This document shows, piece after piece, positions 1 through 64,000 of a stretch of DNA of 64,000 bases. The stretch is from Filosporella fistucella. Taxonomy: Eukaryota; Ascomycota; Leotiomycetes; Helotiales. The notes beneath the pieces were generated by a model. It did no database searches. It worked only from the letters and a program-made list of their open reading frames with translations, and was not told where the DNA came from. Both the position numbers and the translations under genes were made by a program. Every line of letters starts with the position of its first letter. Position 1 is the stretch's first letter. The stretch is taken from the NCBI GenBank assembly GCA_030077755.1, contig JAQJZZ010000012.1, positions 1,364,001-1,428,000 of the forward strand, written 5' to 3'.

Positions 1-1182
1 GAGAGCATGAAAAATTACTTAGAAAAAATTGACAAGTTGAACGAGTGGATAAAAGAAAGATGCTGGGGTGAGACTGGCGGAGAAAAGTTGGAATGGTGGG
101 TAGGGCAAGAACGAGGGATCGAGCTTCGGAAGAACCAGCTTTGGTATGGCGGGGGCGAGTCGGAGGTCACAGCAGATGGGTATTGAGGTGAAAAGCTCAG
201 AGCTGGGAGGATGTAGAGGAAGTTGCCTCGAGGCCATGGCTTAGAAGGTAGGTGTTCCCAAAGAAGTAACTGCTCTCAACGAATGCTGGTGAAATATCAG
301 TATATTGACAACAGTAGGAACAACAGACAGGTTAGGAAGGAGATAACCATATATTCCTTCCACACCCAACATACCCCTGGAATTCCTGTCAGCATCATGA
401 GGATGATCCACCATGCTGGAGGAAAGATACGCACGGGTGAAGTCATGGATTACAGATATTGTAGAGAAGAATGCAGTTTTCGACAGTGCCTTCAAGCAAG
501 AAACGCGCTCGATCTGGGGGCTCTGAATCCAATATTTTCTTGTGTAATATCAAAATTTGAAAGTTTGCTACCCCCGACCACTATATACATCGTGGTAAAG
601 TTTTGCTTGTAGGAGAAAAGATGAGCGTTGAAATCCGGCCTTGGACAAAATATACTCGTTCCAAATAGTGGGGCAGAATCCGAATCTCATGGTTATTGAT
701 ACTGCACCATGATAACCTCCATAGCCGAATCCATCCATCTTACTCGCTCTCTCGTAATAATTCAAAAATTGGTATTTGCCGAAATTCCAGGAAGCTTGGA
801 CACAACTGAATTCATTGCTAACCTCATAAAGCGAAGGAGATGCATTTGCATGTGCGACTTAGACGTACTTGTGTCTTACAGCTCAAGCACCAACTGAAGG
901 TCCTTTAGTAACGAATTATAGCGTGGCAATCTGTACGATGCGCGGAATACTCCATGAGAGTGTTTAAATTTGTGATGTACGAGCAGTTAGTACTAGATAA
1001 CCTGATTCTTGGTGCTGCTGGTTCGGGGACCAATTCCAACGCAACGATGATGTGTGCGGACTCCTTTCATGCTTTCAAAGTCTTACTCGTTGCATCCCAA
1101 AGTATTCTATACGAAGTATATATAAGGCTATGCCCATCATGATGAGAAGGAACTATAAAGAAGTGCTTATCAACCCAGCTCT
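1..1182. other. left-edge intergenic DNA
   Basis: No reading frame longer than about 130 codons and none with recognisable family features. The frames are AT-rich and of low complexity. I see no RNA gene or repeat here. Confidence 0.5.
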
Positions 1183-2057
1183 ATGTTAGCTTTTCTGTCA
1201 TACGTCTCACCAGCCGTTTTGATCATGGCATACGTAGCAGTGTCAGTGTCAGCCAAAGACCAAACTTTGCCACCAAGACCACTCTTCCATCATTCTAAGG
1301 GAGCTGTCCGAAACCATATGAAGTGGAACCTCCTGCGCCATAGTTTCGATATCTCGACCGGGTAGCCATGGGAGCATCTTTGCAATGTCTTTTATCTTCC
1401 CTGCCCGTCTCCTCTCGTATCGCTGCAGCTCCCGCACTTGCTGTACTAATGTTAAAGATCTCGACTAATCTGGATGAGCATCTTGCCAAACCACCAATTT
1501 CGAGGTGTCATCAAATCAGGAACTATATGTGCAGTGCCTGAAGGTGCGTCGGCCGGCGAGAAGGGGAAGGATGGGCTGGCGAAATACGCAGTGCTTCCAG
1601 GGGAACGAGGACATCTGTATTGCCATGATTGCTGCACAATGCCATCAGTAATTACCCTGTCTCCTTCTTTCGTGGGACAAGAGAAACTTACCATTCCAGC
1701 CCTTTTGGTTATCTTGCTGCATGGTATAGCTTCGACAGTTACACGGACATGATGGTCAAGGATCTTGAAGGTAATGCCTCTACTGACGGGTTTCTTGGTG
1801 CAACTTCTTGGATCAATTCCTCTGGACGTACACCGACCAACACCATGATGACTCTCCTCTATTTTCGCTCTCAGGATGATGAACAAGCCTTTTACGCCAG
1901 TAAAGCACATAGACAAGGAAGTGCTTGGAATCAAAAATCTTATGCGGCAGGATTCGACTACATTGGTTTGTACCAAGAGAATTATGAAAGTTCAAAAGGA
2001 AACTGGGAAAATTTTGGAGGCGGAATGTCGCCTTCAATGATTGGTAAGTCTCTGTAG
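1183..2057 (+). pseudogene. DUF4188-like (monooxygenase-like) gene, probably decayed or mis-spliced
   Basis: Pieces in different frames resemble the fungal DUF4188 family of small ferredoxin-fold (dimeric alpha/beta barrel) monooxygenase-like proteins. The first piece (ATG at 1183) has a hydrophobic start, then a proline-rich PPRPLFHHS-type stretch before a WNLLRH segment. The last piece (about 1695-2057) has the GFLGATSWI, LLYFRS and YESSKGNWEN blocks that resemble the family core and its C-terminal end. The middle (about 1365-1690) cannot be joined by convincing GT..AG introns, and the expected C-terminal tail after the NWEN block is not found, although a GTAAGT follows at 2045. I read it as a gene remnant. 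An intact multi-exon gene with unusual splicing remains possible. Family assignment is from memory of motif order, so moderate at best. Confidence 0.4.
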
Positions 2058-2877
2058 TCGCTGAACGAGTATTGGAGACTAATGCTATGTGATAAATGTA
2101 AATGCAACTACATTTTGAACGGATTGAGAAGACGGAACGAGAGAGTGGAAGCCACCACAGACGACTGTTATTCCTTTGGAATATTGGGTGAAAATATGAG
2201 AAGTCCATAAGATGCCGCCAAATCTGGTGCTGAAGAAATGGAGGAGAATTGATACGAATTGATATGGTTTTGAAAGTGCCAGATGAACTGTTGTGAGAAT
2301 TTCTCGGGTTAACTTGCTCCCAATTCTCAACTCGATTTTGTTCCCCCGATGAGGTTGACGCTTGATAAACCCTATCCAGGTTCCTCTCGTGATCATATGA
2401 CAGGAAGTATACACCCGTCCACCCTGCAAATAATGAAGTGACATTTGGAGACCAACCGATCCTCTCCACACCATCTCGAAACTCTCGGCCTCCTAAAGTC
2501 AGGCCAAGTCCCGAAGAAGTGGACCCGAGCGTATGTCGAAATGTTAAAGTCCTCACTAATCAGGTGAAAAGTACTCGAGGTACTCCATCAAAAAACTTGA
2601 TTGATGGACTTGCCCCCAGATCTGCATTCGTGGCCGTGCCAAGCCCCTTTCGACTGCAATTTCCCCGCAACATCGAACTGCCGATCATGTAACAACTCGC
2701 TTTTGGTTCATGCCCGTCTTTTTCTAGAAGGTGAAGCTGACTTTCCAAGGTCATGATTAACCCGAATTACCTTACGTGCGGACGTGGATCGGCGGTGCTT
2801 ATAAACATATGCGACACCCGGATTCCTGTATTGTCAGCATGTCACTTCAGTCGACGTCGAAGTGAGAGACTGCAAAT
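2058..2877. other. intergenic region upstream of the MFS gene
   Basis: Contains a long minus-strand frame (to 1813) that overlaps the DUF4188-like remnant and shows no family features. The last 120 bases form the presumed promoter of the MFS gene that starts at 2878. Nothing else seen. Confidence 0.4.
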
Positions 2878-4513
2878 ATGAAATTCCTTAAGAAACAGAC
2901 GTTAAAAGTTAGAGATGATCAGAGGACGAAGGCTGCAGAGTTGACACTGAGGCAATCAATTTATCCGATTGTCTTAGTTACAATTCTTTTCTTCCTTTGG
3001 GTTGCTTACCGTTACTCACTAATTTCGAATACTCAACTAACTCTCGGCAGGGCTTCTCATACGGACTTCTCGATACTTTAAATAAGCATTTTCAAGCTAC
3101 TTTGGGTATCACAAGAGCGAGGTCATCGGGATTGCAAGCTGCATATTTTGGGTAGGCTGGTAATCATATTGGAACCGGGCGACGAGTACTTACATGTGTT
3201 CAGCGCGTACCCTCTTGCTTCGCTCGGTCATGCAAATTGGATCTTGCGACATTATGGATACAAATCTGTGTTCATTTGGGGATTATTCTTATATGGAGTT
3301 GGTGCTTTGATTGCATGGCCCTGCTTACTGCACCGATCGTTTGGAGGATTCTGTGCAGCCATCTTCATTATTGGAAATGGCTTGGGATCATTGGAAACTG
3401 CAGCAAATCCATATATCACCGGTAACGAACACCTCAAAAACATAATCCCAAGTCCATAATTAATTGTGCCAGTCTGTGGTCCGCCTCGATATGCCGAAAT
3501 GCGTATCAACATCTCCCAAGCATTCAATGGGATTGGCACCGTTGTTGCGCCAGTTCTTGGGTCATATGTTTTTTTCTTGAAGACAGGAGAAGATACTCAA
3601 GCCTTGAAAAATGTCCAATGGGTCTACTTAGCCATCGCTTGTTTCGTTTTTGCTCTCGCGGTAGTGTTTTACTTGTGAGCTACCCCTCATTATCAACCGA
3701 TTCATCACTTACTGACTTTACAGCTCTCCTATACCTGAGATTACCGATGCAGATATGCAATTTCAAGCCGAAGAAACTCATGCCAATGAAGATGTCAAGC
3801 CATTTCGCAAGCAGTATCGACTCTTCCATGCCGCTTTTGCACAATTCTGCTACACCGGCGCTCAAGTAGCAATTGCCAGTTTCTTCATCAACTATGTAAC
3901 CGAACGTAGAGCCAACACCGACAATTCTCTTGGTGCAAAATTTCTTGCAGGCGCACAAGGAGCATTTGCTCTCGGGAGATTTCTCGGAGTTGCCTTGATG
4001 AAGTATATTCGACCAAGATGGGTGTTTGGTTTCTACTTAACGATGTGTGTGGTCTTCATTGCGCCAAGTATCACACAGACAGGAAATACAGGCATGTCTA
4101 TGCTATACATCACACTATTTTTCGAATCTATCTGCTTCCCTACAATCGTCGCGCTGGGCATGCGAGGCCTAGGAAAACATACTAAGCGGGGTTCGGGATG
4201 GATCGTTGCTGGGGTGTCAGGAGGTGCATGTGTTCCACCTTTGTTGGGAGCAGCAGCAGATATTCATAACAATACTGGACTTGCGATGGTAGTCCCCATG
4301 ATGTTTTTCATTGCGGCTTGGACCTATGCTATCTGCGTGAACTTCGTGCCTGCGTATCGGGATGTGGCAGATAAATTCACGACGGCTGAGTTGGGAATTG
4401 TAGGCGCTGGTGCTGCAGGTGCTGCAGATGAGGAGAGCGGAAGTGCAAAGGATGGGAGTGTGGAAAAAGGAGAACTGTTCGAGGACGTCACTACAGGGAG
4501 GACAACCAAGTAG
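2878..4513 (+). CDS. MFS transporter, L-fucose permease (FucP)-like
   Basis: Predicted plasma-membrane sugar/proton symporter of the FHS/FucP branch of the major facilitator superfamily. Five exons: 2878-3000, 3051-3151, 3204-3421, 3473-3674, 3724-4513 (introns 49-52 nt, all GT..AG), giving 477 residues with every phase consistent. The first exon supplies a basic N-terminus and helix 1 ending in FFLW; exon 2 continues GFSYGLLDTLNKHFQ, the conserved FucP helix-1 motif. Exon 3 gives the LETAANPYI block and exon 4 opens with CGPPRYAEMRINISQAFN, both characteristic of fungal and bacterial fucose permeases. About twelve hydrophobic segments are visible, with a hydrophilic loop around SPIPEITDADMQ between the two halves and a short charged Glu-rich tail. 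Substrate cannot be fixed by sequence; fucose, glucose or galactose are all possible. It stands alone, with a DHA1-type MFS gene converging from the other side. Confidence 0.9.
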
Positions 4514-5403
4514 GTAGGGAGTAGCGAGTCTAGTGTCAGCCCGAAGTGTGTGAAAGCTGAATAGTCTAGTTACTGTTGGGTTGAGTAGGAGGGTGACTGT
4601 ATCAACGTCGATTTTCTTAAAGGGGTAGCGAGACTTGGCAAAGGGCACCGGGGAATTTGAGCTAGAAGCTCAATAATGTGCGTAAGACTTGTATTCAACT
4701 ATATTTGAAATATACGCAGGTACCGGTGCCCGTCCTCAAGGCTTTCTGAATATGTTGATCCAGTTTGTTTGGAACCCCTTCCGGCTGGCTGCATCAACAT
4801 CAAAGTTACCCCTCCCACCTAGTGACCCCCTGAATCGTTCGTTGGTCTATTGCCTGGATAGTCCCAACTCAGCACTGCAATGTATCTACAAAAAGAAGGT
4901 AATATCGATTCAATTCAGATGCAAAGTCTACCAATAGAAAATATAGACAACAACATCCAGGCATTTTATTTTTAATGTCCTCGCTCTTATCAAATATGGT
5001 ATGCTCACAAGGCCAACGAACCAGAGACAATTACAATTCTTCTAGGGTGAAGCGGAGTACGAACTCGATTCAGAGTGTTACCATGGACATTACGATTGCC
5101 ACGCGGGTAAGGACATTGGCAGCCCTTAGGGAACACCATTGACAATGACCACGCCCTGTAAGATTACAACAAATTGCTGCTGTCTGTATGTAAGTCTATC
5201 GAATACAAAGGCCAACCCCTTCAGAACAGTTCCTCACCTCGATCCAACCTATGAATATTCTCCAATTATATAGGTTTCAACCCTCATTAATGTTTATTCA
5301 CTATTTGTATCAGTGTCTGTGGATTGGCACTCGGGAAGCCCAAGAGTGCCAACAAGTTTCCAGCTGATTCAAATCAAGCACAAGCTCCATAATTCAAAGC
5401 GAT
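4514..5403. other. convergent intergenic region between two MFS genes
   Basis: Both flanking genes end here, so it should hold two 3' untranslated regions and terminators. No open frame with family features and no repeat was recognised. Confidence 0.5.
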
Positions 5404-7073
5404 TCACAACTCAACCGTATATTCCTTCCTCAATCTCTCACCCTTGGTGTAGAACAACCACGGAAAAGGTAACATGGCTAGAGTGATAAAAGCCAGTAAT
5501 GAGTTACCCCACCCATATCCAAGCGTTTCATACATCTTGGTTCCCGCTAGCGGGATCAACGCGCCCATCAAAGACCGCAGTATGGTACTCGCGGCTAGCG
5601 CCGAAGCAGAGAATTCCTCGTATGCATCAACAAGATATGTTTGCGTACACAAAATGATAGGCAGATAGCCGAACGCCACGAAGACAGTTCCCGTAATTGG
5701 AACCATCCAGTGAGCGCCAGCTTTGACGCTCCATCCGTACCAGAATAACCCACTAGAGATGAATATCGTTGCTGGAATCATGGGTAGAAGTCGGTATTCA
5801 GGTTTCAATTCCCCTGTGCCCGCTTTTTGTTTGAGAATCTTGTCTGAAAAGCTGCCGAACAGCGCAAGAGCAATCATCAAACCGACTCCTAAGCCAAGGA
5901 AGCTGAGTCCATCCGCACCGGTTCCCCAACCGTAGACGTCTGTAAAGACTCTACTAAAAGTCGTGAATAAGAGATACAGACAGCCGAAGCAAAGGCCTTG
6001 GAACACGGAAAGAGCTAACACGATGGGCGAGAAGATGAGTAGTTTCGCAGGCCGAATAAGGGCTCTCTTGAAGACTTCCTTTGATGAGATTCCTTCGTGT
6101 AGGAAAGATCTGATGTTCATGTTGCCAGTCTTCTTTCGCAGCTTTTCGGCCTTTCGTTCTAAGAGGACTTTGCCATAGGTTTCTTCCGCGAAGAGGAACA
6201 TCAAAGCTGTGCAAACCCCCATCTACAATGTTCAGTAAATATTATTAATAAACAGCAGGTGGTTACGCACGGCAATTGCAATAAGATAAAAAACCCATCT
6301 CCAACCTGCGCACTGGGAGAGATATCCACCAGCTACCGGCCCAATCACGGGTCCAAGAAGTGGCCCAATGCCAAACAAAGCCATGGCAGCACCTCTCTTC
6401 TTCTGCTCGACAAGATCAGATATCGTCCCTCCGCCGTTGGCAAGTGGAGCACTGCCTGCTATGCCTGCAAGAAACCGGAAGGGGATCAACATGCCATAGT
6501 TCTTGCTCACAGCACAGGCAATTGTAAACACGATGAAGAGAATGTTGGTGATATGGTATATTGGCAGTCGACCGTAAATCTCCGATAATGGTGCCAGAAT
6601 CATGGGACCAGTGGCAAATCCAAGTACAAAAATGGAGACGACAATTGTTCCGAGTTCCTCGTTTCGGGAGTGAAATTCTTGCATCACTATGATGAATTAG
6701 CTGGTGGCGGGCGTGAAGAGTTCCCCCAAGCTAGAGAGCTTTGAATGGCTGTAAGTGAGATTAAAGCGATAAAGCGTTTACCTTTCGGCACTGCTGGAGC
6801 AAACATAGCGCTTGCAACAGGTGTGATAAAGCAGAGCATGGAAACGAATCCAATGTTCACGACCTTTTTGGTAGTACTCCAATTTCTTGGACTTTTCGGA
6901 TCATCCGCTCCATCCCAATGCACGGTGTATGACCCATTTTCGCGTGCTTGTGTTGCATCATGGTCATCGTCATGAATGATAGATTGACCTGTCAGGGTTG
7001 CTTCTTCGAGGTCTGGTCTTTGTACCTTCTCCCAGGGTACTTTGCTTGACTTCAAAGATTTAAAATCCCACAT
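5404..7073 (-). CDS. MFS multidrug/polyamine transporter, DHA1 family
   Basis: Predicted 12-helix drug:H+ antiporter of the plasma membrane. Three exons on the minus strand: 7073-6782, 6686-6271, 6222-5404 (introns 95 and 48 nt), 508 residues. The N-terminal cytosolic segment holds the DPKSPRNWS motif that precedes helix 1 in fungal DHA1 proteins. Exon 2 starts within the VMQEFH stretch after helix 1 and includes motif A-like LSEIYGRLP and the antiporter motif C-like GPLLGPVIGPVAGGYL, then ends at helix 6. The loop with LLERKAEKLRKKTGN is the central cytosolic loop, followed by helices 7-12. The ATG at 7073 was chosen because it opens the frame and is followed by the acidic N-terminal segment. 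Possible substrates include polyamines, azoles or toxins; none can be picked. No secondary-metabolite biosynthesis gene lies next to it. Confidence 0.9.
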
Positions 7074-7736
7074 TCCAGTATTATATTGAAATATGACGGA
7101 AATCGAGTAGTTTCATAATAATCGATGCCTTACTCAAGCTTCAGAGATATGGCTAGAGAATATATATTGTGACACACGCAACTTTCGGGAAGAGCGGAGA
7201 CTATGGAGACCCGGACATTACGATAAGTCCATGACCATGACCAAGCACTGCTAGGATTAAGAGAATCCGATCAATTGAAGAAGCCATGATAGCATCAGGC
7301 GAAAGGAACAGGTGCTTCGAAGTTCATATCAGCTCACAATTTGGTCACGTGTTGACTCACACCACCACGACGGAGGCAACTGCTGAGGAATACCGGGACA
7401 GATGCTTAGAATTACCGTGAAACGAGGGTACGATATGCTCCTTAAACTCCGAATTGACGGATTTAACGGTGATATATGCTGCGGCGTGTGGACATTGGAC
7501 CGTCGGGATAGTATCTGAGTGATGTGTTGTGAAGATATATTTTCGGTTAGAGGTCAGTGGGGTTGTCGTAATTGCCGTTCTAGTCATTCCTACAGGATGG
7601 TTCTTTTGTTGCATGAAATACCTCTCGTGGTACATGGAAACGTTGACCCTGGTGTACCTTGCAATACCATCGCAAGCAGCTCCCTCGTCGTGATCCTGTG
7701 TGAAATCATTCAACGTACCTATGCAACCTCGCAAAC
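7074..7736. other. promoter region of the DHA1 MFS gene and 3' flank of the LanC-like gene
   Basis: Both neighbours are on the minus strand. The minus-strand frame 7357-7740 shows no family similarity and is probably chance. Nothing else recognised. Confidence 0.4.
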
Positions 7737-8882
7737 TCATAGATCAGTGTAAATTGCCACTCTTCCTTGAATACCGTCCCAAACCTGTAGCCATACCCAA
7801 GATCTACCAGCTTCTCCCCATAAAATTCCGAACGGATCGGAACTTATCTCAAACTTCCCATCCCGAACACCTTGCTGAGCTATATCCGGAGTCGCTTGAC
7901 AGAGGAAGTGATCTCTCTGTGGTCTCTCGAGGGCTAATGCATTCCCTGTAATTCCATGGCAGATGTTGGGTTCCTTGGTCAAGAGCCCTCGCTCCCAGAT
8001 GATTTTCCTCCCACTGGCTATCGCTTCATTGATCTTATTTTGTAGTGTAGGGAAATATTGCTTGATGGCAAGAAGGGACAGAACAAAACCTGGTGCTCCA
8101 TGGCAAAAGTGCACAAGTCCAAGATCTTTTCCCTCAATCACTGGCCAATTTCCATCTGCGCCTTGTAAAGTGAGAAGCGATAAAAGTTTGCTTTCCAGCC
8201 TCTCTGCATAGGATTGGTCGCACAGAACGATCTGGGTGATGATGCCAATCTCGCCGTGAACAGTACCTAAATACTGGCGATTACTCCATACCCAAGGCTG
8301 CTGAGGGAGAATATCTTCGATCAGGGTTGTGATCACTTGGCTAATGGACCGAGCAAGCCTAGGGTGTGACTTTCGCATTATTCGTAGCAAGTAGAGCGCG
8401 CCTGCTCGCCCCTTTAGCCATTCGCACCAAGTTGGATCGACATCTAGACTTTGAAGTGCCTCTAAAACTTTGTTTGCGTAGGTTTCGTCTTGATAAAAGC
8501 AGGCTTTGAGGGTATTGAAAGACAAGTACTCATTCGCTACCCCACACCCAGTATGGAGCGACGGTGGCACGTCATCCTGACCGAGCTCAAGGTATGCTTC
8601 GCACCAGTGATCCGGTAGCTTCCCCTCGAGTTTTAGTTCGGGATGTGTTTCATAGAGCCTCCAAAATAGGTACGCGACAGATGTAGGTCCGATGAACAAT
8701 CCCTTATACACTTGATCTCGGAATGGCGACGGCCATGGAAGAACTGGAGGACAATCACGCAATATCCGTGAAGCCGATTGAACCAAATGCAGCTTGGGAT
8801 CCTGTATTTGAAGTAACGTCGTTTCTGTATTTGGAAAGAATCGTTTCTCAGGCTTGGATATCTGAGATGGATCGATGGCCAT
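7737..8882 (-). CDS. LanC-like (LANCL) zinc protein, stand-alone
   Basis: Intronless gene of 381 residues, close to the usual LANCL/LanC length (about 400). LanC proteins are alpha/alpha toroids holding one zinc. Bacterial members cyclise lanthipeptides; animal LANCL proteins are reported to add glutathione to dehydroamino acids in damaged proteins. The zinc ligands are visible: Cys260 in the FCHGAPG motif and Cys308-His309 in ICHGITGN, spaced like Cys276/Cys322/His323 of human LANCL1. Other signature pieces are GLFIGPTSVAYLF near residue 61, KGRAGALYLL near 157 and VHGEIGI at 208. The C-terminus holds DPFGILWGEAGRSWVWLQV, the final repeat of the toroid. No LanB, precursor peptide or peptidase gene is nearby, so a detoxification or signalling role like LANCL is more likely than lanthipeptide synthesis. 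The ATG at 8882 is the only Met opening this frame. Confidence 0.88.
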   Translation of the reverse strand: MAIDPSQISKPEKRFFPNTETTLLQIQDPKLHLVQSASRILRDCPPVLPWPSPFRDQVYKGLFIGPTSVAYLFWRLYETHPELKLEGKLPDHWCEAYLELGQDDVPPSLHTGCGVANEYLSFNTLKACFYQDETYANKVLEALQSLDVDPTWCEWLKGRAGALYLLRIMRKSHPRLARSISQVITTLIEDILPQQPWVWSNRQYLGTVHGEIGIITQIVLCDQSYAERLESKLLSLLTLQGADGNWPVIEGKDLGLVHFCHGAPGFVLSLLAIKQYFPTLQNKINEAIASGRKIIWERGLLTKEPNICHGITGNALALERPQRDHFLCQATPDIAQQGVRDGKFEISSDPFGILWGEAGRSWVWLQVWDGIQGRVAIYTDL

Positions 8883-9603
8883 GATGGGCTGTCAGCTTAT
8901 CGTTCTTGAACGGCCAAGATTTGTGACTGATCTTCAAGGTCGTATTGGGGATAGTAAATAGTAACTAGTAACTAATGAGCTTCTGCGATGCTTCAAAGGA
9001 GGTTCGTGATGGTGGAATGATGGCTCATCGTCAGTTTGCGACAGAATGGCGATGCCCTTCCCGTTAGTCGCTTGAGTTTCAGACCCCACAATTTGGAATG
9101 ATTGAAAAAGGCAAAGATGGCAAAAAACCTAACATCAGAGTTCCAGAAAGTAAACTAACCAAAATATCGGCGAATTGATTCCACCGAATCCATCCAAACT
9201 TCAAGTAGCCATATAACCCGACAAAAAAAAAAAAGCCAAAAATTTCGAGTAGCAAAACATTCAGAGAAAGGGGCTTCGAACCCCAGACTCCTTAGTACAA
9301 CTGCCGAACAGCTGTTTATGGCTTGCTCCCAGAGCTTTTCGCCCTTGATTGTTACTTATCTGGTGAAGAATAGACTACTAGACCACCGGGCTACTGACGT
9401 GAACAAGTTATTTGAACGGGGCATATCAAGTTATATATCCTCTAGATCAAAAGTTTGGCGATCCTCGCTAACTGTGTGTACATTGAATTGATTTCAGAAT
9501 TCAATGTTAGACCAACACTTCGGGCTTGGTAAGAGAGTTCGTGCAATTATATCACGTATCCGATACTTCTAAGCTGCTTTTTCTATATAACCATTGAAAG
9601 TAA
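8883..9603. other. intergenic region with a 13-A run and a tRNA-like element
   Basis: Holds the promoter of the LanC-like gene (near 8883), a run of A at about 9222-9233 and the pol III-like element described separately (9261-9397). No protein gene. Confidence 0.4.
9261..9397 (-). tRNA. possible intron-containing tRNA gene or tRNA-derived relic
   Basis: On the minus strand, positions 9385-9375 read TGGTCTAGTAG, matching the pol III A-box consensus, and 9282-9272 read GGTTCGAAGCC, matching the B-box/T-loop almost perfectly. The ends (TCAG at 9397-9394 and CTGA at 9264-9261) can pair for four base pairs, but the rest of the acceptor stem does not match. About 90 bases separate the boxes, so a functional tRNA would need an intron or long variable arm. 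I could not place an anticodon arm. It may be a degenerate tRNA, a SINE head, or a true tRNA I fail to fold. Confidence 0.3.
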
Positions 9604-10905
9604 TCACCGCGCGGGTATCACCGTCCCTTCACACTCTCCAAAACCAACCCCTTGACCTGCAATTGCATTCAATGTCACCCTATCTCCATCCTCCAAGAAA
9701 ATTCTCTTCTCCTTCGCGCCTTCAGAATTCTTGACATCCACTCCTCCTTTTGTAGCTATCTCCATCAAGCATCCGTGGGAGTCCAGCGTTGAACCAGAAA
9801 TAGTGCCTGTTGCAAGCAGGTCACCTGTCCTAAGACTGCATCCGTTGATGGTTTGGTGAGCGATCAAATCTCTCAGTGTCCAGTATAATGATGAGAATTT
9901 GGACATGCAGGTGACTGAATCATCTTTTGAGTGCTGAGGACGGATCGATGCCTTCAATTCGAAGTCGAATGTCGGTTTTGTATCTGGATCTTGCAGATAT
10001 GAGGCAATAGTCACACCAGGATTTCGAGGTGGAAGCGATACTTTGAAAGTTTCGAGAGCATCAAGTGTAATCACCCACGGGGAGATGCTAGTCGCAAACG
10101 ACTTTCCGTTCAGAGGTCCAAGAGGATTCATTTCCAGTCCTTGTATATCTCGCGCTGCCGTGTGTCAGTTCATATGTCCTCATACAAAGACGTTGAACGT
10201 ACCACTCCAGTCATTGATCAGCACCAGACCAAATATGTGGTCATCTGCATTAGCTATATTAATCGGTTCGCCTAACACACTTGGTTTTCCAATCACCGCT
10301 GCAACCTCAAGCTCGTAATCTAACCTCTTCGTAGGACCAAAAACAACCTTTCCATCTTGATCTCGGTACTGTCCTTTCGGCCTCGGAATTGGTGTCCCTG
10401 AAACAACAATGGAAGATGCCCGACCATGGTAGCCTATGGGAAAATGCTCGAAGCCAGGTGGGAGTTCTCTCTTCTTAAACACAGCTTCTCCTGCATTCAG
10501 AACATGATCACGGGAGCAGGAAAAGTCGGTGAAGTCACCAACCGAAACTGGGAGGTGAAGAGTGCATTTTGCTAGAGGAGTGCAGCATGATGGTGGGAGA
10601 GATTTCGATATATATGATTGAATCCATACACGGGTTGCCTTTTGCTCAGCTTTCGTCAAAGCTGCAAATGAGTTAAGTGTTGGCTGGCATTTGTTAGCTA
10701 GCTGTTGAATTTACACATATGAACCACATACCTCGGAAAATGTTTTGACGGCATGTGCTGATATATTCAAATGGCCTAGCTTTGCGAGCTCATCTAAGAA
10801 AATTACGGTATCTTCAAATCGAGTCGCAACACCTTTCTTAGGATGTGAAGCACTGCTTGCAATCCCAAACGGGATGTTTTCGATTCCGAAGTGATCAGTA
10901 TACAT
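9604..10905 (-). CDS. fahA: fumarylacetoacetase (fumarylacetoacetate hydrolase)
   Basis: Last enzyme of tyrosine/phenylalanine catabolism: splits 4-fumarylacetoacetate into fumarate and acetoacetate, in the cytosol. Three exons: 10905-10732, 10683-10203, 10154-9604 (both introns 48 nt), 401 residues, slightly shorter than the usual 420-430. The start (CAAAATG at 10905) leads into NIPFGIAS, the conserved N-terminal SH3-like segment. Exon 2 opens with PTLNSFAAL, as in other fungal FAHs, and continues through DFTDFSCSRDH, where the catalytic metal/His region lies, then PIGYHGRASS and DYELEVAAVIG. The exon 2/3 junction rebuilds NDWSARDIQ, and exon 3 carries LGPLNGKSFATSISPWV and LLATGTISG, active-site and substrate loops of the family. 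It is divergent from a cupin gene. HPPD of the same pathway is 10 kb away. Confidence 0.95.
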
Positions 10906-11648
10906 TTTGGCAAGCTGAATTCAACAGTTTTTCAAGATAGAATTGAATTTTGACGATAACATTTGGAATACACTCGCTACTTGGCAAAGCCCGTACCCCG
11001 AGCATCTTTCAATTTCGTAGTATCTTCCGAGCAATGCATCCGTATATGAGTGGGGAAGCTTTGCCGACCCCGCCTCCACTCTTCCGCGGCATCCGTCAGG
11101 AGTTTCGGTTGTTCCAAGCCAACATGACGGAGTACAGCACGACAACATGAGTGGAATGGAAGTAGTTGTCGCATGGATATGTCGGGCATTATCTTCACGA
11201 TCCATGAATCAACCAGGGAATTTGGAGCAATGATTTGAGAATTAGTATCTGCCGTAAACTCTGCTGATTTGCCGTTGCTGACTGATGCGAGTCTCCCACT
11301 CACTACCTACCTGATCTAGGTACCCTTCTCGGACATATTGTGTACTCCTTGCCGAAATCCGAGACTCATGAATCTACTAGAATTAAAGCCTCCAGGTGTT
11401 CAGTCTGAGTCCAAGTCTTCGGAGTTAGTATGCAAATCGTAGGTAAGGGTACACCTGTGCGTCCCCTCCCCCACATTACCGCTACCCCACACTGCTTCGA
11501 GGACACAACAAAGGCTTAGAATAATTCTCACCAAAGCAAAAGATTATTTTCACTTGCAATCAATATCACAAGTCCGTTGCATCTCATACCTCAAAGACCT
11601 CGATCCTTTCTCTCTCTACCCAAGGACATCCATCATCAGAACTTCACC
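10906..11648. promoter_or_regulatory. bidirectional promoter region, fumarylacetoacetase / cupin gene
   Basis: The 743 bases between the two divergent start codons must hold both promoters. A pyrimidine-rich stretch precedes the cupin start (about 11595-11640), common before fungal start codons. I saw no operator I could name. Short frames inside (10921-11303) are chance. Confidence 0.45.
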
Positions 11649-12203
11649 ATGTCTGCCCCACAACCAACACTTGAGAACGGCCTCCCAGAAGTCCATAGAT
11701 ACATTACCGCAACCAACTCTGAAGGGAAGGCAGTTGTATCAGATTCACTGTCGCCAAATTCTCAATGGACTGCCGCCGGCAAAGAGGCCAACTTCTTTCT
11801 CGGTTACACAACCCGCACATTTCCAGTATCTCTTGCCTCTAACAAAGACATCACTTCCTACACCAGTGACCTGAATTCTCCTCCAGGACTCACTATCTCC
11901 GGTGGCACAGTACTCAGGTTCGTGGACATGGCTCCTGGAATCACGAGTCCGATGCATAAGACAGTCAGTTTGGATTATGGTGTTGTCCTGGAAGGAGAGG
12001 TTGAGCTTGTCCTTGATTCTGGGGAGACGAGGTTGATGAAGAGGGGAGATGTTTGCGTGCAACGAGCGACCAATCATGCGTGGAGGAACGTTACACCGAA
12101 TAATGGGTGGGGAAGAATGATGTATGTCTTGGTTACTGCGGAGAAAGGTGAGGGAATTGAGGAGGAGCTGGGTGGAATGGAAGGGGTGAAGGGGAGTGAG
12201 TAG
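11649..12203 (+). CDS. cupin-domain protein
   Basis: Single-exon small protein of 184 residues, starting at ATG 11649 in a good context (CACCATGTC). The central part is a cupin_2 beta-barrel. Motif 1 is the MHKTVSLDYGVVLEGEVELVLD block; it keeps one His and ends in the LEGEVEL strand. Motif 2 is GDVCVQRATNHAWRN with its conserved His and Asn. Before it lies SGGTVLRFVDMAPG, the usual lead-in strand. Many fungal proteins of this type are annotated only as cupin-domain proteins; some are dioxygenases or isomerases acting on aromatic ring products. Its position divergent from fumarylacetoacetase invites a link to aromatic breakdown, but that is inference. The tail is Gly/Glu-rich and probably flexible. 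A frame opening upstream at 11577 lacks a better start. Confidence 0.85.
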   Translation: MSAPQPTLENGLPEVHRYITATNSEGKAVVSDSLSPNSQWTAAGKEANFFLGYTTRTFPVSLASNKDITSYTSDLNSPPGLTISGGTVLRFVDMAPGITSPMHKTVSLDYGVVLEGEVELVLDSGETRLMKRGDVCVQRATNHAWRNVTPNNGWGRMMYVLVTAEKGEGIEEELGGMEGVKGSE

Positions 12204-12419
12204 GTGGTTTGTGTCCCAGAGTCAATAGATGTAGAAACTTGTTCAATCAAAGACTACAGAACAAGGTCCAGGAATTTGATTCTGAGTTGAAATATTGTAA
12301 TCTTAGATAACCTTCTCCGGATAATAGAGCAGTCGAAAAAGAACAAGAGTAGATAAGGACAAATGGATCCTCTATATGCAGAACCCTTAATCTACCAAAC
12401 ATAAATACATAGAGGCTTT

Positions 12420-14310
12420 TTACTTTCCCTCGGGGATTATAGGCAACGTGACATAATTATCGAATCCCTCCCCAAAATGAACATGATTCAAGCCCGCAAA
12501 CTTTTCTTTTGGTCGATCGACTTCACTTGTGTGCTGAAAGATCCCACTTCCCTGAGTATCACCAGATGAGACCTCGAAAACTATACGACCGCCCTTCTCA
12601 GCAATAACATTGGTGGGCCAAATTTCCACATCCACACCGTATACGTTCCCGGGTTTGACTTCTTGGACATCGCTAGAAAAGTAGTTTCTGTAAGGAAGAT
12701 AACTGCGATTCTTGGGATGCTTATCGTCGATTTTTCTCAAGCTGACTCGCAACCAACCTTTGGCAAGAGGAATTGGGTCGCCTGCGGTTCCGGTATAGTG
12801 AACTTCTTCGCCAGAGGGAGCAATGTATCGAAGAGTGAGAAAGAGATCAATGTCGTTTCCAGTGGAGGAGGTAATCTCAGGAGTGACTGAAACATTCAGA
12901 TGCGCGACGATGTGGCCTGTAATCTCAGTCTCTTGCTCAAATGGGGGTGTCGAAAACTGTACAAACTCTGGCTTCTCTAAAGAGTCGAGTGCTTTGTACG
13001 ACACCTGTTTTGCTGAGGGCGCGGTATCAGGGGTAGTTGAAAGTGTACCATCTGAATGAAGGTGGTACTTGGTGTACTGTGTTCTCGGAATTGGCCATGC
13101 AATCTCTTCTCGACGCTGGTATGTCGCTTCAAATTTGGGGTTGTTGAATCCAACATTCCCTTTCCTCAACACCATGGAAACAGGGGCAACCTTCCCAGGT
13201 TCGGACCAACCAACCCTGTCTTCTCCTTTCAGGAAAGCATCAAGAAATGACCTCTGGACCTCCACCTCGTCCGAGTAATAAAACGGCAAGTCATGACGCC
13301 CCGTAATGAACCGGATGTACTTGAACTTCGACCCTGCCCAAGTGTAACCTTCGACATTCCCGCGCAGATGGAGCAATATACCACCCCAATTTGCAACACT
13401 CAAGAGAGGCACTTCGATATCCTCCAGATTGAATTCTTTGGAGGAGTAGTAATCTTCGTCCCGAAATCTATTCGCTGCATTGTCCTCATTTTGATCCCTC
13501 CGATTTGAGGCCAAGATTTCTGGTGACAGGTCTCCCTCAATTGTGTCTTCTCCCCAATTTGAAGCTTCTCGCCCTGGGCGCCCGTACTGATTTGTGATGA
13601 CCTGCCGATTCCACCAAAATCTTATGAACGCATCCGACAGAATTCCCCCATGGCGACAACGATCACGGTAATAATCTGACATGCCCTCCCATGGAACAAT
13701 TGCCGATAGACCCTTTGGGCGTCTCGCTGCGACCCGCCATTGACTTCCTGGTAACCAATTAGGCTGGACTGGGTAAACAACGGAATAACATACCAGCATA
13801 ATAACTGATACCCAACAATCCCACCTTCCCTGAAGACCATGGCTGTTCAGCAGCCCACTCTACGACATCAAAGAAACATTCACTGGTGCCTTTGGACATT
13901 GTATCAAGTAGACCTGGAGACTGGCCGAGGCCGCGCTCGTCCGCCCTGACAACAACATATCCGTGTCTCGTCCAGAACACAGGATCTGGAGTTTCCCATG
14001 CACTGTATTTCGATTTGTGCTCAGGATTGACTTCGCTGAAGGACTTCCCATGGAATCTGTATCATCTTAGCTAAGAATCACGATTTGGATAAACAGATGC
14101 ATACTTCTCGTAACTAATGTCCTTTCCATATGGTCCATATGTCACAAGAACGGGATATTTCTTGTTTTCAGCGTCAATCGGACGATACACATTGCATCTT
14201 ATAGGGAAAGTTCCTGATCTTGGAATTGAAACATTTTTCTCAAAGACAAGTCCATTCTCGGCGTCTTGCGTGACTTCAAGCAAGTCTCTGATCTCGTTGG
14301 TGGTAGTCAT
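12420..14310 (-). CDS. CocE/NonD family hydrolase (X-Pro dipeptidyl-peptidase S15-like)
   Basis: Alpha/beta-hydrolase of the cocaine-esterase/X-Pro dipeptidyl-peptidase type. Three exons: 14310-14105, 14056-13794, 13747-12420 (introns 48 and 46 nt), 598 residues. The N-terminal part has IPRSGTFPIRCNVYRP and the VTYGPYGKD oxyanion-loop strand. The rebuilt second exon gives YSAWETP, GYVVVRADERGLGQSPG and the nucleophile elbow GISYYAG, where Ser is the nucleophile. Exon 3 continues SQWRVAARRP and IVPWEGMSD, then the helical cap. The acid/His region is around ITGRHDLPFYYSDEV, and the C-terminal jelly-roll (PepX_C) runs from GHIVAHLNVSVTPE onward with RVSLRK and the final HVHFG. No signal peptide is seen, so probably intracellular. 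Substrate unknown: esterase, amidase or peptidase activity is possible. Two internal exon joins were chosen because only they restore the family sequence. Confidence 0.9.
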
Positions 14311-14965
14311 TGTGAAGAGGTTTAGGATAAAAGTTATGTGGTACAATGAAAAGAAAAAGAAGATAAATTTTATTCTATACCGGAAAGAAACTCCCCCGCA
14401 GGCCGAGTTTCTATAGCCAATGTTATGATCACGCAAGCTGTAACGGAGCTCAGGGGTCGAAAATGAAAGTTGTGACAAGCCCGTCGAGGATTCAATGAGG
14501 GGTAAATTTACGGCCAGGTGGGGGAGGGGCCGCATGAGAAGGACGCAATGCCGAATGCCTTTCGATGCCCATCATCGACCTTTACTACACTCTTAGACTT
14601 TGGAAGCGGACTTTCGGGGCGGACCGAGTGAATGAGAACGATTAAAGGGCGTCTCGGTTTAGGAATCACGAGATGGAAATGAAAGCTTGTTGATTATGGG
14701 TACATTGAATTGAGATTGTACTGGTGTGACTCTACGAGGTTAAGGTACTAACTGGTACCTGGAGACAACAAACATTTTGGTGAGCGATTAGTCAGCATAC
14801 TCTAAATAATTCAGGTCCGATATCTCTCCTCTACTGTAAGCAACAATTTCACAATACATAGCTTCACTGTAAAGAGACAACGCTGTTATAATTTATGATA
14901 CGATATAGAGTGCTTTATACAACAATTTCATCTACCAAACTCCATCTCAGCACCACGAGCCGCTG
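14311..14965. other. intergenic region between two minus-strand genes
   Basis: Promoter of the CocE/NonD-like gene and 3' flank of the small protein gene. AT-rich with no convincing frame. Confidence 0.4.
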
Positions 14966-15369
14966 CTACCATTCCCCTCCTATTGCATATCGAAATAACC
15001 CAGGAAAAAACGGGCCTCCAGTCGCTCCCCAGACCTTCGCAGCGGTCTGCGAATATAATCAGCCTTGAGTTGCCATGAGATACATATGCTATCAATACTT
15101 ACAGCATTCAACACAACGCCTGCGAACATTATGGTCAGGAACCCTTGCTCAACGATATTGCTTCCATTTGGTCTTCCTTCCACATCTCGATTCCTGTCAA
15201 CAGCGCGGTACTTTGGAACTCGTCGATGATCTGCAGGCCAATTTGGCGGATTTGTTGAAGTATCCTCTATCGGACTGTGCTCGATGGGCGCTTCGGATCC
15301 AGTGAGACGAATGGTGTAGTCCTCAAGGACACTTTGAAGCTCTGTTGCTGTCACAACACGACTCATCAT
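14966..15369 (-). CDS. small conserved-looking protein of unknown function
   Basis: Two exons: 15369-15103 and 15046-14966, split by a 56-nt intron with a consensus GTAAGT donor and CAG acceptor. Splicing gives 115 residues ending LFRYAIGGEW. Without splicing the frame would run on with unrelated sequence, so I trust the intron. The protein starts MMSRVVTATELQSVLEDYTIRL, then a Pro/Asp/Asn-rich hydrophilic middle (PPNWPADHRR, DRNRDVEGRPNG), then a short hydrophobic segment EQGFLTIMFAGVVLNA and an aromatic/glycine-rich tail. I do not recognise the family. The hydrophobic stretch could be a weak membrane anchor. It shares a 348-base divergent promoter with the aldehyde-dehydrogenase-like gene. 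A frame extension to 15411 gives an alternative Met. Confidence 0.55.
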
Positions 15370-15717
15370 GGAATTCGATAAATGCCTACTTGAACAAGAT
15401 TTGATACACACTGAAGATGATTTTGTTTGAGGTCTTCTTTGCTAGAATTCTAGCACACTAGCTCGGTCTCCCGAAAGCCGAGATATTTACTCCGCAGGAA
15501 ACAAGCATGTTGCCACAGTGTGGAGGTGGGGCGCCCACAACCCGAACAATATTCCGCGTCTGGGCTTTACACAGCTTGAAGGCCTTCTCGGCTTGATCTC
15601 TCATTATCGTAGCCTCGCGGCTCGGTGATAGAAATTCGCGAATGTGGTTCTCAAAATCTCATCCTTCTTTCAAGTTTCCCCCCCGTTTCGCTCTAAAATT
15701 TCAGTGAATTCTACAAA
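15370..15717. promoter_or_regulatory. divergent promoter, small protein / ALDH-like gene
   Basis: 348 bases between divergent starts. A pyrimidine-rich block with a C run at about 15658-15685 lies just before the plus-strand ATG. No factor site named. Confidence 0.4.
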
Positions 15718-17291
15718 ATGGCTTCTGATATAGGAGAGGCGATCCAAAATTTGCGGGCATCAGCAGACGAAGGTAGATCAGAGAATGTCCGTTATCGACA
15801 GAATGAGATTCATGCCCTACACGCTGCCTTGAGAGAAAATGCGTCGCAAATCATGGATGCCATGTCCCAAGATTCTTCATGCTCGGCGGATGGATCAGAA
15901 TCCGAATACCTCCTGGCCGTGGATGCAGTACGGATCTCGTACGAAAGTCTGGATTTCGACAAATCATTGGAGGAGGAGTATTTCGTAAAGTATGGGAAAG
16001 ATAACTCCAATCGCCGCATTGCATATGGCTTGGTGGCTATTAGACCTTCGCTGCATAGTCGATTTTATTCAATCGTGTCCGCAGTGTCGTGCTCAATTGC
16101 TGCTGGTAATTGTACTTTGCTAGAGGTAAGAACAGTTTGCTTATGAAAATCTGCTAGTATTGAACGTGTATAGATCGATAATTCAAGTCCTCATACCGAC
16201 GGCCTACTCAAGAAGCTGCTATCAGATGCTTTGGATAGAGACACCTTTTCTATTACAGATAGGTCGATAAATGAGACGCTCTTGTCTAAAGTCGACCTAT
16301 TTATCAACCAATTAGACAGAGAGCCCCAGAGAAGCTCACCCGTTCTGCTTTCACCAGCCCAGAATCGCACAATATGTATCGTGGATCGAACGGCAGACCT
16401 CAGCGGTGCGGCTAGAACGATATCCTCATCTCGATTATCTCTACATGCATCTTCGCCTTACTCTCCAGACCTTGTGATTGTCAACGAATTCATAAAGGAG
16501 GACTTCATCGCGTTGTGCCTCAAAAATGCATCCCCCAAGCAGTCATCGAGGCGACAAACACGCGATCTCAAAAGAGATTCGCTTCAACAACTTCAACAAG
16601 CAGAGAAGAGTGGCGAGCTCAAATTACATTCGTCGGAAGCGGCAGAGCTTTATGTTGTCGAAATCCTTGATAGGTAATGTTCCTACCCGTATGCTAGATA
16701 TCAGAGCTGATGCAAATTAGAAAGTCCAAATATGCATCGGCGAAGCTCGACGGCCCTTTCATTATCCTTCTGCCATCTACTGGACTTGTAGATTCGACCA
16801 TGTCGCAGAAATCCTTACCACCCTTCCTTGCCTCTTTCTTGTTTGCCACCCCATCTGCATGCAAGTTCTTAGCGGAGCAGGTTCAAGCACAGGTCACTTA
16901 CATTAACCATATTCCTACGCAACTCCTTAGTATGTTGGAGCTTTTCCACATCTCGATAGTTTGTGCTAACAAATATGTAGTTGGTCCTGCCTCCCCGAGC
17001 AACCACGCCCACGCAATCCACCCTCGCTACACACCAGAAATGTTTTCAACCCCTCGCCCACAATTTATTGTCCCATGTCCAAGTCTCCCGTCTATTCAAA
17101 AACTAAAAGAATTGGCTTTAAAACCACTACCACCAACTGGCCAGCGTCCAGGACATGCAGTTGGGTTCTTCGAGCAAGGCATTTTCATCGGCCTGGGCTC
17201 AACTGCTCTTTTCGTTCTACCTGTTTTGGGCTGGGGTCTCTTCAAATTGGGCCAGCAAGGTTGGAAACTCGTTGGCTCGCGGCTGAGATGA
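15718..17291 (+). CDS. aldehyde-dehydrogenase-like protein with C-terminal membrane anchor, probably inactive
   Basis: Four exons: 15718-16125, 16174-16673, 16721-16929, 16981-17291 (introns 48, 47, 51 nt), 475 residues. The order of segments follows the ALDH fold: an N-terminal helix with RQNEIHALHAALREN, the cofactor-domain strand before AAGNCTLLE, then TICIVDRTADLSGAARTI and DLVIVNEFIKEDFI, then VEILDRKSKYASAKLDG, and a final IPTQLLIGPASPSNH...RYTPEMF...PRPQF. The expected catalytic cysteine between these blocks is not present: the aligned stretch reads HASSPYSPDL, where active enzymes have GQTCVAPDY-like sequence. The ELGGKSP glutamate motif is also missing. The last 50 residues hold a hydrophobic helix (IFIGLGSTALFVLPVLGWGLF) with a basic tail, suggesting tail-anchoring. 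So a membrane-tethered pseudoenzyme is the best reading. Confidence 0.8.
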
Positions 17292-18465
17292 CAAGTTCAA
17301 TATTTTTGACTTCCAATGTTTTAAGGGTGTCGAGACCGGATCTTCCTCAGCTTATCAAGCGACTCAACAGCAAGAATTTGGAATAATGAAACACGTTCTG
17401 TATAACTATATATTCTCATTAAGATCATCATTTTGATGGCTCGGTATCCTTCTCGGAGTTTCTATCACCAAAACCTCATAGCCAGTCAGCTTCAGGATAA
17501 GAAATCCACATTGACTGCTACTCTAATCGACAGTGAATAACCTCCACCACGACATGACATTCAAGACCGACTCACTCAAGTCACCTAGTCCTACAATAAC
17601 CCGCCATATAGCACACTGAGAATTGCGAGATGAAAGTGACCTAGTTTCAATCTGGCCAAGCTAGACTCTGATCTCCACTGGGTGGTAGGTAGATTCTGGA
17701 GCATTGCTTTGATCATTTCACGCACATATTCACATCTCCCCCAAACCCTCCAATCTCAGCTTGTGTCTGACAGGGTAGTCTGCATTGCGGTTGTCAAACC
17801 TTGTTCCCCGTCCGCTTGGCGTCCACTTCTCCGTTTCTTCGGCACCGGAATGTGGCATCTTGCCTGGTGGTTCCGGTCACAAATTGGCTTTCAATTGTCA
17901 GTGCAGCACTGGCTCAGAGCTTTGACTTAGCTGTTCCAGCCGTGGAATGGCTCAATGGCTCTCAGCTGTCATTAGAGCCCCTCAGGCACAGTTACATCGC
18001 CTAAAGCAGCAAAGCAATTCCCGAGGATGTTAGTACATTATATATCTCAAATTACGAGTGTAACCTTGCTCTTGAATATGCTGAGTAGAATCGTGATTAA
18101 ATTCTATACTCCGTATATCTCTGTTCCATTCCTTTAATCTGCCTTCTCGAATTTCCAAATCTGGTTGATCATATCGTAGAAAGTTGAATTGGAAAGCAGA
18201 TTCAGGAGACGGCGGAATGTGGATGTATGGCCCCACAATCCCCACGGGGATGGCAAGTACTAACTACTACTCATCTAGTCTGCATGACAGGCCCCTTCTC
18301 CGTAAAGTATCGACAGATTGAAAGATTGGAACGCTTACGGAGTATATTAAGCTGGCATCAGTCCACTTCCCCGGATTTTGGAAACGTATGAACTGATTTC
18401 CGGTCTTTCTTGGACGAAACCTGAATTTTAATTGGATTGAAAGTGTTAATAACACGAAAGTAAGG
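17292..18465. other. intergenic region upstream of HOL3-like MFS gene
   Basis: About 1.2 kb. Short frames on both strands (such as 17682-17930 + and 18267-18485 -) have no family features. It must contain the promoter of the MFS gene and possibly an unrecognised first exon of it. Confidence 0.4.
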
Positions 18466-20106
18466 ATGGCTTTCAATACTGCCACAGCTGGAGATCCAAA
18501 GGTATGTATTCTATATAGCTGCTGGGATTGACTGTGCTTATAGAATTTTCCACTGACTCGACTCCATAGTTCTGGCCAGCATGGATCCGATACAGCGTCC
18601 TGGCGAATCTTTGCCTTTTCGTCTTCATGGGAAATTGCTATTCGGTGCGTAAAAGCATCTCAGTTGCACACAAGTACACTACCAACAGATTTCCAGGCAG
18701 GTATCACGACAGGCTTTGAATCCCTCGCCATGGAATTCCACGTCGGCTTCGCGCCTCTCACAGATATCGTCTCTTGGTCTGTCTTCGCTCTCGGTGTCTC
18801 GAATCTCTTCTGGATGCCCTTAGCTATGTGTATCGGCAAACGTCCCGTCATTCTCATCAGCATGTTTATCTTTCTCGGGGGACTGCTCTGGTCCCATGAA
18901 GCCAAAACATTGAACTCTCTCCTCGGAGCACGTATCCTGGCTTCCTTTGGAGCAGGCAGCGTTGAGAGTCTGGGACCAAGCATGATTGCTGATCTGTTCT
19001 TCGAACGATATTTCGCTACTGCAATGGCATTGTTCGCCCTCTTCCTGAGTGGGGGATCCCAAGTTGGACCTGTCATCGCTGGATATCTTGTTGCCAGCTC
19101 TGGTTGGAGATGGTTCTTCAAGCTTTGCAATATCTTGAATGGTATCAATCTCTTCTTCTGCATCATTCTCTTGCCAGAGACTACATACAGGAGACCATAT
19201 GCGTATGATGGTGAAACGGCAGCGGAGGTTGACAAAGAGGCTACAGAGATGATTGAGAATAAGAAGGTGGGAGAGGATATGCAGAGGGTGGCTACTGCTA
19301 GCCATCCTTATGCAGGTGGCTACTGGAAAGATCTCTTCTCTTTCAAGGATCGAGGACAGGAAGAGAGTGGATTGAAGGCGTTCCCAAAACAACTGTCTCT
19401 TCCTTTCCGTTTTCTGCTCGTGCCAGGCGCTCTATACGCAGCTATCTCTTATGGAGTAATTCTAGGCGGGTAAGTCTCATCACCTCCATGAATCCCATTA
19501 TTTACTAACGACAATGCTAGCATCGTGATTATCTCCGCCCAAGTCCCCCAATTTTTTGCTCCTCCTCCCTACCTCTTCGACAGCAAGGCAATCGGCCTCT
19601 TTACGCTCTCCTCCTTCCTCGGCGTCATCATCGCCTATCCGTTGGCTGGTCCCCTAACAGATATCCTATCCCGTGTCCTCACACGCCGCAACAACGGGAT
19701 CCACAAACCAGAGCATCGAATCCCAGCTCTTATCCTGCCCTTCTTCCTTTGCCCTTGGGGCCTAATCCTCTATTCATACACCGTCTCCTCGCACGGCTCC
19801 TACTACGTCGCAGCTGTCGGTTTCGCAGTTCAGGCAGCAGGTCTCTGTTTCGTTCCCTCAGTCGTGCTCTCCTACGTCGTAGATGCCTATCCGACTGAGA
19901 ACGGAGAGGCGCTTGTATTGATTAACGCAGGCAAGAATCTAGTTGCGTTTGGTGTTACCAAGGCGAATGCACAGTGGCTTGCTAAAGAGGGGCTCAAAAA
20001 GATGTATGGTGAGATGGCGGGGATACAGTGGGCTGTTTTGGTGTTGGGAATTCCGCTTTATTATGCGGGGCCATGGTTGAGGGCTAGGACGCTGAGATAT
20101 ATTTAA
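18466..20106 (+). CDS. MFS transporter, HOL3-like (DHA1) family
   Basis: Four exons: 18466-18501, 18570-18644, 18697-19469, 19521-20106 (introns 68, 52, 51 nt), 489 residues. The first exon is tiny (12 codons ending GDPK) and joins to FWPAWIRYSVLANLCLFVFMGN, the standard lead into helix 1. Exon 3 begins AGITTGFESLAMEF and carries GVSNLFWMP, GKRPVILIS (motif A region), GARILASFGAGSVESLGPSMIADLFFERYFATAMA and GSQVGPVIAGYL. This string is typical of the fungal HOL3-like MFS branch. After the central charged loop (residues about 190-250) the second half follows, including SYVVDAYPTENGEALVLINAGKNLVAFG. Substrate unknown. The N-terminus is shorter than in most relatives, so a further upstream exon is possible; the start at 18466 is the least certain part. 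Confidence 0.88.
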
Positions 20107-20766
20107 TGTGGAGGAAGTGTTAGGTGAGTTTATTTATTGAGGAGGTAAGAATGGTATGTGAATTTCTGAGAGGAATAATTGATGACACCTTGTACTTTCG
20201 CTTCTCATTGAAAATATGGACTCTGAAGTCTGAGATGAGTGTGAATTTTGAACTGTTTAGAATGTCCCGCGCGTCTTGCCCTTTCACAACTGGGCTGTAT
20301 AAGTTAAACCAGTCCCTTAAATTTGATAATAGTGCGAGTCATGCGAGTGAAATCTGAAAGTGCGACCAGGGTCTGCAAGTTATGACCAGTAGATGATCCG
20401 ACAACATTATGCACAATAAGCAGGCCCAAAAACTTAGCTTGAGATTAGCACAAGGACCACCACGGAAGCTATAACTACAATTTCGTAGCTTGGTGCGAAG
20501 AAAACAGGTGTATGAATGCCTGGGCGTATTTTAACAACCTCAAGGTATCATCTAGAGGTAGGAGCAGCACTTGGCTAGTCGTTGTCTGCGTTTGAATCTC
20601 CAAGCCTGGCGATTGGTGACTGCAAAAAGGCCATGAAAATTGAGGTCATCTGTCATGTGCGCAGAAAAGTGCTGGGAATACTGATATTCATGACCTGCTA
20701 AACCGCTAATTAACGCTTCAATGCTATGCAAACACAAACACGTCCATCGCCGCATCCCGTGACAAT
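20107..20766. other. convergent intergenic region, MFS / HPPD
   Basis: 3' ends of both neighbours meet here. No gene or repeat recognised. Confidence 0.45.
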
Positions 20767-22797
<2,031 letters not shown>

Positions 22798-23655
22798 ATG
22801 AATTCAGCAACCCTCACGCAACATGATCTGTCAATTCTCGAGAAAATTAAAGATCCAGAATCTGCTCCCTCAGCACATCTTCTCATCGATGATTCTCTTC
22901 CCCGAGACCCGAACATTGCAGACAGTCAAGCATATGATAGAGTATCCCAAGCAGAGCGAGCAATCATTTCCTCAATCCAGCAAATAGAGCTGCAAATAGT
23001 TGGTCAAAAACCTGCATCATCTGATTCGCCACTATCCCAATATCTCTCCTGCATCTCGTTACTGGACAAACTCGTTGAGGATTATCCAAAGTATGCCAGT
23101 GCTAGGAATAATAGAGCTCAAGCTTTCAGGAGGGTATATGGCGATGGATTACTTGTTCGAAGCTTTGACAGTGGTCGGAATGATGTCAACGTTCTCCACC
23201 CCACAGCATCGGATTCAGCTTTGATAGCGGCTGCAAACAACATCCTTGACGATCTCTCTACAGCCATCGGCCTCCTTTCGCCCATTACGCCATACATGCC
23301 TATTTCTCCTCAAGCGACAAGAACCCTTGCTCAGGCTTTCACTCAGAGAGGAGCATTATATCATTTAACTGCAAAACAACTCTCATTACAAGGAGCCGAG
23401 TTGAGGATTGATGGCAAGAGAAGGGAATCTGATTGGAAAGCAATTGACTTTGAAGAGAATGCTTCAAGAGATTTCATGATGGGTGGACGGTATGGGAATG
23501 AGGTTGCAAAGGCATTGGCCGTGTCGACGAATCCTGTGGCAAAGTTGTAGGTCTTCATGTGTTATTTGGTGACGAAGCAAGTAACTGACTTCTGCAGATG
23601 CGGCGAGATGGTCAAAGAAGCTATGAGGAAGGAATATGCTGGAGCGAGTGGATGA
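22798..23655 (+). CDS. tetratricopeptide repeat protein 36 (TTC36) homologue
   Basis: Two exons, 22798-23546 and 23598-23655 (intron 51 nt, GTAGGT..CAG), 268 residues. The start has ATG after CAAA. It opens with LTQHDLSILEKIKDPESAPSA and SLPRDP, as in fungal TTC36 relatives. TPR-like helices follow: SCISLLDKLVEDYPKYASARNNRAQAFRR (about residues 80-110), the ILDDLSTAIGLL helix, and the QAFTQRGALYHLTAKQL repeat. The end holds IDFEENASRDFMMGGRYGNEVAKALAVSTNP and, after splicing, LCGEMVKEAMRKEY, matching the conserved TTC36 C-terminus (NPYAALCN-like). In mammals TTC36 is reported to bind HPPD and prevent its degradation. Here the gene is head-to-head with HPPD, which supports a pathway-linked role. 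Cytosolic; no signal or membrane helix. Confidence 0.9.
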
Positions 23656-24952
23656 TATGAGCTTATTATGAATATGGAAAAAGAAAGCCAAGTCAGGAGA
23701 AATGCCTCGCCGGGATCCGATGTTCGATATCAGCTGCCGCGGAGCGATCAGTAATTGTGTGTCTCTAAGGGATTCGACATGGGGAATGTTTGAAGTTGAG
23801 GCTAACGAAGCCTGAGTCGACAAGATTTTCAAAGCAATGCGATAATTGAAATTCTCTGCAAGTATATTTACCACCTGCGCCTTTCAGTACATATGACAGC
23901 TCGGAAATGACGGGGTATCCTTCAAGGGAGCCATCGAATAATTTGACACATATGAGGGAATTCGAACATCATAAAATATGGATTCTTCGCCTGCCGTCGC
24001 AGCCTAGCTACTAATTGCTGGGTCATAAGATAGGTATTAGGAATAGGAAATAGAACGCCTTTTTCACAGATATCTCAATCCATTTACTATGGCTTCTAGC
24101 GTGACTGAATGGGACGAGGTAATCGGTAGTAGCACAAGATGGTCCATAGCCTTGAGGTTTTTTGGCGCACATCGCACTTCGATACAACGCACCGTAAAAC
24201 AATATGGGAACACTGATATTGGATGATAAAATGAGTGCACATCTCGGTCATCCTATTAATCTAGAGACTTTTTAACGCACATTGCAAGTCGACGACGGCG
24301 TAAATTGTTCCAAAAAAGCCCGCTAGATTGCGAGAAGATTTGGGGTGGATGTCAATTTAGTAAGATCCTAATCATAGATAAAATGCTCAAGCACATCATG
24401 AGGTGGTCTATGGACAAGCCTTTGCCTCAAAATGACGCATTGATAAAGCAAATAGAAATCTCGTACGTCGATCCTGCTAAGATTTGTCACACGAATTGAT
24501 TTTCTTGAGCCTAGCGACATATTGTACTAACTCGATTCTGCCAAAGAGAAAATGTGTATTCTATGCTCAGACCAATTTTCTTTTGCTAGCTCATTGTCCC
24601 GCGCTATGTTTGTCATACGAGTCTGTACAGAATTATGACTAGACATTTCTTCTATGAGATGTACATTGTACACAAACCCGAAAGTAACAAAGGAAATAAA
24701 AACATAAGATATCCCTGACGACTGGCGATAACTTGAAACCCAATTGCGCCTCTTCTTATGACTCCACGCTCAATGTAGCGGTTCCATAGTGACCACGAGG
24801 ATCTATTCTCGTCCCTGATTCCTAGCATGTCCAACGGCATCAATAGATCGAGTGGATTTTCCACTCATCCTTCACCAACCATCTCGTGATTTCTGCACCC
24901 ATCTCCAATACTCCGACTCCCAGTAACCTTTTTCCTTCCCACTCCCTGCCCT
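23656..24952. other. intergenic region with a weak direct repeat
   Basis: Convergent region between the TTC36-like and RTA1-like genes. No protein family seen. A rough 45-bp direct repeat (about 24154-24202 and 24262-24308, both with CGCACAT-like cores) is listed separately. Confidence 0.4.
24154..24308. repeat. weak direct repeat pair
   Basis: Two roughly 45-bp stretches, 24154-24202 and 24262-24308, share GAG..TTTTT..CGCACAT.GCA..TCGA..ACG..C..CGTAAA in order but with many mismatches. Could be decayed duplication or chance. Confidence 0.25.
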
Positions 24953-26062
24953 TCAGTATTTAGGTCCCACCTTAACACTCTCCTGTGCCATTTCATAATT
25001 ACTTTCATGGCTCTCTGGATCCCTTCTATGACTGCTCTTCCTCCTCCTTCTCCTCTCCCCTCCAGCAGCCTCCACATCCTCACTGCTTGCCTCTACCATA
25101 CTCAAGGCGCCCGTAATCCGACTCGGATGCCACACATTAAACACCAGAGTCACAAGGAACATGAGCGTTGCATCAAAGATGTAAAGGAAGTACTCGTGAG
25201 ATAGCAGGAACCCATCTGTACCCATAACGTACTCTGCTATTCTGAAAATGGATCGGATCATGATGAGGAAGGAGGCGAGGTAGAGGATGTAGAGGTATGA
25301 TTGCCATGGCAGAGAAACTTGTTTGGATCGCAGAGAGGGAACGGCACGGAGACGGTAGTTGAAGAGGCCAGCGACGACGATGAAGAGGCCGAAGAAGAGA
25401 ATTTGAATTCCGAGACCGGCTGTAATGATGTTTTCACCGAGGTCGGAGTCTTTCTTCGTCTTGGCTTTTGCGAGCATGCCACCTCCTGTAGAGTTATTAG
25501 CTTCTGTTCTTTCGGAGGTGATACACGATGGGTGCTCAGGTGATAGTGACTGTGGGTAGAAACGTACCAGTTGATTGTGCAAGAAAACTAAGCACATCTC
25601 CAAATACAAACACCTTTGTCAACCATTTGGCTCTGATCGGCGAGTGCGACTCTCCATCTGTCAACACAATGATTCGACCAAGTACCATGTATATCGAAGC
25701 TGCGAAGAATGCAGGGGCGAGGAGGAGCAGCAGACTCTGCATAATGTACGGTGTGAGGTTCCAGTCGCCGAACTTTTGTCCAGAGTTCAGTGCTCGTCCG
25801 ACATAGCCTACTGTTTCGACTGTGATGGGATGATCAGAAGTGGTTCGAGATGGGTTGTGGTGGATGAGATATCTCGAGATGGATGGGTAGGAGAGAGCTT
25901 ACAGATACCACCAATGACGAATGGAATGAAGTACCATGTTCTCTTTCTTGCCAATTGGAAAACATGAAGAGCAGTCGAGATACCGAATAACGCGATGAAA
26001 ATAATCGCTGCAACCTTTGAGGGGTTGTAATGATACAACAAATATTTCTCTCCGTTTACCAT
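24953..26062 (-). CDS. RTA1-like seven-helix membrane protein
   Basis: Member of the fungal lipid-translocating exporter (RTA1/RTM1/RSB1) family; yeast members affect resistance to 7-aminocholesterol, molasses toxins or long-chain bases. Three exons: 26062-25903, 25819-25568, 25485-24953 (introns 83 and 82 nt), 314 residues. After an extracytosolic start YHYNPSKVAAIIFIALFG, seven hydrophobic segments can be traced. The spliced second exon supplies the hallmark ETVGYVGRAL, then PYIMQSLLLLLAPAFFAASIYMVLGRII. The exon 2/3 junction rebuilds LAQSTGGGMLA, another family hallmark. The C-terminal cytosolic tail is charged (GGERRRRRKSSHRRDPE) and may be phosphorylated. The gene is divergent from an Upc2-like regulator with 719 bases between starts, a neighbourhood that suggests sterol/lipid stress; that is inference. 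Confidence 0.92.
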
Positions 26063-26781
26063 GATGAGTCGAGTCAGCCGGTGCCTGAACAAGAAAAGCT
26101 TATAGTGAATGATATGATGAGATAATCTAATTGTCCAATATTGTACTGCTCTCGGAAAAGCGATGTATAGCTGCAACACTCGAAAGCTTTTGAAGAAGCT
26201 TGTCTTTCGAAATAGAAATAAAGTCAATTGAAGGGAACATGGCTCTATATAGCACAGGTCAAAAACAAAGGCTAAGAGGCATGAGATAAGAACATAAGAT
26301 GAAAACAACTGAGGCTGGAGCCTAAGTAGATTGCGAACCCTCTTCCCAAATTATCCACCTACCGTTACTACATGCGCATATACGATGAGAAATCTTCAGT
26401 CTCGAATCTCGTTTACCGTACTTCGTTAAACCTCGCATTCTCGTTCAATCTCGTACACAACAGATCTACACTTCCCTATTGGCTCCTAACCGATAGCTCA
26501 AACCTTCTTGGACCTGAAACTGGTCCTCCATCACGATCACAGCTTCACGCATTCTCGGATTCTCTCGTACAATCTACGAAGGTCGCATTGTCTTGAGATC
26601 TCTCCGCCACCTGCGCCGACCTACCTTACGTGGCTCGAATTCGTACTTGTCGTATACAAACCTTCGGCTTGCACGAATGCTCGTCTCGTGAGTCGGAATT
26701 GTTTGTCGAAAGAACATCTTGCAGATCCGTACTCAATTGCCGTGTTGTCCGAAGAATTGAGTGTCAGGTTGTTGAGCCGCA
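26063..26781. promoter_or_regulatory. divergent promoter region, RTA1-like / Upc2-like regulator
   Basis: 719 bases between divergent starts. Upc2-type proteins bind sterol response elements (TCGTATA in yeast). Within this region TCGTATA occurs once, on the minus strand, at 26382-26388 (TATACGA on the plus strand: CGCATATACGATG). Also several TCTCGT repeats are seen between 26400 and 26570. Function unproven. Confidence 0.4.
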
Positions 26782-28716
26782 ATGAATATGAATAGCAAGC
26801 CATCTGCACGAAAAACCCATCGAAAGACTCGGACTGGGTGTCGGACGTGCAAATCACGTAAAATTAAGGCAAGTGAACAATCCCGTCTCATGGTTATCCG
26901 AGAGGAAGATGTATCGTACGGCTGGTTGGATACTACCTGAGCTGAACCGGCTTGTATATTAATCCATCGGCAAGCCACGTTGATGGGTCCATTGACACGT
27001 GATGTCATATACCAGGATTATATTTCCTTGATTGGTTAAAGGATTCTGTACTGAGAAGATTGGAGATGACAGAATTGAAAGCTTGTTGATTGAATTGTGC
27101 TTCTTGCTTTTGCTTCGCTTGTCCTCGCTATGGCACCAAGTTTATCCTGTCGGCCAATATGCACCATTGCAAACGATTTTTTCTTACCTACCCTTGGCTT
27201 TGCTTATTTGAACTTGTCAGCTAATTATGCTTTATAGTGTGATGAGCAACGACCGTCATGTAATAATTGTATTAAACATTCTGTCCAATGCGACTTTCTC
27301 CTAACGCAAAATATTGGTTCTGGAGCTGGGACATCACAGGTATGTTGGCGAAGTCCATTTTCCGTTTCCTAACATACATTTATATCACGCTTTCATCGAG
27401 TATTCTGCACCATTTATATTGCAAAGATGGATGTAACCCCCATGTTTGGTTATACCTAGCTCACACCTACCGCTTCTTCAAACCCTTTCACGAGGGTGTA
27501 GCCTCGTGCATTGTAGCAGAGGACACATACCATGAACATACCTACAGCTCTTCAATCTGGAACAATTCCACCCCCAAAATCCAGCACTGACGAGCTACAG
27601 ACAGGTACACCTTCCAACCAAAGTCCACACGCAACCGGAACCGAAGCCAGCAACTATGACCCGGCACTCAGAAATGATCATCTCCCATTACCAGGTCTCA
27701 ACCTAGGGGACCTAGAACTCCTTCATAACTATGTCACATCCACCGCATTCACCCTACATACCGACCCGGCAATGAAAACACTATGGCGTATCAACGTCGC
27801 TCAATTAGGCTTTCAGTACGATTATGTGATGCGAGGTATCCTCGCCTTGTCTGCTTTGCATCTTGCGAGATATAAGCCCGAAAGGAGAGATTACTATATC
27901 AATCAAGCAATGCTTCAACATCAGGTTGGTCTCCGTGTATCAACTGGTGCAATGTCAGCCATCACAGCAGAAAATTGTTCCGGAGTATGTACTTTATATC
28001 TCTATTCCCCTTCATGGGCCAGGCCTAACGCCTCCAGATCTACCTCTTCTCAGCACTAACCCTATTCTTCACACTCGCTTCTCCCCGCAGTCCAGGAGAT
28101 TTCCTCCTTGTTGGCGAGAACGGTATAGCAGATTGGCTATTTCTAGTAAAAGGGACCAGTTTCATCATCGACACGGCACATGCAGATCTGCAAACCGGTC
28201 CTCTAGGCCCTATGTTCCTAGCCGGTATGCGCAGAGGAGAGATCCGAGAGCGATATCTAGCCGAACTCTCCTCCGCGGATGACCCTCTCGCTGAACTTTC
28301 AGATTTCATCTACCGTTCTGTGTCCGATCCTGGAAATATCCCCGTTTACATCGAAGCAATTAACGGATTGAGAAAATCATTCGTCTTCTTTTTTAAACAG
28401 GGACCACCTGGATACGAGACAGGAGACATTTTCTTATGGGTATTTAGACTAGCAGATGCCTACCTAGAACTCTTGAGACAGCACACTCAAGAGTCGTTGG
28501 CAATATTCGCGTACTTCTGCGTGGTACTTAAGAGGATGGATGGGCATTGGTGGATGGAGGGTTGGAGTACGCATCTCATTTCCAAGATCTGGAATCTGTT
28601 AGATGAGGAACATCGGTATTTACCTCTTCTTATCATCTTATGTGTGTTTGAAGGCTAATGTTTACAGGTTATGGGTTCGATGGCCGATAGAGGAGATAGG
28701 ATGGATCCCTAATTAG
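26782..28716 (+). CDS. Zn2Cys6 transcription factor, Upc2/Ecm22-like
   Basis: Five exons: 26782-26868, 27238-27339, 27517-27984, 28038-28615, 28668-28716, total 427 residues. The zinc cluster is complete only after removal of intron 1: Cys20, 23, 30, 37, 40 and 47 (CX2CX6CX6CX2CX6C). Intron 1 (26869-27237, 369 nt) starts GCAAGT, a GC..AG intron, and is long for this region. Intron 2 is 177 nt; its acceptor could also lie 3 bases later. The middle part (LGDLELLHNYVTSTAFTL, VAQLGFQYDYVMRGILALSALHLA) follows the C-terminal domain of sterol uptake control protein 2 relatives, and the last exon gives RLWVRWPIEEIGW, a common end of that family. Yeast Upc2 senses ergosterol and induces uptake and synthesis genes. 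Direct targets here are unknown. Confidence 0.88.
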
Positions 28717-29144
28717 AAGGATGGGATAAAATCATTTCTTTGACAAAATTTTAACACTTCCACTAAATCGAATACGGATATCACTAGTTCCACCAAGGTG
28801 GAATTCTGGAGGCGGACTGTATATGGAAATCGGAGTATGGCGTTTGCATGGGCAGTAGGGACCCAGTTAACAGTCTCGGATGAATGCCATTGCACCGTGA
28901 AGCTTTGTATATTAGCATAGCTAGTTTTGTATGATCGAGAATGTAACTGACTGAATATACAGTTCTTTACGGGCACGAGATCGCCACGAAAGGGATATCT
29001 GCATTTTGAGTGAACGTAAGAAGGACAGATGATGTTGAATTAAATGAGACTGAGGTTTGAGTGATTGACAGATGGAGGAAAGATAAAATGAATCCATTAG
29101 GAACAAGGAAGATGGAAGGCGAAAGAAGGGAGCTGTCGGGTTCG

Positions 29145-29430
29145 TAGCGTTTCATGATATATCATAAGTCACTTATCATTTCTGATCTCCACGCCTTATG
29201 GTGCATCTCAAAGCCGTTGCTGTTCCTCTCGGGTTTCTAAACATTTCTTGATATATTATAAGACCCATTTATCATAACACCTCTTATTCACATACGTCAT
29301 CCTTTCCCTCGACTCTATCGTTGCCCCTCTCAGCTTCTTGAATACTTAGTAATATATTATAAAACTCTTCTCGTAGTAATACCTCCTCTCATAAACCTCC
29401 TTATTTAACTTAACCTCATCTTTGCTACTC
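29145..29430. repeat. degenerate tandem repeat, about 95-bp unit
   Basis: Three units share a core like TGATATATTATAAG (29153, 29252, 29347) followed after 10-20 bases by ATAACACCTC or ATAATACCTC-like words and a C/T-rich end. They are much diverged, so ancient if real. Confidence 0.35.
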
Positions 29431-32400
29431 ACGTTTCTTTCTCCTTCTTCCGCTCACTTTAAACACCAGTTCTAGATACTGCAATATTATCTTCTTACCT
29501 CGCTCAATCCTCTTTCCTCACCGCTATCTGACAGCTAGGGCATCTGCTCAATCCCCTTTAATAATAGAACTAGGGTGCAACTGAGATTACCTACCCTCTC
29601 GCAACACATAACTGTGCTGAATACTCTGCTTACTTCCTCAAACTTCTTACTCTCCCTTCTATATCTCCCCTCTGTCCCCTCTTCCACCCCCCTTCTGTCT
29701 TCATACTCTGCCTTAGCTTTCTCCAGTCTCCCGTCTCCCTCCCTATCCCCTCATAGCATCTCCCTCTCTTCTTCCTCCTCCTCCTCCTCGCTCTCATCCA
29801 ATACCCCATTGACTCCCCTCCACGCCCCGCAAAGAAAATTCAATTCATCCCTCCTCTAGCCCTTCACAACTACATCACCATCACCACCCATCTGCCCTCC
29901 ATACCAATCCGAGTCTAATATAAATCCAAGATCTAAAACCACCTCACAGCTCTCTACCCAACTATACCTATCACTCAACTAGGTCTACTTAAGCCCCGTA
30001 TACTATTACAATAAGCCTCTTAGCCTTATAAGCTAATATCTATCTTCTTCTTTGAATAAGCAATAGGCTAAAGCTAAAGTAACAGGGAGGAAGACGATAT
30101 GAAAAGAAAAGGAAAAGAAAAAGCGAGCCGAAGTCAAATTTGAAGAAAGGATTCACTAGGTAAAAGAACCTTGCATGAGTTGTAGCTCGAAGACAAAGTA
30201 AATTAATGAGATAACGAGAGCATCGGGTGAGATAGCAATATCATAGCCTATAACGAAGAGGAACACTAGCTTCGAACACATTCGAATGCCTTTAAAACAC
30301 TATCTTTATTCTCTCTGCAATACCATCTTTCTCTTTCTCATCCCCTTTCTACCAACGCACAATTCGTCGACAGGATCCAGATAAGAGTTAAAAGAGAATT
30401 ATTACAATATTGCCTGGAATAAAACTAGATCTAAAATCCTAATTGTATCCTAAATTCGGCACTCACTACCCCTCTATCAAGTCTCTGTGATTATAGACCG
30501 AGATAAAAGTTGAAAAACGGAATAATTATCTTCGTGTCGATTGAGATGTTTTATCCTGAAACTTATCTCCCCATTCTACATTGCAAAATCACAATAATCT
30601 CTCTCCTCCTCCCTTCTTTACACAAACCTCCCCATATGAATCATCTAAACAATCAAACAAATTCTCAACCGCCCTAGCACATAGAACCCTCCTTTCACCG
30701 CATCCTAAACTCCTTAAATCCAAGTACCATCATCTTTTTACTTTTATCTTGTTTCAATTATTCTCTCACATTCCTATATCTATATATTATTCTACCGCCG
30801 CGAACTACGTATATTTTCACCTCTAGTGAGTGTGAGGAGTAATAAAGTACAGTAGCAATGCGATATGTAGGTAGAACGAGAGAGTTGAAGCTAGATATGG
30901 ATATGAATAAGGCAGAAAGGGAGTGGAGAGGATGCAAGAAGAAAGGGTGGCGTGATTTCTATATGCTGTGATGCAGATAGAGGGATACCGTGTAACAGTA
31001 GTAGAATATGAAACAAAAGAAGCTAAGTAAATGATACGTGGCTTACAAGCTCCAGGAGATACCATAGTAAAAGAATGGCAAGATATGTGACAAGAGGGCC
31101 GAGACAGATATACCGAGAAGGGAATAAATGCATCTATCATCTCCACCACCCGAACAGGTAGAGTTGCCTCCGAACAAATCCCCGATTAGGACCAAAAACA
31201 GAAGAATGAGAAACTAATACTCAACCTGAAACAGCTCACTCCCTCTCAAAGCCGTAAAACCTCCCTCTCTCGACCTCGAAAACAAGACATCCACCTCTCG
31301 GTGAACACTCTGCTTCCCGCCACAAAATGTACAGAGTATCTCCTGCATGGATGCATAAGCGCGTCCTTCACTTCCTGCATGGCCCTAACTTCTCATCCTC
31401 ACGAGCATTGCAAGCAGGCTCGTCTGTCTTCAGCTACTAACTAACTCTTTCCTCTCAAGACATGTGGATAGTTGCATCTCTGTTACTTGATAGATACGCT
31501 GGTGGAGGAAGATAATCGGGAGTGGGGGGTGTTTTAGGTGGTGACACGACTGGACTGTTTGTTTGATGTGGGCTGAGAACCGGGATGGGTGGTCGGAGGA
31601 GAGGAGAGAGTATGTTGATGGAGGGGAACGATGGAAAGGAGAGGGTGAAGGATGACTTGTGGCATTGTGGTTGATAACCAAAACTGTGGGGAACTGAGAA
31701 AATGATATTGAAGACCCATGTTTCCGGACGAACAAAAAATCGAGTCTGCTGAGCTGAGAAAAGCAAGTAGAGTAATACAACAGATGAAAATGCAGTAAAC
31801 AAGTAAAAATCTCACTCGAGCATGCCAGCTTGTGTCCTCTCTGCCATCCTCAAAAACCCGGCTACCTCGAGGAAATTTGAGATCTCTCACATCCCACACA
31901 AACGGCGAGGAAGCGACCAACCCATCAAGGTAGCAAAAACCCATTCTTAACTCAAATGCCGAACCCAATATGACACAAATGCAAACACAAACCTATCTTC
32001 TGTATGACAGACCGCCGTTACCACTCTTATACCCGTCATCTCGGAATCTGACAATATAAGCTTCTGACACATGCCACAAAGTTCGCGAAGCAAGCAGCAG
32101 CGGATCGCCTCTGCATCAATCAGATCGGCGAATGACATCTGCCTTTTGCAAGACATAAGTACCGGAACGGCAGTGAGAGTCCAGGTTGATGTAAGTAACG
32201 AGTCGCATAAAGGCAGACTTTTGTCGAAAAAATAATAAGGCTTATTATGAGCTGATATCGCTGTCGTTTCTCAAGATAATCTCGTCTATCCCGATCGGGA
32301 TATTGAAACTTGAGGCGTCAAGAAGGTCCGATTAGAAATATCGAGATGCATGGAATGGGATCCCAATCTCCAGACGCGCGTGTCCCAAGCAGACGGGATA

Positions 32401-35400
32401 TGTCTTCGAGTATTGTTTCAGAAGGTGAGGTTGATTTCTAGGCTGCTTTTCTGTCCCAATTATATTGAATCATCTTGATAACCTTAATGATGTTGAAAGG
32501 ATTGTCATAATCGCATTTATTATTGCAGAATGTAGCTTGACAAATCCCGAAAACCAACGTTGCCAACACGCGGATGGTACATGAAGTTGCAGATATCCTG
32601 GAAGGTTCGGGCAGCATAATGTAGGCTCTACCTTACCGGTTGAAGATCCTGCCGGTGAGGTATAAATCATGTATAGCAAGCAATCTTATGTGTTCCTGCA
32701 GCGATGTGCACTCGGGGGTAAAACTCAGGATAATAGAGGCTGAAGAATGAATAAAAGTATACTCTATCAACACTGAGTGTAGGAAATACGTACCTCACAG
32801 GATATGTGGTTACACGAATTCCAATCTTCAATGGTGGAATTGTATCTGATTCGACACCAAAATCCCAACTTCACATTTATCCAAGCTAGCCGGAAGATAT
32901 GCACGCAACCAAAATCATATCATCCCGCGGAGCAGCGCCACATTTTCCCGTGAAATGGTGATTGGTGTGATGGACTCTTACCAGCATGCCTGGCCTGGCC
33001 TGCCCATGCAGGTATTCCCGAGACAGATTTGCCAGCGGCCATTGCGTGCACAGTGCATCAGTCCCTGGTAAGTACAGTAGCCTTGTCTCTAGGGAACCCT
33101 CCCTGTACCGTCCACTTCGCTTGCATAAGGCATCAATCAGGCGACCAGGCATTAATATCCTACTACGTAGCCCTGCCTGCCCTGGCCTGCCCTGAGGTGA
33201 GTCCGGCCCGTGTTCGGGATTTAGATTTCAGTCTGGTGCGGATGGTGTCTGTGGTGGTGTCCAATAGTGATTTGATGCACTGTGTTGGAAATGGCCCGGC
33301 AAGTACCACCCACTGAATCAACCTCTCACAGTGCATTCCAGCGTACAAAACCCTAAACTCTCCCAGAGTCCCAGCAAATGCTGAGCCCGGGCGGAGTGCT
33401 TGCCTTGCGCTGGAATCCTCTGTTTCATTAACTCCCGCCGGGTGTGTCAGTCAGTCTGCTGCTGGGACGAAGATCAGCGGACAGCTTGGGATGAGCCTGG
33501 CTTGCGAGAATTATAGATGCGTACTGGCTGTAAACTGAAGTGTGAGGCCATGAGGTGGTGAATGAAGTATGAGATGTTACAGGAAAGTGTCGACGGAGAT
33601 GTGTCCAAGTTGGCAAGATATCGATCGATGATCTAGATTTGTATCGCAACCGTTACTCGATCCCAGCCTCAACCCAGCCTCGGCTTGCATAGATGCATAA
33701 GTGGAACCAAAAAGAAGGTGATAAGTTGTGCATGTGGCCACACAGATGCACAATTGTCATCTCAAGAAATCCTTAGTGCGAGAAAATACTCAAATACATC
33801 CCGACCCCTCCTCTTGGCCATCCACACGAACCATATTTTGATAACGTGGGACAACGTGCGTGAGTGCGTGCGAGTTGAAAACGATGATCAGTCAGTTTTT
33901 GGGAGTACGTGCCGTGCCTCGTGCGATGGGTTTGAAGAGACTAAGAAGAGTAGCTTCGTCTTTACGAATACGCATGGACATTATGATGCAAGAGTTCAGA
34001 GGGAACTCAAACATCAATTCAAGGCCTTCCTTCAAAGCCCGTCCCGTAGGTGCACCAGGAATAAGGATCGTGGGTCGAATGGAATATTCCCATCGTAGAA
34101 ATACCTGCGATCTCGATGTTGGTGATCTCAGATTGAAAATTAAATAAATACAATCCGTTCCCAAAGAAATCATTCGATATTAATCCTTTCTGTGCAAAAA
34201 GCACTTCGCGGTAATCGCGATAACCAGTTGAAGACGTTCCCGCTCCCTTATTTTAAGGGGTCCTTATTTGATCTCGGTTGTTTCTTGTTTCTCGGACGTT
34301 TGTTCTAAAGTGAGCAGTGAGCACTGAATTGTGGATTTGAATGTGTGGATTCGGTTGGTGGAGGCGCCAAAGGGAGGTGGAGGTGGAGCAGGAACTGGGA
34401 TAATCCGAAATAATGGTGCCATCGTGTTGGAGCCCATGCTTTTTCAATACCAATGCCGTCCAGCAGACCAGCATTATCAACGGCTTCAGCCTTCAAGGAA
34501 TAATCGAAGGTTATAACCAAGGCACGATGCACCCACTATTGGAAAAGAAAAAAGTAGAGCCGATATGAGAGCGAGTGACATTTCTTCAGCTCCAACCGAG
34601 TCTTCCGTGTTGGGTCTTGGGATAGAGGTTGTAATATGGGAAAATAAAGTCACATTGAAAATATACTTTACCCGCTCCTGGGCGTGGAACACTGGAACCC
34701 TTCAACCCGCTGGCCAAAATGCTGGAAGGAGGAGAGTTGACGGGCACGGGTGAAGATCCCAACCAACATCACACATGTCGCTGGGAATCATCCGACACTG
34801 TGGGCTTTGGTTTTTGCAAGGAGATGCTGAGTTGCAAAGCCATTTGAAGGAGCATAGAGCGGGTCAAATAATATTAGATATTGATATCAAAAGCAAGCAC
34901 AGAAGCCAACCCCCACCAATATCGACAGTCAACAAGATGCAGCATTCACACCATCTAAGACTGGCTGTCGGTGTCGACTGCGGCCGCAACGGCATGAATG
35001 AGTCTTCTGATGTTGGTTTGTCTGTCGGGTTGGTGGTTCTCGGGTGGGACAAGTTATCGGCACAGCTCGATATCGGCATCTCAAGAGCTCCAGGCCAAAG
35101 CCAAAAGGCAGCCAAGGGGTCAAACGTGCTGTGGATTCCCTCAAGAAGCAAAATATGAACATGAGAGAGGGAAAGAGAGTGGCGCGCAATATCGGTGAGA
35201 CAAAGGTAAGTATCGCATCGCATGGCGACCGAGTTGCACAACACGACGAGGGCCTCACCCTATTTTCGTCGTTGAATTTTCATCAGTCAGCACTGTACAG
35301 TACCATAGTATACAGTGGGCGGTTGAGGTTTATTTCGAGGTCGGAATTGGATTATTTGTGTTGGTGACGCCCACAGCTGGGCTGCAGATGTTATTTGCAG

Positions 35401-36078
35401 ACAGCACTCCATACAATAGACGTGACCAGAGAGGAAGGAGATGACAGTGTTCTATTTGAAGTTCTTCAACCTCAAGAGTCCAGGTCTTTCTTGTGCAGAC
35501 GCAACCGAGTTCGGCTCCAAAGTGTGCTCACTCCATAAGTGAAGGACGAGGAGAGAAGAGCGAGGATGCTGGAGCCGTGGAGTTTGATATGTGGAGGATC
35601 TCGAGGTTCGCTTGCGTGGATGGTGCATTCGTGATCTTCTTTGAGCATTAGCTTTCTCATACTAGCACGGAATAAGGCAGCAGCCATCTCCGAAACTGCT
35701 TGGGCTTAAGGCTAATCGAGAAACGACGGCGAAAGCGGAAGTTGAGATCAAGTATTGGTGAGTTCAGATTGAGTAGGAATTTCTTATACATCTACTTGTA
35801 CCTGGATACGTCCGTATGAGTGGAGAACTGAGGAAAACCTGAATGGAACGGAAAATTTGAGGTGGACACTGGACAGGACGGAACGAGAGTTTGGCTGTGG
35901 GCGTTCAGCGGAACGAAAAGCCAAGATGGAGTAGAAAGGGTGGAAGAGTGGAAAGTTCTTCTGAAGCTGGAAGGAACGAAGGGAAGTGGTATGGAACTCC
36001 CCCAATCAGGGAGCATTTCTGCCTCCACTCTGTTCCCGTCCGGAGCAGTCGACGCAGTCTGCCACTCAAATACTTCGT

Positions 36079-36116
36079 ACACAGACACAGACACAGTCAC
36101 AGACACCAAGACACAG
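36079..36116. repeat. ACACAG-type microsatellite
   Basis: Imperfect (ACAGAC)n run. It lies in non-coding DNA upstream of veA. Confidence 0.7.
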
Positions 36117-36192
36117 CCCCCAGCAGCGGAGTTCCCACTATTCTCTGTACCCTGCCCTGCCCTACCCTTGCCTCCTTCCCCGGTCAGTCCAT

Positions 36193-36230
36193 CTTGTTCT
36201 TGCTTCTTGTTCATGTTCTTGTTCTTGTTC
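36193..36230. repeat. CTTGTT microsatellite
   Basis: Imperfect (TTCTTG)n run with two substitutions, 75 bases after the ACACAG repeat. Confidence 0.7.
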
Positions 36231-37571
36231 CCGCAGAAAAAGTCCATGGGCAGCGATGGCAGAGTGAACGGTGAACATGGGTGGAAATAACGCCCTTGAG
36301 ACCCCCCCCCCAATACCCATGGGTCATGGCTTTCCACTCCGTCCTCCTGATCCAGTAAGGACAGTCTCCAATTCCCACGCTCTGCAGCTCTCGGGCCAGT
36401 GCTAAAGAGAACCGTCGTCTTTCCTGACCTGAAGCCCTGAGTGCTGAGTACTGTGTCCTAACCCCACTACTCAGACGGAGGTACTAACTAACCTCGACTC
36501 ACTCCCTCACCCAGACCATATCCACCTTAATCCACTCTGTCCGCCTTCCTCACCAATCCCCGACTCCCCTTCCCCCTTCCCAAGCCCACAATCTGCCACT
36601 TACAGCCTGACCAGACTCATCCCAGCTTAAGATCCCACCAGACTAGACCACCCAGAAACCATTCAGACCATTCAGACCACCGAAATCCAAACCCAAACTA
36701 CGTCGTACACCAGACCAGAATCTGTACTGTACCTCCGTCCTTCTTTCTGTAGCGAAGGTAACGCCCTGGAATCCCATCCCGACCAGCCTGCTTGCCTGCC
36801 ACACTCACTCCCACACCCTTCCCTGACCCAACACTACTCCCCAGCCCAGCCGGGAGGGTAGTAGTCAGCAAGATTCCTGCCTCCCCTCTCCTTCTCGTCC
36901 TCTTCTCTTCTTGTGATACCATTTCGAGTCTGTACTTTACTTCTCGCCAACCTCGACAACCGTTCTTCGTCAATACAGGACAAGATCAGGTCGACATCGA
37001 GCGAAGGAAGGATTTGGAGAGGAGTCCGATATCGAGTCAGAGTTGTTCATTATCGGCCGGCCACGCTTGTCGCACAGGCTACAGTACCAAGTGTCCCAAG
37101 GTGCATTTCAGCTGGATCAGTGGTGTGGTTTGGCTTCCAGGAATTAACACGGTCGTTCCGACTTTCACTTCTTCACCTCACGAACCTGCAACAGAGACAT
37201 CCGTTCGATATTTCTTCGCATCAGATTTGAGTCTTCCCCGTTGTGAATACAGGTCAATTCGAAACTTCGACAGGTGAGCATTGCTTCTTTCTCGTCGCTC
37301 CCTCTTACTCGCTGCCCGACTCGACGCTTGGGTCGTCGCTTCCCACCCAACCCAACCTCCACCCAAACCCATCAATTCGGGAAGGAAACTTTTTGACTTC
37401 CCGGCTCGCGAATTTCATCTGGGAACAGCCTAGGATCGTCAACATCAGAGACATTTACGAACCATCCTGTTCCTCGGGTCAACCTCAATTGTTCAATCGT
37501 TAATAATTCATTTCTGTAGACCTCATCATGTCCACTCAATCTGCCTACAAGGGCTTGACGTCCGAAACCAT

Positions 37572-37573
37572 TA
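37572..37573. repeat. TA target-site duplication, left copy
   Basis: TA directly before the left terminal repeat; matching TA at 38991-38992. TA duplication is the hallmark of Tc1/mariner insertion. Confidence 0.9.
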
Positions 37574-37647
37574 CGGAGGTACAGCCCATAAGTAAAGTAA
37601 TAGCGCTAGCAAGGGGGCCACCCTGGCCCAGCACCTTAAGCCTAATA
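37574..37647. repeat. left terminal inverted repeat, 74 bp
   Basis: Starts CGGAGGTACAGCCC and is identical, in inverse orientation, to 38917-38990 over 74 bases; the match ends at the next base. Contains a GC-rich inner palindrome-like stretch (GGGGGCCACCCTGGCCCAG). Confidence 0.97.
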
Positions 37648-37701
37648 AGGCATCACCCTCCACACAAGCCAAAATGTCAAAAACCTCATATTTATTAGCT
37701 A

Positions 37702-38811
37702 TTAGTACTTGGTAAAGAGTCCATTTGCATTAATAACCGCCTGGCACCTGTCTGGCATACTTCTAATTAATGCCTCAAACTCAAATTGTCCTACCGTCTC
37801 CCACGCCTCCTTCACAGCCCCCCTTAAAGCGTTATATGACATATTCTCAGGGTAATTATCTTGCAAGTAATTCTTCATAATATGCCATACTCTCTCTATT
37901 GGATTTAAGTCAGGAGAGTAAGGTGGCCAGAAGATTACTTCAATTCCACGCTCTAATAAGTCTTGTCTTGTATCTCCTGCAGCGTGTCCGGGTGCTCCAT
38001 CTTGCATAAGCTTTAAGTATATACCTTCTCGTCTTTGAAGCTCGATATAACCGTGTATTATCGGTACCGTGTGTGCACAATAGCTGTCTTGATTAATAGT
38101 GCCCCAATCCTTCTCCCAAAAGAAGCCTGGCCCTTTTGTATACCCGTGAAAGCAACCCCAAAACATCCAACCCTTCTTTCTTTGGTGCTTCTCGACAATA
38201 CAAGTCGGATCCCACTCCTCGCCTGCTCTACGCGTTACCCAAGTCCTTGTATGCCTTCCGCCAGTAATCCAAGTCTCGTCTGTCCAAAGAATCTCAAACC
38301 ATTGTGCCATTGTCCACTCGACGTGTTCTAAAGCCCACGCAAGGCGTAATTGTCGGTTTTTCTCTGAGATCGGTGGCTTTCGCATTGCTAGACGGCGGTG
38401 AAAGCCTTCGCGGAGTAAAGCAGACCGAATAGCTTGCTTCTTTACTCCAAAATCGAGTACTTCTGCAAGTTGTGCAAAAGACATCCGCCGGTTCTTCGTA
38501 GACGCGCAAACAAACTCGACAAGTTCTTCGATTTGAGCTTGAGTAAGCACTGGTGGCCGGCCAGAACGCTTTTGCGGAGTTGCCTTATTACAAGCAGTCC
38601 CTATTTGTCGAATAGAGAAGCCCTTAAACTTCTGGATCTGGCCATAGGACCAGCCAATCGAGTGTAAAAGCTGGCAATCGCGTCTTTGATCACGAGTAAG
38701 CTCTGGTGCCTTGGGCCGGCGGATTGGAGGGTGAGGAATAGGCCCTATAGGTGTATGCGGGCGCTCAGGAGAGCTTTGCGGATTGAGTACGAGGCCTAAG
38801 AAGTCTGACAT
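37702..38811 (-). CDS. Tc1/mariner transposase (DD34E)
   Basis: Cut-and-paste transposase, 369 residues from ATG 38811 (a TTG two codons earlier extends the frame but is unlikely). The N-terminal half holds the DNA-binding helix-turn-helix pair: LTRDQRRDCQLLHSIGWSYGQIQKF, then the GRPPVLTQAQ linker resembling the GRPR motif, then a second HTH. The catalytic triad is visible: Asp in LWTDETW, Asp in LMQDGAPGH, and Glu in PDLNPIERVW. There are 34 residues between the second Asp and the Glu (DD34E, Tc1 family). WPPYSPDLNPIE is the classic tail motif. No stop or frameshift is seen, so activity is plausible. It has its own upstream space inside the element (38812-38916) for a promoter. Antisense to the host gene. 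Confidence 0.96.
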   Translation of the reverse strand: MSDFLGLVLNPQSSPERPHTPIGPIPHPPIRRPKAPELTRDQRRDCQLLHSIGWSYGQIQKFKGFSIRQIGTACNKATPQKRSGRPPVLTQAQIEELVEFVCASTKNRRMSFAQLAEVLDFGVKKQAIRSALLREGFHRRLAMRKPPISEKNRQLRLAWALEHVEWTMAQWFEILWTDETWITGGRHTRTWVTRRAGEEWDPTCIVEKHQRKKGWMFWGCFHGYTKGPGFFWEKDWGTINQDSYCAHTVPIIHGYIELQRREGIYLKLMQDGAPGHAAGDTRQDLLERGIEVIFWPPYSPDLNPIERVWHIMKNYLQDNYPENMSYNALRGAVKEAWETVGQFEFEALIRSMPDRCQAVINANGLFTKY

Positions 38812-38916
38812 TGTCAATTAGGTGGAATAGAAGCTTCAAAATAGCCTAAAGCACGCGTAGTGAGTATAAAATCTATGGTGTTTTGATGCTTTTGAGCTGC
38901 TAACGCGCTGCTACTC

Positions 38917-38990
38917 TATTAGGCTTAAGGTGCTGGGCCAGGGTGGCCCCCTTGCTAGCGCTATTACTTTACTTATGGGCTGTACCTCCG
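38917..38990. repeat. right terminal inverted repeat, 74 bp
   Basis: Perfect inverted copy of 37574-37647, ending CCTCCG before TA at 38991. Confidence 0.97.
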
Positions 38991-40680
38991 TACTCGAGTA
39001 ACACGATCCGGAAGAAAGCTCACGTATCGTCTTTCCGTCATTCAACAGCCAGAGCGTGCCAGAGCATGTGGTTCAGGAGCAAAATGTAGGTTGCAATCGT
39101 CACAACTTTTGCCAGCATTCTAATCGTCCCCAGCATCTGCCGACCGAAGACCAGTCGACCCTCCTCCAGTTGTAGAACTTCGAATTTTTGAGGGTGAAGG
39201 AAAGGATTCCGAAGATGTGACATTTTCATACGCTGCCAACTTCTTCCTCTTTGCCACGCTCGAGGTCGCACGTCCAATGGCTCATATTCGTGGTCAAGCA
39301 CCGGCACCGGCTCCAGTGGTTCCAGTTCTGACAGGAATGCCCGTGTCCGGAATGGCATATTTGGATCGTCCAACCGAGGCCGGTTATTTCATCTTTCCTG
39401 ATCTTTCAGTTCGTCATGAAGGCCAATATCGCCTCAGCTTCAACCTGTACGAGGAGACCAAGAATCCCAAGGAGGACGGAGACCTAGAGTCGCCAAGAGA
39501 TAAGAAGATGCCCGGAGAACCAGAGAACCACGACGCCTCATTCGACTGGCGATTGGAGGTCAAATCTGCCTCGTTCTTAGTGTACAGTGCGAAGAAGTTC
39601 CCAGGTTTGGCAGAAAGTACTTCTCTCAGTCGCACCGTCGCTGAGCAGGGTTGCCGTGTCCGAATTCGTCGTGATGTTCGTATGAGAAGACGAGAGGAGG
39701 GCAAGACCGCTGGTGATTTTGAGGAACAACAACAACAGGATGAATATGCTCGCGTTGGCCGCAATCCCGAACAGGATCCATATCACGAAAGGTCTCGCTC
39801 AAATAGTGCTACAAGTGTTGGCCACCGAGGTGCTCCATACCCAGGAGACAATCGTGAAAGCTACATATCTCCTTCACCAGTCGGAGGCCAACCTGCACCA
39901 CATGGAGGCAACCTCAACTTCAACGACAATTTCAATCAGCAACAGAATCAATATCCTGCACCACCTCAGTTTGTTCAACCAGGACAACACTCTTACCCAC
40001 CACCATCAAACAATTTCCCACCAGCTCCTCCTCAATATCGACCCGCTCCACAGCAACCTCAACCCGCATACAACTATGATAGACAATATGCTCAACCCGC
40101 TCAGTCGTCTCCTCATCAACCCTATCCTCAACGAGAGCATCGTGAGTTTGAACAAGATTATCGCAGATCTTCCGTTGCTACAGGATATTCTCCTCCATTA
40201 CCACTTCCTCCACCACAATCAACTGCATTCCCTGCCGTTGATAGTAGACCACAATTTAATAGCGGTTTCCGCAGTCCTGCACCACAATTGGCACCACTCA
40301 AGATACTTGAAACCAAGTATCCAGGAATCCCTTCCCCAGCTGGTCCTCCTTCATCTGTCGGCCGCAGTGCTCCAATGTTGCATAGTCCGACATATGATCG
40401 CATTGGATCGCGTTCAAGTATATCTATCCCACTTGTTGCAGCACCTATTCCTGCTCAGCTGGAACCAATTCGAAGTGGTAATAAGAGACCATTTGATCGT
40501 TCGAATGCTTTCGATTCATCCTCAGCATCACAACCTTTGTATGATGGCATGCGTCCAAACAGCTCGAAAGAAGACGATTATCAGAACGACACAGAAGAAT
40601 CTGACGAACCTCAGGCGTTGATCTACAAGCGTGCAGGTGGTGAATTACAGTCTCGTGCACCGGCTTGTGCCTCTGGATAG

Positions 40681-42818
40681 AGTATGTGAAGCATGGGAAA
40701 CTCTCAGAGTGATTCGGCGTTGGTTTTTGCTGGGTTGTTTGTGCTATACCAAGGGCGTTTATGGGACCTGATTATTTTGACTTCACTGTACCGTCAACGA
40801 CCTACACTTGCATTACGAATTTGTCACTTGACACCACACGACTTTGCACAAAGAAACACGACCTTTTTCATTTTTTTTTCACGTCATCCAGGACATGATC
40901 CGGATCTCTCACCTTACACTACACATCTCAGTTAAAAGCACACACTTTGCACCCCTCTGGATTACTTAGACTCTTGGGTGGAAGCGCTACTTTGATTGAC
41001 TCACTTTCCTATGTTTATTGGGCTTTCGAGGGGAAGAAGGGTTATGATTTGATTGGGCTGTTGGAAGAGCCGGGAACCATTCTGTAATTTAGGAATATGT
41101 TGGAATGGGATGGTATCAGATAACATGGGTGTGCTTGTTGGATATGAATGTATGGATCATTGATATGGTTTTTTTTTGTGCAAGTGATTTGAGTGAGAAG
41201 TGATCTGAATATGATGTTTAGTAAGCTTGAGGTTAATTGAGTGCCATTGCTTTGAGGACTATTCATCAAAATAGCAGCTGCTGAGCAAAGAAATCTATAC
41301 CCCTACACTCGGAACGTCAGAAGAGGGGGATAGTAACCTATGGAGTAATCTCACCTCTGATATCCAGCCAGCAAAGGATCCAATCATCAGACCTTGGATA
41401 TAAGCAATCACTTGAAACATGTAGTATGATTTCTGAATCTGGAGAGGTTTATAGATTGGTAATAAGATGGTACTTATTCCTGTTGAATGATGAGAGTTTT
41501 GGAATGAGAGAATTGTAATGTTTTGAGGAGAGACTTGAGATGAGGATAGGTAAAGTACGGTAATGTGGGGGTTTTTGGAGTAGATGTTTGAGTAGAGATT
41601 TGAGATTAGATGATTCTTTCAAGGAGGGTTGGAATGGGTTATGGGGTGCGATGAGGATAGTTTAGCCTTTTTCGAGATGAGGGGCTAAGGGGAGTGGTTG
41701 ATTTATAGAGGTATTATTATTGAGTAGGAAGGTGACCTCGAAAGAGTTGTGTTTTGGTAGAGGTGTTATGTTTTGAGTACCTTAGGTGAGTAGGGAGTAA
41801 GGACTTTGAGAGAATGATGATTCTGTGAAGTCATTGTGTTGGGTGAAAATGAATGGATGAAAAATAGGATGATAGGATGGAGAGGGGTGATCTAGGGGGA
41901 ATTCTTGTTATTGATATTATATATACACTCCTCGGGTCGATTTCTGAGGGTTTTAGAGAGGTTAGAAGTAGGTTGTGGAATAGGATTGTATGTTTTCTGT
42001 GAGTAGAGAGCTTCGAGAGGTGATCAAAATACGAGTTGTTGATTTTCGGAAATAAAATCGAATTAAATAATTCAGTATTTAGAGGACTATTTTTGCCTGC
42101 TCCCTTTTCTTTCTCAGCGGCAAGATATCCAAAGCCTTACTAACTAGCTATATATCATCAACGAACCTAGAATACTAGAAATGACATATTTCATAATTAC
42201 ATTTCAAGACAATGAAATCATACAATAATCTTCTATTGTAAGATCTTACTTCCGGACATATCCCCTCTCCTATCAACCCCAGCCTCGAGCATTGACCCGA
42301 AAATAGCCATTTACCGCATGGCTAATTTAAACTTAGCGAGAGTGAGATTGAGCGCCAGTCAGCCAGTCCAGCGCCTTGTTGTTCCCCTCACACTAGACAC
42401 TGGACCTGACAACTCACACCAGGCACGCGTCAGGAAACAAAGACCGCTCGTCACTGTTGTCTCACTACCGTGCATTGCAGCTAAACGCACGAGAAAGGAG
42501 CTCTTGCACCACGCAAGATTAAAATTAATACGAACCTGCCTCTTAATTTTGTTTTAATTTTCCTGAACTTCTTTCCTCTCGAGTGAATTTTAGATTTGAT
42601 CTTTGCTTCGGCTTGAGTTTGGCTTCGGTTTGTTTTCGAAGGTGGTTTCTCGTTTGTTTTTGTTTTTGTTTGTGGTTTGGGGAAGGCTAGGACGAGGCTG
42701 TGAGTTAGGTTTTGGGGGTGTCAACAAGAACCTTTTTTGGGTTCTGGAACGAACCGAATAAACAAACAACGAGGGGTCAAAGCTAAATTCTGAGACTTTC
42801 GCGGAGAAGAGTCGCAGA
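40681..42818. other. intergenic region between veA and the disordered nuclear-type protein gene
   Basis: 3' flank of veA, then about 1.9 kb AT/G-rich DNA with no credible gene. A C/A-rich stretch at 42360-42500 has a 79-codon frame with no features. The last 250 bases (T-rich, then purine-rich) look like promoter/5' leader of the next gene. Confidence 0.45.
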
Positions 42819-45374
42819 ATGTCGACGGTACGACAGGTATGTTTTAGGGAATTTCTAGAGCGTGGTGTTTTCTTTGTTTACTTGCAGATGTAAACATTAC
42901 AGTGATGATGCTAATCTTATTTACAGCACACTCGAGATAGATCGAGAGCTCCGTCTTTCGATGAGCACCAAGAGATAAATACGAATGCGCATGCGCAATA
43001 TGCGGGCAGTAAGAGATTATTCAGTAATCGCTTCTCGAGACAGGTAGATGATTACGAGGACGACAACGACGAAAATGAGGGCAGGAATCAGGAACGACAT
43101 TCAGAGAAACGCCCACGAAATGCAGATTGGCCTCTCCAGAATACCAGTCCTGCAAGCACAACCTCAAATAGGCAACCCCTTCAACACCGCAATGGCCAAA
43201 ATTCTCCTTCCAACCGCAGATCGAGAGCGTCTTCTCAGCGCCCATCCAGGTTCATTGAGGGTAGCATGAATGATAGGGTCAGCAAGAAACCACCAACTAC
43301 CTATCTTGAAGGCGAGGAATTCGATGCCGGAGTTGAAAATGAGGGACGTCGCGGTAGAAAGATGGCGCGTAATTCGAAATTTGGACATCGTCGTGGGGGC
43401 TCAGTTACTGCTTCTACGGAACGCTCTGATAACCGCAACTCCATCTTCCGATTTGGAAAATCGATCGCTGCTTCTTTCAATCCTTCGAATTGGAAAATCT
43501 GGTCCAAGGGACAACAGGTAGAAGAGGACGAGGAGACGGCGCATTTGAGATTGTTGAGAGAGAGGAAGGAGAAAGCTGAGAGAATTTACATGGAGCTGAA
43601 GGAGAGTGGACGTTTTCGAGAATCGCCGTTTGGAGTGACAGAGTATGAATCTCTTAGTCCTACGAGGGTTCATGTAAAACATGATTCGGGTATCGATTTC
43701 AATGAACACGAGCTTGGTGGTAGGAGAAGTCGGGATACTTCGAGAGAGGAGAAAAGAATGGGAAGAGTGTTTTTGGAACCACCGAAGCTGTCGAATACTC
43801 AACGCGATGATAGCCCTGTCTCCAATGTCTCCACATCGGTCAGCCAGTCCAATGTCTCGGCTACCTCTTCACCCAGCAAAACTGGATTTCACTTCAAGAA
43901 ACATTCTCTATCGAATCTGAAGAAATCTTTTGGCAGTGTCAGCAATCTGGACTTGTCGAACAATGGCGAGCCTCACCATCAAGCACGACGCGTCCCGTCG
44001 AGAAAGGATTTACATAAGCAGCAGAAATTGGTGAAGAGAGTTAGTGATTTGGAGGGAAAACTTGAGGCAGCACGTCGTCAATTGAATGAGTCGTACAGAG
44101 AGTCGATGCCACCACTTCCAATTCCAACTCAGCCAGTTCAGCCATCTGAGAGGATCGGCAGATCTCGTTTTGTGCCAGGTGCTCTACCTTCTTTGCTTTC
44201 TGAGCGTCTTCTGAGTGATTACGTTAATTCAGAGGAAGATGGTAGTGAGACTGATGTGGCAAGTGATATTGGAAAGGCTATCACTTCGAGCGCGAAGAAG
44301 TCGAAATATCAACCACGGATTGAGGCTGAGATGAATGCTGGACGTAGAGGAAGTTCGGTAGGAGCTCCATGGCTTGATAAACCATTGCCACCTCCAGGAT
44401 TTTCTTCTCCTCCTGATGAAGATCAGGTCTTGCCAAGTATTGAGACTCAATCAATCGTTGAATCGATCTCAAATCGGGATGATGAGGTGGAAAAAAATAC
44501 CGTTGTCAGTGAAACCTCAGCAACATCATCGCAATGGGCGGATCCAGACGACACTGATTATCGGGAATCTGATAACGAGAGTACGCCAAAGCCTGCGAGA
44601 AAGGCAGCAGCCAAGGTCACCAAATCGACACCTCAAAAGCTTCAGAGTCAGCCTCCAAGTCGCAAGAGAAAGAGTAGTGTCTACAGACCTTCTGAATCAG
44701 AATCTGAGGTTTCTGATGGCACCAGTCTCGTTCGACCAACTACGAGAGCTCCAAAATCCACCATCACTCTCACAAGGGCTAATAGACCTCCTCGAAAGCT
44801 GGTCAAGATATCTCAGTCTGAAGAGTCGTCTGCCAAAAACTCACCAGCCACTCCAAATACTCGTCCATCTAGCTCTCAGAGCAGTGCTCGAGCATCTTCA
44901 GTCACACCTAAAGCTTCTAACAACTCAGGCAGTCTTAAAGCTGTTAAGCAGACTGTTACTAGCCCACCTCCATCTGGACGTCTGATGAAGAGTGCTATCC
45001 CTCCTCTAGCACCAGGTAGACAGCAATCTATGTCACCTCCTCCATCATCCGCCACTTTCGCTGGTGTTGAACCTGCCGGCTCTCCTCCTGTTCCTGTCTT
45101 TGCTCCAGCCAAATACCCAGAACCAGCATATACTGCCGATCCAACCACAGATGATATTCCTCCTATGCCGAAGATGCCAGAGAGTATCAAGTTGCTCACT
45201 GGAGAGGTTATCAGAACTACCGCAAGCACATTTGTGCATACCTCGTCTGCTGAAGCGAAGTTGAAAAAGGATAAAGCTGCTGAATTGAGGGAGAAGAGAG
45301 AGAATAAGGCTAGAGCAGAGGAACAGATGCCACAGCCGAAGAAATCTTTCGAGTGGCCTGAGGATGTCTTTTAA
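42819..45374 (+). CDS. large disordered basic protein, probably nuclear (often annotated nuclear RNA-binding protein in fungi)
   Basis: Two exons: 42819-42836 and 42927-45374 (intron 90 nt), 821 residues, starting MSTVRQ. Composition is dominated by Ser, Pro, Arg, Lys, Glu, Thr; almost no hydrophobic core. Visible features: a basic patch GRRGRKMARNSKFGHRRGG near residue 135, a helical charged stretch HLRLLRERKEKAERIYMELKESGRF (about 195-220), a short coiled coil KQQKLVKRVSDLEGKLEAARRQL (about 370-392), a basic KPARKAAAKVTKSTP/PPSRKRKSS region resembling nuclear-localisation signals, and a C-terminal helix KLKKDKAAELREKRENKARAEEQ ending FEWPEDVF. Relatives in ascomycetes are, as I recall, labelled nuclear RNA-binding protein; no classical RRM or KH motif is visible, so I do not assign activity. 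The short first exon is inferred from frame and good splice sites. Confidence 0.7.
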
Positions 45375-45990
45375 GCAGCTGCTTTATGAGATATGTTCTC
45401 TCTGGCTGTTGCTCTTCTACTTGGTATGAAGGAAGACGACAAATGAGCATCTACATTTACGATCATACGAGAATGCCATCACTCAACCAATGAAAAATGA
45501 ATAATACTGTAACGAATTACGATCTCACTCTTCTCACTTCTTTTCATGCACGAAGCATATGCATCACGAATTCACGGTCAATGCACGGATATGCTTTCCA
45601 TATACATCACAGACCATACGCATCATGAACTACGAGTTACGGAATGCAAATTGCGATTTACATCCTGCGGTAATATCATGACGACTCATGCTTTGCTTGC
45701 ATTTACGACTAAGCTGGATTTGTGTCCCATAAGCTCATGAATTCTGCATTTGCATCTGCGTCTCGCATCATGTCCATGAAATCAGCCTCAACCCCGACCC
45801 GATAATAGATTGACACTGGCCCGAAATTGAAATTGCATACACCATTCCATGACTTCTTTTCCACTTTTTCCCGTCTGGACCCGGACTCTGAACCCTGCAT
45901 CACGGCTTTGATTTCCTAGCCGATTACTTGAATTTCGTTGCATGGATAGCGAGCGAGCGAGCAAATCTGTGATGATGGGCATTTGAATAA

Positions 45991-46008
45991 TTTTTTTTTT
46001 TTTTTTTT
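45991..46008. repeat. poly-T run, 18 bases
   Basis: Eighteen T in a row between AATAA and GC. Confidence 0.9.
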
Positions 46009-46090
46009 GCTTTCGATTCATTTGGTTCTTTTGATTCATAGGGATGGATTGAGATGGTTCGACTCGATTCAGTTTTGGCATTGCGAATTG

Positions 46091-46128
46091 ATTTGCATTT
46101 CCATTTGCATCTGCATCTGCATCTGCAT
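46091..46128. repeat. ATTTGC/GCATCT hexamer microsatellite
   Basis: Hexamer repeat: ATTTGC-like units pass into (TGCATC)n, four copies near 46106-46128. Confidence 0.75.
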
Positions 46129-47536
46129 GAGCGTTTGCGTGCATTGCGAGTTGGGGATGAAGATGAGAAATTGAAATTGAAATCGAAGTGGGTTGGCTAT
46201 CCAGACTCCAGAGATAGAATTACAATGAGAATGAGAACAATGAAATCCCTTCTATCCTAATATGAATATTAAGCTTGTTTATTTTCTGGCGGTGAATGAT
46301 TAATGATCTACATAGATATCTACGAGTAAAAAAGTGAATACCAGGACAATCCTTCCTGGGTGTGTGTGATATATCATCCACAAGCACTACATGTAGAATG
46401 GGAAAAATATATTATGCTCCAAGAAATGTTCACATCTAGAAAAGAAGAGATATATCTCTTACATTCTCCTCCTCCCGTGTATATTCCCTTCCATCTCCTG
46501 TCCCCCCAAGAAACCTCACCCTCACTCCTCCTTCTCCTTCCCCCAAACTCCTCTACCCTCTCTATCCCCACCCCACTCCTCCAATATCCCACTACCAAAG
46601 CGACAGCGACAGCGACGTAGGAGCAGCACCGTCTATTATCTATTATCTATCACATCACATCCACACTCCTATTAAATATCTTCTTTCTCTTTCTTATTAA
46701 TAATAAACCCCGCTAATAAAGACTAGCACTCAAGATAATGAAGGATAGCAGAAGAATAACGAAATGCACTCTAGACGAGACAAGGCAGTTTATAGGAAGC
46801 TAGGTAAAGAAGTGTGTTATTCCTAGGAAACCTAATGGGAGGCTAGGAAGGCGTGTATCGGATGGTAGGTAGGTAGTTATCAAAGCAGTGAAATGCACTC
46901 CTGTGGTTTGAAGGAACATTGGAAACTGCTCTGCCGACATGGAACACACTCTATATGAGCCCTTAGGGCGGGTGCAGATGATGTTCCTGAACTGCTTGCT
47001 TTAGCCTAGACGTCCGTACCACTTTGGCCATATAGCTTTGGGAGACGAGAAGACTATTGTCACGATTGCTGAATTTACCAGAACAATCACAATCGTATCA
47101 GAGGAGCCAGATATTCATCAAGAATTTTCTCATTAAATTCCATTGTACGCTTCGCTTTCGCGCTCTACCTAGCTATATTGCGCTTGCTGTACTGTTGTTC
47201 CCTCTCTTTTCACCTTCCGCGTTTCTCTTCTCTCGTTTTCATCTCCGTCTTCCTCCCTGCATAGACCACAACACAATCAAAAATTACTCATGCAAGAGTC
47301 AAGAGGCCTACGCTAATACCCTATTGCGAGCAAGCCAAACAAGAAGCAAGCAAGCAGTCAGAACCTGAATTCCATTTCCTCCCTCCATACCCATAACATC
47401 CCACTCCAGCCACAGCCCATTCAATCATTCAAAATCCAAAAATCTCGAACACCTCTTTAATTCACAAGTAACAACGCCAGACTCTCAAACAAGAACAAAG
47501 CTAGCTAGCTGCAAACAAAAACACAATTTCGTTTCG

Positions 47537-50500
47537 TTATAAGACCTCGACAACGCGGTCCCGGATCTCATGATTCCGTATCGAGTCGATAAAAGCAGAT
47601 ACGCCATTCCAGATTTGAGGAACGCGGTTATAGAGCATTGCTAGAATGATGATGACGAGGAGAGGAATCTATTAGAGTTAGAATGGTAACTATTATAGGC
47701 AAGAAGAAAGAACGTACCCAAATGAAGAAGAGATTCCTATCCCTACTCAGCCTCTTCACCTTCTCTGCATGTGCCAACCTTAATTGATCTTGCTGTTCTC
47801 GGGTAATGGTATGTTCCTTGCCAATACGAACAGTATCAAGCTTCACTGGTCGCTTAGTCATAGTCGAGCTCTCAGCCATGGTTGAACTCTCTCCTACATC
47901 AAATAGTTCGGAGCATTTGTTGTCTGCTACGGCGTCAGCAGCAGCTTGAGTAGCTGATGCTCGCTTGGTATCGAGGTCTCGCTCTCCATGAGGGAAGATA
48001 TCTTCATATGCAGGAGGCGCTGCAGGAACAGTTCCAGAGAAAAGATCCCACCATTTGTAGTCTTGTTCTTTGGCACCATCTGGACGGTTGTTACCAACCA
48101 AGTTGCTGATACGACGTACCATAGGAGCGGTTGGGAGGTAAGCTTGGTAATCAGGTAAAGTGGGCATCTGTGGGAGATTCGGAAGGTTGAGATGCATCGT
48201 CTGTTGAATGTGCTGGATATGAGCGGTGAGTTGATCTCTGAAAGCAGTCATTGCCGCAGTTGGAGATGCGAGTCCAACAGGTGGACCGATTCCAGGTAGT
48301 TCCAGGACTGGATCCTTTTCATCGGCCAGCTCTTCTTGGCTGGAGATTTTCTGAGCACTTGGTCTTCTCGACCTCATCCAGAAAGCACCATCATGAGCTG
48401 CATCTGCATCTTCATCCTCATACTCCTTGTCATCATCACTGTCGTCGCTTGTATTGTATCGATCAGCAGCTGGAGGAGTTGCAGGTTCCCATAACGACCT
48501 CAATGATGTCGCACTGCTAGTTCTGCTTCTCAAAGACCCGCCACTGCGAGTTCTCGAGTGATGTTCAATGCGCCGAGTAGCACGTTGAACGTCGTCAGAA
48601 GTTGACATGTCGGAAGGAGTGTATCCCTGGAGACTTCGCACGGTAGGATCAGCACCACTAAGCATCAACCTCCTAACAATTTGAGGATGGTTGTGAAGGG
48701 CAGCAAAATGCATTGGTGTGAACCCTCCCTTGTCTCTCGGTTCAGGATTGGCTCCACGAGCAAGAAGGGCTGCAGCGAATCGATGAAGCCCAAGTGAACA
48801 TGCTAGATGAAGCATTGTCTGTCCAGAAGCTCTTCTAAGATTTAGACGAGGCATATACGGGCTGTCGTCAAGATCAATCAGATCCAAGCATCTTAAAAGT
48901 GTTGCCTCAACGTCGACACCAAAGGTAGCAGCATTGAAACCCGATACTTGACTAGAACTACCACCAGTCGGTGAAGGTCCTGCAGATCCACCCCACGATG
49001 AAGGTCCATCACCAACAATTCTTCTTGCCAGGTCACGGACGTCTTCCATTTTACCCGTCATCTTGTGATGTAAGACTGAAAGTGCAGTTCTAATAATCTG
49101 CTGCTCGTCATCATCGACGTATTTGAAGAAGGCGGTTTGTTTTGGGATTGGAGGTGCGGGGTAAGCTTGCATCTGCTGCTGCTGGTGTTGATGCTTGAAC
49201 GTAACTGCTACTGTTCCAGCGAAAGCTGAAGGGGGAAGGAGGCAAACAAGTGAAGTCTCTCCCCAGAAAGTAGTGGTTGTAGCTTTCGAATCTCCAAACA
49301 TCACTTCCAAGCCTTGGCAAAACCCACTACCAAGACAAGTGACCTCAATGCCACCAGCTTTCGGTCCCTCGTTGGGGATCAATTTATGAATCGTTGGCGG
49401 TCTGTGAGGGTTCAAGCTCAAAGGAATACCATATAGGCCATTTGCAACAGCTTGAGCGATTTGAGCTTGTTGCTGTTGATAGGCTTGAACTGTGTTTCTC
49501 AATCCATTAGGGCTTGGTACACGGCTTGGATGAGCCGAAGCTGGTGCAGAGTAAAGTTGGTGCATAGCCAAGTTGTCCATAGACTGCGAGCGATTACCAC
49601 TGTTAAAAAAGACCTGGTCGTTACTGTTTGGTGTAGGAGGGCCAGTGTTGTATTGGGCAGGGACGTTTGGAATTGTCGAAGGAGGCTGACCAAATTGTTG
49701 ATCGGCAGGAATTGGGAAGGATGTTAGATTAGGAGTAAATGGTGATGGAGCAGACGAAGTCGTCGCACTCATCCCACCAGTTGGAGGGCCCTGCATAGCA
49801 GAAATATCACCAGTCTCCAATCTAGTCATTGCCAATCCACTCGGAACTTTACTCGATCCACTGGCTTTTCTCTTCTTCGATGATGGACCAATTTGAGCCG
49901 AAGGTGAAGATTGCCTTGATAGGTTTCTTGGTGTCATAGTAGCTGAAGTCGTCTGAGAAGCTGTAACACTGGCAGGATTCGAGTACTGGACGTTGAAATT
50001 TCGTTGCATTGCTTGCAAGTCGGAACTCGAGTGTGAAAGTCGGAAAGGAGCCATAGCGCCAGTAGGGCCATTCATATCAAATGAAGCATCGAATGTCCCG
50101 GATCCAGCATAAATCTGGCCATCAGATCCTGAGGAATTCTGAGTCGCCAAAGTAGGGATGTTATGTGTCTTGTGGTCGTCAGTAATCATGATTGAAGACG
50201 TCATCTCTTGGGCAATCAAGCGATCTTGGTAGTCCTTGATAGTAAGAATAACTTGGAATCCAAGCTTCTCATTTTGATGCCGACAATAGCAAGCAATACG
50301 CATAGGCGCATCAACTTGCATTGCTCCTTCAGGCACGAAAGGCTCGGCTCGATCTCCAGTAGCCTCGTTAGAAGGCTGGCTAGTAGGTACCTGCCAGTCC
50401 TTAATCTCATGGGTGTTGAAGACAATCACACGTTTGGCTTCATCCTTATGCCACGATTCTTCCTCTTCAACCTTCTTCACCTTCTTTCGTGCTGCTCGCT

Positions 50501-51928
50501 TCCTTTCTCTGGTTATACACCCTGGACAGATCTTGACATCACCTCCGTTCAAAGGCTTATTCTCGTCGTCTTCCTCTGATCCACTATCTCCTGGTGATTC
50601 GACTTTAGTGGATTCTCCAGCTGCGGCTCTCTCGAAAGCTCGGCGACGATTCTCTGGATTCTGCATCGCACTAGTACAGACAAGTGTCGTATACAATTCC
50701 AAAGTATCTGGCGACCTTTCCGCAGACGGTTTAGCCAAAAGTTTAGGCTTTGATATTGTATGAGTAGGAAGATGCAATTTTGTGACACCCATTGGCATGG
50801 GGAAAAGAGTCATTTTGATAGGAATCTGGGTTTCCACTCGCGATTTTAGCGGTGTGGGGTGAACAGTCAAAATCGGTTTGTATGGAGCTCCCATGTTAAA
50901 CGCCTGTGGTGGGGTGATCCTCTGCATTGGTTGTGGGTTCAGTTGTGGCATTGGTGGTGGTATTCCATTATTCTGGTATCCTCCCATGTTTGTAGCCCAA
51001 TTCTGATTTTGTGGTCCTCCACCAAGCATGGTTCCACTCACAAACTCAACGCCAGTTCCAGGAGAAGGTGAATTATTAAAGAATGCTGAAGGTGAAGATT
51101 CTTGGCTCGTAATCATTGCAGATAGAGGGGAAGCCTCCCTAGAGGTTGTGGTTGTGAGGCCATTCATAGACTGAGTGACCGAATGTTGCTGAAATCATTA
51201 GTATAGAACAAAAACCGACATGTTGGACCTACCGAGTTCACCTTATTGTGATTCTTATACTTCGTTTTCATCATTGGAGAGTGTTTCCTCGGCGTATCGT
51301 ACTTAATCGTGGGCATCTCGGGAGAATCCATAGCTACCCCAAAAGGACTGGGACTGCTCGCGGCACTCTCAAAATCAAAATCATTCTCCATCGTCTTGTC
51401 GCTGAACTCAAAGTTGGTATTCATCGAAGAAGGATTGATGGTTCCATCGAAGTCTCCGTAAGCCGACGCATCATTTCCTGCGATCATATCTTCCACTTTC
51501 CAATCCCCCATCACGGTATCGTCATTCATCATGACGTCTCCTGAAGTCAGCGCTGACCTGGAAGAGTCAGAGCTGGACTTGCGTTTATATCCGGCAGATG
51601 AATCGGAGGCTGAGTCTTGATATGAACCGGCCGGGGAGGCAGTCGAAGGAGCAGAAAGCGATTGCTGTCTGGTGTCCAGCAGCGAATGCTGATCTGGTAG
51701 AGGAGATTTGTGACTTGCGGGATTAGGAGAGCCAAAATTAGTTAGGAACTGCGAATTATCCGTCGCAAAGTCTTCGTCTGCCAGAAAGAGGCCGGGACTG
51801 TTCGCTCCTTCCAGACTGGAATTGAAGAACTCGAAATCAGGGTCCGTATCGAGTCGTCCTGACATGTCCGAATCAAAGATGAATGGCGGCGAACTCGCAG
51901 AGTATACAGGCTCTGCCGTCGTCGGCAT
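47537..51928 (-). CDS. Spt23/Mga2-like membrane-tethered transcription regulator (IPT/TIG + ankyrin)
   Basis: Three exons: 51928-51233, 51188-47718, 47668-47537 (introns 44 and 49 nt), 1,432 residues. Yeast Spt23/Mga2 sit in the ER/nuclear membrane as inactive precursors, are cut by the proteasome and switch on OLE1 and hypoxic genes. Domain order: long Ser/Pro-rich N-terminus; conserved region with LTVHPTPLKSRVETQIPIKMTLFPMP and CPGCITRERKRAARKK; IPT/TIG domain (PTIHKLIPNEGPKAGGIEVTCLGSGF, near residue 860); two ankyrin repeats (GQTMLHLACSLGLHRFAAALLARGAN, GGFTPMHFAALHNHPQIVRRLMLSGADP); acidic stretch; C-terminal transmembrane helix. The third exon is essential: unspliced reading gives a wrong end at 47628, while splicing gives WIPLLVIIILAMLYNRVPQIWNG and stop at 47537. 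Start chosen at ATG 51928 (MPTTAEPVYSAS). Confidence 0.92.
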
Positions 51929-54900
51929 GACCCTTTTCTGGATCTGCAAAGTTTTGTGGCACAGTATGATTGTATGTCTAGGAGGTTGAATGATGTAGTT
52001 TTTCTCCAGATCGCAAAGATGACCGAATGCACGCTACGGAAGCAAGTGCTCGCTGTGCTGTGGCGACAATTATCGATTATCGATGTCCTTCTCTGAGCGC
52101 CTGGTCGAGTGGTACAGTACTAGGTAAGAAATGCTTTATACCGATCCTCCTCAATGTTTCATACCATTCTGGAATTCGAGGTTATGCTGGAGTGCAGTGT
52201 GGTTTCGTGGAGAAGGCGGTTTTTTTGGCGTCACCGCCAGGGTAGGGCTTTACCGGTAAACGGCCAATTCTTGTATTGATGATGTCGGAAAGGTGTCCTC
52301 TCTCTCTCTCGCTGCTTCGTGTCGTTCGGTCTGCCTATGCTTTCTCGTGATGACTGTTTGCGAGGCAACTGGACTGAGGCTACGACTCAACGAGGTTGCT
52401 GAAGGCGACCTGAGTAGGCAGGCAGGCACTGGCAGGCAGGTTTGTGTCGGGTTGGCCACGAAATGGAGTCGCGGGTGGAGTCGATGCCCAGGCTGAACGT
52501 CCTGCAATTATTGTGGTTGATTGGTGTGCGAATTGCGCTAGGCGGCCTGCTGTCAAGGTGGAGAAGAGAGGAGAAAGAGGAGGAGACGGTTTGCAGATAT
52601 TACGTGGGCGTAAGAGTGAGTAGACTCAGTGGAGTAGAAGAAGGTAAGGTAACTTGCATGAAAACTCTGTAAGATTATTGTGTGAATGTACAATCAACAA
52701 TTGTTAAAAAAAAAAGAATAAATTATATTTTGTCTGAAAAGACGGTCTGTGTTGGAATTCATGAAGTCGCCATTCATTCGGTGCAGTCTCACTTTGTGCG
52801 TGTGCGAGACAGCTCTAGACTGATAACGCACTGGATGGACCCTTTCTAAGTCGAGTAATATCTCGAACCTTTCCACTGGATCTTCCCTATCTAAGTCGAG
52901 TAATATCTTAAACCCGACCACTCACCATCATCATAGAAGAAACGAGCTCAATTGGTACTCCTATTGTCATTTTCGAGTCTATTTGATGCCATTTCTATGA
53001 GTTACTCTCTACTCTCCAGTCGCCCTCTGTCAAATACGCCGCCGACATGCATCTCAGTCGGTACTCTACACCGATAGTGCTCTTATTCAATCGAGAGGCA
53101 ATTGTTGGCCGCTGGCTGGCTGATAATTGCCTCTACCTGGTAACGGTGAGTTGAGCTGCTGCTGCATCTCAGGAACCGACGCAGGGTTCAAGGGGAAAAT
53201 CGACTGTCACTCCTTATAATTCTCGTTATTGCGAGAGTTTCTCATCACCCATCGATGCCATTACGAATACCAACATCTCATATCACTCCTCTCACATCAA
53301 CTCCCTTCTCCTCCCTCCACATCTCTCCGCCCCCATAGCAAAAGATAGTTCCCCCTCCCTCAAGGAGAAAAGACCGCCCCAGAAAAACCATATCATGCAC
53401 CTCCAAACTCTGATTCTCTCCGTACAATTCCTTTCCCTGTTCTCGCCGATCCATCACTTCTTCCACACAGCCCAGCACATTGGCTACATTAAGCAGCCAA
53501 GATATCAGAGTTATGGTAGCCACTCTAGCCACTGACCACACCCATTCTATTACTCACCAACCTCATTCAAGCCACGCGGGATTGCTCGCCGTTTTGCCTC
53601 GTTTTTGCCTTGTTCAAACAACACCTTATTATGAGCTACTGCAAGGCCTAACATGGACCCTCTAAATACCAAGACGGCTCACTCTGACATCGTTGCTGCA
53701 TGTTTAAGGAACTAGATACTGTACGGTGTGAACAGTGGGTTCGCAAAGTCCAGTAGACTCTTGCAAGCTCCAGCCACAGTTTACCGTCTACCTGTTAATT
53801 ATTACGAACGCAATACTTCAGAACCGCCACTACTGCACGTAGGTATGCAACCTCTCTAATTCTTTCCTGCTTACTTTGCCATCTCATCCACCTACAATAC
53901 GGAGGTATTCAAACACCAATTCCTCAATTCGTCATCTCAATAACCGTAGCCGTTCCTGGGTACGGATTCATATCCGTCCGTCTCCACCCGTCTCTTATCC
54001 TTCCTTATCCTCCTTATCTCTCGGGGATTTATTTTATGTGCTGCATGGCATTCGGTCCTTCGTTCCTTGCTCCTCACCCTTTTGCTTTAAATCGACATAT
54101 CTTGACTATTTCAGGAAAACGGGGTTTTGCGGCTACCTATGGCTAGATCCAGAGCTAGATCTCTGGGAGTGATGTGCACATCAACCTCTGGAATACGAAT
54201 CAGTATTATTGTAACTCGCTTTGAATCTAAGTGGTAGCTCGAGAAACACAAGCCATCCGAATGCAAAGAGACCAATTTTATACCTGTGCATAAATCTGTT
54301 ACTAATTACACCTTTTTAATGGCAAATGTCTGTGAGCCCCAAGACTGACTTTGAGACCTCCATTTCCGTCCCGACGAACCCTAAAAACGCAGGAGTAAAA
54401 CTTTATAGATCTCAGATCATACTAACTCCAAAAGTCAGACCTCTAGCGCTACGGTACTTCATGCTCTACCAGCAACTTTATACCTCCTTACTGAAGCATT
54501 CATAACCTTAGTATCCTGTATGCCGTCTCATCCCACATATCATACCTCAAATGCAGGATTAAAACCTTACAAAAGTCCCCCTGATCTGAATACTACTGTC
54601 ATACTATGGGACCGCCGTTAAAGCCCCCACACTATTTCAATATACATCTTGCCGTCCTTTCCCGAATCCCTTCACTTGTCTCCTCCTCCCCGAATGGCTT
54701 CATCATTCTCCCTCGTTTTCTCTCCACAAGCAAATATCACGTGCCTCGCGTCGTTTGAAGGATTTCCCCCTCCCACAACCGTCAGCTCCAATAGACTAAG
54801 CAACCAATATCAAGCCCTCAATTCCGCTCCTCTTTCCAGCACCCAAATTCAGCAACGCCCCCTGCATCAAACCTCACCCCCATCCAAGCCAGGAAACAAA

Positions 54901-55719
54901 ATAGGGAAATAAACGAACATGCAAGACATCGACATCTATTCCTCCATCTCTCTCCGTTTTCAATCCGATTGGTATCCATTACCCGGCTGCAAGGGTGCAC
55001 TTCCGGAGCACTAACCGTCGAACTTACTTACGATGCATAGGCGTCCTCAATGCAGGTATGCATGCATATGCAGAGAGGAAGGAAAGGTGTTGAAGACATG
55101 GGATATTCAACGGCTTGGTCTCGCTGTAGGGTTGGGAGGAGGTTGGTTGGTAGGGAAGTGTGAGGTATAAGGTAGGGAGCAAGTGAAAGGGGACAAGGTA
55201 TGTAGATAGAGAGATAGATAGACAGATATCTAATAGGGAAACATCAGCATGCATGAATGGAATGATTGATAACTGTCGTTGCATCAACCTTCCCTAATTT
55301 GATAGGTTGATATTTGAGTATCACAATCATCAATACGAGTTGTTATCTAGCTAGCTGCAAGAGGCTTGCACAGCAATGTGTTGATATTGATTTGACTAAT
55401 ACCGACATAGGTGCCGGCTGGTCTAGGACCGAGCCAGCTCCCGAGGGTAGAAGTATAAGTACAAGTACAAGTAAGTATCTTGTACCTTTTTCCGCAAGAC
55501 TGCAAAATTCATAGCCGAACCCTGCACCATCTGCCATTGCCATTTACGTCGACACTACCTCTTTCTGCCCACGCACCTTATCAAGCAGAGCAATACCTTG
55601 GGCACCTCTAGATGGAATATAAGGAAGGTTTTCCGAATAAAATCTCCTCCGGTCCTGCCTGCGAATGCTGCTTCCTTGCAATCACCTCACCATGATCACC
55701 CTTGTTCCCCCTCTTACAC
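51929..55719. other. 3.8-kb intergenic region
   Basis: No gene supported. Contains promoter DNA of the Spt23/Mga2-like gene, a 45-bp tandem duplication (52831-52919), and several simple GATA-like tracts near 55200-55230. Reading frames such as 53278-53541 (-) and 52250-52507 (-) have no family features. Confidence 0.4.
52831..52919. repeat. two-copy tandem repeat, 45-bp period
   Basis: Copies at 52831 and 52876 start CTGGAT and share the exact word TCTAAGTCGAGTAATATCT (52844-52862 and 52889-52907), with a few differences elsewhere. Confidence 0.8.
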
Positions 55720-57608
55720 TCAATCATGCCTATCGCTCTCAATGTGTACCTGCTCTCCATCATCCGGGAAACGAATCGTCCTATCAGTAGCTATATGCAC
55801 AGGCGTAGTCGGACGGACTATGTCTAATGACACAGGGGTAGCCGTTCCAATCTGAGGTTCTCGAATGACAGTACCACCAATCCTATAAATAGGACGTGTG
55901 GACGTAGCTCCAGAATGAGTTGGCGTGGACGATCCAGAAGGTGCCTTTCTGCCTCTTTTCCTCTCTCGAAGAACACCAACACCAGGCGATGATCTAACTC
56001 GGTCGCCGATGTGAAATCCTTCAGGCTCCTCATTACCCTGAGAAGTGAAGGCTCGGGAGAGGGTTCGAGGCAAGAAGAATCCTAGCTTCCCCAAGGGTAT
56101 GGAAAGGCCATGTACAACCTGGAAATGTTAGATTTGGAGGGTAAGCGCTGGAGAGAACTTACAATGCTACAAATAGTCAAGAACCAGACGACAACCATGA
56201 TTACCTCCCCTAGAACTCTAGCATCTTCTCGCTGAACGCCATCTACAGTAATATCCTCAAGAAATTCAAGACTGATATACAGATAGAATATAGCAGATAC
56301 ACCAATAGGACCGAAGAAACCAACAAAGATAGCTTGACGCTTCTCTTCGATTTGGTGAATAAGTTTGTGCATGGCAAAAACAATGGGAAGACGTCTAAGG
56401 ATGTCAGTTCATGGATCAAAATTAGGGGAAGCAGAATGCAAACCTTAACAATAAAATCAATATACCGAGAAAGATCAATCGATATATAGGGATAACAGCA
56501 TTCTCTCTGAACATCGCCCATGGACAAATAGCTCCAAACCAGATGAAAACAGACAAATTAAGCAGCATATCAATTGTAGGTTGCAAAGAATCGTCTAATG
56601 TTTCAAGACGAAACCAATCATCCCATGTGAAAGCATTTCCTGCAATGAAGCAGGCAAGAACATCATCACTGCCTATCATACCACAAGTTCCTACAGTGAA
56701 TAGGGCAAGTGTGATGGCAAAGACTAGGAAGCTCTCTCGATCGATGAACTTCTTTTCTTCGGCCCAGTGAAGAAGTTCTTTGGCTATCCAGCCTACCGCC
56801 CAGCCGTAGAGGATACTGAGAATAATGGTGTAGCCCAGCGTTTCGCCAAACCAGAGACCAATAGCTTTTCGAACTCCTCCATGTTGACCTGCACCACCTT
56901 CGCCTGTATACTTAATCAAGTAGAGGGCTAAGAAGAGGTAGCTATAACTAAATTAGCCAAGTGTAGAAAATGTCCTGTTAAAACATACGGATAACCGAGT
57001 CCATCATTTGCCCCGGATTCTGCAATAATAATCTTCTGCAAGCTCTTCGGTATATTCTTATCCGCAAACTTCCCCTTCACAATACCATTCGACAACACCG
57101 GATCCGTAGGCGTGACGCAGGCACCCACGGCCAAAGCATGTAGAAAAGACAGATTCGGAACCATAGCCCATACCAACAAACTACTCGCAATCCACATACA
57201 AGCCATAATCGGCCCCAGGAGAAGCGACAAAGCTTTCCATTCCGTCTTCAAATATCGGCTCGGTAGCTGCACACCGGCAAGGACCAGTTGTACTCCGAGT
57301 ACAAGTCGGCTGAAGTATAGTGTTACGGCATTGAGATTTGCTTGGGAGCCGGTGTACTCGAGTGGTTTGACGAAATTGGTAGCATGTGGAGAGAAGGTTA
57401 CTCCCGCGAGCAGAGATATGACTATTTACAAGATTATTAGACCCATAATATATAAACAATTGCAAATCAGCAGAGAGATAGAATACTTACGTGCTTCGGA
57501 AAGATAAAATCGTTCCTTGAACAAATAAGATACCAGTCCGAATAGCGTGATGAAGCCGCCAAGCACCGAACAAACGATGTTGAAATTCGTCACGGCAAGA
57601 GTTGGCAT
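55720..57608 (-). CDS. Nha1/Sod2-type plasma-membrane Na+/H+ antiporter
   Basis: Exchanges Na+ or K+ for H+ at the plasma membrane (CPA1-type, fungal Nha1 branch). Five exons: 57608-57491, 57421-56989, 56941-56444, 56394-56163, 56118-55720 (introns 69, 47, 49, 44 nt), 559 residues. The N-terminus MPTLAVTNFNIVCSVLGGF and SYLFKERFYLSEALISLLAG are typical; about 12 transmembrane segments follow. Key blocks: GVQLPSRYLKTEWKAL, GACVTPTDPVLSNGIVKGKFADKNIP (conserved transport Asp within TPTDP), ESGANDGLGYPYLFLAL (ND motif rebuilt across intron 2), GCMIGSDDVLACFIAGNAFTWDDWF-like stretch, and RRLPIVFA. The cytosolic tail is short (about 125 residues) relative to yeast Nha1 and basic (LRERKRGRKAPSG). 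The upstream in-frame Met at 57725 would add 39 residues; I chose 57608 because it matches family starts. Confidence 0.93.
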
Positions 57609-59138
57609 GCTGGGCAATCCACTGAAAGGCCTAGGACGAGACCTGTCAAGGAAATACCAAGATAATACCGTAGATAGGTATTGGTTAGCTGACTCCGGTA
57701 TCGTCTGCTTGGCTATAAAGAGCAAGCAGAGGCTGGGAGTAAATAATTTGACTTGATGTTATTGAATCATTGAAATGTGAGGATCGATGTATGTCCGTGT
57801 AGCCCGCCACTTTGCTACCTATTTTGCGACTGCAGATGATCTATAGATATGTAATACGAGAATTGAAAAGTGAATTTTCTTGGGAGGATCATGCGATTCG
57901 AAAATGGCAGTTACTCAACATGGAAGGAAGGAAAAGCAAGCAAAAGGGCAGCATTGCCGCTTATCGTCGCTATCGCCTGCAGGGTTTTCGCTCGTCATGA
58001 TGGTTCCCACTTTTTAGACTTGGCATGTGCTCTACAGGGATTGAGGGCACTGCAGGGCTTCAACAGCAATTAATCTATATTATTGAAAGGATTTGGGACT
58101 AGTACGGGGAAACATATTACTTAGAGGCCATCTTGATTTCGAACTTTCCTACATGTAAGGTGTAATCAGATTTCCATCCGGAGACAGGTCAGCACAGGAA
58201 GTTAATCTTCCTACTTTGTAGACAATAGCTAGGTAGCGTCAGGGTTAGGAAGGGAACATCCGCTGTAAGTCGCGGCTCGGAACCTCCCAATATCAAAACT
58301 TCTTAGCAGATTTCAAGCGCTTTAATGCAAATCATATGTAAGTCATTACCTTTAAAATGTGTTCCAAGGTACTTCAAAGATAGGTTTTCTTTTGTTCTAA
58401 TCTAAAAAGATTTTTCATCACACCTTTAAAACTTAAAAACCTGCGGTTGGAACCCTATTACTACGGTCTATCTTACTTGAAGCTTACGCCCGATTTGACA
58501 CCCACCCTGCCTCGATACTGCAAACTTGAACCTGAATCCTCATGCAAAGACAATGAAGTGAAAAGAAGAGCCTATTATTAGCTTGCATAATCAAATCTTG
58601 GGTGGGTTGCACGACAACTGAAAATCTAGACTTTCCGACTGTTGAAGATAGCTTGAAGTAGCTAAGACAAATACATAAACTGGATTTTACAACTTGAAAA
58701 GCTTTATAGGATGTTTACTGGTAACAATTCCCCGTTGTTCTTTTCCCATTTCACAACCTCTTCTCTGGGGCCAATGCCCTCTCCAATTCTTTCCACTTCA
58801 AATTGATGAACAAAAAAGTTGAAGGACGGTTCGATATAGATGTAGTATATAGACTAGAACAAAGAATATTTTCTCGATTGTGCAACATAGCTATTGCACG
58901 AGTAGATATTATATAAAAGCCTGAGCCTTGTCAACTGGGTATTAATTTCCTCCATTCCAATTAGCCTTTGAAGAACATTCGTCCTATTCCATTCCATATC
59001 ATTCCGTCAAACGCCATGCCAAGGTAGCTAGCTATATGAAGAATGTCATATCAAGCCAAACAGACATATCATCTGTCATCTGTGAATCAGATGGAGCCTA
59101 TATTACCACTCCTTCCAAACAGGTTCTGTCCCTTCCCA
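57609..59138. other. intergenic region upstream of the antiporter gene
   Basis: Promoter of the antiporter and 3' flank of RNase H1. No gene or clear repeat seen. Confidence 0.4.
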
Positions 59139-60287
59139 TCACCTTCCCCCCATAGCCCCTCTAACAGCCAGTCTATCAGCCGCCTCATTGCCCACATCCA
59201 TATTATGTCCCCTCACCCAAGTAAACCTCGTTTCTCTCCCCTCCCTATCTCTCGCCTCAACCAGCTCCCGAATTCCTTTGATTAAATCCACATTCTCAAC
59301 CGCTTTACCTGCAGAGGTCGTCCATCCCCGTCTCTGCCAGCTGGAATACCAGACTGTGGAGCAGTTGATCGAGTAATCAGAATCGGTGATGATTTCCATG
59401 TCTTGGGTCAAAGACGCCGTTTGGAGAGCGCGGAGAATAGCGGTCAGTTCAGCACGGTTGTTGGTTTGTGGAGAGCCAGCTAGGGGTTCTGAGAGATTCC
59501 TTGGTAGGTCAGTTGGTTTGGTTCTGAGAACCTTGGAATGGATCGGAGTAGTGGTGATATAAAGCTTACCTTGGATCATCAACACCAAAGAAAACACCTA
59601 CTCCAGCCCGAGCTCCAGCTTGTCCATTTCCCCTCGCGCTACCATCAGTATATACCCTCACCATGTTGCCCTCTCCAGTACTCCCTCCATTGAGCCTTGT
59701 TTTCTTCTTCTTCGGTTCTTCTACCACACTACTGGCTGCTTTCCCCGTCGCCTCAGCGCCCTTCTTCCCCTCTCTCCCTCCCCCTTTGGGGGCACTGACC
59801 TTTCCACCACTCCTCACAAATTCCTCTGCTTCCTCCCTAGTCTCGAACTTCTTATATTTCGGTCCTTTGACATCTGTGATTTGCTTCAGGGCATCGGGCC
59901 ATTGTGTGTATACACCTGGTACTTTGCCTACTGCTACACCATACCATTTATCTGGTTGGCCTGGAGTGGTGGCTGCTCTGCCGGCAACGAAATCATCGGC
60001 TTCTTTTTTGCTGGGAAAAGATTTATCTGCAGAGAATCGTGTTAGCATCATGCCTAGTTTCCCGACTGCGCTTGTGTCTCTATTCGCCATCGCAGTCGTC
60101 AAGAATGACCATATGCAGTAAGCAAATGACAAAGAAATTGTAACCTACAGACAGCGCCCTTGAAGCCCGTAGTATTTGCCTGGCACTCTGCCCAGGTCAA
60201 ATAAACACCCGGTCTCTTGCCTGCCTTCACAGCATAGTACTTCATTTCTCCCTCTGCCAATTTCCGTTTCTTCCCTGCAAACGACAT
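59139..60287 (-). CDS. ribonuclease H1 with two N-terminal hybrid-binding domains
   Basis: Degrades RNA of RNA:DNA hybrids. Three exons: 60287-60149, 60026-59570, 59499-59139 (introns 122 and 70 nt), 318 residues from ATG 60287 (MSFAGKKRK). Domain 1 (KYYAVKAGKRPGVYLTW...FKGAVYKSFPSKKEADDFV) and domain 2 (WYGVAVGKVPGVYTQWPDALKQITDVKGPKYKKFETREEAEEFV) are two copies of the RNase H1 N-terminal RNA/DNA-hybrid binding fold; intron 1 splits the first. A basic linker follows. The catalytic domain keeps its acidic residues: Asp in RVYTDGSARGNG, Glu in NNRAELTAI, Asp in ITDSDYSINC, Asp in GNEAADRLA; HNMDVGNEAAD gives the final His/Asn region. The frame stays open upstream of 60287 for 129 more codons, which leaves the true start uncertain. 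Confidence 0.93.
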
Positions 60288-62148
60288 GGCTGCTTCCTCT
60301 GCCTGGATCCACTCAATGTCGTCCCTCTCGATTTGCTGCTGTAGCTCTTCCTCGGTCTGTAGCTCCTCGATATATTCTGCTTGTTCTCTTTGTAGCTCAC
60401 TCTCGGCCTTTTCCTCGGGCCGTACCTCCTCAATGGTCTCTTCTCGTTCTTTCTCCTTCTCTCCGGGTTCTATCTCACTATCCCTCACAGAAGAGAATCC
60501 CCGACCTCTATATTCCAGCCTTGCCTTTCTACTTCCAATCTCAATTTCCTCCCAAGTACTCTCTGTATAGAGCCGATGGATGTGAAGAGTCGAAAGCGTG
60601 CCGGGGATCAAAGCAGTTGTTCTGCATGAATAAGAATTGGAAGGGAAAGTATGTTCTCTCCAGCCTGCTACCACAGAGTCTAGCTTCTGATTCTTTGCGA
60701 AACCCTTTGTCTTTAAGGGCCTCTTTGTCTGCTAAAAATAATCCTTTAGTAACCTCTCCACAAATCCCGTAGGGCAGAGCAGGACAAGGCAGGAACTCAC
60801 AAGGCTGAGAAATCGCGCCAGCACCTTCAGCCGCGAATAAGGTCAACAGGGCTTTCTCGCTAACTGCAGCTGTATTTGAGCGCGATTGAAAGAATGCAGG
60901 TATTTTGCCATAGGTATTTGTTTGGCGGATGGACTGATCTGAGGTCAGGAGGAGGTTGTGTATTGGATGTGGTGGAGCGAGGGGTTTGGGGGTCGGGAAG
61001 CAAGGGAGGGAGGTGGGATGAGAAGATATTGGGGTTGCGGCAAATATACTCGCGGGGGTGTATTAGAAGCAAATCAGTAAATCAATATAGTATCAGAACA
61101 ATAGCTAATCCTCTAGCGGTATGTTTGTTACATTTTCTTTTGACTCTGCTTTAGTTCTTCTCTCAGACCGACAGCTCTCAAACCCGCTCCAAAATGAAGC
61201 TTGATCACAAGTCATTTAAGTCGAGTTCCACCCAGCTTTATTGTCAGCAAGTGATTTATTGATCTATCTATTGCTCATCGCTCCATCAACAGTCAGCCAG
61301 ACAGAAAGGACTAGCTCAGCTCTCCCGCTCATAGCAAGCCGGTGCAAGCATGCACAAATCTCTCTACCATACACATATACATCTACAACAGGCAATCCAC
61401 TACCACCGTTCTCCCCTCTCATCTCATCTCTCATCAAGCTCTAAACAGACCATCACATCCAGCCCCTTATTCTCCGCCAACAGCAACTAATGGTCCATCA
61501 AAGGCAATCATCCCATGCCCCAAGGGTATATGTTCGTTTTGTTCGTTTTGCTTGCGCGCGCCAAAGCCAAGCCGAAAAGCAAAAGCCAAATCAGATCCAT
61601 CTAACTCCATTTCCATGCAACAAAAACAGTATTCCGACAAAGTAGTTTCTGACTTGCAATTGCAACCGCAGTCAAACGTTAAAACCCAAACGCAGAAAGT
61701 TAGTATACTGTACAAGACTTGAAGAAGGCAGTAAACAGGAAATTGTTCTCCACCCATGTCGGAAGAAGAAGCAGACAGAAAGAAGGGGAAAAATCAAAGT
61801 AACGCCTAACGCTGCAACCGCTATGCATCGCCAGTTCAAAGCAAAAGGTCCAAATAACGCCGTTTGTGTTTTTTGTACCACATAACTCCCATTTCCATTC
61901 CCATAACCCCAAGCCTATTTCGTAGCCGTGCCAGGCATCCATACCCGGTACGCCGTGAGATTGAGCCAGAGAGAGTGGCGATTCGTGTGGAAAAAGAAGT
62001 ATACCGCCCATCCGAAAAGACTCCAATGAGTCATATAAGAACACGTGAAGGCTCCTAAAAAAAAAGAAGCAGCTGATTTATCGTAGAAGTGAAGGAAAGA
62101 TTGAGTAGAGTGTTGCTCGGCCTCACGGCGTGTACTGCATTTCGGGAA
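60288..62148. other. region between RNase H1 and PFK2/FBPase-2 with an open acidic frame
   Basis: On the minus strand the RNase H1 frame stays open to 60674, coding an acidic Glu-rich stretch predicted to be helical (such as EEELQQQIERDDIEWIQAEEAA). It may be an N-terminal extension, for example a mitochondrial or regulatory form, or chance. Another minus-strand frame (60860-61072 and a frame with GKIPAFFQSRS and LLTLFAAEGAGAIS near 60800-60900) looks partly coding but cannot be assembled into a gene. The remaining DNA up to 62148 has no gene. Confidence 0.4.
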
Positions 62149-63984
62149 CTAGGCAGTGTGGGAAGTAGCTCTCTGTGGCTTGTAGCCAGGGAGCTCGTCG
62201 AAGGTGTAGGTTTCCTCGTTGTATTTGTATGCGTGGAAATCGATACCATATGGTTTTGGTTCAATTGCGTAGAGCATACCAAGAGGAACATCCAGATCAG
62301 CGATATCGTCGCGGGTGAGGTCCATAAAGTAAGCCATGAGAACACGGCAAACAGAACGATGTCCAATAATCAGAACATGATCCTTGATTCGTTCAATCTC
62401 ACGGACCATGTCCCTCAATCGACTAATGACTTGAAGATAACCCTCACCACCAACACCGGGATAGATGTAGCTGAGCTTGTCTGCCTTACGTTTGGCGTAT
62501 TGCTCAGGGAATTGCTGTTGTATATCGGCATATGTCAGACCTTCATATGTACCAGCATCAAGCTCCTTTAACATCTCCCAAGCCTTGACATCGTAATTTT
62601 CATCGTCTTGGAAAGCCTCAGCAGTTTGGATGCTGCGTTGAAGCATTGAAGTCCAGACGCAAAAGTTCTTTTCATCAAGGTCTCCTAGAAGTTCTGGGTA
62701 TGGCGGAGTTTGATCACCTGGCTGTAGTGGCAAGGCTGGGTCTTCATTTGCTCGCTTCTTCTGATCCTCTTCCCAGGCACAACGCTTAGCTGAGATGAAG
62801 TTATAGAGGACCGTACCATAATTTCGACCAGCTTCAGTCAAGTCTGAATCACCGCCGATTTTACCAGCAAGATTATCTTGTGATTGTCCATGTCGGGTGA
62901 TCCAAATCTGTCTTGGAGACAAGTTGAATGTTGACAGGTATGACGCAATTCCATTGGCAAGAAATCCTTGAAGTCGGTAGTGGATAATCTTACGTCCAAC
63001 GTCAATCATCTTGATATATTGCATGCCATTCTCCTCTTCATAGTCCCCAAGGGCCACATAAGCAGATTCATATGCAGCAACACGCTTTTTGAAATCTGCC
63101 AAAGAGCTGTTTGGGTCCTTGTCCTTGTAATCGGGGCCTCGAAGCTTGAGGTTCATGTTTGCCGCAAGAAGCTGGAGTCTATCAGCAATGCATAATTCTT
63201 AGCACGAAAATTGATATCTTACACTTTCGTCCTCGCAAACACTCTCAATGAAAAGTATACCCAGCTTCGGCTCACGCTCCTTAATACGCTTGAACAAGAC
63301 CTTGCGTCTCTCGATTGTGCTATTGGTAGCATCAAGGATGCCGACAGAACCGCCTTGAAGGAGGAGGAAATCAAGGAGCTCATCAAGAGTTGACATTGCA
63401 ACTTGCTCTCTGATTTGAGATGCTTTCGTATTCTTGGGGTCGAAGAACTTGGCTGATTGTTCCATAGTGTCTGCACTTGGCAGTTTGGCAAGTTCATTTT
63501 GTTCCTCGACAGGATCGACACCGTTGAGAAGAATATGTGCAGCTTGCGTGGGTGGATCGATAATTCCGTTAATGGAAGTTGTGCGGATAGGCTTTCCTGG
63601 AGAGGTAGGAGGCGAGATCGGAGGGCTGGAGAGAGAAACAGAGCCCCCACCAGCAATACGGCGCCGATTTCCCACGTTGAAGATGCGGCACTCATGTTGT
63701 TGCCATGACAAGTAACGTTGAATCTTCTTCGTAATATAGGACTTTCCTCTGGCAGGCAATCCTACCATAATGACCACCAACTTGGCTCCCACATCTCGAT
63801 TTGATATCTTACCATCTGGGGATACTCTTGATCGAGTCATGCCAGGAATATTCAAAGTCGTAGCTGGTGGTCGAACTCTTGGGGTAGTAGTACCAGAGTT
63901 TTGCCTAACCGGTGGTCTGCCATGCCAGTTAGTCTCTTGCTTTATGTGTACCGGCGCAAAGAGGAAGAAAAGTCGCGATGCCAT
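62149..63984 (-). CDS. 6-phosphofructo-2-kinase / fructose-2,6-bisphosphatase
   Basis: Bifunctional enzyme that sets fructose-2,6-bisphosphate, the main glycolysis/gluconeogenesis switch. Two exons, 63984-63223 and 63171-62149 (intron 51 nt; acceptor after ACTCCAG rebuilds CEDESLLAANMNLKL), 594 residues. Kinase part: Walker A GLPARGKS (residues 75-82), then ECRIFNVGNRRR, a Ser/Pro-rich insert of about 70 residues (SLSSPPISPPTSPGK...), FFDPKN, LDATNSTIERR and FIESVCED. Phosphatase part: RHG with catalytic His348, Glu457 in LKELDAGTYEG, and second His525 in IIGHRSVCRVLMAYF. Both phosphatase histidines are present, unlike yeast Pfk26, where one is replaced by Ser, so bisphosphatase activity is plausible. 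The N-terminus (MASRLFFLFAPV) is close to the window end; an upstream start or exon is possible. Confidence 0.92.
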
Positions 63985-64000
63985 TGTGCTTACTGCCCCA

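What the first reader, a model, noticed from the sequence alone, without database searches (positions are those of the whole stretch)
37528..40680. veA split by a complete Tc1/mariner element in its first coding exon
The insertion falls after codon 15, before the nuclear-localisation region and velvet domain. Removing 37574-38990 and one TA gives an uninterrupted 561-residue VeA with family-conserved sequence on both sides of the join. VeA controls light response, sporulation or sclerotia, and secondary metabolism, so this genome may carry a natural velvet-null allele. The rest of the gene shows no secondary decay, consistent with a recent event.
Basis: partly seen in the sequence, partly recalled or inferred. 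Interest (0 to 1): 0.92.

Follow-up and report, generated by a model that had tools for sequence, protein, structure and literature searches.

The report
Transposon-split veA gene in a fungus
In this fungus a jumping gene of the common Tc1 type sits inside veA, a master regulator of light response and chemistry, so the gene is probably off; a natural loss of the same gene is already known in another fungus, and this is a new case by a different route.

Summary
A complete 1417-bp Tc1-type element (37574-38990), with 74-bp perfect terminal inverted repeats and an intact DD34E transposase, lies in the first coding exon of the only veA found in the assembly, flanked by TA on both sides. Both flanks are veA: pieces counted apart give 36 residues before the RARACG motif, against a median of 35 in 56 relatives. 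The host is an unnamed member of Helotiales near Mollisiaceae.

Six copies found are identical over 1417 bp, each with TA at both ends, so the burst is young and the element may be mobile. The other five sites show no evident coding exon, but that screen was weak. As it stands, the veA frame ends after 56 codons, and the next in-frame ATG lies inside the velvet domain. The Met that fits the A. nidulans veA1 restart is Ile here. Loss of VeA function is the likely outcome, but no transcript, read or phenotype was available.

Natural truncating alleles of the veA orthologue are published (Botrytis bcvel1, PMC3485325). This is therefore a new allele of a known kind. Interest is moderate.

The parts
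37528..37573 (+). veA coding exon 1, 5' piece (15 codons plus one base); the frame then runs into the element and ends at TAG 37696
   Evidence: in-frame stop upstream at 37504
37572..37573 (.). TA target site, left copy
37574..37647 (+). left terminal inverted repeat, 74 bp
   Evidence: identical to the reverse complement of the right repeat
37574..38990 (-). Tc1-type element, 1417 bp, one of six identical copies found in this assembly
37702..38811 (-). transposase, 369 aa from ATG; DD34E triad D178, D271, E306 with 34 residues between the second D and E
38917..38990 (-). right terminal inverted repeat, 74 bp
38991..38992 (.). TA target site, right copy
38993..39085 (+). veA coding exon 1, 3' piece, start of the velvet domain; contains no in-frame ATG
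39086..39133 (+). veA intron, 48 nt, GTAGGT...CTAAT...CAG, placed by hand so that the flanks fit relatives
   Evidence: flanks fit the SSADRR of relatives
39134..40680 (+). veA coding exon 2: rest of the velvet domain and C-terminal region, no stop before 40678
39277..39279 (+). first in-frame ATG after the insertion, inside the velvet domain
47628..51167 (-). Mga2/Spt23-type gene, neighbour of veA here and in several relatives

Best explanation
A currently or recently mobile Tc1-type (DD34E) cut-and-paste element inserted at a TA in codons 15-16 of the single veA gene found in the assembly of a Helotiales fungus. Shown: position, TA on both sides, intact transposase, six identical copies, one veA in the assembly, no stop in the rest of the gene. 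Inferred: translation from the normal start stops within the element; the first downstream in-frame ATG lies in the velvet domain, so a restart there would give a protein without the start of that domain; the allele is a loss of function or close to it; the event is young and may have arisen in nature or in culture. The expected effect, by analogy with Botrytis bcvel1, is loss of light-dependent control of development, with changed secondary metabolism (the latter recalled).
For: Both sides are veA: 15 codons ending SETI on the left; on the right 30 residues matching VeA 9i2s_A 22-51. Residues before RARACG, counted from separate pieces, are 36, against a median of 35 and quartiles of 33-39 in the 56 of 120 held relatives that start with M and have the motif. 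Several relatives show residues like ETIQ, ATIT, EIIT or ETMT right before the R.T motif. An Mga2-type gene lies nearby, as in relatives: seven pairs of close locus tags were read by eye. TA occurs at both ends in six of six copies and there is one distinct copy sequence. No other VeA was found in the genome: one full hit and two weak hits at velvet paralogues. The frame from the start is 56 codons. The residue aligned with chain position 37 (Met) of 9i2s_A is Ile, as in 50 of 56 relatives.
Against: No reads, RNA or phenotype were available, so a subpopulation, an assembly error or low-level expression is not excluded. Of 85 GT-AG pairs tested across the element, 31 keep phase and 20 also stay free of stops, so an in-frame splice cannot be excluded on sequence. 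Ploidy was not tested.
Confidence: 0.87

Rival explanations
1. The element is removed from the pre-mRNA as an oversized intron through sites in or beside its repeats, so a nearly normal VeA is made.
For: The left repeat holds a donor-like GAG|GTACAG 5 bases in, and frame-keeping acceptors exist.
Against: 31 of 85 pairs keep phase, about the third that chance gives, and 20 of 85 also lack stops. The intron would be about 1.4 kb, while the native veA intron is 48 nt. That fungal splicing disfavours such lengths is recalled. No splice-site model was built.
Confidence: 0.05
2. Assembly artefact: the element was misplaced or the site is mixed, and most nuclei carry an uninterrupted veA.
For: No reads are available here, and an element in six identical copies is a known kind of cause of misjoins (recalled).
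Against: Both flanks belong to the same gene in the right order and orientation with TA on both sides, and the six copies have six different TA-ended flank pairs. A misjoin is unlikely to produce this; a mixed site remains possible.
Confidence: 0.06
3. A shortened VeA is made from a start inside or beyond the element and keeps part of the function, as in the A. nidulans veA1 allele.
For: The frame is open from 38959 through the right repeat into veA. veA1 is described as lacking the first 36 residues (PMC3485325, passage).
Against: No ATG lies in that open stretch; of the ATG/CTG/GTG/TTG codons only a CTG at 38980. The first in-frame ATG is 39277, within the velvet domain, and the residue aligned with chain position 37 of 9i2s_A is Ile.
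Confidence: 0.08

Closest known systems
bcvel1 natural alleles of Botrytis cinerea T4 and one further isolate (PMC3485325, passages)
   Same: Natural truncating loss of the veA orthologue in a member of Leotiomycetes.
   Different: [quoted passage not shown] here a transposon separates the first 15 codons from the whole domain.
Aspergillus nidulans veA1
   Same: A 5' lesion that separates the normal start from the rest of the protein.
   Different: veA1 has a start-codon mutation and a product lacking 36 residues (passage). Here the aligned Met is Ile and the lesion is an insertion.
Tc1 family (DD34E) elements; Sleeping Beauty transposase 5cr4 is the best sequence match among solved structures
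   Same: TA target, inverted repeats, HTH_Tnp_Tc3_2 plus DDE_3, DD34E.
   Different: Only a distant match to the solved enzyme (68.5 bits). Among the 120 listed of 920 hits the best is an unnamed protein at 82% identity, and the best with an organism name is Podosphaera aphanis at 74%.

Membership tests
Tc1/mariner superfamily, Tc1 family | TA target site duplication | tested here: met
   six of six copies
Tc1/mariner superfamily, Tc1 family | terminal inverted repeats | tested here: met
   74 bp perfect
Tc1/mariner superfamily, Tc1 family | one transposase with HTH and DD34E domains | tested here: met
   Pfam; triad aligned with 5cr4; spacing of 34
Tc1/mariner superfamily, Tc1 family | cut-and-paste activity | not testable with these tools
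   identical copies suggest recent activity only
VeA (velvet family) | velvet domain PF11754 | tested here: met
   present in two exon pieces, both downstream of the element
VeA (velvet family) | VeA rather than VelB or VosA | tested here: met
   best match VeA 9i2s_A E 4.9e-43 against VosA 2.8e-15 and VelB 3.5e-10; VelC was not among the solved chains listed; shared neighbourhood with mga2
natural velvet loss-of-function allele | coding sequence interrupted and no second copy in the assembly | tested here: met
natural velvet loss-of-function allele | loss of VeA activity in the living strain | not testable with these tools
   no RNA, protein or phenotype

The most novel reading that the evidence does not exclude
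Because the element is intact and lately active, veA may be switchable: excision in some nuclei would give sectors that differ in light response and chemistry, so the insertion acts as a reversible developmental switch rather than a dead allele. Excision and its footprint were not observed.
Probability: 0.1. Interest if true: 0.65.

Novelty: new member of a known kind. Interest (0 to 1): 0.35.

Why it matters
If the allele is null, this strain's light response, development and secondary metabolism should not be taken as typical of its species. It would add transposition to the published point mutations in veA orthologues, and it flags a young Tc1-type burst. Anyone mining this genome for metabolites should know that a global regulator is probably off.

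Tried and rejected
Splicing-out of the element: 31 of 85 GT-AG pairs keep phase and 20 of 85 also stay open, which is what chance gives, so it was not adopted. Restart at the veA1 position: rejected, Ile there. Second veA: not found. Recent horizontal arrival of the element: not adopted. There are no diverged full-length copies in the listing (the next transposase is 48% identical), but a 243-bp form with the same ends, 95% alike over the left 41 bases, and a repeat fragment on C4 show that the family was there earlier. RIP as a clock: indices for the element are mixed (TpA/ApT 1.19, second index 1.17) and were not used. Site preference for genes: one search's screen for long frames across the six sites did not pick up the veA sense frame itself, because exon 1 is short, so it would miss other short exons; one search scanned 10 of the 40 flank frames printed. 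The other five sites thus show no evident exon, but this is weak. Species identification: only to the neighbourhood of Mollisiaceae and Stipitochalara.

Papers: the listings (no paper) showed no title or abstract start on a transposon in veA or vel1; (bcvel1 truncation, Tc1 splicing, strain degeneration, excision footprints) were listings too. Opened for passages only: PMC3485325 ('transposon' and 'transposable' occur there only in the reference list), PMC8914235 and PMC5711037, neither of which describes such an insertion in the passages seen.

Full report
What is there. The window is G000:C11:1364001-1428000 of a 45.77-Mb, 19-contig assembly. At 37574-38990 lies a 1417-bp element with perfect 74-bp inverted repeats, flanked by TA on both sides. 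Its minus strand holds an unbroken 369-aa transposase with HTH_Tnp_Tc3_2 and DDE_3 domains. The catalytic residues line up with Sleeping Beauty transposase (5cr4) as D178, D271 and E306 counted from the ATG, with 34 residues between the last two: DD34E, which I recall as the mark of the Tc1 family.

The gene that it splits is veA. On the left are 15 codons ending SETI, with an in-frame stop upstream of the ATG. On the right the 30 residues 38995-39084 match VeA 9i2s_A (E 3e-10); then comes a 48-nt intron and a frame without a stop to 40678 that carries the rest of the velvet domain. The best relative covers 99% of the 487-aa part at 52% identity. Counted from separate pieces, 36 residues precede RARACG; in the 56 of 120 held relatives that begin with M and have the motif the median is 35 (the other 64 lack one or both and were set aside). 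The neighbourhood fits too: an Mga2-type gene lies 7 kb downstream, and in seven relatives read by eye from the listings the locus tags of VeA and Mga2 lie within seven of each other. Not all do: the tags of one Pseudogymnoascus (V495) are far apart and on contigs of different length; those of Monilinia vaccinii-corymbosi are 364 apart on a contig of the same length; and the tags of Mollisia scopiformis, Acephala macrosclerotiorum and Stipitochalara longipes are far apart in number, on contigs of equal length.

Host. The Mga2 protein is 80% identical to that of Mollisia scopiformis and 81% to that of Stipitochalara longipes, and the best-scoring VeA relatives are from Mollisiaceae and Acephala. 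No listed protein is close enough to be the same species, in the 120 rows shown of each search.

Copies and age. Six full-length copies were found on five contigs (C1, C3, C9, C11 and two on C16), one distinct sequence among them, each with TA at both ends. The search says its counts are lower bounds. Zero differences over 6 x 1417 bases bound the burst at about 3.5e-4 substitutions per site on a star tree; with recalled rates of 1e-8 to 1e-9 per site per year that is under roughly 35,000 to 350,000 years. This dates the burst, not the veA event itself, and it rests on an assembly that might have evened out copies. Older traces of the family are a 243-bp deletion form on C3 and a repeat fragment on C4. 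In 1.5-kb flanks the other five sites have near them a SNZ-type and an ankyrin protein and a weak calcium-exchanger match (19.7 bits, below its cut-off), with no evident exon across the site. That screen was weak: it missed the short veA exon itself, and only 10 of 40 printed flank frames were scanned.

Effect on the gene. From the normal start the frame runs 56 codons and stops in the element. No in-frame ATG lies between the element and 39277, which is inside the velvet domain. The product of the A. nidulans veA1 allele lacks 36 residues (PMC3485325, passage); chain position 37 of 9i2s_A, whose species the call does not give, is Met, but the aligned residue here is Ile, as in 50 of 56 relatives. 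No other VeA was found: the 487-aa piece finds itself and two weak hits. Of the other velvet genes, the C9 one matches VelB alone and the C12 one matches VelB and VosA about equally and VeA less; those on C16 and C13 were not tested further. An in-frame splice across the element is possible by phase for 31 of 85 site pairs, as chance would give. Loss of function is therefore the best reading, but it is inferred.

What is known. Natural truncating alleles of the veA orthologue exist: PMC3485325 (passages only) reports a stop in B. cinerea T4, which conidiates in light and dark and makes no sclerotia, and one more truncated allele among eight affected isolates of 70 tested. The paper searches listed no transposon insertion in veA or vel1. 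The lesion type is thus new as far as these searches reach; the kind of allele is not. A rise in culture is possible, and I found no way to separate it from a natural origin.

Verdict. Observation confirmed; interpretation partly supported; a new allele of a known kind, with a young Tc1-type burst as the more general point.

Noticed in passing
G000:C3:1478768-1479010 (L028): 243-bp non-autonomous form with the ends of the veA element, flanked by TA, left 41 bases 95% alike; an older relic of the family.
   Followed up: partly
L037-L052: More distant Tc1-type transposases in the same genome, 25-48% identical; two (L042, L043) carry 24 and 21 in-frame stops and low GC (0.39, 0.37), which looks like RIP-type decay.
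   Followed up: partly
window 7737-8882: LanC-like (PF05147) protein in a fungal genome, E 8.4e-25.
   Followed up: no
window 36800-37520: Long leader of veA with a donor-like site at 37274 and an acceptor-like site at 37519, possibly an intron in the leader.
   Followed up: no
window 37574-37600: Donor-like GAG|GTACAG 5 bases inside the element's repeat; the repeats being perfect, the same motif faces inward from the other end.
   Followed up: partly
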